A DNA stretch of 64,000 nucleotides. Origin: Mycolicibacterium sp. MU0053 (GTDB lineage Bacteria > Actinomycetota > Actinomycetes > Mycobacteriales > Mycobacteriaceae). Location: assembly GCF_963378095.1 (NCBI RefSeq), contig NZ_OY726397.1, forward strand, positions 3,720,001-3,784,000, given 5' to 3'. Both the position numbers and the translations under genes were made by a program. The notes below the pieces were generated by a model. The model did not search any database and was not told the DNA's origin. It saw only the letters and a list, made by a program, of their open reading frames with translations. Every line of letters starts with the position of its first letter. Positions within the stretch are counted from its first letter, which is position 1. This document shows positions 1-64,000 of this stretch, in pieces.

Positions 1-2
1 CA

Positions 3-893
3 CCCCGGCAGGCCGATCCGCCGCCGCCGCGACTGCTCGAGGCCAGCCCGCAGCCCGATCCCGGCACCCACCGGGACCGGGTGGCCGCCGCGGTGGCCCG
101 GCTGCGTGCCGACGGATCGAGTCTGCACAAAGTGGTGCTGGCCCGCGCCCTGCGGTTGCACGCCGACGCGCCCTGGGATCCGTCGGTGGTGTTGCGCCGG
201 CTGCTGGCCGCCGACCCCGGCGCCTACGGGTATCTGGTGGATCTGTCGCCGGCCGGCCCGCGGTATGCGGGCGTGACACTGGTGGGTGCCTCCCCCGAGT
301 TGCTGGTGGCCCGCGCCGGCGAGGTGGTGCGGTGTCGGCCGTTCGCCGGTTCGGCGCCGCGCTCGGCCGACCCGGCGGTCGACCGCGCCAACGGGGCGGC
401 GCTGGTGGCGTCGGCCAAGGACCGCCACGAGCATCAGCTGGTGATCGACGTGATGCGCACGGCGCTGGAGCCGCTGTGCGTGGAGCTGCAGATCGCCGAC
501 GAACCCGAGTTGCACCACACCGACGCGCTCTGGCACCTGAACACCCCGATCACCGCCCGGCTGCGCGAAAGTAGCACCACGGCAATGGATCTCGCGCTTG
601 CTTTGCAGCCGACGCCGGCGGTGGGCGGGGTACCCACCGCGGCGGCGACGGCACTGATCGGCGAGATCGAAGGCGACCGCGGGTTCTATGCGGGCGCGGC
701 CGGCTGGTGCGACGCGCGCGGGGACGGCCGCTGGGTGGTCTCGATCCGGTGCGCGCAACTGTCGGCGGACCGGCGCAGCGCGTTGGCGCACTCCGGCGGC
801 GGCATCGTGGCCGAATCCAATCCCGACGACGAGGTCGCCGAGACCACCACGAAGTTCAAGACCATCCTCGCCGGACTGGGAGTCACGCTATGA
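3..893 (+). CDS. entC: Isochorismate synthase (EntC/MenF/DhbC family), 5' end missing
   Basis: This is the C-terminal 296 residues of a chorismate-utilising enzyme; the frame is open to the left edge, so the start lies outside the window. Family members convert chorismate to isochorismate, the precursor of salicylate for siderophores or of menaquinone. Visible family motifs are the SPELLV stretch followed by a CRPFAGS-type segment, the ExxEHxxxID-like KDRHEHQLVID segment, and the late GGVPTAAA ... GDRGFYAGAAGW block that builds the active site. The stop overlaps the start of the next gene (ATGA), which indicates translational coupling. Position at the head of the Rv3215-like block supports entC; MenF cannot be excluded from sequence alone. 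Confidence 0.9.
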   Translation, partial: PRQADPPPPRLLEASPQPDPGTHRDRVAAAVARLRADGSSLHKVVLARALRLHADAPWDPSVVLRRLLAADPGAYGYLVDLSPAGPRYAGVTLVGASPELLVARAGEVVRCRPFAGSAPRSADPAVDRANGAALVASAKDRHEHQLVIDVMRTALEPLCVELQIADEPELHHTDALWHLNTPITARLRESSTTAMDLALALQPTPAVGGVPTAAATALIGEIEGDRGFYAGAAGWCDARGDGRWVVSIRCAQLSADRRSALAHSGGGIVAESNPDDEVAETTTKFKTILAGLGVTL

Positions 894-1369
894 CGCAACG
901 CATTCGCCGGGCCGAGCCGGCCGACGTGGTCGCGATCACCGAAATGATCTACGAGCTGGCGGCCTTCGAGGAGGCCAGCGCGGACTGCACCGTGACCGAG
1001 GCCCAGTTGCACACCGCGTTGTTCGGTCCCGAGCCCATCGCTCATGCCCACGTCGTCGAGATCGACGGCGCGCCCGCGGCCACCGCGGTGTGGTTCGTGA
1101 ACTTCTCCACCTGGGACGGTGTCGGCGGAATCCACCTGGAGGATCTGTTCGTCCGGCCCGCCTACCGGCGCCGCGGGCTGGCGCGCGCGCTGCTGTCCAC
1201 GCTGGCCGGGGTGTGCGTCGAACGCGGCTACACCCGGTTGTCCTGGGCGGTGCTGAACTGGAACGTCGACGCCATCGCCCTCTACGACGCCATCGGCGGC
1301 CAACCCCAGACGGATTGGACCGGTTACCGCGTGTCCGGCGACGCGTTGCGGCGGCTGGCGCAGCCCTGA
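890..1369 (+). CDS. GNAT-family N-acetyltransferase
   Basis: The 159-residue product starts at the ATG overlapping the upstream stop codon. It has the GNAT fold signature: an N-terminal IRRAEPADV strand-helix, and the acetyl-CoA pyrophosphate-binding motif in FVRPAYRRRGLARALL (R-x-x-G-x-A type), followed by the late strand WNVDAIALYDAIGG. Length and motif order are those of small diamine or amino-acid acetyltransferases (the SSAT-like group), but the substrate cannot be read from sequence. It corresponds by position to Rv3216. Coupling to the isochorismate synthase gene suggests a shared transcript rather than a shared pathway. Confidence 0.85.
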   Translation: MTQRIRRAEPADVVAITEMIYELAAFEEASADCTVTEAQLHTALFGPEPIAHAHVVEIDGAPAATAVWFVNFSTWDGVGGIHLEDLFVRPAYRRRGLARALLSTLAGVCVERGYTRLSWAVLNWNVDAIALYDAIGGQPQTDWTGYRVSGDALRRLAQP

Positions 1370-1379
1370 GCCGGCCGGC

Positions 1380-1766
1380 TCAGCCGCGCGCCCGCGCCGC
1401 CCACTCCAGCGCCGACGGGCTGAACAGCAGCCCGAGCACCGCCAGGGACACCAACGCGACCAGGACGCCGTAGACCACCTGATGGGAACTGAACACATAC
1501 CAGGCCACCGGCAACAGCAGCAGATTGACGAACACCGCGATCCCCCGGCCCCAGCGCCGGTCGTCGACCAGCGCCCAGCCGCCGGCCAACACGCCGAGCC
1601 CCATGATCGTGAACCAGCCCGCGGTGCCGTAGGCGTTGAATCCGTCGGTGTGCTTGTCGGTGCCGCCGCCGGCCAGGATCACCAGCACCACCGCGGTGAG
1701 CAACGCCGCGGCGCCCTCCGCGAGCACGATGAAGCCCGCGTAGCGCACGGCCGGGGGCTGTGTCAC
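1380..1766 (-). CDS. Small four-helix membrane protein
   Basis: This 128-residue hydrophobic protein has four predicted membrane segments (about residues 8-30, 45-65, 72-90 and 95-115) joined by short loops, and an Arg-rich C-terminus. It has no catalytic motif I recognise and matches the position of the conserved membrane protein Rv3217c. Its ATG overlaps the stop of aroQ by four bases (ATGA), so it is the last gene of the cat-aroQ series on this strand. Function is unknown. The adjacency to catabolic genes could simply reflect where the island joined the conserved backbone. Confidence 0.75.
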
Positions 1767-2206
1767 GACACGATCCGGTCGGCCAGGTACCGCACCGCGA
1801 AGGCGTAGCCGAGCGGACCCGCCCCGGCGATGACGACGTCGGCGACCGCCGACACATACGAGTGGTGCCGGAACGCCTCGCGGCGTGCCACATTGCTCAG
1901 ATGCACTTCGGCGACCGGCAGCGCGACCGCGGACAGCGCGTCGGCGATCGCCACCGACGTGTGCGAGTAGGCCGCCGGATTGATGATGATGCCGGCGCAG
2001 TCGACGCGGGCCGCGTGGATTGCGTCGATCAGCGCGCCCTCGGCGTTGCTCTGCAGCGCGCGCAGGTCGAAGCCGAACTCGGCGGCCAACTCGCGGGTGC
2101 TCTCCTCGACCTGAGCCAAGGTCGTCGACCCGTAGATCTCCGGTTCGCGGGTCCCCAGCAGGTTCAGGTTCGGCCCGTTGAGCAGCAACAGACGGCGTTC
2201 GGTCAT
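1763..2206 (-). CDS. aroQ: Type II 3-dehydroquinate dehydratase
   Basis: The 147-residue protein has the usual length of the dodecameric type II enzyme, which interconverts 3-dehydroquinate and 3-dehydroshikimate. Recognisable features are the N-terminal [17 protein letters not shown], the catalytic loop with R20 and Y25, the [12 protein letters not shown] segment around residues 76-87, and H102 in VHLSN. It lies 24 bp downstream of catC and overlaps the membrane-protein gene. In M. tuberculosis, from recall, the biosynthetic aroQ sits with aroK and aroB, so this copy in a catechol cluster is probably a second, catabolic or salvage paralogue. No dehydroshikimate dehydratase or quinate dehydrogenase is nearby. 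Confidence 0.93.
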
Positions 2207-2230
2207 GCGCCTACGGTACCGCGACGGGTA

Positions 2231-2515
2231 TCAGCCGGCGTTGATGTCCGAGGGGTGCACCGCCAGCGGGGTGACGTGGATGTTCATGTAGGGGAACAGC
2301 GGCAGACCGGAAAGAATTTGGTGCAACTCGTCATTGGACTCGACATCGAAGATCGAGTAGTTGGCGTACTCGCCCACCACGCGCCAGATGTGCGGCCACT
2401 TTCCGGACCGCTGCAGGTCCTGCGAGTAGCGCTTCTCCCGGGTCACCAGGTCGGTGCGTCGCTGCGGATCGAGGTCGACGGGGATGTGCACGTCCATCCG
2501 CACCAGAAACCGCAT
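2231..2515 (-). CDS. catC: Muconolactone delta-isomerase
   Basis: This 94-residue protein has the standard length of CatC, which isomerises muconolactone to 3-oxoadipate enol-lactone in the catechol branch of the beta-ketoadipate pathway. The start MRFLVRMDVHIP, the central KWPHIWRVVGEYANYSIFD region and the C-terminal LSGLPLFPYM are typical. The ATG lies one base after the catA stop, so the two are tightly coupled. Gene order catB-catA-catC on one strand is the classical catechol operon of Actinobacteria. Assignment is secure from motif and context. Confidence 0.96.
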   Translation of the reverse strand: MRFLVRMDVHIPVDLDPQRRTDLVTREKRYSQDLQRSGKWPHIWRVVGEYANYSIFDVESNDELHQILSGLPLFPYMNIHVTPLAVHPSDINAG

Positions 2516-2516
2516 C

Positions 2517-3383
2517 TCAGGCCTGCACCGGATCGAGCACGAAGCGGTACGTCATCTCGTCGTGCCCGTCGGGATGTGTCTGCGGGTCCAGCAGGAGTTC
2601 GGGCTTGACGGCGCTGGCGATGTCGTCCTCGTTGTGCGGGTCGCCGGGGAAATACAGCTGCGCGGTGAGCGATTCGTGGCCGGGAGCCGAGACCTTGACG
2701 TGGAGATGTGCCGGGCGCCAGGCGTGCCAGCCGGCCGCGGCGATCAGCTTGCCGCAGGAGCCGTCGGTGGGGATCTGATAGGGCGCGGGCCGGATCGTGG
2801 TGATCTGGAAGTTGCCGTCGGATCCGGTGGAGAACGTGCCGCGCAGGTTCCACTCGGGCAACCCGGGGGCGAACTGGGAGTAGAAGCCGTCGCTATCGGC
2901 ATGCCACAGTTCCACCTTGCCCGCCAACGGCTTTCCGTCGGTGGAGGTGATCCGGCCATGCCAGACCAGCGGCGTGCCGGCCTCGTTCTCGCGCATCGGG
3001 ACCGAGCCGACGGCGCCGCGCTCCGGCGAATTCGGCACGTAGTACGGGCCTTCGATGCTGCCCTTGTTGCCGTGCCGGTGCTCGGTGGACACCTGCTCGA
3101 CGACATGCTCGACCCAGACGTCGAGGAACAGCGGCCATTCGCCGTCTTCGCCGACGTTGATGAGCCACGCCTTGAGGGCGTTGTACTCGGCGTAGGTCAC
3201 CTTGTGCTTGCGGATCGTCGCGTGCACGGCGTCGAGGACCTCGCGGGCGAGCATGTCGACCCGCTCGGGTGGGGTGTCCTTGACCGCTTCGAACGGGGAC
3301 TTGTCGGCGTGGAAGCGTTCGGTGGCCGAGGCGCCGGAGGCGGCGGCCGAGGCCTGCTCTGCTGGGGATTGCATGGTGGTCAT
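2517..3383 (-). CDS. catA: Catechol 1,2-dioxygenase (intradiol)
   Basis: This 288-residue non-haem Fe(III) enzyme opens catechol to cis,cis-muconate. The four expected iron ligands are present with the right spacing: Y168 (in DGFY), Y202 (PYQIPTDG), H226 and H228 (RPAHLHV). The N-terminal helical linker domain (about 1-110) and the GPYYVPNSPERG segment are those of catechol rather than protocatechuate dioxygenases. An AAGGAG-type ribosome-binding site lies 7-8 bases before the ATG. The gene follows catB by 37 bp and precedes catC by one base. Chlorocatechol specificity cannot be excluded but the pathway context favours catechol. Confidence 0.97.
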   Translation of the reverse strand: MTTMQSPAEQASAAASGASATERFHADKSPFEAVKDTPPERVDMLAREVLDAVHATIRKHKVTYAEYNALKAWLINVGEDGEWPLFLDVWVEHVVEQVSTEHRHGNKGSIEGPYYVPNSPERGAVGSVPMRENEAGTPLVWHGRITSTDGKPLAGKVELWHADSDGFYSQFAPGLPEWNLRGTFSTGSDGNFQITTIRPAPYQIPTDGSCGKLIAAAGWHAWRPAHLHVKVSAPGHESLTAQLYFPGDPHNEDDIASAVKPELLLDPQTHPDGHDEMTYRFVLDPVQA

Positions 3384-3420
3384 TTCCTTATCTCCTTTGG
3401 GCGAGCACGGTTGGTGTCGT

Positions 3421-4524
3421 CTAGTTGTCGGTGCGATACCGGGTGAGTTTCTCGGGGTCCAGGTCGACGCCGAGGCCGACGCCGAACGGGACGCGCAGCA
3501 CGCCGTCGCTGATCTGCAGCGGTTCGGCCAACAGGTCGTCGGCCATGTCGAGGTAGTTCGACAACTCGCCGGCCCGCCGCGAGGTCAAGGCGTGGGCGGC
3601 CCCGAAGGTGACCGCGCACGCGGTGCCGAGCTGGCCGTCGATCTGGTTGCCCATCACCACCTCCAGTCCGAGCCCCTCGGCCAGGTGATGCACCCGCGTC
3701 GATCCGGTGAACCCGGTGCGGGCGGTCTTGATGCTGATGGCCGTCGCCGACCCGCCCAGGATCTCGCGGGTGACATCGGCCGGCGTCGGCACCGATTCGT
3801 CTGCGATGAACGGGATGTCGAGCTTCTCGACGAGCCAGCGCCGGCCCAGCACGTCGTCGGCCGGGCACAGTTCCTCGGCGAAGAGCAAATCCAGGTCGGC
3901 CATTTCCTGCATGGCCCGCAGCGATTCGGCGGCCGTCCAGCCCCGGTTGCCGTCGACATAGAGTTCGACGGAGTCACCGAAGCGTTCCCGCAGGGCGCGC
4001 ACCACCGCGGTGTCCAGCTGCACCGGCCGTCGGCCGACCTTGACCTTGAACGTCGAAATACCGTGCCGGTCAATCATTTTCTCGGCCTCGGCCACCATGG
4101 TGGCGGGGTCGTCGAAGCCCAGCATGTGGCTGACCCGCATGCGGTCGGTGAAACCACCGAGCAGATCCGTCACCGGCAGGCCCAGGGTGCGGCCCAGCGC
4201 ATCCCAGATGGCCATGTCTATCGCGGCCTTGGCGGTCGGGTTACCGATGGTGCGCGCCAACCGCGCGTGCACGACCTCGCGTTCGGTCAGGCGCAGCCCG
4301 ACGATCTGGGGGGTGAACACCTCGGAGATGACGGCGAGGATGCCGGCCTGGGTCTCGCCGTAGGTGAACGGCCGCGGCGGCGCCTCGGCGATGCCGACGA
4401 TGCCGTCGTCGGTGTGCACCCGCACCAGCACGTGCTCGGCGGTGTGCACCTCTCCGGAGGCGAACTTCAGCGGTTTGGTGTACGGGATGGCGAACGGAAT
4501 CGCTTCGACCGCGGTGATTTTCAT
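3421..4524 (-). CDS. catB: Muconate cycloisomerase
   Basis: This 367-residue enolase-superfamily enzyme converts cis,cis-muconate to (+)-muconolactone. The full catalytic set is visible: K160 and K162 in KVKVG, metal ligands D191 (YVDGN), E217 (FAEEL) and D242 (ADES), and K266 (SIKTARTG). The spacing 26, 25 and 24 residues matches the family. The ATG overlaps the stop of the lysR-type gene (ATGA), so catB is translated together with its probable regulator. It heads the structural part of the catechol operon. Confidence 0.96.
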   Translation of the reverse strand: MKITAVEAIPFAIPYTKPLKFASGEVHTAEHVLVRVHTDDGIVGIAEAPPRPFTYGETQAGILAVISEVFTPQIVGLRLTEREVVHARLARTIGNPTAKAAIDMAIWDALGRTLGLPVTDLLGGFTDRMRVSHMLGFDDPATMVAEAEKMIDRHGISTFKVKVGRRPVQLDTAVVRALRERFGDSVELYVDGNRGWTAAESLRAMQEMADLDLLFAEELCPADDVLGRRWLVEKLDIPFIADESVPTPADVTREILGGSATAISIKTARTGFTGSTRVHHLAEGLGLEVVMGNQIDGQLGTACAVTFGAAHALTSRRAGELSNYLDMADDLLAEPLQISDGVLRVPFGVGLGVDLDPEKLTRYRTDN

Positions 4525-5411
4525 GGTGTCTCCTTGACGAGCGCGGCCGACAGCACGTTGACGACGCTGTCCACCAGTGGGTTCTCGGTGCCGCGTCGCC
4601 AGGCCAGCGCCAGGTCGATGGTTCCGCCGTCGGCCAGGTCGCGGAACACCACGCCGTCCAGCGGCAGCGCGCGCACGGATTCGGGAACGATGGCCACCCC
4701 GAGATCGGCGGCCACCAGGGCCAACAGCACCGCGGTGCTGTTGACGACGTGCTCGCGGTGCGGGACGAAGCCCGCGCGCCGGCAGCTGCGCAGTACCGCT
4801 TCGTTGACCGCAGATTCGCGGCTGGCATACGCCACGAACGGTTCGTTGCGCAGATCCGTCACCGACACCACGGGTTCGACCGCGAGCCGATGATCCACGG
4901 AGACCGCGAGCACCAGGGTCTCGACGTCGATGGTGCGCAACTCGATGTCGTCGCCGACGGCCGGCGGCCGCAGCACGCCGAGGTCCAGCCCGCCGGTGCG
5001 CAGGAGTTCGCACTGCGCCGGGGTCAGCAGGTCGGCCTGGATCTCCAGGGCGGCCCCGGGCAGTTCGCGCTTGACGATCCGCGCCATCCGGGGCAGGTGG
5101 GAGAACGCCGCGGTGCCGGTCAGCCCCAGCCGGACCAGGCCGCTGCGGCCCGCCGCGATCCGGCGCACCCCGCGCTCGGCGTCGTCGACGCGGGCCAGGA
5201 TGCGGGCCGCCTCCCCGCGCAGAAACTCGCCCGCGGCGGTCAGGGCGACCTGCCGGGTGGTGCGGTTGAACAGCGTCACGTCCAGTTCGGACTCGAGTTG
5301 GCGGATCGCGTAGGACAACGCCGGCTGCGCGACGTGCAGTTGCTCGGCGGCCTGCCCGAAGTGGCAGGTTTCGGCCACTGCTGCGAAGTAGCGAAGGTGC
5401 CTGAGCTCCAT
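4521..5411 (-). CDS. LysR-type regulator of the cat/ben genes
   Basis: This 296-residue LysR-type regulator resembles BenM/CatR/CatM in architecture. Residues 1-60 form the winged helix-turn-helix (ELRHLRYFAAVAE ... HVAQPALSYAIRQLE), and residues about 90-290 the periplasmic-binding-protein-like effector domain. I chose the ATG at MELRHL because the family begins there; an upstream extension would lack homology. Unusually for the type, the regulator is first in the same operon it presumably controls (lysR-catB-catA-catC), and it is divergent from benA across a 230-bp region with a strong inverted repeat. The likely effector is cis,cis-muconate or benzoate, by family analogy. Confidence 0.93.
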   Translation of the reverse strand: MELRHLRYFAAVAETCHFGQAAEQLHVAQPALSYAIRQLESELDVTLFNRTTRQVALTAAGEFLRGEAARILARVDDAERGVRRIAAGRSGLVRLGLTGTAAFSHLPRMARIVKRELPGAALEIQADLLTPAQCELLRTGGLDLGVLRPPAVGDDIELRTIDVETLVLAVSVDHRLAVEPVVSVTDLRNEPFVAYASRESAVNEAVLRSCRRAGFVPHREHVVNSTAVLLALVAADLGVAIVPESVRALPLDGVVFRDLADGGTIDLALAWRRGTENPLVDSVVNVLSAALVKETP

Positions 5412-5641
5412 GATCGTCGGTGGTCCGTTCCGGGAGGGTTTGCGGGTTGTGACAGGTGACACATTCGACGGTAGATCGTTGATCGATAGAGAACAAGGAC
5501 TTATCCAGGCCATATTGATAATCAATGCTTATCAATAGTTACCCAGGCCAGGACTAGTACTATGCCTAGTGTGACGGCCGCCACTGGCTGCGACAGTCAA
5601 AGTCAAACCACACTTCTCCAGCCCTTTACCCGGAGGCCACG
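5412..5641. promoter_or_regulatory. Divergent lysR-cat / ben promoter region with operator
   Basis: This 230-bp spacer separates the divergent lysR and benA starts and is clearly more AT-rich than the flanks. Positions 5513-5537 hold a perfect inverted repeat TATTGATAA-N7-TTATCAATA. A second perfect palindrome, ATTGAT-A-ATCAAT (5514-5526), overlaps its left half, giving three related half-sites in register. This is a plausible LysR-type binding site between two promoters. A GGAGG-like ribosome-binding site (about 5631-5636) precedes the benA ATG. Confidence 0.65.
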
Positions 5642-7072
5642 ATGACGACTTCTTTGACGCCCACCCCGTTGCCGGCGTCGAGGCCGGCAACCCCGGTCGA
5701 CCGGCCCCACCTGGCGCGCGTCCTCGCCGACGCCGTGATCGAAGATCCCGACGCCGGCCTGTACCGGGCCAACCGCCGGATCTTCACCGACGAGGAGATC
5801 TTCGAACTGGAGATGGCGCACATCTTCGAGGGCAACTGGGTCTATCTGGCGCACGAGAGCCAGCTGCCCAACCCCGGCGACTACTTCACCACCACCATGG
5901 GCCGCCAGCCCGTGGTCATCACCCGGGACAAGGACGGCGAACTGCACCTGCTGATCAACGCCTGCGCGCACCGCGGCGCGATGATCTGCCGGCGCAAGAC
6001 CGACAACCGCACCACCTTGACCTGTCCCTTCCACGGGTGGACCTTCCGCAACGACGGCACCCTGCTGAAGGTCAAGGACCCCGAGGGCGCCGGCTACCCC
6101 GACTCGTTCAACAACGGCGGCTCGCACAACATGACCAAGGTGGCCCGGTTCGAGTCCTACCGTGGCTTCCTGTTCGGCAGCCTCAACGCCGATGTGCTGC
6201 CGCTGACCGAGCACCTCGGCGACGCCACCACCGTCATCGACATGTTGGTGGACCAGTCCCCGGAGGGCCTGGAGGTGCTGCGCGGCTCGTCCACCTACAC
6301 CTTCGACGGCAACTGGAAGGTGCAGGCCGAAAACGGCGCCGACGGCTACCACGTGACGGCCACCCACTGGAACTACGCCGCCACCACCAGCCGCCGCAGC
6401 ACCGGTGAATCCATCAACGAGACCAAGGCCCTCGACGCGGGCGGCTGGGGCAAAACCGGCGGCGGCTACTGGTCGTTCCCGCACGGACACCTGTGCCTGT
6501 GGACCTGGGCGGCCAACCCCGAGGACCGGCCGCTGTGGGACCAGCTCGACGACCTCAAGGCCCGGTTCGGGGAGGCCAAGGGCGACTTCATGGTGAAGGG
6601 TTCGCGCAACCTGTGCCTGTACCCGAATCTGTATGTCATGGACCAGTTCTCGACGCAGATCCGGCACTTCCGGCCCATCGCCCCGGACAAGACCGAGGTC
6701 ACCATCTACTGCATCGCCCCCAAGGGCGAAAGCACCGAGGCTCGGGCGCTGCGCATCCGCCAGTACGAGGACTTCTTCAATGCCTCCGGCATGGCCACCC
6801 CGGACGACCTCGAGGAGTTTCGGTCCTGCCAGCTGACCTTCCGGGCGCAGGCCGCCCCGTGGAACGACATGAGTCGCGGTGCGCAGCACTGGCTTTCGGG
6901 CCCCGACGACCTGGCCGAGTCGTTGGGCATGGCGGGCGTGATCTCGGCCGGCGTGCGCAACGAGGACGAGGGACTGTTCCCCGTGCAACACGGCTACTGG
7001 CGTCAGGTCATGCAAGACGCCCTGCACCACGAGGAAACCCAGGCCGCGGCCACCACGGGAACGGAGCACTGA
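5642..7072 (+). CDS. benA: Benzoate 1,2-dioxygenase, large (alpha) subunit
   Basis: This 476-residue Rieske oxygenase alpha subunit dihydroxylates benzoate to its cis-diol carboxylate. The Rieske [2Fe-2S] cluster is bound by C108, H110, C128 and H131 (CAH ... CPFH). The mononuclear iron facial triad is represented by H237 and H242, with D234 as the bridging Asp, in the DGYHVTATH block; the distal Asp ligand lies in the C-terminal third. Length and the conserved ADGYHV and RNLCLYPNLYVMDQ regions fit the benzoate/toluate group. The gene is followed after 3 bp by benB. Toluate or a related benzoate could be an alternative substrate. Confidence 0.95.
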   Translation: MTTSLTPTPLPASRPATPVDRPHLARVLADAVIEDPDAGLYRANRRIFTDEEIFELEMAHIFEGNWVYLAHESQLPNPGDYFTTTMGRQPVVITRDKDGELHLLINACAHRGAMICRRKTDNRTTLTCPFHGWTFRNDGTLLKVKDPEGAGYPDSFNNGGSHNMTKVARFESYRGFLFGSLNADVLPLTEHLGDATTVIDMLVDQSPEGLEVLRGSSTYTFDGNWKVQAENGADGYHVTATHWNYAATTSRRSTGESINETKALDAGGWGKTGGGYWSFPHGHLCLWTWAANPEDRPLWDQLDDLKARFGEAKGDFMVKGSRNLCLYPNLYVMDQFSTQIRHFRPIAPDKTEVTIYCIAPKGESTEARALRIRQYEDFFNASGMATPDDLEEFRSCQLTFRAQAAPWNDMSRGAQHWLSGPDDLAESLGMAGVISAGVRNEDEGLFPVQHGYWRQVMQDALHHEETQAAATTGTEH

Positions 7073-7075
7073 GCC

Positions 7076-7603
7076 ATGAGCACCACCGAACAGAGCGCGG
7101 CCGCCGGCACCAAGCTGATCACCCAGAACGCCATCGAGCAGTTCCTCTACCGCGAGGCGCGGTACCTCGATGACCGCGAGTTCGAGAAGTGGCTGGATTG
7201 CTACGCCGACGACGTCGTCTACTGGATGCCGTCGTGGGCCGACGACGACCGCCTGGTGGAGGATCCGCAGCGCGACATCTCACTGATCTACTACTCGAAC
7301 AAGGGCGGTCTGGAGGACCGGGTGTTCCGGATCCGCACCGAGCGCTCCTCGGCGACCTCGCTGCCGGAACCGCGCACCAGCCACAACATCTCCAACGTCG
7401 AGGTCATCGAGCGCCGCGGCGATCTGGTCGATGTCCGATTCAACTGGCACACCATGTATTTCCGTTACAAGACCGTCGACCCCTACTACGGGACCTCGTT
7501 CTACACCATCGACTTCTCCGCTGAGCAGCCGCTGATCCGCCGCAAGACGGTCGTGCTGAAGAACGACTACATCCACCACGTGGTCGACATCTACCACATT
7601 TAG
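7076..7603 (+). CDS. benB: Benzoate 1,2-dioxygenase, small (beta) subunit
   Basis: This 175-residue protein has the NTF2-like fold of aromatic-ring-hydroxylating dioxygenase beta subunits, which assemble with BenA into an alpha3beta3 oxygenase. Recognisable are the EQFLYREARYLDDREFEKWL helix region near residues 20-40, YADDVVYWMP, the ERSSATSLPEPRTSH segment and the C-terminal RRKTVVLKNDYI. It sits 3 bp after benA and 11 bp before the reductase gene, so the three are surely co-transcribed. The beta subunit is structural; it carries no cofactor. Confidence 0.95.
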   Translation: MSTTEQSAAAGTKLITQNAIEQFLYREARYLDDREFEKWLDCYADDVVYWMPSWADDDRLVEDPQRDISLIYYSNKGGLEDRVFRIRTERSSATSLPEPRTSHNISNVEVIERRGDLVDVRFNWHTMYFRYKTVDPYYGTSFYTIDFSAEQPLIRRKTVVLKNDYIHHVVDIYHI

Positions 7604-7614
7604 GGGCTGGCTTC

Positions 7615-10305
7615 ATGACCGCTGTGCAGGCACCGCCGGTGTCGCAGAATCACTCCGTCGCACTGACATTCGAGGACGGCGTGACCCGGTTCATCACCTG
7701 CCGGGAGGACCAGACCGTCGCCGACGCGTCCTATCGGCAGCGGATCAACATCCCGCTGGACTGCCGCGACGGCGCCTGCGGGACCTGCAAGGCGCTGTGC
7801 GAATCGGGCCGCTACGACGGCGGCAGCTACATCGAGGATGCGCTGTCCGAGGACGAGGCGGCCGCCGGCTATGTACTGCCGTGCAGCATGAAGCCGCAGT
7901 CGGACCTGGTGCTGCAGATCGCCACCACCTCCGACATCGCCAAGACCCAGGCGGCGACCTACTCCGGCAGCATCGTGGAGTTGACCCGGCTCTCGGCCAG
8001 CACGGTCCGGTTTAGCGTGGAGATCCCGAATCGCTCCGAACTGGCGTTCCTGCCCGGCCAGTACGTCAACGTCGAGGTCCCCGGCAGCGGTGAGACCCGG
8101 TCCTATTCGTTTGCCAACGCACCGGATGAGCCGCGGTTGACGTTCCTGGTGAAGCTCACTCCCGGCGGACTGATGTCGACCTATCTGGCCGAGCGGGCCG
8201 CGGTCGGCGACGCCATCACGTTCACCGGTCCGCACGGCTCGTTCTTCCTGCGCGAGGCCGATCGGCCGGTGCTGATGCTGGCCGGCGGCACCGGGCTGGC
8301 ACCGATTCTGGCCATGCTGCGCAAGATGCGCGGTGACGACAGCCGCCGCAAGGTGCACCTGATCTACGGCGTCTCCTCCGACGAGGACGTGGTCGAGGTC
8401 GATCAGCTCGACGAGATCGCCTCGCAGCTCACCGGTTTCAGCTGGGACTACTGCGTGTCGGATCCGGGCACGAAGGCCCCGAACCGGGGCCGGGTGCCCG
8501 CGCTGATCCAACCGGGCCACCTCTACAGCGGCGACGTCGCGGTCTACCTGTGTGGCCCGCCGCCCATGGTGGAGGCCGTCCGCACGCACCTCGCCGACAC
8601 CGGCGTCGAACCCACCGGGTTCTACTACGAGAAGTTCGCCCTCGCGCACACCGCTGCGGCCGAGCCCGCGGCGGCACCGCCGGCCGTGCAGGCCGCCGAG
8701 CCCGCGACCGTCACCGAAGACCTGCGACCCGCGGCCGCCGACGGGGTGGTGCGCGCCATCGCCGGTCAGGTGATGCTGACCCCCGCCGCGCTGGATCCGG
8801 TGCCGTCCGGCGCGCCGGCCGCCGAACCCGGCGACGCGATCCGCCGCCTCGCCGGCCAGCTGCTGGCACCCGGATCGGGCGGCCCCACGGCCGCGCTCGA
8901 CGAGGACGACGGCGCCCTGCTGCCGACGGCCGCGCGCACGCTGGCCGGCCAAGCGGTGTTCCCCGTCCCGGCGGTCGCCGCGCCGGTGGCCGCGCCCGCA
9001 GTGGCCGAGGACGGCTACCAGATCGGCGAGGAGCACCCCGAGGTCCACGAATCCGACGCCCTGTTCGAGGCGCGCCAGGCCCTTGAACTCGGGGCGCTGG
9101 AGTTGACCCTGGGACGGCTTTCGACCCAGCAACTGACCGGCTACCGGCTGCTGGCCGAGTCGACCATGCCCTATGTGGTCGAGGACCGCTTCGTCGATGC
9201 CGCGCAGTACACCGAGACCAACGCGGCGTTCCACGACTATCTGTTCACCCTGACCGGCAACGACCACCTGCTGCAGGCCTATCAGGCGCTCGGCGTCAAG
9301 GGCCGGATGAGCGAGGTGCTGCGGCACGCCACCTGGTGCCACCCGTTGTGCGCCCAAGACCATCTGGACATCGTCGCGGCCTTCGAGCGCGGCGACCGGG
9401 ACGCCGCCCGCGAGCTGATCATCGCCCATGCGGGGCGGTCCAAGCAGACCATGCGCCGGGCGATGGCCGACATCGAAGAGAACCGCGCTGCAAAGCAACC
9501 GCGGTTCGTCACGCCCGGCCGGTTCACCGGCAAGGTGGTGGTGGTCACCGGCGCCGCCCAAGGCATCGGGGAACAGACCGCGCGCCGGATCGGCGCCGAG
9601 GGCGGCACCCTGGTGCTGGCCGATCGCAGCGAACTGGTCAAGGAGCTGGCGAGCGAGCTGGATGCCCCGGCCGGGGGCGAGCGGTCCCGCGCGCTGGCGG
9701 TCACCGCCGACCTCGAACAGTTTGCCGGCGCCGATTCGGTGGTGCAGCAGGCTCTTTCGGAATTCGGCCGGATCGACGTGCTGATCAACAACGTGGGCGG
9801 CGCCATCAACTTCAAACCGTTCACCGAATTCAGCGACGCCGAGATCCGCGCCGAACTCGACCGTTCGCTGCTGACGACGCTCTACGCGTGCCGGGCCGCG
9901 CTGCCGTCGATGGTGCGCCAAGGCCATGGCGTGATCGTCAACGTCTCGTCGGCGGCGACCCGCGGCATCCACCGGATTCCGTACTCGGCAGCCAAGGGCG
10001 GCATCAACGCGATCACCGCCTCGCTGGCCCTCGAGTACGCCGAGGCCGGGATCCGCGTCGTGGCGACCGCGCCCGGTGGCACCGAGGCGCCGCCGCGCCG
10101 GATCTCGCGCGGCACCCCGGCGCCCCGCAACGACACCGAGCAGGCCTGGTTCCAGGCCCACATCGACCAAACGTTGGACTCGTCGCTGCTCAAGCGCTAC
10201 GGGACGCTGGACGAACAGGCCGCGGCCATCTGCTTCCTGGCCTCGGACGAGGCGTCCTACATCACCGGCTCGGTGCTGCCGGTCGCCGGTGGCGACCTCG
10301 GGTAG
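7615..10305 (+). CDS. BenC reductase - FCD sensor-like domain - BenD dehydrogenase triple fusion
   Basis: This 896-residue protein joins two benzoate-pathway enzymes. Residues 1-342 are BenC: plant-type [2Fe-2S] with C50, C55, C58 and C90, then FAD (RSYSFAN) and NAD (LAGGTGLAP) lobes ending at FYYEKF, where free-standing BenC ends. Residues 343-480 are an Ala/Pro-rich linker with three R-x-[IL]-AGQ motifs (AGQ at 383, 413, 444). Residues about 480-630 match the FCD ligand domain of GntR/FadR regulators (FEARQALELGAL, AAFHDYLFTLTGN, AFERGDRDAA); metal-site histidines H540, H583 and H605 are kept, with N536 where Asp is usual. No winged helix is present. Residues 636-896 are BenD-like SDR: TGAAQGIG 645-652, S778, Y790, K794. 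The frame is continuous; Met611 or Met615 could in principle start a shorter BenD. Confidence 0.92.
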   Translation: MTAVQAPPVSQNHSVALTFEDGVTRFITCREDQTVADASYRQRINIPLDCRDGACGTCKALCESGRYDGGSYIEDALSEDEAAAGYVLPCSMKPQSDLVLQIATTSDIAKTQAATYSGSIVELTRLSASTVRFSVEIPNRSELAFLPGQYVNVEVPGSGETRSYSFANAPDEPRLTFLVKLTPGGLMSTYLAERAAVGDAITFTGPHGSFFLREADRPVLMLAGGTGLAPILAMLRKMRGDDSRRKVHLIYGVSSDEDVVEVDQLDEIASQLTGFSWDYCVSDPGTKAPNRGRVPALIQPGHLYSGDVAVYLCGPPPMVEAVRTHLADTGVEPTGFYYEKFALAHTAAAEPAAAPPAVQAAEPATVTEDLRPAAADGVVRAIAGQVMLTPAALDPVPSGAPAAEPGDAIRRLAGQLLAPGSGGPTAALDEDDGALLPTAARTLAGQAVFPVPAVAAPVAAPAVAEDGYQIGEEHPEVHESDALFEARQALELGALELTLGRLSTQQLTGYRLLAESTMPYVVEDRFVDAAQYTETNAAFHDYLFTLTGNDHLLQAYQALGVKGRMSEVLRHATWCHPLCAQDHLDIVAAFERGDRDAARELIIAHAGRSKQTMRRAMADIEENRAAKQPRFVTPGRFTGKVVVVTGAAQGIGEQTARRIGAEGGTLVLADRSELVKELASELDAPAGGERSRALAVTADLEQFAGADSVVQQALSEFGRIDVLINNVGGAINFKPFTEFSDAEIRAELDRSLLTTLYACRAALPSMVRQGHGVIVNVSSAATRGIHRIPYSAAKGGINAITASLALEYAEAGIRVVATAPGGTEAPPRRISRGTPAPRNDTEQAWFQAHIDQTLDSSLLKRYGTLDEQAAAICFLASDEASYITGSVLPVAGGDLG

Positions 10306-10313
10306 CGCCTAGC

Positions 10314-12965
10314 ATGTGGGGCGTGCCCGACCCCATCCGCTGCGTTGGCCGGGATCGTGAGCTGTCCGAGCTCGCTGACCTCGTCACCGCCGCCCAGCAC
10401 GGTGCGCGCATGGTCGCCGTCACCGGCTGCGCCGGCATCGGCAAGACCACACTGCTGCGGCGGCTGGCCACCCTGTACAGCGCGCGCTGGGCCGCCGGGA
10501 TGCCGTGGGAAGCCGATCTGCCCGGCGGGGTCTTGGCGCAGTTGCTGCAAACCGATGTGCCCGTCGACCCGGTCGAGGCGGCCGCGCAGCTGCTCGACCA
10601 CCTGCGCGCCGGCGACATCCGGGTGCTGCTGATCGACGATGCGGAGCATGCCGATCCCCAATCGCTGCAAGCGATGTCGACCCTGGTGCGCCACCAACGC
10701 GAACAGCCGGTGCTCATCGTGTTGGCGACCACCGCGCCGGAGCGGCTACCGGCCGACGTGGGCCCCGAGGTGATCCGGTTGAGCGGCCTGCCGTCGGCGG
10801 CGGTCGCCGAACTGCTGCGGCACCGCGGCGCCAGCGTGCACCCGGCGATGGCCGAGGCCCTGAGTCGGCACACCGGCGGGAACCCGCGCGACGTGCTGGC
10901 GCTGATCGACGAGCTGCCGGCCGCGGTGTGGTCCCGTCCCGAGGCGGCGCTGCCGGCGCCCGGTTACGTCGTCGATCGGGTGCGGGAGACGCTGGCGCAC
11001 TGCGGGGCCGACGGCCGGAAACTCGTGACCGCGCTGGCCATTCTCGGCGCCGAGGCGACGCTGGCCGACGCGGCCGAGTTGGCCGAGCTCACCGATCCGC
11101 TGCCGGCCATCGATGCCGCCGCCGGCGCGGGTCTGCTGTCGCTGGAGTCCCGCTTCGAGCCGAGGCTGGTCGATGACCTCACCGCGGCCGCGGTCGTGCA
11201 ACTGATCGGCGTGCAGGCGGCCGCCGACGCCCATCGGCGCGCCGCCGAGATCGTGCCGGATCCGATCGCGAGCCTGCGGCACCGGGTCGCGGCCACCCCG
11301 ATGCCCGATGCCACCCTGGCCGACGAGGTCACCGCGCTGGCCCACCGGCGCAGTGCCGTCGGGGCGTGGGCTCAGGCCGCCACCCTGTTCCGGGACGCGG
11401 CCCGGCTGACCCCGGCGCCGTTGGAGCGCGAGACCCGGATGACCCTGGCGGTGGACGCCCTGGTCGCCGCCGGTGACTGCGGGGCGGCGGCCGCACTGGT
11501 GCCCGCGATCGAGAGCATGCGCGAAACCCCGTTGCGCAACGCCGTTCTGGGTTACCTCGCGATACTGCGCGGGCGCGCGGCCGAGGCCGGGGTTCGCCTG
11601 GACCGGGCCTGGGAGATCGTCAACGCCGAACGGGAACCGGAGACCGCGGCCCTGATCGCGCAGCGTTATGTGCTGCATGCGTTGATGCGCGGCCGCGGCA
11701 GCGAACTGGTCGGGTGGGCCGACAAGGCGCTGCAACTGGCCGAACTCGACTCCCCCGCCGGCATCGAGGCGGCCGCGGTGCGCGGCCTCGGCATGCTGGC
11801 CGCCGGCCATCCCAAGAGCGCCGCCATCGCCTATGACGATCTGGCCGGCCGGGTGCGCCACGGCGCCCAGTCGCAACGCTTCACGATGGGCCGCGGCTGG
11901 GTGCAACTGCTCAGCGACGATATCGACGGCGCCCGCGGCAACCTCGAAAGCGCAGTCTCTACTGCGGCTTTGGGCGGCTCCCGACGAATCACGCTGTGGG
12001 CGTTGGGCTGGTTGGCGCGGGTACACTTCGTCACCGGCGAGTGGGACACGGCGCTGGCCGTCATCGAGTCCGGCCGCGCGCTGGCGGCTTCGAGCGGGAT
12101 CGTCATCGTCACACCGATGCTGGAATGGACCGCGACACAGATCCACGCCCTGCGCGGGGACTGGACGGCCGCCGCGGCCACCGCCCGGGCCGCCGATGTG
12201 GTCACCCAGGACTACGAGATGATGCGCATCCCGGCACTGCTGGCGCGGGCGCAGATCGCCGAGGCCGAGGCCGACTACGCGCGGGTGCGCCGCACCCTGG
12301 AACCGTTGCTGCGGTTGGCGCCGGGCACGGCCCTCAACGAGCCCGGTTACTGGCCCTGGCCCGACGTGCTCGCCAACGCGTTGGTGATCGACGGGCGGCT
12401 GCAGGAGGCCGAGGCCTTCCTGGGACCCCATGAGCAGCGGGCCCGGGCGCGCAATCACCGGTCGGCAACGGCGCGGCTCGGTTATGCGCGGGGCCGGCTG
12501 CTCGGTGCGCGCGGCGACCTGCCCGCGGCCCGGTCCGCGTTCGAGGAATCGCTGGCCCTGCTCGACGGCCTGCCGCTGCGCTACGACCTGGCGCGGGTGA
12601 ACTTCGCCTACGGCCAGACGCTGCGACGGGCCGGCAAACGCCGCGACGCCGACGCGGTGATCGGCACCGCCCGCGAGCTGTACCTGTCGCTGGGTGCCCA
12701 TACTTACGTCGCGCGCTGCGAGCGAGAGCTCAAGGCCGGCGGACTCAACCAGCTGCGCGGTGCCCGGCACAGCGTGGACCTGACCCCGCAGGAGGAGGCG
12801 GTGACCACATTGGTGGCGCAGGGAATGTCCAATCGGGAGGTGGCTGCCGAGCTGTTCGTGTCGCCCAAGACCGTGCAGTACCACCTCACCCGGGTCTACG
12901 CGAAGCTCGGCATCCGGTCGCGCACCGAGTTGGCGGCCCGCGGCCCCTGGGGTGTCGATGCGTAG
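10314..12965 (+). CDS. Large LuxR-family (LAL, MalT-like) ATPase regulator
   Basis: This 883-residue protein has the LAL architecture. Residues 1-250 form a P-loop NTPase with Walker A G38-T45 (GCAGIGKT) and a Walker B LLIDDAEHAD. Residues about 300-800 are an Ala/Leu-rich helical, TPR-like repeat region. The C-terminal 60 residues are a LuxR helix-turn-helix (LTPQEEAVTTL ... VSPKTVQYHL). The gene starts 8 bp after the benC-benD stop, so it is probably in the ben operon; the GTG three codons in is an alternative start. It may sense a pathway metabolite or general carbon status, but the inducer is unknown. It overlaps vanY. Confidence 0.92.
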   Translation: MWGVPDPIRCVGRDRELSELADLVTAAQHGARMVAVTGCAGIGKTTLLRRLATLYSARWAAGMPWEADLPGGVLAQLLQTDVPVDPVEAAAQLLDHLRAGDIRVLLIDDAEHADPQSLQAMSTLVRHQREQPVLIVLATTAPERLPADVGPEVIRLSGLPSAAVAELLRHRGASVHPAMAEALSRHTGGNPRDVLALIDELPAAVWSRPEAALPAPGYVVDRVRETLAHCGADGRKLVTALAILGAEATLADAAELAELTDPLPAIDAAAGAGLLSLESRFEPRLVDDLTAAAVVQLIGVQAAADAHRRAAEIVPDPIASLRHRVAATPMPDATLADEVTALAHRRSAVGAWAQAATLFRDAARLTPAPLERETRMTLAVDALVAAGDCGAAAALVPAIESMRETPLRNAVLGYLAILRGRAAEAGVRLDRAWEIVNAEREPETAALIAQRYVLHALMRGRGSELVGWADKALQLAELDSPAGIEAAAVRGLGMLAAGHPKSAAIAYDDLAGRVRHGAQSQRFTMGRGWVQLLSDDIDGARGNLESAVSTAALGGSRRITLWALGWLARVHFVTGEWDTALAVIESGRALAASSGIVIVTPMLEWTATQIHALRGDWTAAAATARAADVVTQDYEMMRIPALLARAQIAEAEADYARVRRTLEPLLRLAPGTALNEPGYWPWPDVLANALVIDGRLQEAEAFLGPHEQRARARNHRSATARLGYARGRLLGARGDLPAARSAFEESLALLDGLPLRYDLARVNFAYGQTLRRAGKRRDADAVIGTARELYLSLGAHTYVARCERELKAGGLNQLRGARHSVDLTPQEEAVTTLVAQGMSNREVAAELFVSPKTVQYHLTRVYAKLGIRSRTELAARGPWGVDA

Positions 12966-13479
12966 GGCCGGCGCGGGCCTGACCCTGGCCGCGGCCGCCG
13001 CGCTGGCCGGCGCGCTGCTGGCACCGCTGCCGGCGGTCCCGCCGCGGGTCGCCCTCGCCGACAACGCCACGCCACTGGTGAGCCCCTTCGACGTGTGGGA
13101 TCCGGCGGTCGGCCGGCTCGAGCCCGCGCTGCTGCGCGCCGTGCAGGACGCCGCCAACGCCGCTGCCGCACAGGGCATCACAATGACGGTCAACTCCGGG
13201 TGGCGCTCGCCGCAGTTCCAGCAGCGCCTGCTCGACGATGCGGTATCGACCTACGGCAGCTACGCCGCGGCCCGGCAATTCGTGCAGACCCCGGAGCAGT
13301 CCAAACACGTGGTCGGTGCGGCCGTCGACATCGGCGGCCCCGACGCCGCGCAGTGGCTCGGCACCCACGGCGCGCGGTTCGGCCTGTGCCAGATCTATGC
13401 CAACGAAACCTGGCACTTCGAACTGGCGGCCGACGCCGACGGGGTCTGTCCGCCGCTGCTACCCGACGCGGCCGGCTAG
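12952..13479 (+). CDS. VanY-type D-alanyl-D-alanine carboxypeptidase (peptidase M15B), secreted
   Basis: This protein of 175 residues from the GTG (173 from the ATG at 12958) has an N-terminal signal-like hydrophobic stretch (residues 8-25) with an Ala-rich cleavage region near 36. The M15 zinc site is complete: S117-x-H119-x6-D126 ([10 protein letters not shown]) and E152-x2-H155 (ETWH), with a C146/C166 pair that may form a disulfide. Such enzymes trim the terminal D-Ala of peptidoglycan stem peptides in the periplasm. The start lies inside the 3' end of the LuxR gene, so it is co-transcribed with it. It converges on pcaJ with a 21-bp overlap. No link with benzoate metabolism is evident. 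Confidence 0.88.
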
Positions 13480-14115
13480 CTTTCGCGCGTCGGTGACCGG
13501 AGCGGCGGTCTTGGCGACCATGTCGTCGTAGTCCACCCCCGGGGCCAGTTCGACCACCTCGAAACCTTCGCCGGTGACGTCGAAGACCCCGAGGTCGGTG
13601 ATGACGCGGCTGACCACGGCCTTCCCGGTCAGCGGCAGATCACAGGCCGTAACGAGCTTGGCCGCACCAGTTTTCGCGACGTGGTCCATCAAGACGATGA
13701 CTCGCCCGGCGCCGTTGACCAGGTCCATCGCACCACCCATGCCCTTGACCATGGATCCGGGCACCATCCAGTTGGCCAGGTCGCCGTTGCCGGCCACCTG
13801 CATGCCGCCGAGCACCGCCACGTCCACGTGCGCGCCGCGGATCATCGCGAAACTGGTCGCCGAATCGAAGAACGACGCGCCGGGCAGCACCGACACCGTC
13901 TGCTTGCCGGCGTTGACCAGGTCGGGGTCCACCTCGTCCTCGTAGGGGAACGGGCCGACGCCGAGGATGCCGTTCTCGGCGTGCAGTTGCACGTCGGAGC
14001 CCTCGGGCAGGTAATCGGGGATCAGCGTGGGCAGCCCGATGCCGAGGTTGACGTAGTCGCCGTCGCGAAGTTCCCGTGCTGCGCGGGCGGCCATCTCTTT
14101 ACGGGTCCAACTCAT
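13459..14115 (-). CDS. pcaJ: 3-oxoadipate CoA-transferase, subunit B
   Basis: This 218-residue beta subunit of a family I CoA-transferase moves CoA from succinyl-CoA to 3-oxoadipate. The catalytic Glu that forms the glutamyl-CoA thioester is E47 in HAENGILG, and the [11 protein letters not shown] and [18 protein letters not shown] segments are typical. Its ATG overlaps the pcaI stop (ATGA), as expected for equimolar subunits. The close relatives SCOT and acetoacetate CoA-transferase cannot be separated by motif; the pcaF-pcaD-pcaI-pcaJ context decides. Confidence 0.93.
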
Positions 14116-14891
14116 TGGTGCGCCTCCTGCCGTACTCGGGTGGTCAGCTGCTCGATTTCCTTGCGCGCAGCCTGCTCTGGGGTCAGCTCGTGGACGCGCT
14201 GCACGAAGATGCCGGGCAGATGCACCTCGTCGGGGTGCAGTTCGCCGACCTCCACCACGCGCTCGGCCTCGACGATGGTCACCCGGCCGGCCATCGCGGC
14301 CGGCGGATTGAAATTGCGTGCCGCGGCATGGAATACACAGTTGCCGGCCTTGTCGGCGACGGCGGCACGCACCAGCGCGTAGTCGGTGACGATCGCGGTC
14401 TCCAGCAGCATCTCGCGGCCACCGAAGCTGCGGACCTCCTTCGGCGGGGACGACAGCGCGATGCTGCCGTCGGTGTGGTAGCGCCAGGGCAATCCGCCAT
14501 CGGCGACCAGCGTGCCGACGCCGGTGGGGGTGAAGAAGGCGCCGACGCCGCTCCCCCCGGCCCGCAGCCGCTCGGCCAGGGTGCCCTGCGGGGTCAACTC
14601 GACGGTCAACTCGCCGGCCAGGTACTGCCGGGCGAATTCCTTGTTCTCACCCACGTAGGAGGCGATCACCCGGGTGATCCGGCGCGCCTCGAGCAGCAGG
14701 CCGAGGCCGCCGCCGTCGACGCCGCAGTTGTTGCTCACGATCGTCAGGTCCTCGGCGCCCTGCTCCAGCAGCGCCTCGATGAGGAACCACGGGATGCCGG
14801 CCAGGCCGAATCCGCCGACGGCCAGGCTGGCGCCGCTGGGGATGTCGGCGACGGCCGCGGCGGCCGAGTCGACCACTTTGTTCAGCGTCAT
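14112..14891 (-). CDS. pcaI: 3-oxoadipate CoA-transferase, subunit A
   Basis: This is the 259-residue alpha subunit, partner of PcaJ. The N-terminal [17 protein letters not shown] contains the CoA-transferase signature, followed by [15 protein letters not shown] and the [15 protein letters not shown] block. The start at MTLNKVVDS overlaps the pcaD stop (ATGA). With stop-start overlaps on both sides, pcaD, pcaI and pcaJ form one translationally coupled chain. Confidence 0.93.
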
Positions 14892-15658
14892 GACTGCTCC
14901 AGGTGTTCGATGAGGGCGGGCGTGATGATGGCGGGTTGTTCGGCGTTGGCCAGATGCGCCGAGCGCGGCACCACCAGCACCTTCGCCCCCGCAATGGTGT
15001 CGGCGATATCGCGCAGCATTGCCGGCGGCGTGGCCGCATCGTCGGCCCCGGCGATCGCCAGGGTGGGCGCCAGAATCGACGGCAGGTCGTCGCGCAGATC
15101 GAGTCTCGCGATCACCTCGCAGCAGGCCGCGTAGCCCTCGGCCGGGGTGTTGGCCACCATGTGCTCGGCCTCGATGCGGACGTCGGGATGGACGGCCAGA
15201 TAGTCGGGGGTGAACCAGCGCGACACCACCGACGCGGCGACGGCACCGGCGCCGCCCGCGCGCACCGTCTTGGCCCGCTCGGTCCAGGCGCTGGCCGGCG
15301 GCAGCTGGGCACTGGTGCACAGCACCGCCATCCGGTCGACGCGCTCGGGATTGCGGGCGGCCAACCGCAGCGCGGTCATGCCGCCCAGCGACAGTCCCAC
15401 GACGTGGGCGCGCGCGATGTCGAGGCGATCCAGCAGGGCCACGACGTCGTCGACCAGTTCATCGATCGAGTAGGGCCCGTCGGGGACGGGCGAGCCGCCG
15501 TGCCCGCGGGTGTCATACCGCACCACCCGGAAGCGGCTCTCCAACTCGGGCAGCTGGGCGTCCCACATCCGGTGGGTCGAACCCAACGAGTTGGACAGCA
15601 CCACCGCCGGGGCCTCGGGCCGGCCGCTGACCACGGCATGGACTTCGCACGAACTCAT
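14888..15658 (-). CDS. pcaD: 3-oxoadipate enol-lactonase
   Basis: This 256-residue alpha/beta hydrolase hydrolyses 3-oxoadipate enol-lactone to 3-oxoadipate, joining the catechol and protocatechuate branches. The nucleophile S90 sits in GLSLGG, the acid Asp is probably in GADDAATPP near residue 210, and the catalytic His is in SAHLANAEQP near 236. The N-terminal VVLSNSLGSTHRMWD motif is diagnostic of PcaD. It lies 5 bp downstream of the thiolase gene. In this window it is the only enzyme able to follow CatC. Confidence 0.94.
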   Translation of the reverse strand: MSSCEVHAVVSGRPEAPAVVLSNSLGSTHRMWDAQLPELESRFRVVRYDTRGHGGSPVPDGPYSIDELVDDVVALLDRLDIARAHVVGLSLGGMTALRLAARNPERVDRMAVLCTSAQLPPASAWTERAKTVRAGGAGAVAASVVSRWFTPDYLAVHPDVRIEAEHMVANTPAEGYAACCEVIARLDLRDDLPSILAPTLAIAGADDAATPPAMLRDIADTIAGAKVLVVPRSAHLANAEQPAIITPALIEHLEQS

Positions 15659-15663
15659 CGCTG

Positions 15664-16875
15664 CTACCTCACTGTCTCAAAGACCGCGGCCAAGCCCTGG
15701 CCGCCGCCAATACACATGGTTTCCAATACATATCGGGCCGATCGCCGCCGCGCCTCATACGCGGCGGTGGCCAGGATGCGCGCACCGGTGGCACCGATCG
15801 GGTGGCCCAGCGAGATGCCGGAACCGCACGGATTGAGCCGGTCGTCGGCCGCGTCGAGTTTCCATTCCGCCAGCACCGCCAGCACCTGCGCGGCGAAGGC
15901 CTCGTTGAGTTCGATCAGGTCGATGTCGTCGAGACTCAGTTGCGCGCGGTCCAGTGCCGCGGCGGTCGCGCCGACCGGGCCGATCCCCATGGTTTCCGGT
16001 GCGCATCCGGTGACCGCCCACGACCGCAGCGCCAGCAGCGGCGTCAACCCCAGCCGCTCGGCCTCGGCCGCGGTGGTGACCACGCACATCGCGGCGCCGT
16101 CGTTCTGACCCGAGGCGTTGGCCGCGGTGACGGTGGCGTCGGGATCGATCTTGGCGCGGATGGGCCGCATCTCGGCCAGCCGCTCGACGCTGATGTCGGC
16201 GCGGGGATGCTCGTCGCGGTCGACGACGGTGTCGGGTTTGCCCCCCGGGCCCGGGACCGTGACCGGCACCAGTTCCTCGGCGAACCGGCCGGCGTCGTGC
16301 GCGGCCACCGCGCGGCGATGCGAACGCACCGCCAGTTCATCCTGGTCGGCCCGGGTCAGGCCGTACTCACACCGCAGGTTCTCGGCGGTCTCGATCATGC
16401 CGCCGGCAATGGGATGGCTCGCGCCGCCTGCGGTTTCGCGGGCCCGGTCCAACCGATCCGCCAGCGCGATGCCGCCCTGCCGCACCCCGGTACGCAGACC
16501 CAGCGCGTAGTGCTCGACGTTCGACATCGATTCGGCGCCGCCGGCGATCACCACGCGGGCCGCGCCGGTGGCGACCTGCCCGGCCGCGTACAGCACCGCC
16601 TGCAGGCCCGAGCCGCAGCGGCGGTCGATCTGCAGGCCCGGCACCGAGGTGCCCAGGCCGGCGTCCAGGGCCGCAATCCGGCCAATCGCGGGCGCCTCGC
16701 CGTTGGCGTAGCCGTTGCCCAGGATCACGTCGTCGACATCGCCGTCGCCCAAACCCGTGCGCTGCACCAGGGCGCGCAGCGTGACGGTCGCCAGGTCGGC
16801 GGCCGTCAGCGGGGCCAATGCACCGCCCATCCGGCCGACCGGGGTTCGGATTGGGCTGCAGATCACCACGTCCAT
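15664..16875 (-). CDS. pcaF: 3-oxoadipyl-CoA/acetyl-CoA thiolase
   Basis: This 403-residue thiolase cleaves 3-oxoadipyl-CoA to succinyl-CoA and acetyl-CoA. The acyl-accepting C87 lies in RRCGSGLQA; the HPIGATGAR segment and the C-terminal CIGGGQG supply the general-base His and Cys. I placed the start at the ATG giving MDVVICSPIRTP because thiolases start there; an in-frame TTG nine codons upstream is less likely. It is the first gene of pcaF-pcaD-pcaI-pcaJ. By motif alone a general acetyl-CoA acetyltransferase is possible. Confidence 0.92.
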   Translation of the reverse strand: MDVVICSPIRTPVGRMGGALAPLTAADLATVTLRALVQRTGLGDGDVDDVILGNGYANGEAPAIGRIAALDAGLGTSVPGLQIDRRCGSGLQAVLYAAGQVATGAARVVIAGGAESMSNVEHYALGLRTGVRQGGIALADRLDRARETAGGASHPIAGGMIETAENLRCEYGLTRADQDELAVRSHRRAVAAHDAGRFAEELVPVTVPGPGGKPDTVVDRDEHPRADISVERLAEMRPIRAKIDPDATVTAANASGQNDGAAMCVVTTAAEAERLGLTPLLALRSWAVTGCAPETMGIGPVGATAAALDRAQLSLDDIDLIELNEAFAAQVLAVLAEWKLDAADDRLNPCGSGISLGHPIGATGARILATAAYEARRRSARYVLETMCIGGGQGLAAVFETVR

Positions 16876-16952
16876 GCCCTCGACGGTAGGCCGGTTCGGC
16901 AATATTCTGAAGTACTTAGATTCAGTGTATTAATAGGTTTAAAGTCATAGTC
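16876..16952. promoter_or_regulatory. Divergent pcaF / lysR promoter region
   Basis: This is a 77-bp AT-rich spacer between two divergent starts. It contains CTGAA-N9-TTCAG (16907-16925), an imperfect LysR-style dyad, next to an AT-rich stretch (16927-16942) that could hold a -10 element. The arrangement is typical of an autoregulated LysR gene controlling the opposite operon. The dyad is short and could be fortuitous. Confidence 0.45.
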
Positions 16953-17834
16953 ATGGAACTCCGCCATCTCCGGTACTTCCGCGCGGTCGCCGAGGAACTG
17001 CACTTCGGGCGCGCCGCGCAGCGCCTGCACATCGCCCAGCCCCCGCTGTCTCAGCAGATCCGGGCGCTCGAGAACGAACTCGGCGTCGCGCTGCTGGTGC
17101 GCACCACCCGCACAGTCGAACTCACGCCGGCCGGTGCCGCCTACCTACGCCGGGTCGTGCGCATCCTCGATGCCGTCGACGACGCCGGCGAACTCGCGCG
17201 CCGCATCGCCGGCGGCACCGAGGGCCAACTGGCCATCGGCTGCGTGGGCTCGGCCACCTATTCGCTGCTCCCCCGGCTGGTCCGGGCCCTGGGCGAGGCC
17301 CTGCCCGGCGTGGAGGTCAGCGTGCGCGGCGAGATGCTGGCCCCGGCGCAGCTGGCGGCCCTGGCCGGCGGCGAGATCGACCTGGCGCTGCTGCGGCCGC
17401 CCGTGCAGCATCCCGGGGTGGTGACCGAGGTGGTGCGTCGGGACCGGCTCCTGGTCGCGCTGCCGGCGGGTCACCGGCTGGCCGACCGCACCGAGTTGCA
17501 GGTCGCGGATCTGCGCGATGAGGAGTTCGTGGCCCACGCCGGACACGGCCGCTCGGTGATGGGCAGCGTGCTGACCGCGATCTGCGCCGACGCGGGGTTC
17601 GTCCCGCGGGTGCGGCACGAGGTGATGGAGACCTCGACGCTGGTGACGCTCGTGGCCGCCGGTCTCGGCGCCGCCGTGGTGCCCGATCCGACGGCGGCCC
17701 TCGACATCGCGGGGGTGCGGTATCTCCCGCTGAGTCCGGCCAGCCTCGGCGTCGACCTGGTGGCCGCGCGGCTGACCGCCGAGCCGTCGGCGCTCATCGA
17801 CCGGGTGCTGGCGGTGTTGCGCTCGATCGCCTGA
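16953..17834 (+). CDS. LysR-type regulator of the pca genes
   Basis: This 293-residue LysR protein begins MELRHLRYFRAVAEEL, with a helix-turn-helix (HIAQPPLSQQIRALE) and a C-terminal effector domain. It is similar along its length to the regulator at 4521-5411 (shared ELRHLRYF, TTR-V-LT-AG, LLRPP blocks), so the two are probably paralogues from a duplication. It is divergent from pcaF and most likely activates pcaF-pcaD-pcaI-pcaJ in response to a pathway intermediate. It is the last gene of the aromatic island before the conserved backbone resumes. Confidence 0.9.
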   Translation: MELRHLRYFRAVAEELHFGRAAQRLHIAQPPLSQQIRALENELGVALLVRTTRTVELTPAGAAYLRRVVRILDAVDDAGELARRIAGGTEGQLAIGCVGSATYSLLPRLVRALGEALPGVEVSVRGEMLAPAQLAALAGGEIDLALLRPPVQHPGVVTEVVRRDRLLVALPAGHRLADRTELQVADLRDEEFVAHAGHGRSVMGSVLTAICADAGFVPRVRHEVMETSTLVTLVAAGLGAAVVPDPTAALDIAGVRYLPLSPASLGVDLVAARLTAEPSALIDRVLAVLRSIA

Positions 17835-17941
17835 GCCCGCGACCGCCGCCCATTTCCCGCGAAGGTGCGCGTCCCCGCGTGACACGCCGCGAAAATCCCG
17901 TGGTTTGCGCCCGCTCGCGCCGGACGGCAGCTGAGCACGTT

Positions 17942-17957
17942 GGGGCGCCGGCGCCCC
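17942..17957. repeat. Perfect 16-bp GC palindrome
   Basis: GGGGCGCC followed directly by GGCGCCCC lies 15 bp before the start of the lipid-kinase gene, in the 138-bp gap after the second lysR. It could be an operator or part of a terminator for lysR, but it has no T-run. Confidence 0.4.
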
Positions 17958-17972
17958 GTAGGCTGATTGCTC

Positions 17973-18956
17973 GTGCGTGCCGTGCTCATCGTGAACCCCA
18001 ATGCCACCTCGACCACGGCGGCGGGCCGCGACCTGTTGGCCCATGCCCTCGAGAGCCGGGTGCGGCTGACCGTCGAACACACCAACCATCCCGGGCACGC
18101 CACCGAGATCGCCGCCGCGGCCGCGGCCGACGGCGTCGACGTGGTGATCGTGCACGGCGGCGACGGCACGGTGAACGAGGTGGTCAACGGCCTGCTCGGC
18201 GAGCCCGGCCGGCGCAGCCTGACGCCGGCGCCCGCGGTCGCGGTGGTACCCGGCGGGTCGGCCAACGTCTTCGCCCGCTCACTGGGCATCTCGCCGGATC
18301 CCATCGAGGCCACCAACCTGCTCGTCGACCTCCTCGGCTCCCGGGGCCCGAAACGGGACTGGCGACGCATCGGGCTGATGGACTGCGGGGAGCGGTGGGC
18401 GGTGTTCACCGCGGGCATCGGGGTCGACGGCGAAGTGGTGGCCGCGGTGGAGTCGCATCGCAATCGCGGCCGCAAACACAAGGGCGTCACGGCATCCCGC
18501 TATATCCGGGTCGCGGTGCCCGCGGTGCTGCGCAGCGCCCGTCGCGAGCCCCGGCTCACGCTGCAGCTGCCGGACCGGGATCCCGTCACGGGGGTGCATT
18601 TCGTGTTCGTGTCGAATTCGAGTCCGTGGACCTATGCCAACACCCGGCCGATCTGGACCAACCCGGACACCCGCTTCGAGACCGGCCTCGGCGTGTTCGC
18701 CACCACGAGCATGAGCATCTGGCGCAATCTCGGCCTGGTGCGGCAGATGGTGGCCAAGCGACCAAAGCTGTCCGCGAAGCATCTGATTCGCTGCGATGAC
18801 GTCGATTGGGTGCAGGTGACCAGCGACACGCCCGTCGCCACGCAAATTGACGGAGATTACATCGGTGAGCGGGAATCCCTGACCTTCAGATCGGTCCCCG
18901 ACGCGCTGGACGTCGTCGCTCCGCTCCCAAATAACGCTCCTACCTGCAATAACTGA
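17973..18956 (+). CDS. Diacylglycerol kinase-like lipid kinase
   Basis: This 327-residue protein of the DAGK catalytic family (YegS/LCB5 group) starts at the GTG giving MRAVLIVNPNATST, the family's usual beginning; a TTG two codons earlier is an alternative. The nucleotide-binding motif GGDGTVNEVVNGL lies near residues 60-72, and the second glycine motif VVPGGSANVFARSLG near 90-104. Substrates in this family are diacylglycerol, phosphatidylglycerol or sphingoid-like lipids; which one applies here is not visible. It occupies the Rv3218 position. Confidence 0.88.
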   Translation: MRAVLIVNPNATSTTAAGRDLLAHALESRVRLTVEHTNHPGHATEIAAAAAADGVDVVIVHGGDGTVNEVVNGLLGEPGRRSLTPAPAVAVVPGGSANVFARSLGISPDPIEATNLLVDLLGSRGPKRDWRRIGLMDCGERWAVFTAGIGVDGEVVAAVESHRNRGRKHKGVTASRYIRVAVPAVLRSARREPRLTLQLPDRDPVTGVHFVFVSNSSPWTYANTRPIWTNPDTRFETGLGVFATTSMSIWRNLGLVRQMVAKRPKLSAKHLIRCDDVDWVQVTSDTPVATQIDGDYIGERESLTFRSVPDALDVVAPLPNNAPTCNN

Positions 18957-19034
18957 GGTTAGGTCGAAATTTTCGGGCGCATCTGGGTTTGAGTGTAGTA
19001 CAACGGGGTAACCGGTTCGTCGACTGCCCCCGGT

Positions 19035-19050
19035 AGTGACATTGACCACG
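19035..19050. promoter_or_regulatory. Possible cAMP receptor protein (CRP) site upstream of whiB1
   Basis: AGTGA-CATTGA-CCACG resembles the mycobacterial CRP consensus TGTGA-N6-TCACA (four and three of five matches in the half-sites). It lies about 140 bp before the whiB1 start. whiB1 is known to be CRP-controlled in M. tuberculosis. The remaining leader (18957-19188) is AT-richer and holds a TATTAAT stretch near 19143-19149. Confidence 0.45.
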
Positions 19051-19188
19051 TGTTAACTGAGTTCTATTGACATCTGTTCAGCCTCTGGAACTATCAGATG
19101 CAACAGTGCAGAAACATTCGGTGCACGTGTTAACCCGGAGACTATTAATCGGCGCGTATTGCTGCGCGTCACAGTGAGGAGTTTTGCC

Positions 19189-19443
19189 ATGGATTGGCGG
19201 CACAAGGCGGTCTGTCGTGACGAGGATCCGGAACTGTTCTTCCCAGTGGGGAACAGCGGGCCGGCCCTCGCCCAGATTGCCGACGCGAAACTCGTCTGCA
19301 ACCGCTGCCCGGTGACCACCGAGTGCCTGAGCTGGGCGTTGGAGTCCGGCCAGGACGCCGGCGTGTGGGGCGGGATGAGCGAGGACGAGCGCCGCGCGCT
19401 CAAGCGTCGCAACGCCCGGACCCGGACTCGCACCGGCGTCTGA
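19189..19443 (+). CDS. whiB1: WhiB1, [4Fe-4S] NO-sensitive transcription factor
   Basis: This 84-residue protein has exactly the length of mycobacterial WhiB1. Cluster ligands are C9, C37, C40 and C46 (C-x27-C-x2-C-x5-C), followed by the GVWGGMSEDERR turn and a basic C-terminus (KRRNARTRTRTG) for DNA contact. WhiB1 binds the housekeeping sigma factor and loses its cluster to nitric oxide; it is essential in M. tuberculosis. The ATG at MDWRHKAVC follows a GTGAGGA ribosome-binding site. The gene is a single unit ended by a strong hairpin. Confidence 0.97.
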   Translation: MDWRHKAVCRDEDPELFFPVGNSGPALAQIADAKLVCNRCPVTTECLSWALESGQDAGVWGGMSEDERRALKRRNARTRTRTGV

Positions 19444-19454
19444 CCGAAGCATTC

Positions 19455-19490
19455 CAACTCTGGCCCCGGCAACCGCCGGGGCCAGAGTTG
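19455..19490. terminator. Strong hairpin between whiB1 and the histidine kinase
   Basis: The arms CAACTCTGGCCCCGGC and GCCGGGGCCAGAGTTG are perfect 16-bp complements around a 4-base loop. It sits between two convergent genes and can act in both directions. No clear U-run follows, as is common in mycobacteria. Confidence 0.8.
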
Positions 19491-19503
19491 TCTCTGCAGC
19501 CGG

Positions 19504-21000
19504 TTACTGCGGCAACCGCGGCCGCCGCCCGATCGGGACCCGTAACACCACGTCGGTGCCGCCGCCCGGCACATCGTGCATGTCCAATGAACCGTCGAGC
19601 TCGGCCGAGATCAGGGTCCGGACAATCTGCAGGCCGAGCCGGTCGGATTGCTCCAGGCTGAACTCCGGCGGAAGGCCGCGGCCGTCGTCGTGCACCACCA
19701 CATCGAGCCAGCGCGCCGAGCGCTGCGAGGAGATCGTCACCGAACCACGCGGAGCGCTGGTGTCGAAGGCGTGCTCGAGCGCGTTCTGCACGAGCTCGGT
19801 GATCACCATGATCAACGCAGTGGCACGGTCGGCGTCGAGCACCCCGAGCGCGCCCACCCGGGTGATCTTGATCGGGGCGTCGACGGAAGCCACGTCGTTC
19901 ATGATCGGCAGGATCCGGTCGATCACCTCGTCGAGGTTCACCTCCTCGTCCACCGACATCGACAGCGCGTCGTGCACCAGCGCGATCGAGGTGACCCGAC
20001 GGACCGATTCCATCAGCGCCTCACGGCTTTCCGCGCTGCTGCTGCGCCGGGCCTGCAGCCGCAACAACGCCGCGACCGTCTGCAGGTTGTTCTTCACCCG
20101 GTGATGAATCTCGCGGATGGTCGCGTCCTTGCTCAGCAACGCCCGGTCGCGGCGCTTGATCTCGGTCACGTCGCGGATCAGGACCGCGGCACCGGCCGCG
20201 GCACCGTGCACCACCAGCGGGATGGTGCGCAGCAGCACCGCCGCACCCCCGGCGTCGACCTCCATCCGCATGCTCGACCCGCCGGCCAGCGAGGCGCGAA
20301 TATGTTCGGCGACCTCCTGAGCCTCGAACGGATCCGAGATCAGCGGGCGGGTGATGGTGACCAGATTGCGGCCGGCCAGCTCGGCGGCCAACCCCATCCG
20401 GTGGTACGCCGACAACGCGTTGGGGCTGGCGAACACCACGGCACCGTCGCCGTCGAGCCGGATGAACCCGTCGCCCACCCGCGGGCTCGACCATGACGCG
20501 GCCAGATCGCCGACGTTCGGGAACGTGCCCTCGGAGAGCATGTGCACCAGATCGCCCGCGCAGTCGAGGTACGCGCTCTCGAGCGGACTGGACTGGCGCA
20601 GCGCGGCCAGGGCCGTCTGATGCGTCAGCACGGCCACCACGGTGTCGTGGTGTCGGACCGGGACCGCTTCCACGTTGAGCCCACTGCGATGGGTCAGCGT
20701 GGGATTGGGGTCGTCGGCGCTGCCGATCGCCCCGGAGGAGAATGCGGCGGCCACGAGCGGCAGCTGCGCCGACGACGCCGTGGTGCCGACGGCATCGGAG
20801 AGCAGGACCGTGGCCGCGGTGTTCGGCCGGCACTGCGCGACGCACACCAGTTCACCGTCGTCGCGGCGCACCCACATCAAGTAGTCGGCGAAGGACAGAT
20901 CCGCCAGTAGTTGCCACTCGCTGACCACGGCGTGCAGGTGGTCGACCGCATCGCCCGGCAGAACGGTGTGCTCGGCGAGCAGCTCACCGAGGGTCGACAT
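19504..21000 (-). CDS. pdtaS: PdtaS-type cytoplasmic sensor histidine kinase
   Basis: This 498-residue soluble kinase has no membrane segment. Residues about 1-150 form a GAF-like domain, about 165-285 a PAS domain (DGFIRLDGDGAVVFASPNA), and from about 290 a HisKA_2 dimerisation domain with H300 in IHHRVKNNLQ, followed by an HATPase domain (ELVQNALEHAF, DDGRGLP, GLQIVRTL). In M. tuberculosis the partner is the unlinked antiterminator PdtaR, controlling NO and copper responses. The gene starts 5 bp after the biotin-carrier gene, so both are likely one transcript. Confidence 0.94.
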   Translation of the reverse strand: MSTLGELLAEHTVLPGDAVDHLHAVVSEWQLLADLSFADYLMWVRRDDGELVCVAQCRPNTAATVLLSDAVGTTASSAQLPLVAAAFSSGAIGSADDPNPTLTHRSGLNVEAVPVRHHDTVVAVLTHQTALAALRQSSPLESAYLDCAGDLVHMLSEGTFPNVGDLAASWSSPRVGDGFIRLDGDGAVVFASPNALSAYHRMGLAAELAGRNLVTITRPLISDPFEAQEVAEHIRASLAGGSSMRMEVDAGGAAVLLRTIPLVVHGAAAGAAVLIRDVTEIKRRDRALLSKDATIREIHHRVKNNLQTVAALLRLQARRSSSAESREALMESVRRVTSIALVHDALSMSVDEEVNLDEVIDRILPIMNDVASVDAPIKITRVGALGVLDADRATALIMVITELVQNALEHAFDTSAPRGSVTISSQRSARWLDVVVHDDGRGLPPEFSLEQSDRLGLQIVRTLISAELDGSLDMHDVPGGGTDVVLRVPIGRRPRLPQ

Positions 21001-21005
21001 GGTGC

Positions 21006-21221
21006 CTAGCTGATGACGGCGATGAGGTGGCCCGCCTGGATGACATCGCCGACGGCGACGTTCACCTTCGTGACGGTGCCCGCGGCCTCGGCCAGCACCG
21101 GGATCTCCATCTTCATCGACTCCAGCAGCACCACGGTGTCGCCTTCACCGATCTGGTCACCCTCGTGAACCACAACTTCGAGCACGCTAGCCACGATTTC
21201 CGCGCGAACATCTTCGGCCAT
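21006..21221 (-). CDS. Biotinyl (biotin carboxyl carrier) domain protein
   Basis: This single-domain protein of 71 residues carries the biotinylation motif E-S-M-K-M (LLESMKMEI), where the Lys receives biotin. The flanking strands (VVVHEGDQIGEGDTV, VGDVIQAGHLIAV) complete the flattened beta-barrel. The start at MAEDVRAEIV gives the standard length; in-frame ATGs upstream would add an unconserved tail. It corresponds to Rv3221c. The carboxylase it serves is not encoded in the window. Confidence 0.92.
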   Translation of the reverse strand: MAEDVRAEIVASVLEVVVHEGDQIGEGDTVVLLESMKMEIPVLAEAAGTVTKVNVAVGDVIQAGHLIAVIS

Positions 21222-21436
21222 CTTCACCCCACTCATCATTCCCACGGACGCGGCGTCCACCGGCGCTACTGACGCTCTATCGAACCACAACCGGCCGCGC
21301 GGCCGCCCAACGCCTGGCCGGGGTGGACTGGGCATCCCCGGGCCCATGAGACAATGGGGGCAATGCTCGTCGGGCCCCGCCCGCTTGGGCAGCCGCAGCG
21401 TCGAGCCCTCGACGAGACCAGCACCGGAGGTATGTC

Positions 21437-21511
21437 ATGGCCAAACGTGGCCGTAAGAAGAAGGACCGCAAGCACAGCAAGGCGAACCACGGCAAGCGTC
21501 CCAACTCCTGA
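21437..21511 (+). CDS. 50S ribosomal protein bL37 (24 residues)
   Basis: This is a very short, strongly basic gene product, rich in Lys and Arg, beginning MAKRGRKKKDRKHSK and ending in GKRPNS. It matches what I recall of bL37, found in mycobacterial ribosome structures and often missed by gene finders. A perfect CCGGAGG ribosome-binding site (21424-21430) lies 6 bases before the ATG, and a strong terminator follows. It is located between the biotin-carrier and sigH-rshA genes. An overlapping ATG at 21432 is out of frame. Confidence 0.9.
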   Translation: MAKRGRKKKDRKHSKANHGKRPNS

Positions 21512-21535
21512 CGCTCGCCTGAAAAGGCAAAAAGA

Positions 21536-21570
21536 GACCGCCCGGATCCGTCGGAACCGGGCGGTCTTTT
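21536..21570. terminator. Intrinsic terminator after bL37, shared with rshA
   Basis: GACCGCCCGG pairs with CCGGGCGGTC, with an inner TCC/GGA pair, followed by TTTT on the plus strand. A run of A residues precedes it, so it can also terminate the rshA transcript from the other side. It is the clearest classical terminator in the window. Confidence 0.88.
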
Positions 21571-21576
21571 CGTGTC

Positions 21577-21876
21577 TCAGCCGCGTTCGATGGTGGTGCG
21601 GCTGATCTCGATCTGCAGCCGCTGCCGCAGCCCCTCCGGGGCCTTCTCGCCGCTGCACTTGGTGGCGATCAGCCGCTTGATGCGCTCCTCGACGCCATAG
21701 TGCCGCAGGCAGGCCGGGCAGTCGTCGAGGTGCTGCTGCAGCCGCTCCCGGGAATCGGCGGTGCACTCACCGTCGAGCAGCGTCCACACCTCGGCGATGA
21801 CCGCGGCGCAGCCGGGATGCTCGTGGTCCACCGGACCCAGCGGCGGCTGCCAGCGATCTTCTTCGTTCGAGCTCAT
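21577..21876 (-). CDS. rshA: RshA, redox-sensing zinc anti-sigma factor
   Basis: This 99-residue ZAS-family protein has the H49-x3-C53-x2-C56 zinc motif (HLDDCPAC) plus upstream C23. It holds SigH inactive until oxidation or heat releases it. The ATG overlaps the sigH stop (ATGA), the usual sigma/anti-sigma coupling. The N-terminus [18 protein letters not shown] and length agree with mycobacterial RshA. It is regulated with sigH. Confidence 0.95.
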
Positions 21877-22514
21877 GACGAGACCTCCTCGGGCGCGGCG
21901 ATCTGGGTGCCGCGGATGTAGCCGCGATCCTTGGCCACTTCGGTCAACAGGTCGCGCAACTGGCGACGCCCCCGATGCAGCCGGGACATCACGGTCCCGA
22001 TCGGTGTATCCATGATCTCGGCGATCTCCTTGTAGGGGAAACCTTCGACGTCGGCATAATAAACCGCCATCCGGAAATCCTCCGGCAGCTGCTGCAGCGC
22101 TTCCTTGATCTCGGTGTCGGGCAGGGCTTCCAAAGCCTCCACCTCAGCCGATCGCAAACCGACCGACGAATGCTCGGCGTTGGCCGCCAACTGCCAGTCG
22201 GTGATCTCCTCGGTGGGGTACTCCGCCGGCCGGCGCTGCTTCTTGCGGTAGCTGTTGATGTAGGTGTTGGTCAGGATGCGGTACAACCACGCCTTGAGGT
22301 TGGTGCCCTCCCGGAAGGACCGGAATCCCGAATAGGCCTTGATCATGGTTTCCTGCAGCAGATCCTCGGCGTCGGCCGGGTTGCGGGTCATCCGCAGCGC
22401 ACCGCCGTAGAGCTGATCCACCAGCGGAATGGCGTCGCGTTCGAAGCGGGCGGTCAGTTCCGCGTCGGTTTCCTCCGGATTCGCCGTGGCGGTCTTACCG
22501 TCGATGTCGGTCAT
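21873..22514 (-). CDS. sigH: SigH, ECF sigma factor for oxidative and heat stress
   Basis: This is a 213-residue ECF sigma factor. Region 2 contains [20 protein letters not shown] and the -10-reading [13 protein letters not shown], and region 4 [24 protein letters not shown] chose the ATG at [12 protein letters not shown] because it corresponds to the M. tuberculosis start; an ATG at 22541 and a TTG at 22607 would extend it. SigH drives thioredoxin, chaperone and other stress genes. A candidate self-regulated promoter lies at 22676-22701. Confidence 0.95.
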
Positions 22515-22675
22515 GGTGGTTGACAAAGTCCCTTCCGTCATCGAACGCCCGAACACCGCGGCGAGATCCGCCGAAGCCGGGGGCTCCAGGCATAACGTTG
22601 ACACCAAACTCCCCTATCCGCCCATCCTAGGGCCGCACACTGACAACCGCTCCGCACCGCGGGACTGCAAGTTCA

Positions 22676-22701
22676 AACGGTATTCGCCCGGCAGTAATTC
22701 C
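22676..22701 (-). promoter_or_regulatory. Candidate SigH-dependent promoter of sigH
   Basis: Read on the minus strand, GGAAT is followed after 17 bases by CGTT, matching the mycobacterial SigH pattern GGAA[CT]-N16-20-CGTT. It would start a transcript about 150 bases before the sigH start and so allow autoregulation. Motif-only evidence. Confidence 0.45.
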
Positions 22702-22775
22702 GCAGGGCGGCCCGCGCGGCAAAAACCCGCGGGCCGACGAGCGCGTCACCGGGTCGATCTGGCTAACCTGACGCG

Positions 22776-23267
22776 GTGGGCAGAGCGGCGACACCGGCGA
22801 TCGAGGCCCTGATCGCCGCCGGGATCGAGCACGAGGTGCTCGCCTACCGGCACGACCCGCGCAACCGCTCGTTCGGCGTCGAGGCCGCCGCCGAACTCGG
22901 CCGCGACCACGGCTTCGTCGCCGGGCAGATCTTCAAGACCCTGGTCCTGACGCTTCCTACGGGACTGGCGGTGGCGGTCCTACCGGTCCCGGCGACGCTG
23001 TCGTTGAAGGCCGCCGCGGCCGCCCTGGGGGCGCGTAAGGCCGCGCTGGCGCCGCCCGCCGAGGCCCACCGCAGCACCGGCTATGTGCTGGGCGGTATCT
23101 CCCCGCTGGGCCAGCGGACCAAGCTGCCCACCGCGATCGATTCCTCGGCGTTGAACTGGGACCGCATTCTGTGCAGCGCCGGTAAGCGCGGCCTCGATGT
23201 CGCCCTGGCCCCGCGGGACCTCATCGATCTCAGCGATGCGGTCCTCGCCGAGATCGCGGCTGGCTAA
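22776..23267 (+). CDS. ybaK: YbaK/EbsC-type Cys-tRNA(Pro) deacylase
   Basis: This 163-residue protein starts with GTG. It has the YbaK fold: the Lys of GQIFKTLVL, the glycine-rich VLGGISPLGQRTKLPT segment and the late AGKRGLDVALAP strand are the substrate pocket landmarks. Family members hydrolyse Cys mis-attached to tRNA(Pro). It is divergent from sigH and lies 9 bp before an SDR gene, suggesting co-transcription. It occupies the Rv3224A/B position and is intact here. Confidence 0.92.
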   Translation: MGRAATPAIEALIAAGIEHEVLAYRHDPRNRSFGVEAAAELGRDHGFVAGQIFKTLVLTLPTGLAVAVLPVPATLSLKAAAAALGARKAALAPPAEAHRSTGYVLGGISPLGQRTKLPTAIDSSALNWDRILCSAGKRGLDVALAPRDLIDLSDAVLAEIAAG

Positions 23268-23276
23268 AGTCGGGGC

Positions 23277-24140
23277 ATGGCTGCAGATCGCCCCCTCGCG
23301 GGCACCACGATGTTCATCTCCGGGGCCAGTCGGGGCATCGGCCTGGCCATCGCCAAGAAGGTCGCCGCCGACGGCGCCAACATCGCGCTGGTGGCCAAGA
23401 CCGCCGAACCCCATCCCAAGCTGCCGGGCACGATCTACACCGCGGCCAAGGAGATCGAGGAGGCCGGCGGCCAGGCCCTGCCGATTCTCGGCGACATCCG
23501 CGACGGCGATCTGGTGGCCGAGTCGGTGGCCAAGGCCGTCGAACAATTCGGCGGCATCGACATCTGCGTCAACAACGCCTCGGCGATCAATCTCGGCTCC
23601 ATCGAGGAGGTGCCCCTCAAGCGTTTCGATCTGATGAACGGCATCCAGGTGCGGGGCACCTACGCGGTGTCCCAGGCCTGCATCCCGCACATGAAGGGCC
23701 GGGCCAATCCGCACATTCTGACCTTGTCGCCGCCGATCCGGCTGGAATCGGAGTGGCTGCGTCCCACGCCGTACATGATGGCCAAGTTCGGGATGACGTT
23801 GTGCGCGTTGGGAATTGCCGAAGAGTTGCGGGACGCGGGCATCGCCTCGAATACGCTGTGGCCGCGCACCATGGTGGCCACCGCGGCGGTGCAGAACCTG
23901 CTCGGCGGGGAAGAATCGATGAAGCGTTCCCGCCGGCCCGAGGTGTACTCGGACGCGGCCTATGCCGTGTTGACCCGGCCGGCCCGCGAATACACCGGAC
24001 AGACGCTGCTGTGTGAGGACGTGCTGCTGGAATCCGGCGTCACTGACCTGTCGGTGTACAACAGCACCCCCGGTCCGGTCGAGCTGGGCGTGGACCTGTG
24101 GGTCGACTCCCCCAACCCGCCGGGGTACACCGGGCCGTGA
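23277..24140 (+). CDS. Short-chain dehydrogenase, HSDL2-like
   Basis: This 287-residue SDR has an N-terminal NADP-type motif SGASRGIG near residue 15, the NNASAINLGS strand, and a catalytic Y-x3-K (YMMAKFG). The unusual insertion PHPKLPGTIYTAAKEIEE after beta-2 and the SPPIRLESEWL segment place it in the hydroxysteroid dehydrogenase-like 2 / YbbO-type group that includes Rv3224. The real substrate is not known. Converges on the methyltransferase gene with a 19-bp gap. Confidence 0.87.
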   Translation: MAADRPLAGTTMFISGASRGIGLAIAKKVAADGANIALVAKTAEPHPKLPGTIYTAAKEIEEAGGQALPILGDIRDGDLVAESVAKAVEQFGGIDICVNNASAINLGSIEEVPLKRFDLMNGIQVRGTYAVSQACIPHMKGRANPHILTLSPPIRLESEWLRPTPYMMAKFGMTLCALGIAEELRDAGIASNTLWPRTMVATAAVQNLLGGEESMKRSRRPEVYSDAAYAVLTRPAREYTGQTLLCEDVLLESGVTDLSVYNSTPGPVELGVDLWVDSPNPPGYTGP

Positions 24141-24159
24141 CGGCCGGGCTCCGCGCGGC

Positions 24160-25668
24160 TCACTGCGCCTGGTAGAGGATCCCCCGGCCGATGGCCTCCC
24201 GGACCACCGGCAGCGCGGCGTGCGCCAGCGCCTCGGCGTCCACTCGGTGGTGGCTGGCGAGCAGTTGCAGCAGCGTGCCCAGTGGCACCTCGCCGCGGCA
24301 ACCGGCCAGCAACGCCCGGGACACCTCGTCGACCCCCAACACCGCCGCCGGGCCGCCCGGGCGCTGCACCGCCGCCGAAATCTGTTGCCAGCCTTCGGGT
24401 CCGGGCAGGTAGTGCTCCTCGAGGAACACCGGCGCCGTCGAGAGGCGGGCCGCCAGCAACGCGCTGTCGTCGGTGTCGCGCAGGTAGGCGCGGCGCGCGA
24501 AGAACGCCTCGACCTCGGGCCCGGTCAGCGCCTCGTCGGCCCCGACGATCTCCTCCAGGATGTGTTCTGGCGGCCCGGTCTCCCCGACGGCCGGGGCGCG
24601 CAACGCGATGATGCCCATCCCGACGGCGGTGATGTCGTTGTCGGCGAACCAGTCCAGCCATTGCCCGCCGCGCCGTGCGCTCTGCTCCGCACTCTCACCG
24701 GCGTCGGACAGCCACAGCGACACATAACTGACCGGGTCGGCGAGTTCGCGCTGCACCACCCAGGCGTGCAAACCGGTGCCCGCCAGCCACTCGGTGACCC
24801 GCTGCCGCCAGTCGTGCCCCGAACGCACGATCCAGTTCGCCATGATCTGCGCGGTCCCGCCGGGGTTCAGATGGTCGCCCACCTGCTCGATCAGCCGCCG
24901 ACACAGCGCATCCCCGACCATGCCGGAATCCCGATAGAGGTAGTCCGCGGCGCCGGCGCCCACCACGAACGGCGGATTGGACACAATCAGATCGAATCGC
25001 TCCCCCGCGACCGGCTCGAACAGGCTGCCGCACCGTAACTCCCAGCTCAGCCCGTTGATCCGGGCGGTGGCCGCGGCCAACGCCAGAGCGCGCTCGTTGG
25101 TGTCGGTGGCCACGATCTCGGTGCAGTGCGCCGCCAGGTGGACGGCCTGGATGCCGCAGCCGGTGCCGAGATCGAGTGCCCGGCCGGCCGGGGCGCGACT
25201 CACCGCGCGGGCCAACGAGACCGAGGCGCCCCCGATCCCGAGCACGTGATCGCGCCGCACCGGGGTGCCGCGCAGCGCCGCGTCCTGATCCGAGACCACC
25301 AGGTAGTCGCGGGCACCGTCGCTGTGCGGGCGGATGTCCAGGGCCGCGCGCGCGGCCCCCGGCCCGGCCGGTTCCAGCACCCCGTTGGCCAGCAGGTCCG
25401 CCGGCGCCACACTGGGAAACGCCACCTCGATCTGGTCGAGCGGTTCGTCCACGCCGAGCAGGAACAGCCGCACCAGCACCGCCAGGCGTTGCCGATCGGG
25501 CCCGGCGCTGCGGGTGGCCCGCAGCGCCGGCCACCACACCCCGCGTCCGAGGGCGGCCTCGGCGTCCGCGCCCAGCAGTTCGGCCACGCCGTCGGTGCGG
25601 TAGTCGGCCGCGCGCAGGTCGGCGCCGACGGCCTCGGTCACCCCCGGGTCGAACAGGGGGTGGTTCAA
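24160..25668 (-). CDS. Class I SAM methyltransferase with NPPF motif
   Basis: This protein of about 502 residues has a central Rossmann methyltransferase. Motif I is ALDLGTGCGIQAVHLA, motif II TDTNERAL, and motif IV DLIVSNPPF, the last typical of enzymes methylating amide or exocyclic amino groups (PrmC, RlmG, N6-adenine). An N-terminal helical region (1-150) and a C-terminal region (about 330-502) are specific to an actinobacterial family. No ATG is available near the start; I placed it at a TTG overlapping the SRAP stop (TTGA), giving LNHPLFDP, with a GTG at 25641 as alternative. Its substrate is unknown. Confidence 0.82.
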   Translation of the reverse strand: MNHPLFDPGVTEAVGADLRAADYRTDGVAELLGADAEAALGRGVWWPALRATRSAGPDRQRLAVLVRLFLLGVDEPLDQIEVAFPSVAPADLLANGVLEPAGPGAARAALDIRPHSDGARDYLVVSDQDAALRGTPVRRDHVLGIGGASVSLARAVSRAPAGRALDLGTGCGIQAVHLAAHCTEIVATDTNERALALAAATARINGLSWELRCGSLFEPVAGERFDLIVSNPPFVVGAGAADYLYRDSGMVGDALCRRLIEQVGDHLNPGGTAQIMANWIVRSGHDWRQRVTEWLAGTGLHAWVVQRELADPVSYVSLWLSDAGESAEQSARRGGQWLDWFADNDITAVGMGIIALRAPAVGETGPPEHILEEIVGADEALTGPEVEAFFARRAYLRDTDDSALLAARLSTAPVFLEEHYLPGPEGWQQISAAVQRPGGPAAVLGVDEVSRALLAGCRGEVPLGTLLQLLASHHRVDAEALAHAALPVVREAIGRGILYQAQ

Positions 25669-26435
25669 AACAGCTCGGCTTGTTCGGCCTGCGGGTCCGC
25701 CGGGGCGATGAGTTCGGGGCCGTTGTTGCGGACGTTGTTGACCAGGGTCGACACCTGCCGGACGACGATCCGGTCCAGATCGCCGTGGCCGCGCAGCAGA
25801 CCCTCGTCGATCGGGGCGTCCGGATCCATCCAGCGGTCCCAGTCCGGGCGGCTGATGGTCAGCGGCATCCGGTCGTGGATTTCGGCCAGCGGCCCCACGG
25901 CGTCGGTGGTGATGATCGTCGCGCTCAACAGCGGCGGGACGCTGCGGTCCGCGCCCTTGGGCCGCCAGGTGGACCACAACCCCGCCATGAACAGCGGCTC
26001 GCCGTCCTCGGCGTGCAGGTAGAACGGTGTTTTGTGCCCCTTGGCGTCCCGGTTGGGGGTCCACTCATACCAGCCGTCCATCGGGACCAGGCAGCGCTTG
26101 TTCTTCGCCGAGTTCCGGAACGCCGGCGATTCGGTGACCGTCTCGGCGCGCGCGTTGATCAGCAGCGGCCCCTTGCCCTCGAGCTTGCCGTCGGGCCCGG
26201 TCTTCGCCCACGGCGGAATCAGACCCCACCGCATGGACCGCAGCCGTCGCGTCGCCTCGTCCTCGGGTTCGGCGTGGCGCTTCACGACGGTGCTGATCGC
26301 GGTGGTGGGCGCGACGTTGTAGTTGGCCGCCGACGCACCGGCGGCGCCCTGCGCCGCCGCGGTCGTCTCGTCGAGCGCCTGGATCTTCTGCGCCAGCAGC
26401 GCAGGGTCGGTGGTGACCGCAAACCGTCCACACAT
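25665..26435 (-). CDS. SRAP-domain abasic-site-processing protein (YedK/HMCES)
   Basis: The 256-residue protein begins MCGRFAV; after Met removal the invariant Cys2 forms a thiazolidine crosslink to abasic sites in single-stranded DNA. Other active-site elements are NYNVAPT near 38-44, the Glu of DGWYEW and the His of EIHDRMPL. Such proteins shield abasic sites at replication forks. It is divergent from aroA across 44 bp and is followed with overlap by the methyltransferase gene. Corresponds to Rv3226c. Confidence 0.95.
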
Positions 26436-26479
26436 GGCCTACATGGTTCCAGACGGCATCGACAAGGCAGGATGGATCC

Positions 26480-27769
26480 GTGTTGCAACACCCTTGGCCG
26501 GCCCCGCATGCGGCCACCCCTGTCCACGCCACCGTGATCGTCCCCGGTTCGAAGTCGCTGACCAACCGGACGTTGATGCTCTCGGCGCTGGCCGCCGCGC
26601 AGGGGTCGGGCTCCTCGACCATCAGCGGCGCGCTGCGCAGCCGCGACACCGACCTGATGATCGGGGCGCTGCGCACCCTCGGACTCGACGTCACCGGCGA
26701 CCACTCCGAGTTGACGATCTCCGGTGGGGTGGCCCCACCGGCCGGCGCCCGGGTGGACTGCGGCCTGGCCGGCACGGTGCTGCGGTTCGTGCCGGCGCTG
26801 GCCGCCCTGGGATCGGTGCCGGTCGAGTTCGACGGCGATGAGCAGGCCCGGACCCGGCCGATCGCGCCGCTGCTCGAAGCGCTGCGCACCCTCGGGGTGG
26901 ACATCGACGGCGACGCGATGCCGTTCCGGGTGACCGGCACGGGTGCGGTGCGCGGCGGCACGGTGGGCATCGACGCCTCGGCGTCCTCGCAGTTCGTGTC
27001 CGGACTGCTGCTGTGCGGCCCCTCGTTCGCCGACGGTGTCACGATCGAGCACACCGGGACCACCATGCCGTCGGCCCCGCACGTGGCGATGACGGTGCAG
27101 ATGCTGCGGCAGGCCGGCGTCCGGGTCGACGATGCGACGGCGAACCGCTGGCGGGTGGAGCCGGGGGCGGTCGCGGCCCGGCACTGGGTCGTCGAGCCGG
27201 ATCTGTCGAACGCGGTGCCGTTCCTGGCGGCCGCCGTGGCCACCGGCGGTGCGGTGCGCATCATCGGCTGGCCGTCGCCGAGCCTGCAGGCCTCCGACAC
27301 CATCCTGCGGGTACTGGCGGCGACGAATGCCACTGTGTCACGCACGGATTCGCATCTGGAGGTGCAAGGGCCGGTCTCCTACGGCGGCTTCGACGTCGAC
27401 CTCAACGAGGTGGGCGAGTTGACGCCCGCGGTGGCGGCGCTGGCCGCCCTGGCGGTCGAGGGGTCGGTGTCACGGCTGCGCGGGATCGCACACCTGCGCG
27501 GCCACGAAACCGACCGCCTGGCCGCGCTGAGTGCGGAGATCAACGGCCTCGGCGGCGACTGCGTGGAGACCGAGGACGGTCTGTCGATCACCGCGACGCC
27601 GCTGCACGGCGGCACCTGGCGGGCCTACGCCGATCACCGGATGGCCATGGCCGGTGCGATCGTGGGGTTGCGGGTGGCCGGCGTCGAGATCGACGACATC
27701 GCCACCACCGACAAGACCCTGCCGGAGTTCCCCGACCTGTGGGCCGACATGCTGGCGGGCCAGGAGTAA
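26480..27769 (+). CDS. aroA: 3-phosphoshikimate 1-carboxyvinyltransferase (EPSP synthase)
   Basis: This 429-residue enzyme joins shikimate 3-phosphate and phosphoenolpyruvate in chorismate synthesis. It starts at GTG. Signature segments are [13 protein letters not shown] (with the shikimate-binding Lys and Ser), [16 protein letters not shown], and the late [17 protein letters not shown] with its R-x-K/E-E type contacts, and [13 protein letters not shown]. The length is standard. It lies 8 bp before rsgA. Confidence 0.96.
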
Positions 27770-27777
27770 GGGCCGCG

Positions 27778-28773
27778 ATGGCGGGACGCGTTCGCAGCTA
27801 CGACGAATCCGATGTCCGGATCCGTCCGGGTAAGGGCTCGCGACCGCGTACCAAGATCCGCCCCGATCACGCCGACGCGGAATCGGCCATGGTCGTCACC
27901 GTCGACCGCGGCCGCTGGGGCGTCGTGCTCGACGGCGACCCCGACCGTCCGGTCACCACCATGCGGGCCCGCGAATTGGGCCGGACCCCGATTGTGGTGG
28001 GCGACGACGTCGACGTGGTGGGTGACCTGTCCGGCCGCCCGGACACGCTGGCGCGGATCGTGCGCCGCCGCGAGCGCCGAACGGTGTTGCGGCGCACCGC
28101 CGATGACACCGACCCCACCGAGCGGGTGGTGGTGGCCAACGCCGATCAGCTGCTGATCGTGGTCGCCCTGGCGGATCCGCCGCCGCGAACCGGGTTCGTT
28201 CAGCGGACGCTGATCGCCGCCTATGCCGGCGGGCTGACTCCGATTCTGTGTCTGACCAAATCCGATCTGGCACCGCCCGAACCGTTTGCGGCGCAGTTCG
28301 CCGGGCTGGACCTGACCGTGCTCACCGCCGGCCGCGACGATCCGTTGGATGCCGTGGAGCCGATCCTGACCGGCAAGCTCACGGTACTGCTCGGCCATTC
28401 CGGTGTGGGCAAGTCGACGCTGGTGAATCGCGTTGTGCCGGATGCCGATCGCGCGATCGGCGCGGTGTCCGGCGTGGGCAAGGGCAGGCACACCTCGACC
28501 CAGTCGGTGGCACTGCCGCTGGCCGGTGGCGGCTGGGTGATCGACACTCCGGGGATTCGGTCGTTCGGGCTGGCCCACATCGAGACCACCGACGTGTTGA
28601 TGGCCTTCTCCGATTTGGCCGCCGCCATCGGCGACTGCCCGCGCGGCTGCGGACACCTGGGTCCGCCGGCCGACCCCGAATGCGCCCTGGACCAACTCGC
28701 CGGACCGGCCGCGGACCGGGTGGCGGCCGCGCGCAGCCTGCTACGCGTGCTGCGCGACGGCGCCGAGGCCTGA
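27778..28773 (+). CDS. rsgA: Ribosome small-subunit GTPase RsgA
   Basis: This 331-residue circularly permuted GTPase helps mature the 30S subunit. An N-terminal OB domain (about 40-110) precedes the permuted G motifs: G4 TKSD comes before G1 GHSGVGKST, then G3 DTPG. A C-terminal zinc finger is visible as CPRGCGHLGPPADPEC (C-x4-C-x-H-x7-C). The start at MAGRVRSYDESDVR agrees with the mycobacterial family. It follows aroA by 8 bp and converges on desA3 with only 3 bp between stops. Confidence 0.95.
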   Translation: MAGRVRSYDESDVRIRPGKGSRPRTKIRPDHADAESAMVVTVDRGRWGVVLDGDPDRPVTTMRARELGRTPIVVGDDVDVVGDLSGRPDTLARIVRRRERRTVLRRTADDTDPTERVVVANADQLLIVVALADPPPRTGFVQRTLIAAYAGGLTPILCLTKSDLAPPEPFAAQFAGLDLTVLTAGRDDPLDAVEPILTGKLTVLLGHSGVGKSTLVNRVVPDADRAIGAVSGVGKGRHTSTQSVALPLAGGGWVIDTPGIRSFGLAHIETTDVLMAFSDLAAAIGDCPRGCGHLGPPADPECALDQLAGPAADRVAAARSLLRVLRDGAEA

Positions 28774-28776
28774 CCC

Positions 28777-30060
28777 TCAGGCGGCCCGGTCGATCCGATC
28801 CGCGTCAAACCGATTGTCACGACGCTGTTTCCGCGCCGCGCGCACGCGCCCAATGGCGGTCTTGAGGCCGCGCTTGCGACCGCTGCTCGGATCGGTGGCC
28901 GCGAACTCCGGCCCCAACTCGGCGAACATCCATTCGCTCCGGGTCTCCGGCGCGTCATGGGCGGTGTCGCGCAGGAACTTGTCCGGCAACGACAGCTTGG
29001 CGATGGTCCGCCACGTCTTGCCGTACTGACCCAGGAAAGACCCCGTGGTGTAGGGCAGGTCGTACTTCTCGCACAGCTCACGCACCCGCACCGAGATCTC
29101 GTGATACCGGTTGCTCGGCAGGTCCGGGAACAGGTGGTGCTCGATCTGGTGGCACAGGTTGCCGCTCATGAAGCGCAGCAACGGGCCGCCCTCGAAGTTG
29201 GCGCTGCCCAGCATCTGCCGCAGGTACCAGTGGCCGCGCGATTCCCCGACCATGTCGGTCTTGGTGAACTTTTCGGCGCCGTCCGGGAAGTGGCCGCAGA
29301 AGATCACCGCGTTGGCCCAGATGTTGCGGATGATGTTGGCCACCGCGTTGGCCTTGGCCGTCGACTTGAAGGTCGCGCCCGGCGACAGTGCGGTCAGCGC
29401 CGGATACGCGACGTAGTCCTTGACCAGCTGATGCCCGGTCTTGACGCCGAACTCCCGGAGCCGCACGAAGGTGGCGGCGCGGTCGTCGCGACCCTTGAAG
29501 ATCTTGCCGAGTTCCAGGTGCTGCAGGCCCACGCCCCACTCGAACAGCAGCGCCAGCATGGTGTTGTACACCAGGTTGAACAGGTTGCTCGGCGTCCACC
29601 GCTGATCGCGGGTGACGCGGATCAGGCCGAAGCCCACATCGTCGTCCATGCCCAGGATGTTGGTGTACTTGTGGTGCATGAAGTTGTGGGTGAAGCGCCA
29701 GTGCTTGGACGCCCCGGTCATGTCCCACTCCCAGCTCGTGGAGTGGATCTCGGGATCGTTCATCCAATCCCACTGACCGTGCATGACGTTGTGGCCGATC
29801 TCCATGTTCTCGATGATCTTGGCCGCGCCCAGCGTCGCGGTCCCCGCCCACCAGAACGAGCGCTTGGAGCTGCCGGCCAGCAGCAGGCGGCCGGCCACTT
29901 CGAGTCCACGCTGGATGGCGATGGTGCGACGGATGTACCGCGCGTCTCGCTCGCCCCGGGAATCCTCGATGTCCTGACGGATGGCGTCGAGTTCGACGCC
30001 CAAGCTCTCGATGTCGGCCTCGGTCAGATGCGTAAACGCCGGGATGTCAGTGATTGCCAT
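28777..30060 (-). CDS. desA3: DesA3-type membrane acyl-CoA delta-9 desaturase
   Basis: This 427-residue di-iron membrane desaturase makes oleoyl-CoA from stearoyl-CoA. The histidine boxes are HNVMH, HNFMHH and HQIEHH, and there are hydrophobic segments around residues 65-85 and 165-185. The basic C-terminal tail (SGRKRGLKTAIGR) is probably cytoplasmic. Electrons come from the reductase encoded by the next gene upstream, separated by 69 bp that carry two TACG-N4-CGTA palindromes. Corresponds to Rv3229c. Confidence 0.94.
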   Translation of the reverse strand: MAITDIPAFTHLTEADIESLGVELDAIRQDIEDSRGERDARYIRRTIAIQRGLEVAGRLLLAGSSKRSFWWAGTATLGAAKIIENMEIGHNVMHGQWDWMNDPEIHSTSWEWDMTGASKHWRFTHNFMHHKYTNILGMDDDVGFGLIRVTRDQRWTPSNLFNLVYNTMLALLFEWGVGLQHLELGKIFKGRDDRAATFVRLREFGVKTGHQLVKDYVAYPALTALSPGATFKSTAKANAVANIIRNIWANAVIFCGHFPDGAEKFTKTDMVGESRGHWYLRQMLGSANFEGGPLLRFMSGNLCHQIEHHLFPDLPSNRYHEISVRVRELCEKYDLPYTTGSFLGQYGKTWRTIAKLSLPDKFLRDTAHDAPETRSEWMFAELGPEFAATDPSSGRKRGLKTAIGRVRAARKQRRDNRFDADRIDRAA

Positions 30061-30083
30061 CGTCGACCTCCTCTCGTTGTACC

Positions 30084-30116
30084 TACGCTACCGTAACCTA
30101 CGACTCCGTAGGTTAC
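30084..30116. promoter_or_regulatory. Tandem TACG-N4-CGTA operator upstream of desA3
   Basis: TACG-CTAC-CGTA (30084-30095) and TACG-ACTC-CGTA (30099-30110) are separated by 3 bp. The second sits inside a longer perfect inverted repeat GTAACCTACG-N4-CGTAGGTTAC (30093-30116). The layout is that of a TetR-type operator with two dimers, just before the desA3 start (30060). Confidence 0.75.
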
Positions 30117-30129
30117 CAGCCAGTAAAGC

Positions 30130-31266
30130 CTAAATATCCAACACGCAATCGCCGGCGGCCGCGGAGACACAGGTCTGCACGCGGGTGCCCGGCTCGTGCT
30201 CGACGCCGGTGCGCAGATCCCGCACATGTCCGTCGACCAGGCCGACCACGCAGGACTGACAGATACCCATCCGACAGCCGAAGGGCATCTGCACGCCCAC
30301 CTGCTCCCCCGCGTCCATCAGCGAGGTGGCGGCGTCGGCTACCACGGTCTTGCCACTGCGTTCGAAGGTGACGGTGCCGCCGATCCCGTGCGCCGGGGCC
30401 CGTGCCACCGCAAACCGCTCCAGGTGCAGGCTGTCGTCGAGTCCGATGCCGGACCACAGCCGTTCGGCGTCGGCGAGCATCGCCTCGGGCCCGCACGCCC
30501 AGGCCTGCCGATCCCGCCAGTCGGGGACCTCGTCGTCGAGCCGCGCCAAATCCAGCCGGCCCTCGGTGCGCGTGGCCCGCAACCGCAGCCGGTAGCCGGG
30601 GTGGGTCTCGGCCAGCTCCGCCAGTTCGGCCGCGAACATCACGTCCGCAGCGGTCGGCGCCGAGTGCACATGCACGACGTCGGAGATCTGGCCGCGACGC
30701 ACCAGCGTGCGCAGCATCGACATCACCGGGGTGATCCCCGAGCCCGCGGTTAGGAACAACACCTTCGCCGGGGCCGGGTCGGGCATCACGAAATTGCCCT
30801 GGGGCGCGGCCAACCGCACGATGGTGCCGGGTGCGACGCCGCCGACGAGGTGACTGGACAGGAAGCCCTCCGGCATCGCCTTGACCGTGATCGTGATGGT
30901 GTTCGAGGCGGCGACCGGCGTCGAGGTCAGCGAGTACGACCGCCAGCGCCACCGGCCGTCGATCAGCACGCCGATGCCGATGTACTGACCGGGCTGATAG
31001 TCGAAGGTGAAGCCCCAGCCGGGCTTGATGACCAGCGTGGCCGAATCCTCGGTCTCGCGGCGGACATCGACGATGCGGCCGCGCAACTCGCGGGCCGACC
31101 ACAGCGGATTGGCCAGGTGCGCGTAGTCGTCGGGCAGCAGCGGCGTGGTGATGCGGCCGATCAGGGTGCGCAGCGCGTGCCAGCCCGGATGCTTGTCGGC
31201 GCCGACGACGGTGGGCCGGACGGTGTCGACGACCTTGGCGCTGATCTTGATGGAATTCTTGGCCAT
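30130..31266 (-). CDS. Ferredoxin-NAD(P)H reductase partner of DesA3
   Basis: This 378-residue flavo-iron-sulfur reductase consists of an FAD-binding beta-barrel (about 60-160, RWRSYSLTS), an NAD(P) domain ([22 protein letters not shown]), and a C-terminal plant-type ferredoxin with C-x4-C-x2-C (CRMGICQSC) and a distal Cys in VQTCVSAA. It supplies electrons for stearoyl-CoA desaturation, as shown for Rv3230c in M. tuberculosis. The start at [11 protein letters not shown] is supported by family length. Its promoter has the same tandem palindrome as desA3. Confidence 0.93.
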
Positions 31267-31322
31267 GACGGCTCCTGCCTGGGTGGCGGTTTTGAACAAT
31301 CCCGAAACCCCGGGAGATAACC

Positions 31323-31349
31323 TACGGTACCGTAACTTACGGTGCCGTA
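31323..31349. promoter_or_regulatory. Tandem TACG-N4-CGTA operator upstream of the reductase gene
   Basis: TACGGTACCGTA (31323-31334) and TACGGTGCCGTA (31338-31349) are again 3 bp apart, the same geometry as at 30084-30110. It lies 57-83 bp before the reductase start. The shared motif implies one regulator for both genes. Confidence 0.75.
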
Positions 31350-31385
31350 TCCAGTGCCGAGCCCGCAAGCCCGCCTCCGCGCGAG

Positions 31386-31904
31386 CTACAGCAGCTCAAG
31401 CAGAAACGGCAGTTCCTGGGTCGCGTACCAGGCCAGATCGTGATCCAGCGCATCGCCGACGGTCAGCTCGGCGTCCTCGTCACCCATATCCGCCTCGTCG
31501 ATGACCGCGATCGCCGCGCGGACCGCGGGCTCGGCCTCGGCGATGTCGACGTAGGCGGCGGCCACCGCGTCCGTCCGGCACGGGCCACCCACCCGCACCA
31601 CGGCGTCGTCGAGATCCGGGCGCATGGTCACCGGCTCGATGTCGGCCACGATCACGGCTCGGCGCAGCGGCAGGGCATCGTCGGTCGCCCCGGTCCCGCC
31701 GTCCTGGTCGGTGGCGAGCAGCCGCAGCGACGCCCGTGCCGCCTCCCCGAGCGCCACCTCGGCGAGTTCGTCGTCGTCGCCTTCGGCGTAGGCCTCCCGC
31801 AGTCTCGGGGTCACCGCGAAGGCGGTACCGCTGACGGGAAACAGCTCGCCGTCGGCGACCAGTTGGCGCAGCATGGCCAGTGTCGCCGGGATGTAGACCC
31901 GCAT
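31386..31904 (-). CDS. Conserved actinobacterial protein of unknown function (DUF6912-like)
   Basis: This 172-residue acidic, soluble protein begins [21 protein letters not shown] and ends [17 protein letters not shown]. There is no signal peptide, membrane segment or catalytic motif that I recognise. Short conserved strands such as RVYIPAT and [17 protein letters not shown] alternate with acidic loops. It corresponds by position to Rv3231c. It lies 16 bp after ppk2 on the same strand, so the two may be co-expressed. Confidence 0.8.
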
Positions 31905-31920
31905 CTCCGCAGACTAGCCG

Positions 31921-32748
31921 CTAATCGGCCAACAGGGCGGCGACGTGATCGGGGACATAGGTGGCCAACTCCCGCGGCAACCGCTGGTAGTCGTGGGCCT
32001 GCACGGGCCGTTCGGGCAGGCGCACCTTGGGCCGGTCCACGGCGTGGTAGTCGATCGTGGACAGCAGGTGGCTCATCATGTTCAGGCGGGCGTGCTTCTT
32101 GATATCGGATTCGACGACATACCAGGGACTTACCGGCGTGTCGGTGTGGGCCATCATCTCGTCCTTGGCCCGCGAATAGTCCTGCCAGCGGTACACCGAG
32201 TCCAGGTCCATCGGCGACAGCTTCCATTGCCGCACCGGGTCTTTCAGCCGCTTGCGGAATCGGCGCAGCTGCTCCACGTCGGAAACCGAAAACCAGTACT
32301 TGCGCAACAGAATCCCGTCGTCGATGAGCATCTGCTCGAAAATGGGGGCCTGATGCAGGAACAGCGAATGCTCGTGCGGGCTACAGAATCCCATCACCTT
32401 CTCCACCCCCGCCCGGTTGTACCAGGACCGGTCGAACAGCACGATCTCGCCCCGGGTCGGCAGCTCCGCGACATAGCGCTGGAAGTACCACTGCCCGCGT
32501 TCGCGTTCGGTCGGGACCGGCAGCGCCGCAATGCGCGCCACCCGCGGACTGAGGTATTCGGTGATCCGCTTGATGGTCCCGCCCTTGCCGGCGGCGTCGC
32601 GACCCTCGAACACCACCACCAGCCGGGTGCCGGAGTGCTTGACCCATTCCTGCAGCTTCACGAATTCGGTTTGCAGACGGAACAATTCGGTCGTGTAGAG
32701 CTCGTCGGGAATCTTGGTGCCCGTGCCCTTGCCCTTGCGCTTGCCCAC
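31921..32748 (-). CDS. ppk2: Polyphosphate kinase 2 (PPK2)
   Basis: This 275-residue single-domain PPK2 transfers phosphate between polyphosphate and nucleoside diphosphates. Walker A is FEGRDAAGKGGT (near residues 48-59), Walker B FDRSWYNRAG, and the lid KRLKDPVRQWKLSPMD carries the conserved basic residues. From recall, Rv3232c prefers making GTP from GDP. The N-terminus is Lys-rich (MGKRKGKGTG), possibly for polyphosphate contact. Confidence 0.95.
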   Translation of the reverse strand: MGKRKGKGTGTKIPDELYTTELFRLQTEFVKLQEWVKHSGTRLVVVFEGRDAAGKGGTIKRITEYLSPRVARIAALPVPTERERGQWYFQRYVAELPTRGEIVLFDRSWYNRAGVEKVMGFCSPHEHSLFLHQAPIFEQMLIDDGILLRKYWFSVSDVEQLRRFRKRLKDPVRQWKLSPMDLDSVYRWQDYSRAKDEMMAHTDTPVSPWYVVESDIKKHARLNMMSHLLSTIDYHAVDRPKVRLPERPVQAHDYQRLPRELATYVPDHVAALLAD

Positions 32749-32788
32749 CGCCGCATCCTACTGCGGCACGGCCCTGGCGGGAGCCCAA

Positions 32789-34201
32789 CTACTGGGCGGC
32801 TTCGAGCAATTCCTCCAACGATTCGCGCAGCAGTGTGGGTAGCACGTCGACGTCGCTCATGGCCTCCCGGTCGGCATTGATGCCGAAATACACCTTGCCG
32901 CAATAGGACGTGACACCAATGGCCAGCACCTGGTTGTGCAGCAGCGGTGGCACCGCATAGGTCTCGAGCAGCTTGGCGCCGGCGACATACATCTGGGTTT
33001 GGGCGCCCGGCACATTCGTGATCAACAGGTTGAACAGCCGCGCCGCGAAATTGGTGGCCACCCGAATACCCATCGCATGCAGCGTGGGCGGCGCGAAGCC
33101 CGACAGGGTCACGATGGTGCGGGCATCCACCAGGCTGGTCGCGGTGGGATGCGATTCGGTGGCATGGGCGATCTGGGACAGCCGGACCACCGCGTTGCCC
33201 TCCCCGACCGGCAGATCCACCAGGAACGGGGCGACCTCGCTGATGGCCTGACCGGGCCCGGCCGCCCCGTCCTCGTCGAGGTCCGGGTAGACCGACATGG
33301 GTGCCATGGCGCGCACGGTCGTGCTGGGAGTGACCGGTTCGCCCCGGGACAGCAGCCAGTTGCGCAGCGCGCCGGCCACGACGGCCAGCAGCACATCGTT
33401 GACGTCGCAGTCATAGCGCACCCGCAACCGCCGGTAGTCCTCGAGGCTGCCGCTGGCCACGGTGAAGCGCCGGTTGCGCGAAACCCTCGTGTTCAGTGGG
33501 CTGCTCGGAGCGGTGCCGCGCGCGACCGTGCGTGCGGCATCGGCAACGCGGCGCCCGATGTCGGCCAGCTGACCGGAGTTGGTGACGACGCCCGTGACGG
33601 CCGACTGCACCGCCGCCAGCTGCTCGCGCGGCCCGGAGAACCAGTCCCCGACCGCGCCGAGCACCAATCCGGCCGTCCCCGGCTCCCGCGCCGGAATCCA
33701 GAGGTCCTCGCCGAAGCTCGGTGGCTGCTGGGTGCGATCGGCGATCACATGCCCGATCTCCAGGGCGCCCATGCCGTTCACCAGTGCCTGATGGCTTTTG
33801 GTGTAGATCGCGATGCGGTTCTTGGCCAGCCCCTCGACCAGGTACATCTCCCAGAGCGGGCGGCTCTTGTCCAGCGGGCGCGAACCGAGCCGGGCGATCA
33901 GGTCGTGCAGCTGGGCGTCGCTGCCCGGCGACGGCAGCGCCGAACGACGAATGTGGTAGGTGATGTCGAAGTCGGTGTCGTCGATCCACACCGGTCGCGC
34001 CAGGCCCAGCGTGATCTCCCGGACCTTCTGCCGGTAGCGGGGCACCTGGGGTAGCCGCTGCTCGACGGTGTCGAGCAGCGACTCATAGCTCAACCCGGAG
34101 CGCGGTTTCTGCAGAATCGACAGCGATCCGACGTACATCGGTGTCGAGGTGTTCTCCAGCTGATAGAACGACGCGTCTGAGGCCGACAGCCTGGTCACCA
34201 T
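32789..34201 (-). CDS. Wax ester synthase/diacylglycerol acyltransferase family, altered active site
   Basis: This 470-residue full-length WS/DGAT protein has the family start LSASDASFYQLE, the PLWEMYLVEGL strand, the RAMAPMSVYP segment and the C-terminal ITNVPGAQTQMYVAGAKL motif. The catalytic HHxxxDG is HQALVNG here (H137, Q138, N142, G143), so the second His and the Asp are both replaced. The neighbourhood matches tgs3 (Rv3234c/Rv3233c), which from recall is split in M. tuberculosis; this copy is intact. Triacylglycerol synthesis is plausible only if the altered site is still active. Confidence 0.9.
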   Translation of the reverse strand: MVTRLSASDASFYQLENTSTPMYVGSLSILQKPRSGLSYESLLDTVEQRLPQVPRYRQKVREITLGLARPVWIDDTDFDITYHIRRSALPSPGSDAQLHDLIARLGSRPLDKSRPLWEMYLVEGLAKNRIAIYTKSHQALVNGMGALEIGHVIADRTQQPPSFGEDLWIPAREPGTAGLVLGAVGDWFSGPREQLAAVQSAVTGVVTNSGQLADIGRRVADAARTVARGTAPSSPLNTRVSRNRRFTVASGSLEDYRRLRVRYDCDVNDVLLAVVAGALRNWLLSRGEPVTPSTTVRAMAPMSVYPDLDEDGAAGPGQAISEVAPFLVDLPVGEGNAVVRLSQIAHATESHPTATSLVDARTIVTLSGFAPPTLHAMGIRVATNFAARLFNLLITNVPGAQTQMYVAGAKLLETYAVPPLLHNQVLAIGVTSYCGKVYFGINADREAMSDVDVLPTLLRESLEELLEAAQ

Positions 34202-34381
34202 CCCGGTGTCGTCCCCCTTGCATGTCGACTACTGCCGACATCCACGTTAACCGGAGGACGGGGGGTTCTGCACAACGGGTGCACACGCGGAGCCCCCGAC
34301 TGTGCCAGGATCACCAGCAGTAGTTCCTGCCACTCTCCAGCAGGCCGGCCGATTCGTCGCATGCACTGGAGGGTCCGAACT

Positions 34382-34873
34382 TTGACCGTTGCGAGCAGCC
34401 CCGCACCGAGCGCCATCGTGGTACCGGTCGTCGACTATGAACCGGCCATCGGTACCGGGCCGGCGCCGCCGGCGCCACCGCGCCCACCGACACCGCGCCT
34501 GCGGGCGGTGCCCGCCGGTGCTGCCGCCGGGCCCTCGGAACACCTCGCCGCCGCCGCGGCCTTCGCCGATGCCGCGCTGCGCACCGTGCTCGAGGTCATC
34601 GACCGACGGCGGCCACCGACCCAGCTGCGTCCGCTGATGCCGCCCGGGCTCGCCGACTCCGTGCTCGCGTTCACCCGGGGCGGGCGCGCCCGGGACGGCG
34701 CGGCGGTCCTGCGCCGGGCCCGGGTGCAGGCCTGTGACCGCGCCGAGCGCACCTTCGAGGTCGCGGCCACCTACTCCCGGCGCAACCGGTTGCACGCGAT
34801 CGCGTGCCGGGTGGAATGGCGCCGCACCACCCACGGCCGCCGATGGCAGATCGTCGCGCTGCACATCGGCTGA
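34382..34873 (+). CDS. Rv3235-like conserved actinobacterial protein
   Basis: This is a 163-residue protein whose first third is Pro/Ala-rich and probably disordered, followed by a conserved basic alpha/beta domain (RRRPPTQLRPLMPPGLADSVLAF, and a C-terminal RVEWRRTTHGRRWQIVALHIG). The TTG at 34382 is preceded by GGAGGG at 34368-34373 with 8-base spacing, so I prefer it over the ATG at 34361, which lacks such a site. Function is unknown. It converges on secA1 with 4 bp between stops, an arrangement conserved in actinobacteria as far as I recall. Confidence 0.72.
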   Translation: MTVASSPAPSAIVVPVVDYEPAIGTGPAPPAPPRPPTPRLRAVPAGAAAGPSEHLAAAAAFADAALRTVLEVIDRRRPPTQLRPLMPPGLADSVLAFTRGGRARDGAAVLRRARVQACDRAERTFEVAATYSRRNRLHAIACRVEWRRTTHGRRWQIVALHIG

Positions 34874-34877
34874 ACCG

Positions 34878-37721
<2,844 letters not shown>

Positions 37722-37848
37722 TGATGTATCCCCTACAGGATTGGAAGTCTTTATCGCTGCCCATCGTAGGTGACGCGGCGTCAAGGTCCGGCGAACTCGC
37801 CCCTCGAACTGGCCCCGACCCGGCGTTACCGCCCGGGCGGCCCAGACC

Positions 37849-37891
37849 GCGGCCCGGGCGGAGAGGGCCGGAAGCCGCCCGCCCGGGCCGC
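37849..37891. terminator. GC-rich hairpin between secA1 and hpf
   Basis: GCGGCCCGGGCGG (37849-37861) and CCGCCCGGGCCGC (37879-37891) are perfect 13-bp complements with a 17-base loop. It lies just downstream of hpf, so it most likely ends that transcript. No U-run follows. Confidence 0.55.
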
Positions 37892-37925
37892 AGCGTGGCG
37901 CCGTGATGTCCGGCTCAGCCGCCGA

Positions 37926-38597
37926 TCAGGCCAGTCGGATGAGGCCGTAATCGAATGCGTGGCGACGGTAGACCACCGACGGCTTGTCGGACTCCTTGTC
38001 GTGGAACAGGAAGAAGTCGTGGCCCACCAGTTCCATCTCGTAGAGCGCGTCGTCGACGGTCATCGGCTTGGCGGGGTGCTCCTTCACGCGGACCACCTGA
38101 CCGGGTTCGTAGGGCTCCGGTGTCGACTCCTGGGCCGCGATGGGGGCCGCGGGCGGCTCGAAGGCCTGCGGCACGACGGCCGTGGCCTTGGCGAGCGACA
38201 CCGGGGTCTTGTCGCCGTAGTGGATCTTGCGGCGGTCCTTCTGCCGCCGCAGCCGCGCCTCGAGCTTTGCGACGGCCGATTCCAGCGCGGCATAGAAACT
38301 GTCGGCGCAGGCCTCCCCGCGCACCACCGGGCCGCGACCCCGCGCGGTGATCTCGACGTGCTGGCAATTCTTACGTTGGCGACGGTTCCGTTCGTGGTCG
38401 AGTTCGACGTCGAACATGTAGATGGTGCGGTCGAACCGCTCCAATCGGGTGAGTTTCTCCGAGACATAGACGCGGAAGTGGTCGGGCACCTCGACGTTGC
38501 GACCTTTGACCACCACTTCGGCGTTCGGTCCAGATGGCTGCTCGGCCGTACGTTCGGAGACCAGCGTCTGGGCTGCATTCACGGATTGGCTTGACAT
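37926..38597 (-). CDS. hpf: Long-form ribosome hibernation promoting factor
   Basis: This 223-residue protein has two domains. The N-terminal HPF/YfiA domain (about 20-130, VVVKGRNVEVPDHFRVYVSEKL ... VTARGRG-like strands) binds the decoding site. The C-terminal domain (about 165-223, DDALYEMELVGHDFFLFHDKE) dimerises 70S ribosomes. It matches mycobacterial MPY (Rv3241c) rather than the DosR-dependent RafH. The start at MSSQSVNAAQ is one of two close ATGs (38597 or 38606). A 288-bp leader with several hairpins precedes it. Confidence 0.93.
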   Translation of the reverse strand: MSSQSVNAAQTLVSERTAEQPSGPNAEVVVKGRNVEVPDHFRVYVSEKLTRLERFDRTIYMFDVELDHERNRRQRKNCQHVEITARGRGPVVRGEACADSFYAALESAVAKLEARLRRQKDRRKIHYGDKTPVSLAKATAVVPQAFEPPAAPIAAQESTPEPYEPGQVVRVKEHPAKPMTVDDALYEMELVGHDFFLFHDKESDKPSVVYRRHAFDYGLIRLA

Positions 38598-38885
38598 GCT
38601 TGACATCTCGATTCTGTGTCGCTTTGCACGCGGGAGCGTGCCTGGCTGATACACAACATGTGCCGAGGGGCTCGTGGACGCGGGAGTCCGCCGGCGCCTG
38701 GGGTCGAGAACTCACCTCCTCACGCGGTCGGCTCCACACCAACCGTGTGGGCCTCGGGTCAGAAGCCTCGCCGCAAGCAACTTGCGGTCGTTGTTCCCGA
38801 AGGTAGTCGCAGTTCACCCAAACGTGCCACCCTTTTGGTCGACGTGTTGCCGGAACTTTCGCCGGGCGTAACACGCGAGCGCGGT
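38598..38885 (-). promoter_or_regulatory. Structured leader/promoter region of hpf
   Basis: The 288-bp gap contains three small perfect hairpins: GCACGC-GGGA-GCGTGC (38626-38641), CCACAC-N5-GTGTGG (38734-38750) and CCGCAAG-CAA-CTTGCGG (38771-38787). The last may serve as a terminator of the comF-like gene from upstream. No gene is visible in it. A regulatory leader for hpf is possible but unproven. Confidence 0.4.
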
Positions 38886-39521
38886 TCAGGCGTACGCGAG
38901 CGTCAGCACACCCGTCACGCGCGCCCCGGAAGTTTGCAGGACGCGCACGGCTTCGCGGGCCGTCGTGCCCGTGGTGACGATGTCGTCGACGACGAGGATC
39001 TCGGCGCCGCGCGGCGGGTGTGCGGTCAGCAGAACCCGACCGGCGACGTTGCGTTCGCGGCCGCGGCTGTTGAGCCCGACCGAGTCGCGCACCAGCGCGC
39101 GCATCCGCAGCGCCGGCGCGACGGCGAGCTGCGGATGGCCGGCCACCGCCGCGACCGCCAGCCGCGTCACCGGGTCGCCGCCGCGGCGGCGCGCCGAGGA
39201 CCGCCGGGTCGGGGCCGGCACGAGCACCAACGGCAGCCCGACCATCCCCCAGGTCAGCAACCTGTGCACCCCGAGCGCCAGTGCGCGCGACAACGGGGCG
39301 GCCAGATCGGTGCGGCGACGCTCCTTGAGGGCGACGATCGCGGCCCGGCGCGCCCCGGCGTAGCGGCCCAGCGCGAAAACCGGCACGCCGGGATCGTTGC
39401 GCGGGGTCACCAGGTGGGGCTGATCCGCGGCGACCGTGAGCGCGGACGCGCACGCCGCGCACCACCGCGTCGCCGGTGCGCCGCAACCGCCACATTCCAG
39501 CGGCAGGATCAGATCGAGCAC
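38886..39521 (-). CDS. ComFC-like phosphoribosyltransferase-family protein
   Basis: This is a 211-residue protein with an N-terminal Cys cluster (CGGCGAPATRWCAAC, C-x2-C-x8-C-x2-C) forming a small zinc finger. The type I phosphoribosyltransferase signature ILVVDDIVTTGTT follows near residues 175-187, with the PAPTRRSSARRRGGDP loop before it. ComFC proteins act in DNA uptake in competent species; in mycobacteria the role is unknown. Corresponds to Rv3242c. It follows lpqB by 34 bp. Confidence 0.9.
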   Translation of the reverse strand: MLDLILPLECGGCGAPATRWCAACASALTVAADQPHLVTPRNDPGVPVFALGRYAGARRAAIVALKERRRTDLAAPLSRALALGVHRLLTWGMVGLPLVLVPAPTRRSSARRRGGDPVTRLAVAAVAGHPQLAVAPALRMRALVRDSVGLNSRGRERNVAGRVLLTAHPPRGAEILVVDDIVTTGTTAREAVRVLQTSGARVTGVLTLAYA

Positions 39522-39555
39522 GCTGGCAGTGTGCGACGGCCCACCGACACGTCGC

Positions 39556-41325
39556 TCAGCCCGGCAGCACCGGCACCGCCCCGGGCGTCAGGAACGCCCG
39601 CACCCCCGACCACGCCTGATCGTTGTCGGCCCCCGAACCGGACAGCTGCATCACGCCCTGCTGGTCGGCCACGTAGACCGTGGACGGGTTGGCCGCCACC
39701 GTGCCCACCGGCAGCGCCAGGCCCCGGCTGGGTCCATCGGAGTTGACCCCGTCGAGGTTCACGTAGGACACCGGATGCGCCGGTGCGTTGCGGCTGACGA
39801 CGATGTCGTCGCCGGTCCGCCACGACAGCGACACCACCGAGGACTCCAGCCCGAACCCCAGGCGCCGGGGGTAGGTCAGCGCAAACTGCCCGCCCGGGGT
39901 CTGCTCGACGCCGGAGAGGATCACCTGGCCCTCGATCACCAGCGCGGCCCGGGTGCCGTCGCGCGAGAGCTGCAGTTCGGTGACCGTACCGGGATACTTG
40001 GTGGCCACCGCGATCGAGTCCACCGGGACGCGGGCCGGCTGGCCGGTGGCCGCCTCCTGCGTCACCCGCACCACGTTGTTGCCGTCCACCACCACCCACA
40101 CCGCGCCGTCCAGCGCCCAGGTGGGGCGAGTCAGGGTGCGGCCCTTGATGGCCTCGACCGCGTCCTGGCCGCTGTTGTCGATCCACAGCATCGACACCGC
40201 ATCCGGGGCGCCGACCCGCAACGCCACCACCGAGGCGACCCCGCTGCCGTCCCGCGACAACGCCGCCGACCGCTGATCTCCCATCGTGCCGAGCACGCCG
40301 CCGACCGGGGTCGCCCGCTGGCCGTCCAGGAACATCAGCGAGCCGTCGACCACCGCGTGCAGTCCGGCCGAGGCGCCGTCCGCGGCACCGGGATCGGTCG
40401 CCGCGACGTCGGAGGTCTCCCAGCCGTCGGCAAAGCGCTCGTCCAGCGGCAGACCGTCGACCTCGATCACGTAGGGGCCCTTGACGTCGGCCCGCGCCAG
40501 CGTCCAGATGATCTGGGCGGCAAGCAAAGACCGACTCTGCGGATCGGAGCTGGGCAGGTTCTCCAACTCGATGCGGGCGCCGCCGTAGCCGTTGCCGACG
40601 CCGGACTTGCCGCCGTCGGCCCGGGTCACCGGACCGCGCAACTGCAGCGGCGCGCCGAGCATGTTGCGCACCGAGTTGGCCAGCTCGGGGCGGGGCCCGG
40701 CGATCAGCTTGGACACCAGTTCGGTGGCCAACTGATCGCGCTCGGAGACCGCGACGTAGCGCGGATCGGGCACCGTGGTCTTCCCGGTCGGCTCGACGAA
40801 ATACAGCGGGTAACGCTTGTAGGTCTCCTGAAACTGCTTCCAGTCCAGGAACACTCCGTTGGGCAACTTGTCGATGCGCCAACCCTCGGGCGTCTTCACC
40901 AACTCGATGGGCCCCGGGTCGGGCAGCGAACCCTCGGCGGTCTCGAAGACACCCATATCCGACAACGAGCCGAGGATGTCGGCCTGCATGCTCACCGAGA
41001 CACGGTCCGCTTTGCGGGTTTCGGTGAACACCACGCGGTCGATCAGCAGTGCGCTGCCGGCGTCGTCCCATTCGCGGGAGGCCGATTCGGTGAGGAACTG
41101 CCGAGCGGCCAGATGTCGGTTGGCGGGATCGGCGGTGGCCTTGAGGAATTCGCGCAACAGCTGGTCCGGCGCCATCCCGGGCGTCGGCTTGGGCAGGTCC
41201 TGTGGGGCGGCCCGCTCCACAGTGCCGATCGCCTGCGGCGCCGACGAATTGGGCACGCCCGCGCAGCCGGCCAGGACGGCGACGACGGTACCCAGGGTCA
41301 GCAGCAGACCAAGCAGCCGATTCAC
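39556..41325 (-). CDS. lpqB: LpqB lipoprotein, modulator of MtrB
   Basis: This 589-residue lipoprotein has a signal peptide ending in the lipobox VLAGC with lipidated C21. A GerMN-like domain (about 200-330) and a C-terminal beta-propeller-like region (about 340-589, repeated [10 protein letters not shown] and LSRDGTRAA strands) follow. LpqB interacts with the extracytoplasmic part of MtrB and tunes its signalling. It starts at GTG overlapping the mtrB stop (GTGA). Confidence 0.95.
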
Positions 41326-42977
41326 CCGCTGTCTCCGGCGTGCTCGCGGGCCCGCGCCTGGCGCTGCCGGTCCTTGCTTTCGGCGCCAACGGGTTTCATC
41401 GGCAGCGGACTCGTGGTCACCTTGTGGCCCCGCACCAGCGGCAGCGTCAGGCGGAAGCAGGACCCGCTGCCGGGCTCGCCCCAGGCCTCCAGCCGGCCCT
41501 GGTGCAACCGGGCGTCCTCGATGCTGATCGCGAGGCCCAGTCCGGTGCCGCCCGAGCGGCGCACCCGCGCCGGATCCGAGCGCCAGAACCGACTGAACAC
41601 CAGCTTCTCCTCACCCGGCCGCAAACCCACACCATAGTCGCGGACCGTCACCGCGACGGTGTCCTCGTCGGCGGCCATCCGGATCCGGACCGGCTTGTGT
41701 TCGGCGTGGTCGATCGCGTTGGCGATCAGGTTGCGCAGGATCCGTTCCACCCGTCGCGGGTCGACCTCGGCGATCACCCCGTCGCCCGGCATGTCGACGA
41801 GCAACTCGATGCCGGCGTCGTCGGCCAGGTGCCCGACGTTCTCCAAGGCGCTGTTCACCGTCGAGCGCAGGTCCACCGATTCCACCGACAACTCCGCGAC
41901 ACCGGCGTCGTGGCGCGAGATCTCCAACAGGTCGTTCAGCAGCGACTCGAACCGGTCCAACTCGTTGACCATCAGTTCGGTGGAGCGCCGCAACGCCGGA
42001 TCGAGTTCCTCGCTGTTGTCGTAGATCAGGTCGGCGGCCATCCGCACCGTGGTCAGCGGGGTGCGCAACTCGTGGCTGACGTCGGAGGTGAATCGCCGCT
42101 GCAGGTTGCCGAACTCCTCGAGTTGGGTGATCTGCCGGCTCAAGCTCTCGGCCATGTCGTTGAACGACACCGCGAGTCGGGCCATGTCGTCCTCACCGCG
42201 CACCGGCATCCGTTCGGTCAGATGCCCCTCGGCGAAGCGCTCGGCGATCTGCGAGGCCGACCGCACCGGCTGCACCACCTGCCGCGACACCAGCCAGGCG
42301 ATCCCGGCCAGCAACAGCAGCAGCACCAACCCGCCGGTCACCATGGTGCCGCGCACCAGCGCGATGGTCCGTTCCTCGCCGGAGAGCGGGAAGATCAGGT
42401 AGAGCTCCAGGTTGGTCACCCGGGAGGCGGTGGGGCTGCCGATCACCAGTGCCGATCCCGAGAAGCCGTCGGTGTCCACCGCGGCGTACTGATAGCTGAC
42501 CTGACCGGCCAGCACGAATTCCCGCAGCGCCGCCGGGATCTCGTCGATGGGGCCGGCCGCGGTGGCGGCGCGCGGTCCGTCGCCCGGGACCACCAGCACG
42601 GCATCGAAGGTGCCGGCGAGGCCGGTCGAGGTGGCGCGCGACGTCAAGGTGTTGCGGGCCAGTTGCAGGCTGCTGTCCAGCGACCGGGTTTCCTCGCCGC
42701 CGACGATTCCGGCCACTATCGTGCCGGCCCGCTCGATCTCCTCAGTGGCCGCGCGGACCTTCACATCGAGCACGCGGTCGGTGATCTGACTGGTGAGCAC
42801 GAAGCCCAGCACGAGGATCACGGTCAGCGAGAGCCCGAGCGTGAGCACCACGACCCGCAGTTGCAGCGACCGCCGCCACGCCACCCCCACCGCACGGCTC
42901 AGTGCATTCAGCCCGCGCAGTAGCGGACCCGATCGCCCCCAACGGCCCCGGCTACGCCGTTTCGAGCGACCGATCAT
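41322..42977 (-). CDS. mtrB: MtrB sensor histidine kinase
   Basis: This 551-residue kinase has two membrane segments (about 40-62 and 205-228) that flank an extracytoplasmic sensor domain, followed by HAMP ([17 protein letters not shown]), HisKA with the phosphoacceptor in [10 protein letters not shown], and an HATPase domain ([32 protein letters not shown]). MtrB phosphorylates MtrA to coordinate cell division and wall synthesis. It is 7 bp from mtrA and overlaps lpqB. The N-terminus is strongly basic. Confidence 0.97.
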
Positions 42978-42984
42978 CCGCGCC

Positions 42985-43662
42985 TCACGGAGGTCCGGCC
43001 TTGTATCCCACTCCTCGAACGGTCAGCACCACCTGCGGGTTCTCGGGATCCTTCTCGACCTTGGCGCGCAGCCGCTGGACGTGCACGTTCACCAACCGGG
43101 TGTCGGCGGGATGCCGATAGCCCCAGACCTGTTCGAGCAGCACATCCCGAGTAAACACCTGGCGTGGTTTCCGTGCCAGCGCGACCAGCAGGTCGAACTC
43201 CAGCGGGGTCAGCGAGATCTGCTCGCCCTGGCGGGTGACCTTGTGCGCCGGCACGTCGATCTCGACGTCCCCGATGGACAGCATCTCGGCGGGTTCGTCC
43301 TCGTTGCGGCGCAGCCGCGCGCGGACCCGGGCCACCAGTTCCTTGGGCTTGAACGGCTTCATCACATAGTCGTCGGCACCCGACTCGAGCCCGAGCACCA
43401 CGTCCACGGTGTCGGTCTTGGCGGTCAGCATCACAATGGGCACGCCGGAGTCGGCGCGCAGCACCCGGCAGACGTCGATGCCGTTCATCCCGGGCAGCAT
43501 CAGGTCCAACAGGACCAGATCCGGCCGCAACTCGCGCACGGCGGTCAGCGCCTGCGTACCGTCGCCGATGACCGCGGTGTCGAAACCCTCGTTCCGCAGG
43601 ACGATGGTCAGCATCTCGGCCAGCGACGCGTCGTCATCGACGACAAGGATTCTTTGCCTCAT
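42985..43662 (-). CDS. mtrA: MtrA response regulator (OmpR/PhoB family)
   Basis: This 225-residue regulator has an N-terminal receiver domain with the acidic pocket D9-D11 and phosphoacceptor D53 (LLDLMLPG), the switch Thr in MLTAKT and Lys in MKPFKPKE. The C-terminal winged helix (about 130-225) includes [16 protein letters not shown] and [11 protein letters not shown]. It is nearly identical to the M. tuberculosis protein as I recall it. I chose the ATG at [12 protein letters not shown] perfect TGTCAC-N6-GTGACA palindrome lies 13 bp upstream. Confidence 0.97.
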
Positions 43663-43674
43663 GACAGTCCATGG

Positions 43675-43692
43675 TGTCACCAAACCGTGACA
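43675..43692. promoter_or_regulatory. TGTCAC-N6-GTGACA palindrome upstream of mtrA
   Basis: This perfect inverted repeat has 6-bp arms and lies 13-30 bp before the mtrA start. It contains GTCAC half-sites like those reported for MtrA binding (direct GTCAC repeats), here inverted, and so may mediate autoregulation. The spacing also resembles CRP-family sites. Confidence 0.5.
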
Positions 43693-43885
43693 AAACGCCG
43701 CTAGGACGCTGGGCGTTTCGCATCTGGCGCCGGTCGGCCACGGCCGCCGCCGCCCGACGGACGCCATGATTGACATGGTGTCATTTCTGACGCACACTCC
43801 GTCAGATTGTTACCTGCGCCACAGCAGCGCGCGCCCCTCGTAGGTCGATACCGCCCATCGGTCGCATCCAAGGATGGTTCTTGCC

Positions 43886-44497
43886 ATGACAAAGCTCGAC
43901 ATCACCACCCAGACCCGCAACCTCGACAACTTCCTCGAAACGTTGGACAACCCGCGGCATCGCCGGATCATCGCCAATTACCGTCGGCATGCGATCTTCG
44001 AGATCACCGGGCACAAGGAGCGGATCTTCACGCCGGAGATGACCGTGGATCACCCCGTCTACTACCTCAACGCCAATGGACTGAGCCTGACTCTCGACGG
44101 CCGGGATCAGGTATTGGCGTTCTACTCGTCGCTCGAGGAGCGCGAAGCGACGGTCATGGTCGTCGAGGACGAGAAGCTCGCGGTGGCCGATTGGGGATTC
44201 GCGTCCGAGGCCTGGTTCAACTCCTACATGCCGGGCCGCCTCGTGCCGGACGGCTGGGACGCCGACCCGGACAAGCTGTACATCCTGCGCCAATACCTGG
44301 CGATGAACTGGCCCTACGACGAGCAGGGCCGAATGGTCGGCGAACATGTCTACGAGCATGCCGACCTCGCGGAACTGACCGAGATCGCCGCCGACGAGTT
44401 CATCACCCTCGCCGAAGCGCGCGAGAAGCTCCTACCGTTGCAGCAGGAACTACCCGCGCTCGACGGCTCGCCGGCCACCGCCGTGGCAGCGCGCTGA
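43886..44497 (+). CDS. NTF2-like (SnoaL-type) protein of unknown function
   Basis: This is a 203-residue protein with an NTF2-like cone fold by pattern: N-terminal helices (NLDNFLETLDNPRHRRIIANY), a HPVYYLNANGLSLTLDGRDQVLAFY core and a curved sheet (MVVEDEKLAVADWGFASEAWF). I started it at the second ATG, 11 bases after AAGGA. Family members are small enzymes or ligand-binding proteins on polyketides, steroids and aromatics; no catalytic residues can be assigned. It is 7 bp from a VOC gene and absent from the M. tuberculosis order here. Confidence 0.75.
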   Translation: MTKLDITTQTRNLDNFLETLDNPRHRRIIANYRRHAIFEITGHKERIFTPEMTVDHPVYYLNANGLSLTLDGRDQVLAFYSSLEEREATVMVVEDEKLAVADWGFASEAWFNSYMPGRLVPDGWDADPDKLYILRQYLAMNWPYDEQGRMVGEHVYEHADLAELTEIAADEFITLAEAREKLLPLQQELPALDGSPATAVAAR

Positions 44498-44504
44498 CGA
44501 CGCG

Positions 44505-45035
44505 ATGAGCAACATTTTCGGTCCGGCCCGGCAGAACGGTCTGGTCGTGGCGAACCTCGACGAGGCGGTGAAACGCTGGGTCGGCAAGCTGGGCGCCGGT
44601 CCGTTCTACGTGGTGCGGCACCTGCCGCTGGACTACTTCACCTACCGCGGTCGTCCGAGCAGTCCCGACATCAGCGTGGCGTTGGGCAACCTGGGCGAGC
44701 TGCAAATCGAGCTGATCGAGCAGCACAATGACGAACCCTCCCCGTACCTGCATTTCGTGCACACCAAAGGGCCTGGCCTGCACCACATCTCGGCGTGGAC
44801 CGCGGCCTACGACGAGGACCTCGAACGCATTCGCGACCGCGGCTTCACACCGGACTGCGAGGGTCAGATCAGTGGATTGGCCCGCTTCGCCTACTTCGAT
44901 TCGGATGCGACCGACGGGTCCGCTTTCGAGATCTCCGACCTCGGGGCCGGCAACGAATACGGCGCGATCCACGATTTGATCCGCCAGGCCGCGGTGGACT
45001 GGGACGGGTCCGACCCGATCCGATCGCTGAGCTGA
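44505..45035 (+). CDS. VOC/glyoxalase-family protein
   Basis: This 176-residue single-module pair of the vicinal-oxygen-chelate fold has repeats NGLVVANLDEAVKRWVGKL-type and GLHHISAWTAAYDEDLERI-type, each a betaalphabetabetabeta unit. A metal His is visible in GLHHISAW, and an acidic residue in SAFEISDL. The usual first-strand His is replaced (QNGLVV), so metal binding may be partial. It is probably co-expressed with the NTF2-like gene. Substrate unknown; enzymes of this group act on methylmalonyl-CoA, aromatic or dicarbonyl compounds. Confidence 0.75.
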   Translation: MSNIFGPARQNGLVVANLDEAVKRWVGKLGAGPFYVVRHLPLDYFTYRGRPSSPDISVALGNLGELQIELIEQHNDEPSPYLHFVHTKGPGLHHISAWTAAYDEDLERIRDRGFTPDCEGQISGLARFAYFDSDATDGSAFEISDLGAGNEYGAIHDLIRQAAVDWDGSDPIRSLS

Positions 45036-45136
45036 ACGCAGCGGCCGGGGATCAATTCGTGTCACCCGCGGCCCCACGCCGGGCCTAGGATCTAGTGACC
45101 TGCCACAATCGGCAGCAAACTTTCCGGAGGGGGCTC

Positions 45137-45451
45137 ATGACGGATCCCAACCTGCTGTCGATGACCCCGTCCGACGTCATCTACTCGGCCGACTACCTGG
45201 ACTCCATCGGCACCGCGGCCGGCGCCGAACGGCGCGCGCTGGCCACCGAGCTGGCCGGCCACGGCGCGGCCTGGCAAGAGCAGGCCAAGCCGGGTTTCGC
45301 GGCGTTCATCGACACCGTGCACCGGCAGGCGGACCGGACGCAGACCGAACTCAGCGACGTCGCCGACAAGCTGCGGCACGCCGCCCGGGAATACCTGGCC
45401 ACCGCGCAGGAGGGTGCCGATGCGCTGCGCTATCACCGCTCGGGTACGTGA
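45137..45451 (+). CDS. Small EspC/WXG100-like helical protein, possibly ESX-secreted
   Basis: This 104-residue all-helical protein consists of helix 1 (about 15-45), a turn with W at about 46 in AAWQEQ, and helix 2 (about 50-98). It lacks a signal peptide. The size and helix-turn-helix layout fit the EspC/WXG100 type VII substrate group, but the canonical C-terminal YxxxD/E is not clear: the EYLATAQEG segment has Ala at that position. A CCGGAGGGG ribosome-binding site precedes the ATG. It is alone on this strand and converges on tmk. Secretion is inferred only. Confidence 0.6.
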   Translation: MTDPNLLSMTPSDVIYSADYLDSIGTAAGAERRALATELAGHGAAWQEQAKPGFAAFIDTVHRQADRTQTELSDVADKLRHAAREYLATAQEGADALRYHRSGT

Positions 45452-45460
45452 GGCGGAGCG

Positions 45461-46093
45461 TCAGACCGCGGTCAGTGCCGCCAGCACGTCCCCGGGCGTG
45501 CTCTGCGGCCCCAGCGTGAGCCAGGGTCCGACCCAGTTCGCCGCCGCCAGTTCGGCATACACCGCACCGGTGCGCTGCTGCAGTCCGCTGTCACGTTCAT
45601 AGGCATCGCGTGCGCGGCCCGGCTCGTCCTCGGCCCGGCTGCGGGCCCGCGCTCCGGCGAGCTCCACCGAGACATCGAGCAACAGTTGACAGTCGGGCTT
45701 GGGCAGCCCCAGCCGCTCGAACTCCAGGCGGTACACCCAGTCCACCGCCGCCCCGTCCGCCCGCTGGTGCAGCCGCGCCGCGCTGTAGGCGGCGTTGGAG
45801 GCCACATAGCGGTCCAACAGGACCACGTCGTGGGTCCGGCTCAGCTCGGCGATGTGCTCGGCCGCCCCGGCGCGGTCCAGCGCGAACAGCATGGCCATCG
45901 CATACACCGACTCGGCCAGGTCACCGTGTTCGCCGTGGAGCGCCTCCGCGGCGATATCGGCGTGCACCGACTGCCCGTAACGGGGAAATGCCAACGTGGA
46001 CACGGTCTTCCCGGCCGTCTCCCAGGCGTTGCACAGGCCTTGGGCCAGGGTCCGCTTCCCGGCCCCGTCGAGTCCTTCGATCACGATGAGCAC
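45461..46093 (-). CDS. tmk: Thymidylate kinase
   Basis: This 210-residue enzyme phosphorylates dTMP to dTDP. The P-loop is EGLDGAGKRTL near residues 6-16, the DR of LLDRYVASNAAYSAAR carries the catalytic Asp-Arg, and the lid contains RSRAEDEPGRARDAYE. The start is GTG giving MLIVIEG, as for the M. tuberculosis enzyme. It is on the minus strand between the PepSY lipoprotein and the ESX-like gene. Confidence 0.95.
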   Translation of the reverse strand: MLIVIEGLDGAGKRTLAQGLCNAWETAGKTVSTLAFPRYGQSVHADIAAEALHGEHGDLAESVYAMAMLFALDRAGAAEHIAELSRTHDVVLLDRYVASNAAYSAARLHQRADGAAVDWVYRLEFERLGLPKPDCQLLLDVSVELAGARARSRAEDEPGRARDAYERDSGLQQRTGAVYAELAAANWVGPWLTLGPQSTPGDVLAALTAV

Positions 46094-46140
46094 GCGTCGA
46101 GCCTAGTGGGCCGCCCGATCGCGGGTCGCGACGTCGGTGA

Positions 46141-46749
46141 TCAACTGTCGGTGATGGCGCCGGTTTGCGCGTCGACATCGATCTCGACCTCGGAGCCGTC
46201 CGGGCGAACCAGTTCGATCTGCCACACCACGACGCCGCGCTCGGTGTCGATCTGGATCTCGCTGACGGTGGCGTCCGGTTCGCGTTCCACCGCCGTCTGC
46301 ATCGCGCGGTTCGCATCGACCTGGGCCGCCTCGGCCTTGGCCACATCGTCACTGGGCGTGCCGACCTGGCGCTGCGAGATGATCTCGGCTCCCGCCTGAT
46401 CGATCCGCACCTCGAACTCGTTGCCGTCCGAGGCCACCTCGATGTCGAGGACCTTGCGGCCGTCGTCCGAGTCGACCTCCAGATCGAACGGCCGGCCGTT
46501 CGGGACGGCCGCGGCGGCGGTCCGCAGCCCCTGCTCGACCGCGGAGACCGGCAGGCCCTTGCCGGTGGCCGCCGGCGCCGGGGCGCCCGGCGCTGCCGAC
46601 GTGGTGACCGAGGTGGTGGCCTGGGTGGTCTCGCTCGTTTCGGTGGCCTCCGCCGTGGGTTGGTCGGTCTGCGAGTCGCTCGAACAGCCCCCCAACACGA
46701 GTGTGCAGGCGAGCAGGCCCAGGCCCGCCGGACGTCCCCAATGCATCAT
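46141..46749 (-). CDS. PepSY-domain lipoprotein
   Basis: This 202-residue lipoprotein starts at the first of two adjacent ATGs after a GGGAG ribosome-binding site. The signal peptide ends at LVLGGC (C22), then comes a Thr/Ser-rich linker (about 25-65) and two PepSY-like units (about 70-130 and 135-202, with GRKVLDIEVASDG and GVVVWQIELVRPDG). PepSY proteins often inhibit proteases or bind at the envelope. It is not assigned in the M. tuberculosis order I recall. Confidence 0.82.
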   Translation of the reverse strand: MMHWGRPAGLGLLACTLVLGGCSSDSQTDQPTAEATETSETTQATTSVTTSAAPGAPAPAATGKGLPVSAVEQGLRTAAAAVPNGRPFDLEVDSDDGRKVLDIEVASDGNEFEVRIDQAGAEIISQRQVGTPSDDVAKAEAAQVDANRAMQTAVEREPDATVSEIQIDTERGVVVWQIELVRPDGSEVEIDVDAQTGAITDS

Positions 46750-46855
46750 GGTGCGCTCCCAACGCTGAGTCTCGATCTCCGTCTGGTACCCACAAACCCC
46801 GCACCCGACACCACGGGCTGTCGCGGTGTGCGCGCCGGGGCGGTCCCGAAAACGC

Positions 46856-46889
46856 AAATCGCCCAAACCCCTACGGGTTTGGGCGATTT
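46856..46889. terminator. Hairpin terminator downstream of sahH
   Basis: AAATCGCCCAAACCC and GGGTTTGGGCGATTT are perfect 15-bp complements around CTAC. It lies 14 bp past the sahH stop, and its outer A/T bases give a short T-run on the minus strand. Confidence 0.85.
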
Positions 46890-46902
46890 CGCTCGCGCTG
46901 GG

Positions 46903-48340
<1,438 letters not shown>

Positions 48341-48360
<20 letters not shown>

Positions 48361-49051
48361 TCGAAATAACTTCCTTCGCAGTACGGTTTGCTTGGCTCGG
48401 ATCAGTGTCGGTCTGGATCACACCGTACCGCTCGGCGAATGGCGTCATGAGCCTTGCCAGATCTCCAGCGACGTCATGGTTGGCCTCCGGGGGCATCGAG
48501 ACGTAGCTCATCGCCAGCCGCACGATGGCGCGCGCCAACACCCCGGCGTCCTCCTCGCTGGCCGCGACCCAACTGTGCATGAACGAATCGGTGAGCTTGG
48601 CCGAGGCCCGCGAGATGATCGGTGCGCTGTCGGTGGTGATCAGCTGCAGCAGATCCGGCTTGGCGGCGCCGGTCAACAGCGAGATCACCAGCGGATCGGC
48701 GGCCGATTCGGCGAAGAACGACCGGAAGCCCTCGAGAAACGCCGGATACATCTGCCCGACGTTGTTGTCGATCGCCTGGCCGACGGCATCGACCAGGCGA
48801 TCGGCCAGGCGCAGCGCGTACCCCTGGGCCAGACCCTGACGCGATCCGAACTCGTTGTAGATGGTCTGGCGGCTCACCCCGGCCGATTTGGCGACGTCGG
48901 ACAGCGTGATCGAGGACCAGTCCTTGGTGAGCAGGAGATCACGCATCGCCTCGAGCACCATCTCGCGCAACAGCCCGCGGGAGGCCTCGGCGTAGGGCAC
49001 GCGCGCGGCCCCACCCTTGCTGCCGGCCGGCCGCCGCGACGAGTTGCTCAC
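48341..49051 (-). CDS. TetR-family regulator of the alkB-rubredoxin operon
   Basis: This 236-residue TetR protein has an N-terminal helix-turn-helix ([21 protein letters not shown] near residues 45-65) and an all-helical ligand domain. I place the start at the GTG giving [14 protein letters not shown]. It follows rubB by 47 bp, so it is the last gene of alkB-rubA-rubB-tetR, like the alkane regulators AlkX/AlkU in actinobacteria. Its stop lies inside sahH, so transcription may run on into sahH. Confidence 0.88.
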
Positions 49052-49098
49052 ACGCGCGACACTAACGCCTCGCCGGCGTCGCGGTCGGCAGGCCGCCG

Positions 49099-49302
49099 TC
49101 ACGGACGGACGACTTCCACCATTTCGAAGTCCGACTTGGCCGCTCCGCAGTCCGGGCAGCTCCAGTCCTCGGGGATGTCGTCCCACCGGGTGCCCGGGGC
49201 GATACCGTCGTCGGGCCAGCCTTTGGCCTCGTCGTATTCGAACCCGCACTGCACGCAGATGAACAGTTTGAAGGCCGCGCTGATGTCTGATTCGGCGGTC
49301 AT
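49099..49302 (-). CDS. rubB: Rubredoxin (RubB type)
   Basis: This is a 67-residue rubredoxin with iron bound by C16, C19, C49 and C52 (CVQC ... CPDC) and the conserved aromatic pair around WSCPDCG. It carries electrons to AlkB. Its ATG overlaps the rubA stop (ATGA). Confidence 0.95.
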
Positions 49303-49475
49303 ATCCCTGCGCTCCGCACCGGTTCGAAGTCGACCTTCTCGCGCACGCCGCAGTCGGGGCAGGTCCAGTCGTCGGGCACCTGGTCCCAGCCGGTGCCGGG
49401 CGGAAACCCTTCCCTGGCAGCGCCTTTGGTCTCGTCATAGATGTAGTCACAGATCGGACAGCGGTAGCTGCTCAC
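49299..49475 (-). CDS. rubA: Rubredoxin (RubA type)
   Basis: This 58-residue rubredoxin starts at GTG overlapping the alkB stop (GTGA). Iron ligands are C6, C9, C39 and C42 (CPIC ... CPDC). The sequence [15 protein letters not shown] is typical of actinobacterial alkane rubredoxins. Together with rubB it forms the electron-transfer pair for AlkB. Confidence 0.95.
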
Positions 49476-50719
49476 TGGCCCACCGCCGGGGCTCCGTAGC
49501 GCGCCAGCACCTTCTCGCGTACCCGCGGGGCGATGTTGACCTTGGTGATGTCGCCGTCGTAGTGCTCCAGCACCCGGTGGTCCATCATCCGGCGCCACAG
49601 CGGCGGGAAGTAGGTCAGGCCGATCAGCGACGCGTAGCCGCTGGGCAGGTTCGGCGCCTCGTCCATGCTGCGCAGTGTCTGATACCGACGGGTGGGGTTG
49701 GCGTGGTGGTCGCTGTGCCGCTGCAGGTGGTACAGGAACAGGTTGGTGACGATGTGGTCGGAATTCCAGCTGTGCGCCGGCGTGCACCGCTCGTAGCGTC
49801 CGCTGGCGGTCTTCTGCCGCATCAGTCCGTAGTGCTCCAGGTAGTTGACCGCTTCCAGCAGGCTGAATCCGAACACGGCGGAGATCAGCATGTACGGGAC
49901 GAGCGCCACACCGAAGACCGCGATCAGCACACCCCAGAACAGCACCGAGAACGCCCACGCGTTGAGCACGTCGTTGGATGGATACGTTCTCGGATCCCAC
50001 GGGCTGCGCCCGCTGCGCCGCAACCGCGCGGCCTCCAACTCCCAGGACGACTTCACCGCACCCCACACGCTGCGCGGCAGGAACTCCCAGAACGATTCGC
50101 CGAAGCGCCCGGACGCGGGGTCCTCGGGAGTCGCGACCCGGACGTGGTGGCCGCGGTTGTGCTCGATGTAGAAGTGGCCGTACCAGGTCTGCGCCAGGGT
50201 GATCTTGGATAGCCAGCGCTCCAATGGGGCCTTCTTGTGGCCCAATTCGTGCGCGGTGTTGATGCCGACCCCGCCGAGCACGCCGACCGACAACGCCAGG
50301 CCGATCTTGCCGACCCAGTTCAGTCCGCCGTCGAAGCCCAGCCAACTCAGGTCGGACGCGGTGAACAGGTAGGCGCCGACGATGACGCTGGCGTACTGGA
50401 ACGGGATGTAGAGATAGGTGCAGTACCGGTAGTACTTGTCGTTCTCCAGGCGCTCCATCGCCTCATCGGGCGGGTTCTGGCCGTCCGGTCCGAAACGCAG
50501 ATCCAGCAGCGGCAGCACGATGTACAGCAGGATCGGGCCGATCCAGAACGGGATCAACGCCGCCCCGTGCCAGCCGAGGGTGTTGAGCGCCCAGACCACC
50601 GGCAGCATCACGAACAGCGCGGTGGGCACGATCAATCCCATCAGCCACAGGTGCCGCTTTCGGTCCCGCCACCGCTCGCTGCTGGGCCCCGAGGGCTTTG
50701 ATGCCTCCAGTGAAGTCAC
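49472..50719 (-). CDS. alkB: Alkane 1-monooxygenase (AlkB)
   Basis: This 415-residue di-iron integral membrane hydroxylase oxidises medium- to long-chain alkanes at the terminal carbon. It has about six membrane segments (for example near 30-50, 55-75, 100-120, 130-150, 235-280) and the histidine motifs HELGHKK, EHNRGHHVR and LQRHSDHHANPTRRYQ. The NYLEHYGL motif is also present. Followed with overlaps by rubA and rubB. No rubredoxin reductase is encoded next to it. Confidence 0.96.
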   Translation of the reverse strand: MTSLEASKPSGPSSERWRDRKRHLWLMGLIVPTALFVMLPVVWALNTLGWHGAALIPFWIGPILLYIVLPLLDLRFGPDGQNPPDEAMERLENDKYYRYCTYLYIPFQYASVIVGAYLFTASDLSWLGFDGGLNWVGKIGLALSVGVLGGVGINTAHELGHKKAPLERWLSKITLAQTWYGHFYIEHNRGHHVRVATPEDPASGRFGESFWEFLPRSVWGAVKSSWELEAARLRRSGRSPWDPRTYPSNDVLNAWAFSVLFWGVLIAVFGVALVPYMLISAVFGFSLLEAVNYLEHYGLMRQKTASGRYERCTPAHSWNSDHIVTNLFLYHLQRHSDHHANPTRRYQTLRSMDEAPNLPSGYASLIGLTYFPPLWRRMMDHRVLEHYDGDITKVNIAPRVREKVLARYGAPAVGQ

Positions 50720-50782
50720 CGGTCTACCTCCAAGTGAGTGCGATCACGTCGATGACTTGACTATAGAACGCTATTTGTCGCT

Positions 50783-50792
50783 TGTCTAGACA
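50783..50792. promoter_or_regulatory. TGTCTAGACA palindrome in the alkB promoter
   Basis: This perfect 10-bp palindrome lies 64-73 bp before the alkB start, inside the 101-bp gap behind the permease gene. An additional TGTC (50777-50780) lies 2 bp away. It is a possible TetR operator. Confidence 0.4.
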
Positions 50793-50820
50793 CAGGAGGC
50801 CGTTTTGTAAAGAGCTCGGG

Positions 50821-52311
50821 TCAGGGCTGGGTCAAGGCCTGTTGGCGCAGGCGCTCGCCCATCAGGGAGTGTTTGCGGCTGTAGAGGACGTAGATGACCA
50901 CGCCGAGCGCCATCCAAATGAAGAACCTGATCCAGGTCAGCGCGGTCAGATTGAGCATCAGCCAACTGCACGCCAGGATCGAGGCCACCGGCAGCAGCGG
51001 CACCCACGGCACCCGGAAACCGCGCTTGATCTCCGGTCGCGTCCGCCGCAGTACGAGGATGCCCGCCGAGACCAGGATGAAGGCGAACAGCGTTCCGACG
51101 TTGACCATCTCCTCGAGCTTGTCGACCGGGAAGCACGAGGCGGCCACCGCGATCAAGATCGCCACCAGCACCGTGATCCGCACCGGGGTGCCCTGCGGGC
51201 TGGTCTTGGCCAACGACCGGGGCAGCAGGCCGTCGCGGGCCATCGCGAAGATCACCCGGGACTGCCCCAGCACCAGCACCATCACCACCGTCGTCAACCC
51301 GGCCAGCGCGCCGATCGAGATCACCTGCGCCGCCCAGTCGACACCGTTGGCGGAGAACGCGGTGGCCAGGTTCGCGGTCTTGCCGTCGGGTCCGGTCCTC
51401 AACTCGGTGTAGGACACCATCCCCGTCAGCACCACCGACACCGCGACATAGAGCACCGTCACGATCGCCAACGCCGCCAGGATGCCCTTGGCGACATCGC
51501 GCTGGGGATTGCGGGTCTCCTCGGCCGTGGTCGCGACGACGTCGAAGCCGATGAAGGCGAAGAACACGATCGACGCCCCGGCCAGCAGACCGTAAACGCC
51601 GTAGTGGCTGCCCTCGGCGCCGGTCAACAACGAGAACAGCGACTGGTCGAACCCGGTGCCGCCGGCGTCCTCGCCGGGCTCCGAGGGCGGGATGAACGGC
51701 GTGTAGTTGGCCGCCTTGATGAAGAAGGCGCCGACGATCACCACGAGCAGGACCACCGCGACCTTGATCGCGGTGATGATGGCGGAGAACTTGGCCGACA
51801 GCTTGGTTCCCATCGCCAACAGCACCGTCACGATGGCTACGATCAGCAGGGCTCCCCAATCCAGCCGCAGGGGGCCGACGTCGGCGATTCCCCCGCCGAA
51901 GCCGAACACCGTGCCGAGGTAGGACGACCACCCCTTGGCCACCACCGCTGCCCCGATCGAGAACTCCAGAATCAGGTCCCAGCCGATGATCCAGGCCATG
52001 AACTCACCGAAGGTCGCGTACGAGAACGTGTATGCGCTGCCGGCGACGGGCACCGTCGATGCGAACTCCGCATAGCACAGCGCGGCGAGGCCACACGTGA
52101 ACGCGGCGATGAGGAACGACACCGAGATCGCCGGCCCGCTGATGTTGCCCGCGGTCGTGGCGGTCACGGTGAAAATGCCCGCACCGACCACCACCGACAC
52201 CCCGAAGATCGTCAAATCCCACCAGGTCAAGTCCTTGCGCAACCGCGTGCCGGGCTCGTCGGTGTCGGCAATCGACTGTTCGACGGATTTGGTGCGCCAT
52301 CTGGTGATCAC
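50821..52311 (-). CDS. APC-superfamily amino-acid permease
   Basis: This 496-residue transporter has about 12-13 membrane segments and an APC-family substrate motif GAGIFTVTA in TM1 (near residues 44-52), then ALCYAEFASTVPVAGSAYTFSY in TM3. The architecture with a long C-terminal TM set is that of the cationic amino acid transporter (CAT) group. It corresponds to Rv3253c. The substrate, probably a basic or neutral amino acid, cannot be fixed. It lies upstream of alkB but with its own orientation and gap. Confidence 0.9.
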   Translation of the reverse strand: MITRWRTKSVEQSIADTDEPGTRLRKDLTWWDLTIFGVSVVVGAGIFTVTATTAGNISGPAISVSFLIAAFTCGLAALCYAEFASTVPVAGSAYTFSYATFGEFMAWIIGWDLILEFSIGAAVVAKGWSSYLGTVFGFGGGIADVGPLRLDWGALLIVAIVTVLLAMGTKLSAKFSAIITAIKVAVVLLVVIVGAFFIKAANYTPFIPPSEPGEDAGGTGFDQSLFSLLTGAEGSHYGVYGLLAGASIVFFAFIGFDVVATTAEETRNPQRDVAKGILAALAIVTVLYVAVSVVLTGMVSYTELRTGPDGKTANLATAFSANGVDWAAQVISIGALAGLTTVVMVLVLGQSRVIFAMARDGLLPRSLAKTSPQGTPVRITVLVAILIAVAASCFPVDKLEEMVNVGTLFAFILVSAGILVLRRTRPEIKRGFRVPWVPLLPVASILACSWLMLNLTALTWIRFFIWMALGVVIYVLYSRKHSLMGERLRQQALTQP

Positions 52312-52371
52312 AGTTTTGTCACCTTTCGATTTGACCGGGTTTCGGCAATCTACCCATTACCGTGGCCTTCG

Positions 52372-53760
52372 ATGAGCAGGACAGTTAATCTCCCCCGCGA
52401 TCACGCCGTGGTGATCGGCAGCAGTGTTGCCGGTCTGTGCGCAGCCAAACTGCTCTCGGACCATTTCGAGCGGATCACGCTGTACGAACGCGATCCGTTG
52501 CCCGACCGTCCGGTCAACCGCAGCGCCATCCCGCAGGGCGACCATGTGCACCTGCTGATGGCCCGGGGCGCCGAGGAACTCGAGAAGGTGTTTCCGGGCC
52601 TGCTGGCCGCGATGACCGCCGAGGGCGTGCCGGTGGTACACAACCAGCCGGAGTCCATCCACTTCACCGCCGGCGGGCACGTGCTCGGAACCGGACGAAC
52701 GCTGGACTCCAACTTCACCGCCTACGTGCCGAGCCGCGCGCAACTCGAATTCCAGATCCGGGCGCGCGTCCGCGCCCTGCCCACGGTCGAGATCGTGCAG
52801 CGCGGGGTCACCGAGCCGGTCTTCGATGCCGCCGCGGGCCGGGTCACCGGCGTCGTGCTCGACGACGGCGAGGCGGTGGCCGCCGATCTGGTGGTGGACG
52901 CCTCCGGCCGCGGCAGCAGGCTGCCAACCTGGCTGCAGCAGTGGGGCTTTGGCAAGCCCCGCGAAGATTCGGTGAAGATCGGCGTGACCTATGCCTCGCA
53001 ACGGGTCCGCATTCCGGTGGGTCTGATGGCCGAGAAGATGGTCCTGGTGAGTGCGCCGCATGACCGCCCGCTGGGCATGGGCATGCTGTTCCACGAGGAC
53101 GGCATCTGGACGGTGACGGCGTTCGGGGTCGCCAAGGCCGAGCCGCCGCACGACTTCGCCGGCATCTGCGAACTGGCCGAAAAGGTCCTCCCACCGCACA
53201 TCAGTGCCGCGCTGCGCGCCGGAGACCCGGTGGGGGACATTAACTTTCACCGCTACCCCACCAGCCGGTGGCGCCGCTACGACAAGATGGACCGGTTACC
53301 GGGCGGCATCTTCCCGTTCGGCGACGCCGTGGCGAGCCTGAATCCGACGTTCGGCCAAGGCGTCACGATGACGGCCCTGCAGGCCGCGAACCTGCGCGAG
53401 GCGTTGGCCCACGACAGTCACGACTTCATCACCCGACTCAATCGGCGCACCGCGCGGACGACGCTGCCGGTGTGGCTGATGAATGCCGTCGCCGACATCG
53501 AGGCCCACGGGGCACAGGGCCCGCGGCCGAAGTGGTACGGACCGATGTTCGCGCTGTTCGATCAGTTCCTCGGCGCCGCCGAGACCGATCCCGTGCTCGC
53601 CGAATGGTTCTTGCGCCGGACCAGCCTGCTCGACAGCGTGTGGATGACTCCCCCGCCCCGAATCATCGGACGTGCGGTGCGCACCAACATGCGTCAGTGG
53701 ATGGCCGACAAAAGTCGGCGCCGCACCGCCATCGACGAGCGGGCCGTCGCGCGCTCCTGA
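52372..53760 (+). CDS. FAD-dependent oxidoreductase, Rv3254-like
   Basis: This 462-residue flavoprotein of the aromatic hydroxylase/geranylgeranyl reductase superfamily has an N-terminal dinucleotide motif AVVIGSSVAGLCAAKLL, an ADLVVDASGRGSRLPTWL middle motif and a GIFPFGDAVASLNPTFGQG FAD motif near residue 310. The substrate is unknown. The ATG at MSRTVNLPRDH is chosen for the family length. It is divergent from the permease gene and converges on manA. Confidence 0.9.
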   Translation: MSRTVNLPRDHAVVIGSSVAGLCAAKLLSDHFERITLYERDPLPDRPVNRSAIPQGDHVHLLMARGAEELEKVFPGLLAAMTAEGVPVVHNQPESIHFTAGGHVLGTGRTLDSNFTAYVPSRAQLEFQIRARVRALPTVEIVQRGVTEPVFDAAAGRVTGVVLDDGEAVAADLVVDASGRGSRLPTWLQQWGFGKPREDSVKIGVTYASQRVRIPVGLMAEKMVLVSAPHDRPLGMGMLFHEDGIWTVTAFGVAKAEPPHDFAGICELAEKVLPPHISAALRAGDPVGDINFHRYPTSRWRRYDKMDRLPGGIFPFGDAVASLNPTFGQGVTMTALQAANLREALAHDSHDFITRLNRRTARTTLPVWLMNAVADIEAHGAQGPRPKWYGPMFALFDQFLGAAETDPVLAEWFLRRTSLLDSVWMTPPPRIIGRAVRTNMRQWMADKSRRRTAIDERAVARS

Positions 53761-53780
53761 GCTGGACCTCGAGTCCCGCC

Positions 53781-55007
53781 CTAGATTCCCACGGTCGCCC
53801 GGAACAGGGTGGCCCGTTGATCGGCGATCAGCCGGATCGGCCCGTCGTCGGCCGCGACCCAGGCCGCGCCGCCGCGTTCGAGGTGCACCTCGCCGGCCTT
53901 GCCCAGCACCGTCACCGCGCCGTCGGCGCACACCAGGATCTGCGGCCCGTCATGGCGGCACGGGGCGTCGACCGCGTGGCCGAGATCGTCGCCGTCGAGG
54001 TGCAGTACCGACACCGCGAATTCGGCGGCGGGGGTGAGGTAGCAGCGTTCGAACCCGTCCTGCTGCACCGCCGGGTGCAGGTCCTGCTCGGTGGCGGGAG
54101 TGAAATCGAGCACCCGCAGCAGTTCGGGCACATCGACGTGTTTGGGGGTCAGTCCGCCGCGAAGCACGTTGTCCGAGTTGGCCATCACCTCAACCCCGAC
54201 GCCGTGCAGATAGGTATGCAGGTTGCCGCCCGGCAGATAGATCGCCTCGCCGGGTTCGAGGTGGACCCGATTGAGCAGCAGGGCCGCCAGCACTCCGGCA
54301 TCGCCCGGATAGCGCTCCCCGAGTTCCAGCACCGTCCTGGCCACGGCGACGAATTCGGTGGCATCGGACCGCACATACTCGATGGCCCCCTCGAGCACCG
54401 CAGGCACCAGCACGTCCAGGTCGGGCTGCGGCAGCGTGATCCAGGTGGTGAACAGCGCGCGTAAGCCGTCGGCGTCGGATTGGTCCGACAACAGGTTCAC
54501 GTAGTGATCGAGTTCGGAGACCGCGAAGGCGCGTAACAATTTCACCGTCTGCGCCGCGGGCCGGAACCCGGCCAGCGCCTCGAACGGCTGCAGCGCCACC
54601 AGGATCTCCGGTTTGTGGCTGCGATCGCGGTAGTTGCGCTCCGGCGAGTTCAGCGGCACGCCCATCCGGTCCTCGCGGGCGTAGCCCTCCACGGCCTGCT
54701 CGGCACTCGGATGCGCCTGCAGCGACAGCGGTTCGTCGGCCGCCAGGATCTTGACCAGAAACGGCAACGCATCGCCGAATCGGGCCCGCACCGCGGCGCC
54801 GAGTTGGCCCTCCGGGTCGGACTTCACCAGATCCAGCAGCGTGCGCTCCCCCTCGGGCGTGCGCACCCACGCCGGATCCGCGGGATGCGCACCGAGCCAC
54901 AACTCCGCCTCGGGATGCGCGGCCGGCACCGCCCGGCCGGTGAAGTCCGCAATTGCGGTCCTCGAACCCCAGGCGTACGTCCGTATCGCCCCGCGCAGTA
55001 GCTCCAC
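53781..55007 (-). CDS. manA: Mannose-6-phosphate isomerase (type I)
   Basis: This 408-residue enzyme interconverts fructose-6-phosphate and mannose-6-phosphate for mannan, lipoarabinomannan and glycolipid synthesis. Zinc ligands are in SLQAHPS (Gln and His near residue 95) and in GGNLHTYLHGVGVEVMANSDNVLRGG; the catalytic Arg is in the latter. It is the last gene of a minus-strand cluster with pmmA. Confidence 0.95.
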   Translation of the reverse strand: MELLRGAIRTYAWGSRTAIADFTGRAVPAAHPEAELWLGAHPADPAWVRTPEGERTLLDLVKSDPEGQLGAAVRARFGDALPFLVKILAADEPLSLQAHPSAEQAVEGYAREDRMGVPLNSPERNYRDRSHKPEILVALQPFEALAGFRPAAQTVKLLRAFAVSELDHYVNLLSDQSDADGLRALFTTWITLPQPDLDVLVPAVLEGAIEYVRSDATEFVAVARTVLELGERYPGDAGVLAALLLNRVHLEPGEAIYLPGGNLHTYLHGVGVEVMANSDNVLRGGLTPKHVDVPELLRVLDFTPATEQDLHPAVQQDGFERCYLTPAAEFAVSVLHLDGDDLGHAVDAPCRHDGPQILVCADGAVTVLGKAGEVHLERGGAAWVAADDGPIRLIADQRATLFRATVGI

Positions 55008-55043
55008 TACCTGATCCCCTGTGTCATGCCCGACCCCACACCG

Positions 55044-56120
55044 TCAGCCCCGAACCAGTCGCAGGTACGCCGCGGCCATTCCGAGCCGAACAGCGAGCGT
55101 AGCCAATTGCTGTTCGGGGCGGCCCACTGCCACCGTGGCCGGCGTCCCCTCGGCGTCCGGAACGTCCTGGATACCGACCATGTCGACGTCCGGAAAACCG
55201 CTGAGTCGCGCGGCCAGCGCGGGCCGCTCGGCGGTCAGCGTCAGCGCCAGCACCCGCAACTGCGCCGGTGCCGGCCCGTCGATCTGCTCGTCGTGGAACA
55301 GCGCGTCGACTCCCGGGGTCGCCACGGCCGGCGCGGCCAGCGCGGCCAGGGCATCGGCCAGACCCGCCGCGGCGATCGGGTGCCCCGCAACCCGCAGGAA
55401 CAGCGCCGCGCCGTAGCGGGCCAGCGCCAGGGTCGCCGCACCGTCGCCGACCAGCGCCACATCGCGCCCGGCGATGCGGTCGGCCAGCGATTTGGCGGCG
55501 TTGGTGAATACCTCGCGCGCCGCGCTGTTGTGCAGCGCCTCGGCATCGAGTTCGTCCGCGAGCGCATCCAGGTCCGTGGAGACCGTGGCGTCGACCGCCT
55601 GCACGACCGCCAGGCCCGCGGCCAGATAACGGCAGAAGGAGAATTCGTCGGACACCCACAGCCGTGGGGGCAACGCCGCCGACTGTCCGGCCGCGGCCTC
55701 GCGCAGCGGCCCTTCGACCGGGGCGACCACCACCAGCCGGCTACCGCGGCGGATCGCCATCGCCGCCGCGCCCACCAGCGTCGGGTCGGCCGGGTCGTCG
55801 CCGGCGACCACCACCAGATCGAGCGGCCCGATCCAGGGCGGCGCCTCGGCGGCCAGCACGATCGGTTCGACGGCCGCACTGCTGAGGGTGGCCGCCAGGA
55901 CCGCGCCCGCCGACTCGGCCGAGCCGCGCCCGGCGACCCAGACCACCGACCGCGGCCGCTGATCGGTCCGGATCGAATCGAGCGCGCCCTCGGCGACCGC
56001 CGCCGCGGTCGCGCGCACCTGTGCCCCCGCCAGCGAGGCCGCGCGCAGCAGCCCGTCGCGGTCGGCGGCGATCAGGCCCTGCGTGTCGTCGAGGTCGACG
56101 ACGGCGCGCACTGCGTTCAC
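55044..56120 (-). CDS. SIS-like conserved protein between pmmA and manA
   Basis: This 358-residue protein starts at GTG overlapping the pmmA stop (GTGA). Two Rossmann-like sugar-isomerase (SIS) halves seem present (about 55-170 and 205-350: SVVWVAGRGSAESAG, DVALVGDGAATLALARYGA). Similar actinobacterial proteins are named TobH or phosphoglucose/phosphomannose isomerase-like; the catalytic residues cannot be assigned. Tight coupling suggests a role in mannose metabolism. Corresponds to Rv3256c. Confidence 0.82.
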   Translation of the reverse strand: MNAVRAVVDLDDTQGLIAADRDGLLRAASLAGAQVRATAAAVAEGALDSIRTDQRPRSVVWVAGRGSAESAGAVLAATLSSAAVEPIVLAAEAPPWIGPLDLVVVAGDDPADPTLVGAAAMAIRRGSRLVVVAPVEGPLREAAAGQSAALPPRLWVSDEFSFCRYLAAGLAVVQAVDATVSTDLDALADELDAEALHNSAAREVFTNAAKSLADRIAGRDVALVGDGAATLALARYGAALFLRVAGHPIAAAGLADALAALAAPAVATPGVDALFHDEQIDGPAPAQLRVLALTLTAERPALAARLSGFPDVDMVGIQDVPDAEGTPATVAVGRPEQQLATLAVRLGMAAAYLRLVRG

Positions 56121-57535
56121 GGCACCGCCTGCGGGCCGGTGAGCGCGGCCGCGGCCACCAACTCGATCTGCGCTTCGACCTGCCCGACGATGTCACCCAC
56201 CTCGGCGGGTGTACGGGCCTCGACGTTGAGCCGCAGCAGCGGTTCGGTGTTGGAGGAGCGCAGGTTGAACCACGCATCGTCGCCGAGATCGACCGTGACA
56301 CCGTCGAGGTGGTCCAGCGAATGCACCCGGTTGCCGAACCACCGCAGGACCGCTTCGACCACTGCGGGTGCGTCGGCGACGGTGTAGTTGAGCTCACCGG
56401 AGGCCGCGTAGCGCTCGTAGTCGGCGGTCAGCTCCGAGAGCGGACGATCCGAACGGCCCAGCGCGGCAAGTACGTACAGCGCCGCGAGCATGCCGGAGTC
56501 GGCGCCCCAGAAGTCCCGGAAGTAGTAGTGGGCGGAGTGCTCGCCGCCGAAGATCGCCCCGGTCTCGGCCATCAGGCCCTTGATGTAGGAGTGCCCGACC
56601 CGAGAACGCACCGGTGTGCCGCCCCGCTCGATGATCAGCTCGGTCACCGCGCGCGAGGTGATCAGGTTGTGGATCACCGTGGCGCCGATCTCGCGGGACA
56701 GCTCGAGCCCGGCCACCATCGCGGTGACGGCCGACGGCGAAACCGGCAGGCCGCGCTCGTCGACCACGAAGCACCGGTCGGCATCACCGTCGAACGCCAG
56801 CCCGATGTCGGCGCCGCTGGACACCACGAACTGCTGCAGGTCCACCAGGTTCGCCGGGTCCAGCGGATTGGCCTCATGGTTGGGAAAGGTGCCGTCGAGT
56901 TCGAAATACAGCGGCAGCACCTGCAACGCCTCGATCGGGCCGAGCACCGCCGGGGCGGTGTGGCCGGCCATCCCGTTTCCCGCGTCGACGGCCACCTTCA
57001 GCGGCCGCAGCCCCGTGATGTCCACCAGCGACCGCAGGAAATCGCCATAGTCGGCGAGCACGTCGCGATCGGTGACGGTGCCGGCCGGGCCGTCATAGTG
57101 CGGTACGCCGTTGATGACGTCGTCGCGGATCTGGACCAAGCCGCTGTCCTGCCCCACGGGTTTGGCACCGGCCCGGCACAGCTTGATCCCGTTGTAGGCC
57201 GCCGGATTGTGGCTCGCAGTGAACATCGCGCCCGGGCAGTCCAGCAGTCCGGCGGCGAAATAGAGCTGATCGGTGGAGGCCAGCCCGATCCGCACCACGT
57301 CGAGGCCCTGAGCGGTGACGCCGTCGGCGAAGGCCGCCGCCAACTCCGGCGAGCTGGCGCGCATGTCATAGCCGATGGCCACCGTCGAACTCGTGTCCCG
57401 CACCAGCCGGGCGAACGCCGCACCGACCGCGGTGACGAAGGCGGCGTCGATCTCCTCGCCCACCAGGCCTCGCACGTCGTAAGCCTTGATCACGCGGTGC
57501 ACCGCAGCGGCGGCGAACCCGGGGGAACGCGACAT
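56117..57535 (-). CDS. pmmA: Phosphomannomutase/phosphoglucomutase
   Basis: This 472-residue alpha-D-phosphohexomutase has the catalytic phosphoserine S108 in TASHNP, the metal-binding loop FDGDADRCF near residue 260, the sugar loop GGEHSAHYYFRD, and the phosphate loop RSSNTEPLLR near the C-terminus. It produces mannose-1-phosphate for GDP-mannose. The start at MSRSPGFAAAA is chosen over a codon seven upstream. From recall this corresponds to Rv3257c. Confidence 0.95.
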   Translation of the reverse strand: MSRSPGFAAAAVHRVIKAYDVRGLVGEEIDAAFVTAVGAAFARLVRDTSSTVAIGYDMRASSPELAAAFADGVTAQGLDVVRIGLASTDQLYFAAGLLDCPGAMFTASHNPAAYNGIKLCRAGAKPVGQDSGLVQIRDDVINGVPHYDGPAGTVTDRDVLADYGDFLRSLVDITGLRPLKVAVDAGNGMAGHTAPAVLGPIEALQVLPLYFELDGTFPNHEANPLDPANLVDLQQFVVSSGADIGLAFDGDADRCFVVDERGLPVSPSAVTAMVAGLELSREIGATVIHNLITSRAVTELIIERGGTPVRSRVGHSYIKGLMAETGAIFGGEHSAHYYFRDFWGADSGMLAALYVLAALGRSDRPLSELTADYERYAASGELNYTVADAPAVVEAVLRWFGNRVHSLDHLDGVTVDLGDDAWFNLRSSNTEPLLRLNVEARTPAEVGDIVGQVEAQIELVAAAALTGPQAVP

Positions 57536-57623
57536 GCTCAAGACTCCTGACAGCACAAACTCCGGTGCATCGAACGGGCTAAAACGTCCCCGTCAGCCTA
57601 GCGGTTACCGCTGCGCGGCAGGC

Positions 57624-58046
57624 TCAGTCGCTGGGGTCGGGCAGCACCCGCAGATGGCCGCGCCGGCGGCCGACCCCGGTGGGGCGGTGCGCGGGCGGAG
57701 CCAGCACCGCGCCGGTGTGCGCGGCACCCTGATGTGGCGCGGGCTCGGAGAATCCGTGTACCGGAGCCGGTGCGGCGGCCTGTTGTCCCTCACGCACCGC
57801 ATCGGCCAACGCCACCAGGTCGTCGTCGTCGGTGTGGGTGGGCAGCGGACCGGCATGGCGCACCAGTTCCCAGCCGCGCGGCGCGGTGATCCGGCCGGCG
57901 TGGGTGACGCAGAGATCCCAGGAGTGCGGTTCGGCCACGGTGGCCAACGGGCCCACGACGGCGGTCGAATCCGAATAAACGAACGTCAACGTCGCCACCG
58001 CGTAATGGGGGCACCCGGGCCTGCAGCAGCGACGGGGAACATTCAC
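57624..58046 (-). CDS. DUF3499-like Cys-rich protein
   Basis: This 140-residue protein has an N-terminal probable zinc ribbon with C7, C8 and C12 (CCRPGC) and a later DLCVTHAGR motif (Cys near 46, His near 49), typical of actinobacterial DUF3499. The C-terminal half is Pro/Ala-rich. Function unknown; corresponds to Rv3258c. Transcribed toward pmmA with an 88-bp gap. Confidence 0.85.
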   Translation of the reverse strand: MNVPRRCCRPGCPHYAVATLTFVYSDSTAVVGPLATVAEPHSWDLCVTHAGRITAPRGWELVRHAGPLPTHTDDDDLVALADAVREGQQAAAPAPVHGFSEPAPHQGAAHTGAVLAPPAHRPTGVGRRRGHLRVLPDPSD

Positions 58047-58156
58047 TCCGTGAGGCTATCGTGCGCCAACGATTCGGCAAGGCGGGACACGCGCACACCC
58101 CGCCGCGGTGTACGAACCGTTATCTTGCGGTTTTTCCCGCCGGATACGATCGGCGC

Positions 58157-58654
58157 GTGGCTGATTCCCGCAGTTTCCGTCCCGGTCCGGCCCGTCGGGC
58201 CCGGCGGCGGGCGACGCGGCACGGCCGAGAAGTGCGCGGGCCGCTGCTGCCGCCGACCGTTCCCGGGTGGCGCAGCCGCGCCGAACGGTTCGACATGGCG
58301 GTCCTCGAGGCCTACGAACCGATCGAACGCCGGTGGCACGATCGGCTGACCGGGCTGGACATCGCGGTCGACGAGATTCCGCGAATCTCGCCGCGCGATC
58401 CGGACAACGTGCAGTTCCCGCCGGAGGTCATCGCGGACGGTCCGATTGCGTTGGCCCGGCTGATCCCTGCCGGGGTGGATGTCCGGGGCAACTCGACGCG
58501 CGCGCGAATGGTCTTGTTTCGCAAGCCGATCGAGCGCCGCGCCAAGGACTCCCTGGACCTGGGTGATCTGTTGCACGACATTCTGGTGGCGCAGGTGGCC
58601 ACGTTCTTGGGCGTGGAGCCGACGGTGATCGACCCGTCCATCGACGACGAGTGA
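58157..58654 (+). CDS. Zincin-like metallopeptidase-family protein with degraded HExxH
   Basis: This is a 165-residue protein starting at GTG; the first 35 residues are Arg/Pro-rich. The rest matches the small bacterial minigluzincin/possibly Zn-dependent peptidase family (FDMAVLEAYEPI ... VDEIPRISPRDPDN). At the place of the zinc motif it has LLHDILVAQVATFLG, with H140-D141 and no second His at the right spacing, so the catalytic HExxH is not intact. The same appears true of the Rv3259 relative from memory. Thus a non-enzymatic role is likely. Confidence 0.83.
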   Translation: MADSRSFRPGPARRARRRATRHGREVRGPLLPPTVPGWRSRAERFDMAVLEAYEPIERRWHDRLTGLDIAVDEIPRISPRDPDNVQFPPEVIADGPIALARLIPAGVDVRGNSTRARMVLFRKPIERRAKDSLDLGDLLHDILVAQVATFLGVEPTVIDPSIDDE

Positions 58655-58670
58655 CCGGCGACCGTATTTG

Positions 58671-59024
58671 CTAGATGATGCCGCGCTTCAGCCGGCGCCG
58701 CTCCCGCTCGGAGAGCCCGCCCCAGATGCCGAAGCGCTCATCGTTGGCCAGCGCGTACTCCAGGCACCGGTCCCGCACCTCGCAACCCAGGCAGATGCGC
58801 TTGGCCTCACGCGTGGAACCGCCCTTTTCGGGGAAAAAGGCTTCCGGGTCGGTTTGCGCGCACAGCGCATTCTCTTGCCAGTCCTCGTCTTCGGTTGCCG
58901 GCGCGGGTGCGAAATTGTCCGGCACCACACTCAAATGCGAACGCCCCGCCACTGCCCCCGTTGCCGAGTCCATATTGGTGTGCGGTGCACTGCCAATCGA
59001 GCCGAAATATTGCTCAAACGACAT
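58671..59024 (-). CDS. whiB2: WhiB2 (WhmD) septation regulator
   Basis: This 117-residue WhiB protein has cluster Cys C55, C78, C81 and C87 (C-x22-C-x2-C-x5-C), the G-[IV]-W-G-G turn (GIWGGLSERERR) and a basic tail RRLKRGII. The unconserved N-terminal 45 residues are typical of WhiB2. The start follows a GGAGGCGGA ribosome-binding site. WhiB2 controls cell division and is essential in mycobacteria. The gene converges on the zincin gene. Confidence 0.95.
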   Translation of the reverse strand: MSFEQYFGSIGSAPHTNMDSATGAVAGRSHLSVVPDNFAPAPATEDEDWQENALCAQTDPEAFFPEKGGSTREAKRICLGCEVRDRCLEYALANDERFGIWGGLSERERRRLKRGII

Positions 59025-59349
59025 GTTCCGCCTCCTCACCTTGGTTTCGTCAATTCTTGAATGTCGCCCACTATTTGTTCTGTGGTCATCCCAATTCGAA
59101 CATATGATCGAATCTCGGTCTGCGACACCGGAACCGGCCGGCCAACCGGGAAATGACACTGATGTGATTAGACACGGGTTAGCTGCTGGGGTCAAGCGCA
59201 ACGGCCGAAATTCATACCACCAATCGTCGAAATTGCGGCGCGTCGTTCCATTGGCGTGTCGTGTGAGTAATCGCACTGAGATTTCTGCGTGTCGATCCCG
59301 GCACTACCAGTTGACCGGCGCGGCAGGCCAACGCCTAGTCTCGATCGGT
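59025..59349. promoter_or_regulatory. Divergent whiB2 / fbiA intergenic region
   Basis: This is the longest gene-free stretch in the window (325 bp) and is AT-richer than its flanks. It contains an inverted repeat TTCGA-N8-TCGAA (59095-59112) around CATATG. Short reading frames here show no coding bias or recognisable product. It must carry the promoters of whiB2 (long leader) and of the F420 operon. Confidence 0.55.
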
Positions 59350-60348
59350 GTGAAGGTCACCGTACTGGTTGGTGGAGTGGGCGGCGCCCGCTTCCTGTTG
59401 GGCGTGCAGCAGTTGTTGGGGCTGGGACAGTTTGCGGGCGCCCAGCCTACCGACTCCGGCGACCACGAGTTGACCGCCGTCGTCAACGTCGGCGACGACG
59501 CGTGGATGCACGGCGTGCGGATCTGCCCCGATCTGGACACCTGCATGTACACCCTTGGTGGCGGGATCGACCCGGACCGCGGCTGGGGCCACCGCGGCGA
59601 AACCTGGAACGCCAAGGACGAGTTGGCGCGCTACGGCGTCCAGCCCGATTGGTTCGGCCTCGGCGACCGCGACCTGGCGACCCACCTGGTGCGCAGCCAG
59701 ATGCTGCGGGCCGGCTACCCGCTGTCCCAGGTGACCGAGGCGCTGTGCAAACGCTGGGCGCCCGGGGCCAGGCTACTGCCGGCCTCCGACGACCGCAGCG
59801 AAACCCACGTCGTCATCACCGAACCCGGCACCGACGAGCGCAAGGCCATCCACTTCCAGGAATGGTGGGTGCGCTACCGCGCGAAGGTGCCGACCCACAG
59901 TTTCGCCTTCGTCGGAGCGGAGAAGGCCACCGCGACCGCGGGTGTCGCCGAGGCCATCGCCGGGGCCGACATCGTCTTCCTGGCCCCGTCCAACCCCGTG
60001 GTGAGCATCGGCGCGATCCTGGCGATCCCCGGCATCCGGGGTGCACTGCGCTCGACGCCGGCACCGGTGGTGGGCTACTCCCCGATCATCGGCGGGCGCC
60101 CGTTGCGCGGCATGGCCGACGAATGCCTGTCGGTGGTGGGGGTCGAATCCACCTCGCAGGCCGTGGGCCGCCACTACGGCGCCCGGTCCGCGACCGGCAT
60201 CCTCGACGGCTGGCTCGTGCATCAGGGCGACCAGGCCGAGATCGACGGCGTCGCGGTGCGATCGGTCCCGCTGTTGATGACCGACCCCACGGCCACCGCG
60301 CAGATGGTGCGCGCGGGCCTGGAGTTGGTCGGCGTGGCCGCGCCGTGA
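59350..60348 (+). CDS. fbiA: FbiA, F420 biosynthesis phosphotransferase
   Basis: This 332-residue CofD-family enzyme transfers a 2-phospho-carboxylate (phosphoenolpyruvyl in mycobacteria) to FO. The start is GTG ([18 protein letters not shown]), with the nucleotide-binding GGVGGAR loop. Conserved [19 protein letters not shown] and [14 protein letters not shown] follow. Its stop overlaps fbiB (GTGA), and the two act consecutively. Confidence 0.96.
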
Positions 60349-61697
60349 GTTCAACCCCCGAACACGGCGCCGCATCCACCGTCGAGATCCTGCCCGTCGC
60401 CGGCCTGCCCGACTTCCGCCCCGGCGACGATCTGGTGGCGGCCATAGCCGCGGCCGCCCCGTGGCTGCGCGACGACGACATCGTGGTGGTCACCAGCAAG
60501 GTGGTGTCGAAGGTGGAGGGCCGCGTGGTCCCCGCCCCGACCGATCCCGAGGAGCGTGATGCGCTGCGTCGCAAACTCATCGACGACGAGGCGGTGCGGG
60601 TGCTGGCGCGCAAGGGTCGCACCCTGATCACCGAGAACAGCTACGGCCTGGTGCAGGCCGCCGCGGGCGTGGACGGCTCGAACATCGGCAGCGACGAATT
60701 GGCGCTGCTGCCCACCGACCCCGACGCGAGTGCGGCCGGGCTGCGCGCCGGGCTGCGGGAGCGGCTCGGGGTGTCGGTGGCGATCGTCATCACCGACACC
60801 ATGGGACGCGCCTGGCGCAACGGCCAGACCGACGTCGCAATCGGGGCGGCCGGCGTGCCGGTGCTCTACGGGTACGCGGGCGCGGCCGACACCCACGGCA
60901 ACGAATTGCTGGTCACCGAGGTGGCCGTGGCCGACGAATTGGCCGCCGCCGCCGATCTGGTCAAGGGCAAGCTGACCGGGATACCGATCGCTGTGGTGCG
61001 CGGGCTGCGGTTGCCCGACGACGGCTCGACCGGTAAGGCCCTGATCCGCGGCGGCGAGGAGGACCTGTTCTGGCTGGGCACCGCCGAGTCCATCGAGCTG
61101 GGCCGCCGGCAGGCCCAGCTGCTGCGTCGCTCGGTGCGCCGCTTCTCCCCCGATCCGGTCGACCCGGCCGTCATCGAGGCCGCGGTGGCCGAGGCGTTGA
61201 CCGCACCGGCGCCGCACCACACCCGGCCGGTGCGTTTCGTGTGGGTGCGCGACACCGCGCGGCGCACCGCGCTGCTGGACCGGATGAAGGACCAGTGGCG
61301 CGCCGACCTGAGCGCCGACGGCAAGTCCGCCGGGGCCGTCGAGCGTCGGGTGGCGCGCGGCCAGATCCTCTACGACGCCCCGGAAGTGCTCATTCCGTTC
61401 CTGGTCCCCGAAGGCGCCCACAGCTATCCGGATGCCGCGCGGGCCGCCGCGGAGCACACCATGTTCACTGTCGCGGTCGGTGCCGCGGTGCAGGCGCTGC
61501 TGGTCGCGCTGGCGGTCCGCGGCGTGGGCAGCTGCTGGATCGGGTCGACGATCTTCGCCGCCGATCTGGTGCGCGCCGAACTCGACCTGCCCGCGGACTG
61601 GGAACCGTTGGGCGCCATCGCCGTCGGGCATCATCCCGACGGTCCGCCGGACCCGCGCGACCCGGTCGAGGCCGACGGGCTGCTGGTGCTGCGATGA
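60345..61697 (+). CDS. fbiB: FbiB, F420:gamma-glutamyl ligase fused to an FMN-reductase domain
   Basis: This 450-residue two-domain protein combines a CofE-like ligase (about 1-245, [32 protein letters not shown]) that adds glutamates to F420-0, and a C-terminal nitroreductase-like FMN domain (about 255-450, [22 protein letters not shown]) that reduces dehydro-F420. The start is GTG overlapping fbiA. The fusion is normal for mycobacteria. The third gene overlaps its stop. Confidence 0.96.
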
Positions 61698-62227
61698 CGC
61701 TGCGCGACTCGGTGATCACCGTGCTGAGCGACTGGGCCGCACCCGATCCCGAACAGGATGCGTTACGGCAGGCCGTCCTGGCGTTCACGCTGGCCCGCGA
61801 GGACGCCTGCCAACGGGCCTGCGTGCCGGGCCACATCACGGCCTCGGTCGCCGTGCTCGACCAAACCGGGACCCAGGTGCTGCTGACCCTGCATCCGCGC
61901 ATCGGCCGCTGGCTGCAACTCGGCGGCCACTGTGAGGACCACGACCCCGACATCGTCGCCGCGGCGCTGCGGGAAGGCACCGAGGAGTCCGGCATCGCCG
62001 GGCTGGACATCGACCCGAATCTCACGGCCATCCATGTGCACCCGGTGACCTGCTCGTTGGGGGTACCCACCCGGCACCTCGATCTGCAGTTCGTCGCCCG
62101 TGCACCGGCCGGCGCCGAGATCGCGGTCAGCACTGAATCCCTGGATCTGCGTTGGTGGCCCACCGATGCGCTACCAGCCGATGCCGATCACGCCCTGGCG
62201 TATCTGGTGGCCCGCGCGAGTTCCTGA
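61694..62227 (+). CDS. Nudix hydrolase coupled to fbiB
   Basis: This is a 177-residue protein with a Nudix box recognisable as [26 protein letters not shown], in which RE-x2-EE-x-G is intact and the N-terminal half is shifted. The ATG overlaps the fbiB stop (ATGA), so this is the third gene of the F420 operon. The preceding [18 protein letters not shown] region resembles Nudix proteins acting on nucleotide or coenzyme pyrophosphates. In M. tuberculosis the next gene (Rv3263) is different, a DNA methylase as I recall. Confidence 0.88.
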
Positions 62228-62255
62228 CGCACACCCATGGCGAGCGGCTACCGTG

Positions 62256-62298
62256 GTACGCAAACTCGGTCTGTGGCGTACCAGGATGAGCGCTCGCC
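62256..62298 (+). repeat. Repeat copy A flanking the DUF559 gene
   Basis: This 43-bp element consists of an inverted pair GTACGC-N14-GCGTAC (62256-62281), then 5 bp, then TGAGCGCTCGC (62287-62297) with a GAGCGCTC palindrome. It is the same length and order as copy B (63269-63311): TACGCAAA, CGTAC and TGAGCGCTCGCC coincide. It lies between the Nudix stop and the DUF559 stop. Confidence 0.75.
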
Positions 62299-62304
62299 CG
62301 CACG

Positions 62305-63186
62305 TCAGGCAGCGGCGGCCAACTGCGCACCGATCCGGCGCACCATCGACGCCTGCCGGCTGCGCACATCGTCGGCGACGAGGTGCAACACCCGCCAGCC
62401 CAGCTCCTGCAACGCGGCGCGCTTCTGCCGGTCTCGGCGCAGGTGCTCGGTCGAGCTGTGCCAGTCGAACCCGTCGTACTCGACCGCGAATCTGTGTTCC
62501 GGCCAGGCGAAGTCGAGCCGCCAGCGGCGTCCGTCGCGGTCGATGACCTCGTATTGCAGCACCGGCTCCGGCAATCCGCCGTCGACCATGACCAGCCGTG
62601 CTTCACTCTCCATCGGCGACTCGGACTCGGCGCGCGTCAGCGGGATCAGATCGCGAACCAGGACGATTCCGCGCCGTCCCGCCTGAGCTACCGCGGCCTC
62701 GGTGAGGTCGCTGCGATCACACGTCCGGCTGCGCAGCGCCGCATCCAAGGTCGCCAGCGCCCTGGGCCGGTCCAGCGTTCTCGCCACCTCGACCGCGGTC
62801 CAGCCCGGCCGCGTGACGGGCCGCCCGGCCCAGATGGTCAGCGGCGCACCCGCGCGGCGGTGCACCACGAGACCGGCAGCGCTGCGCAGTCGATGACCGA
62901 GCGGATTCAGGACGTGCAGGGCGGTCACGTCCTCGGTGTCGAACCCGAACGCCGCCGCCGCTGTCGACAGACACGCCACCACCGGCTCGCCGCACCGAAT
63001 ATCCAGCCCCCGCAACAGGGTCCGCCGGTCGGGTGCACCCAGGCTGTAGACGCCCGGCCAGATCTTGACCAGCGCCGCGTCGCGCAGTTGACGTTGCACG
63101 GTGCGACGGCTGAGGTGTTCGAGTAGCTGCGCCGAGGTCGCGACGCGTCCTTGCGCGAGGAACAGGCGGCGGAGTTCAGGTGGCAC
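62305..63186 (-). CDS. DUF559 (Vsr-like nuclease fold) protein with N-terminal winged-helix region
   Basis: This 293-residue protein has an N-terminal region (about 1-75, VATSAQLLEHLSRRTVQRQLRDAALV) that resembles AbiEi-type winged helices of antitoxins. Its C-terminal region (about 195-290) has the DUF559/PD-(D/E)XK fold: SEARLVMVDGGLPEP, a YEVIDRDGRRWRLDFAWPE strand with Asp, AVEYDG and HSSTEHLRRDRQKR. It starts at GTG with no clear ribosome-binding site. The gene is isolated between conserved neighbours and flanked by the repeats described. It replaces the Rv3263 position and may be acquired. Confidence 0.8.
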   Translation of the reverse strand: MPPELRRLFLAQGRVATSAQLLEHLSRRTVQRQLRDAALVKIWPGVYSLGAPDRRTLLRGLDIRCGEPVVACLSTAAAAFGFDTEDVTALHVLNPLGHRLRSAAGLVVHRRAGAPLTIWAGRPVTRPGWTAVEVARTLDRPRALATLDAALRSRTCDRSDLTEAAVAQAGRRGIVLVRDLIPLTRAESESPMESEARLVMVDGGLPEPVLQYEVIDRDGRRWRLDFAWPEHRFAVEYDGFDWHSSTEHLRRDRQKRAALQELGWRVLHLVADDVRSRQASMVRRIGAQLAAAA

Positions 63187-63268
63187 CCGGACAGCGTGTG
63201 CGGCCGCCTGACTGGGGCGCTATTCACCGCTGCCCATCCCTGTGCATAACCGGCCAGCGGCCATCCTT

Positions 63269-63311
63269 GTACGCAAAATGCGCGCGGAACGTACGACGGT
63301 GAGCGCTCGCC
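63269..63311 (+). repeat. Repeat copy B upstream of the DUF559 gene
   Basis: GTACG (63269-63273) and CGTAC (63290-63294) form an inverted pair, followed after GACGG by TGAGCGCTCGCC (63300-63311). It is in the same orientation and register as copy A, 83 bp upstream of the DUF559 start. The central bases differ between the copies. Confidence 0.75.
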
Positions 63312-63322
63312 GGGGGTGATGT

Positions 63323-63342
63323 GTACAACGCTGAGCGCTCGC
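63323..63342 (+). repeat. Partial repeat copy C at the 3' end of the mannose guanylyltransferase gene
   Basis: GTAC-AACGC-TGAGCGCTCGC (63323-63342) carries only the right half of the element seen in copies A and B. It ends 5 bp before the stop codon of the neighbouring gene, and 12 bp after copy B. Confidence 0.65.
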
Positions 63343-63347
63343 GGCAA

Positions 63348-64000
63348 TCACACGTCGCTGGAGTACCGAATCCCGCAGTCCGGCAGTTCGACTCCCGGCC
63401 ACACCCGCGCGCCGCGGAGCAACTCGCAGCGCGCCCCGATGTTCGCACCGTCGCCGATGACGCCGTCGCGGATCAGCGCCCGCGGCCCGATCCGCGCGCC
63501 GAACCCGATGATCGAGCGCTCGATCACCGAACCGGCATCAACCCGCGCACCGTCGAAGATCACCGCGCCGTCGAGGCGCGCGCCGGGTCCGATGACCGCA
63601 CCGCGGCCGACCACCGTGCCACCGATGAGCACCGCGCCCGGGGCCACCGAAGCGCCGTCGTGCACCAGGCTTTCGCCGCGCTGACCCGGCAATGCCGGTG
63701 ACGGGGCGATGCCGCGCACCAGATCCGAGGAGCCCCGCACGAAGTCCTCGGGCGTGCCCATGTCGCGCCAGTAGGTGGCATCGACGTAGCCGTACAGCTT
63801 CACGCCCTCCGACAGCAGCACCGGGAACACCTCGCGTTCCACCGACACCGCCCGCCCGCGCGGGATGCGGTCGATGATCTCGCGGTCGAACACATAACAG
63901 CCGGCGTTGATCTGATCGGTCGGCGGATCCTGGGTTTTCTCCAGAAACGCTGTGACGCGGCCGTTCTCGTCGGTGGGGACCGAACCGAACGCGCGCGGGT
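63348..64000 (-). CDS. manB: Mannose-1-phosphate guanylyltransferase, C-terminal part (5' end outside window)
   Basis: This is the C-terminal part of a nucleotidyltransferase making GDP-mannose; the frame is open to the right edge, so the start is beyond the window. The visible part contains the end of the sugar-nucleotide domain (CYVFDREIIDRIPRG, VDATYWRDMGTPEDF) and then a left-handed beta-helix of hexapeptide repeats (GAVIGPGARLDGAVIFDG, GARIGPRALIRDGVIGDG). With pmmA and manA in the window, the whole fructose-6-phosphate to GDP-mannose route is covered. From recall it corresponds to Rv3264c. Confidence 0.93.
   Translation of the reverse strand, partial: PRAFGSVPTDENGRVTAFLEKTQDPPTDQINAGCYVFDREIIDRIPRGRAVSVEREVFPVLLSEGVKLYGYVDATYWRDMGTPEDFVRGSSDLVRGIAPSPALPGQRGESLVHDGASVAPGAVLIGGTVVGRGAVIGPGARLDGAVIFDGARVDAGSVIERSIIGFGARIGPRALIRDGVIGDGANIGARCELLRGARVWPGVELPDCGIRYSSDV

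Follow-up and report, generated by a model that had tools for sequence, protein, structure and literature searches.

BenC reductase, an FCD domain and BenD dehydrogenase are encoded by one open reading frame in Mycolicibacterium sp. MU0053

Organization of the fusion gene and its neighbours

Analysis of the window, the whole stretch of 64,000 nucleotides taken from contig NZ_OY726397.1 (positions 3,720,001 to 3,784,000), revealed that BenC, a linker, an FCD domain and BenD are encoded by one open frame on the forward strand (7615..10305, 896 aa), which is unbroken from the start ATG at 7615 to the stop at 10305, as a first reading of the sequence alone had reported. Directly upstream and in the same direction are the genes for a dioxygenase large subunit (5642..7072), which we take to be benA, and a small subunit (7076..7603), presumably benB, with 11 bases between its end and the fusion gene. 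The fusion gene is followed on the same strand by a gene for a LuxR-type ATP-binding regulator (10314..12965, ATG start chosen by eye), which we assume to be BenR-like. All three are conserved neighbours, and at the loci with a full match a frame 70-85% identical to that of benA precedes BenB and BenC.

The Pfam domains identified, from N-terminus to C-terminus, were Fer2 (residues 20-95), FAD_binding_6 (120-210), NAD_binding_1 (221-323), FCD (PF07729, 483-606; 52.5 bits, gathering cut-off 24.3) and adh_short (640-826). The BenC reductase part (residues 13-342, 7651..8640), carrying the [2Fe-2S] ferredoxin, FAD and NAD domains, scored 478.7 bits with the NCBIfam equivalog BenC NF040810 (cut-off 430), and its best Foldseek match was the benzoate dioxygenase reductase 1krh, with 48% identity. 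The BenD part (residues 636-896, 9520..10302), a dehydrogenase of the SDR family, scored 409.1 bits with the equivalog NF040811 (cut-off 380). BenC of 1krh has 337 residues, to which the fusion adds the linker, the FCD domain and BenD; the NF040811 model covers a 256-residue protein, which here makes up the C-terminal third of the chain. Between the two enzymes lie an Ala/Pro-rich linker predicted to be disordered (residues 343-476, 8641..9042) and the all-helical FCD domain (residues 477-627, 9043..9495).

Alignment of 70 sequences showed that the four [2Fe-2S] cysteines C50, C55, C58 and C90 are invariant, as are N536, H540, H583 and H605 of the FCD domain; the cysteines and the three histidines had been singled out in the sequence-only reading. 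The SDR catalytic residues are kept: Y790, K794 and S779 were invariant in an alignment of 21 BenD/SDR sequences, and the neighbouring S778, the serine named earlier, was found in at least 90% of them. No winged-helix family was found among the 8 Pfam families listed at E <=1 for the 896 aa, which agrees with the earlier statement that a DNA-binding domain is absent; by Pfam, the protein lacks the N-terminal winged helix by which GntR/FadR regulators are recognised.

Distribution and phylogeny of the fused proteins

The search for the same domain order elsewhere, which the sequence-only reading had proposed, yielded 119 other proteins, all of them full-length fusions of 848-931 aa with 70-79% identity; together with the protein of strain MU0053 they form the set of 120 triple fusions used below (best 120 of 1290 matches). 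A relative of 920 aa (P0107) is from Mycolicibacterium smegmatis. At least 120 further proteins carry the FCD domain without an SDR domain in their Pfam labels (best 120 of 5342 matches), and these form the two-part set, 3 of which are fragments shorter than 500 aa. Since the 119 relatives are full-length and the complete frame occurs once in the single-contig genome, a sequencing error behind the fusion is unlikely; the possibility that the fusion is unique or an artefact was rejected, given the full-length relatives and the conserved fused loci across genomes. Frames of 854-937 aa that scored about 290 bits as BenC-like were judged by eye to be reductase-FAD oxidoreductase proteins and not the fusion. 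Among the titles and abstracts listed from the open-access literature, none concerned the BenC-FCD-BenD fusion or its FCD domain, older subscription papers on the ben genes of Rhodococcus and Corynebacterium lying outside that scope.

The BenC phylogenetic tree was constructed from 80 of the fetched loci plus the window; the set of relatives comprised 80 kept of at least 578. Among these 81 BenC loci, 36 encode the triple fusion and 21 encode BenC-FCD without fused BenD, 3 of the 21 being P450 fusions. BenC without FCD was found in Streptomyces, Saccharopolyspora, Halopolyspora, one Arthrobacter and in Proteobacteria with a BenD neighbour. The tree indicated a single origin of the triple fusion, in actinobacteria, adjoining the BenC-FCD proteins without attached BenD of Rhodococcus, Micrococcaceae and Corynebacterium. 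This branching order indicates that the FCD domain joined BenC before BenD did and is thus not simply a BenC-BenD bridge, and the earlier proposal that the domain exists to link reductase and dehydrogenase is weakened. In Paraburkholderia, reductase, FCD domain and P450 are fused in one protein.

A recent capture of the FCD domain from a neighbouring GntR regulator was not supported by searches of the loci or with the FCD piece. When the 7149 frames from the window and 104 loci were searched with a profile, a single further FCD protein turned up (in locus L083), and none of the 38 proteins listed for the FCD piece alone (length window about 85-271 aa) had a GntR winged-helix label.

We considered whether the gene may yield separate proteins, through an internal translation start before BenD or proteolysis of the linker. 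The linker is predicted to be disordered and could be cut, and ATG codons occur at residues 613 and 617; on the other hand, inspection by eye of the sequence preceding BenD gave no clear ribosome-binding site, the fused frame is retained in 36/38 rows of the triple clade of the BenC tree, and a frame of at least 868 aa is present at the locus in 32 of the 35 genomes of the genus that carry BenC. Separate products are therefore regarded as very unlikely. The fusion design is old and common to many actinobacteria, and for this reason is probably functional rather than accidental. That the FCD domain and the linker motifs described below are selectively neutral remnants of a fusion that arose by chance seems improbable in the extreme: one lineage has lost the FCD domain and the motifs are degenerate at four loci of one branch, but the FCD pocket is conserved over deep divergence, and the mean conservation of the FCD domain in the 120 triple fusions listed (0.873) equals that of BenD (0.871).

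Fold and putative ligand pocket of the FCD domain

The AlphaFold2 model of the FCD domain alone was of high confidence (pLDDT 93.6, pTM 0.87); the full-length model leaves the placement of the domains unfixed (pTM 0.44). All 50 Foldseek matches listed for the domain were GntR/FCD-type regulators, among them DhdR, PmiR, NanR, Atu1419 and TM0439 (lowest E 1.8e-4; TM scores reaching 0.69 when normalised by query and 0.78 by target), which bears out the FCD assignment for which the sequence-only reading had sought a structure prediction. The top matches were DhdR entries, of which 9vkn has the inducer L2HG. The fold is thus that of DhdR and of the metal-binding FCD regulators Atu1419, TM0439, HypR, LldR and NanR; whereas these regulators have a winged helix or DNA-binding domain, the FCD domain of the fusion is attached to a reductase. 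To our knowledge, FCD domains otherwise belong only to gene regulators.

The metal-binding FCD subgroup is recognised by an Asp or Asn and three His at known spacing, and N536 and H540 (N-x3-H, 9220..9234), H583 (9361..9363) and H605 (9427..9429, 22 residues after H583) show this arrangement and are the proposed metal ligands. In PMC7797058 the Zn ligands of Atu1419 are N137, H141, H192 and H214, and the H192/H214 distance confirms the likeness noticed earlier between the H583-H605 pair and such regulators. Atu1419 and HypR share the spacings N/D-x3-H and H-x21-H with the fusion. According to PMC6608401, Arg, Phe and His of CitO contact citrate, a Glu of TM0439 partners the metal histidines, and pocket residues are also named for HypR, whose pocket Arg, Glu and Phe are present in the fusion FCD too; the pocket residues of the fusion correspond to the Atu1419 Zn ligands and to the residues named for HypR, TM0439 and CitO.

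Comparison of 43 FCD domains (26 triple, 14 two-part and 3 P450-fused), among which identity to that of strain MU0053 falls to 35%, revealed that R487, E491, N536, H540, H583 and H605 are identical in all 43 and F539 in 42; position 606, the counterpart of CitO Leu214, is Ala in 33 of them. N536, H540 and H583 are kept in 120/120 triple fusions listed (best 120 of 1290) and H605 in 119, the exception being P0045 with a short deletion there. Among the 120 two-part proteins listed (of 5342), H540 is kept, N536 is replaced by Thr or Ser in 4 and F539 by Leu in 2 (P0163 and P0164). The two-part proteins of Rhodococcus, Corynebacterium and Micrococcaceae thus have the same BenC and FCD domain and nearly the same pocket as the fusion, but no BenD in the chain, a shorter linker and no linker motif. 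Triple, two-part and BenC-FCD-P450 proteins retain the pocket with few departures, and this conservation argues for ligand binding.

Of the functions that had been suggested for the domain, an allosteric sensor fits this conservation; a metal-storing scaffold is unsupported because the residues make up a single pocket, of which the carboxylate-binding Arg position is a part. It is also conceivable, though somewhat unlikely, that the FCD domain merely serves oligomerisation or spacing, dimerising the reductase (and BenD) around a structural metal with no ligand control. Its retention in fusions as different as those with BenD and P450 would suit such a role, and PMC7797058 describes Zn holding helices in the tetramer interface of Atu1419. 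This alternative is weakened by R487 and F539, at ligand-contact positions by comparison with CitO and HypR, which are as well conserved as the metal ligands (in 43 and 42 of the 43 domains, respectively), something that a structural metal by itself would not call for.

A repeated motif in the linker

The linker has pLDDT values mostly below 50 in the full-length model, and its residues 346-470 have a mean majority-residue frequency of 0.485, compared with 0.84-0.87 in the domains. It harbors the motif R-x-[IVL]-A-G-Q-x-[ML]-[LF]-P three times, at intervals of about 30 residues: RAIAGQVMLT (residues 380-389, 8752..8781; profile E 0.012), RRLAGQLLAP (410-419, 8842..8871; E 0.0017) and RTLAGQAVFP (441-450, 8935..8964; E 0.00044). 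In the 120 triple fusions listed, R, G and Q are found at 97%, 95% and 83% in copy 1 and at 88%, 94% and 95% in copy 2, and R, G, Q and F at 96%, 95%, 89% and 93% in copy 3. The sequence-only reading had named neither N536 as the fourth metal ligand nor the three linker motifs, and had not noted how widespread the architecture is.

Searches of whole proteins found the motif in 116/120 triple fusions listed, that of strain MU0053 included, and in 0/120 two-part proteins listed, 3 of them fragments shorter than 500 aa. Linkers could be located in 118/120 triple and 112/120 two-part proteins, with median lengths, by the same measure, of 142 and 54, respectively. The 118 triple-fusion linkers contain 269 motif copies, against a mean of 0.5 and a maximum of 3 after shuffling, a comparison that leaves relatedness in.

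Use of the motif as a general cargo tag in other proteins as well was not supported, the three copies in the fusion frame being the sole motif-profile matches with E <0.05 in the genome. In 61 genomes of the family, six matches fell below 1e-3, all in frames of 916-1036 aa; the best of the weaker ones in unrelated-looking frames had E 0.0018 (175 aa, genome G654) and 0.0057 (57 aa, genome G136). Three genomes of two-part species gave no match below E 0.159, and the Dietzia linker, considered as a diverged copy, gave no match to the profile.

One lineage has lost the FCD domain, has BenD unlinked and keeps one motif copy as the C-terminus of BenC. This was found in all three split-lineage genomes; from its flanks, in a comparison using 26/27 loci, the copy was judged to be copy 3. 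No BenC-type FCD was detected in these three genomes (best match 40.6 bits, in a 315-aa frame), yet benA, benB, benC, benD and the LuxR-type gene remain together, and the FCD domain is therefore dispensable in this lineage. Keeping of the motif as a BenC C-terminus suggests that it acts as a docking tag. Codon comparison of two split tails gave 4 nonsynonymous and 1 synonymous differences in 43 codons, which is not proof of selection on the tag.

As to the partner, clade-specific conserved positions (P450 fusions left out) were more frequent in BenB (11/121) and BenA (14/273) than in BenC (4/138) and BenD (2/122), which, confounded as the comparison is by shared descent, is a weak hint at BenAB. 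The motif may instead tether BenD, the BenC tail of the split lineage recruiting the separate BenD, a possibility we consider quite unlikely. It is consistent with occurrence of the motif in the BenD-fused clade and its absence from the 120 two-part proteins listed, and the two best non-self profile matches in the genome, SRYVTGQQLFVDAG and ARHITGQTLHVSSG, are by eye C-termini of short-chain dehydrogenases, resembling a segment of the BenD fold family. Short-chain dehydrogenases are however very numerous in this genome, so a chance resemblance is likely; moreover, a covalently attached BenD would hardly need three tags, and BenD has the fewest clade-specific positions.

Proposed role of the fusion

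The leading reading of the pocket residues is that the FCD domain binds an acid of the pathway and tunes BenC; the most plausible ligand would be 1,6-dihydroxycyclohexa-2,4-diene-1-carboxylate, the alpha-hydroxy acid that is the product of BenABC and the substrate of BenD. In the scheme that we put forward tentatively, as plausible but short of probable, a single divalent metal (of the Zn or Ni class) would sit in the domain and mediate binding of this carboxylic acid, and acid binding would either regulate electron delivery from BenC by feedback or keep the intermediate available to BenD. The linker, long and flexible and carrying up to three tags, would attach the chain to a docking partner, BenAB being the favourite and BenD second, and would place NADH use and NADH regeneration in one complex; local NADH recycling by BenC-BenD coupling, raised in the sequence-only reading, is possible. 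One ligand shared by all fusions is not obvious, because no dioxygenase-like family was found among the 8 neighbours scanned of the Paraburkholderia P450 fusion.

Should the FCD domain prove to be a sensor within an enzyme, it would provide direct enzyme-level feedback, and oxygenases could be controlled with a module that already exists. A linker tag that docks BenAB would be a natural multivalent peptide assembling an aromatic-degradation complex, and the split lineage would be a natural experiment. A bolder form, which we hold to be unlikely, is a benzoate metabolon in which an effector domain of transcription factors was recruited into metabolism as a metal-dependent acid sensor on the reductase, giving product feedback on electron supply, while the disordered linker, with up to three copies of a new docking peptide, would bring dioxygenase, reductase and dehydrogenase together in a multivalent assembly; the reductase-FCD module, as reused with P450 in Paraburkholderia, would then be a general plug-in for oxygenases. 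GcoB (5ogx, 333 residues, without FCD), presumably the reductase of the GcoAB system serving a P450, is of the same reductase type and serves another oxygenase.

The fusion frame and its distribution

The sequence-only reading of BenC, FCD and BenD in one frame was confirmed: the frame at window 7615-10305 (+) is open over 896 residues, the BenC and BenD parts both passed the NCBI equivalog cut-offs and the FCD domain passed the Pfam cut-off. The genome, a single contig of 5.45 Mb, has one copy of the full frame. As named by homology, benA and benB are the genes immediately upstream and a LuxR-type regulator gene follows downstream; on the other side are a LysR regulator gene and a muconate-cycloisomerase-like one. 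Frames resembling, by eye, CoA-transferase subunits and an enol-lactone hydrolase were found at window 13459-15658 (-), so the ben genes seem to lie within a larger beta-ketoadipate cluster. Among the loci scanned, the only other FCD-domain protein was a 296-aa frame in one genome (L083:1571 (+); E 1.4e-7), lying within 1 kb of the LuxR-type gene in the ben cluster.

The fusion is not unique to this strain, since the best 120 of 1290 matches in the protein search were the window protein and 119 other full-length fusions, Mycolicibacterium, Gordonia, Nocardia and Aldersonia being among the names. BenC exceeded the cut-off in 13 of 394 genomes of the class and in 30 of 298 of the order, where 27 frames were at least 868 aa, one was 661 aa and two were 408 and 483 aa; by the limit used, it was found in 35 of 248 genomes of the genus (32 with frames of 868 aa or longer, 3 short), frame length alone not being proof of all domains. 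Domain order was verified by tblastn in several sets of fetched loci, including those in the tree.

Fold and pocket of the FCD domain

The AlphaFold2 model of residues 466-632 had a pLDDT of 93.6 and a pTM of 0.87. Its listed Foldseek matches were DhdR, PmiR, NanR, Atu1419, TM0439 and similar regulators, entry 9vkn being DhdR with its inducer L2HG; of all 282 matches, only 8 had E <=0.001. A profile search of PDB sequences ranked GntR regulators first (best E 7.4e-5); NusB accounted for the five non-GntR proteins among the 20 matches that it gave with E values of 10 or less.

Atu1419 has N137, H141, H192 and H214 as Zn ligands, whose spacings of 4 and 22 are those of N536-H540 and H583-H605 (PMC7797058). 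HypR R92, E96, F141, H142, H186 and H208 correspond to R487, E491, F539, H540, H583 and H605, and Arg, Phe and His at matching positions of CitO matter for citrate (PMC6608401). R487, E491, N536, H540, H583 and H605 were identical in all 43 FCDs compared from triple, two-part (BenC-FCD) and P450-fused proteins, and F539 in 42. The pattern N-x2-F-H, H-x21-H was present in 119 of 120 triple fusions, P0045 lacking H605, and in 113 of 120 two-part proteins; the other seven kept the three histidines, four of them having Thr or Ser in place of Asn, two having Leu in place of Phe and one carrying a short insertion. This conservation across the three kinds of protein indicates that selection constrains the pocket in every setting where the domain is joined to a reductase.

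Given the kept pocket, the best reading of the FCD is a ligand-binding domain, in keeping with the earlier idea of a sensor. Hydroxy acids sensed by FCD regulators include citrate for CitO and 2-hydroxyglutarate for DhdR, as well as lactate, glycolate and galactonate. The intermediate that passes from BenABC to BenD is also a hydroxy acid, and from this we infer that it may be the ligand.

Order of fusion events

Among 80 named loci kept from a longer list of relatives, BenC alone occurred in Proteobacteria, Streptomyces, Saccharopolyspora, Halopolyspora and one Arthrobacter, and BenC-FCD with a separate BenD in Rhodococcus, Micrococcaceae, Kocuria, Corynebacterium and Dietzia; the rest were triple fusions, plus three loci from Paraburkholderia. 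A midpoint-rooted tree built from 81 BenC domains placed all 36 triple fusions in a single clade (support 98/98), with two BenC-only rows nested inside. Two changes suffice for the triple-fusion state, the simplest pair being a gain and a loss. The Corynebacterium and Dietzia two-part proteins joined this clade at 82/96, below the mark for strong support, the Corynebacterium row on a long branch (0.93), and some two-part loci, from Rhodococcus and G289 (a genome of the window's own family), were placed outside it. Any root outside the triple clade has FCD entering the chain before BenD, an order that does not support the proposal of FCD as a bridge between reductase and dehydrogenase.

Paraburkholderia unamae, franconis and atlantica carry a BenC-FCD-cytochrome P450 fusion (L133:5920-8790, L135:4857-7727, L138:5881-8793), with a full-length match in all three genomes. 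Pfam identified Fer2, FAD, NAD, FCD (59.0 bits) and p450 (80.0 bits) in the L133 protein, and its BenC and those of the other two formed a long branch among Proteobacteria. Beside BenC-FCD-BenD, this fusion suggests that the reductase-FCD module has acquired two or more different enzymes as C-terminal partners. The eight L133 neighbours were two MFS transporters, galactarate-dehydratase-like, Ldh_2, SDR and FAD_binding_2 proteins and two AraC-type regulators. A further 870-aa frame in the genome of L138 (G917:C200) matches the reductase and P450 parts of that fusion. In several genomes of one genus, a BenC-like reductase about 36% identical (L040:6021-7001, L042:5080-6054, L043-L047) lies in frames roughly 850-940 aa long, which continue into an apparent FAD-dependent oxidoreductase.

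The repeated linker motif

The 134-residue linker, predicted to be disordered, is a fast-evolving stretch (mean majority frequency 0.485), but it holds three islands with R, G and Q kept in 83-97% of 120 sequences. The motif R-x-[IVL]-A-G-Q-x-[ML]-[LF]-P was present in 116 of 120 triple fusions, with two or more copies in 103, and in none of 120 two-part proteins; 118 located triple-fusion linkers held 269 copies vs a shuffled mean of 0.5. Successive copies were mostly 29-33 residues apart, at least one occurred in 23 of 26 linkers of the genus set, and the copies were degenerate in L055, L154, L157 and L166, all from a single branch. The enzymes and the domain are each known; their combination, with the regulator pocket retained and a tag repeated in the linker, was not found described in the open-access literature searched.

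In G281, G207 and G798, relatives with separate BenC and BenD genes, FCD and most of the linker are gone, and BenC ends in one motif (GARCIAGQLVF in G281, RARCIAGQLVF in G207, GARRIAGQLVF in G798), by its flanks the third copy; R and I-A-G-Q-L-V-F are constant and adjoining residues vary. The BenC stop overlaps a GTG taken as the BenD start. These genomes had no BenC-type FCD elsewhere, the five weak matches (22.7-40.6 bits) lying in frames of 226-315 aa. Two of the three loci were in the BenC tree, nested in the triple clade. The kept motif shows that the tag can outlive FCD and the covalent BenC-BenD link; it does not prove function, because a single event probably underlies all three and two of the tails differ by 4 nonsynonymous and 1 synonymous change.

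Among conserved columns, positions conserved within the triple clade and different outside it numbered 11 of 121 for BenB, 14 of 273 for BenA, 4 of 138 for BenC and 2 of 122 for BenD. These counts, confounded by common descent, lean towards BenAB as partner of the tag. The motif resembles the C-termini of short-chain dehydrogenases, possibly by chance, and this leans towards BenD. In a motif profile search of the own genome, the three copies in the fusion frame stood out alone (E 4e-4 to 0.012), the next match (E 0.086) being a short-chain dehydrogenase C-terminus. C-termini that look like those of short-chain dehydrogenases (R-x-[IV]-T-G-Q-x-[LV]) also recurred among weak motif matches in L063, L064, L096, L101 and L106, by either mimicry or coincidence. 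The linker of a Dietzia BenC-FCD protein (L155) carries three copies of a different repeat, ARPVG..PR, 30 and 32 residues apart; some 5-mer was present three times in 21 of 2000 shuffles.
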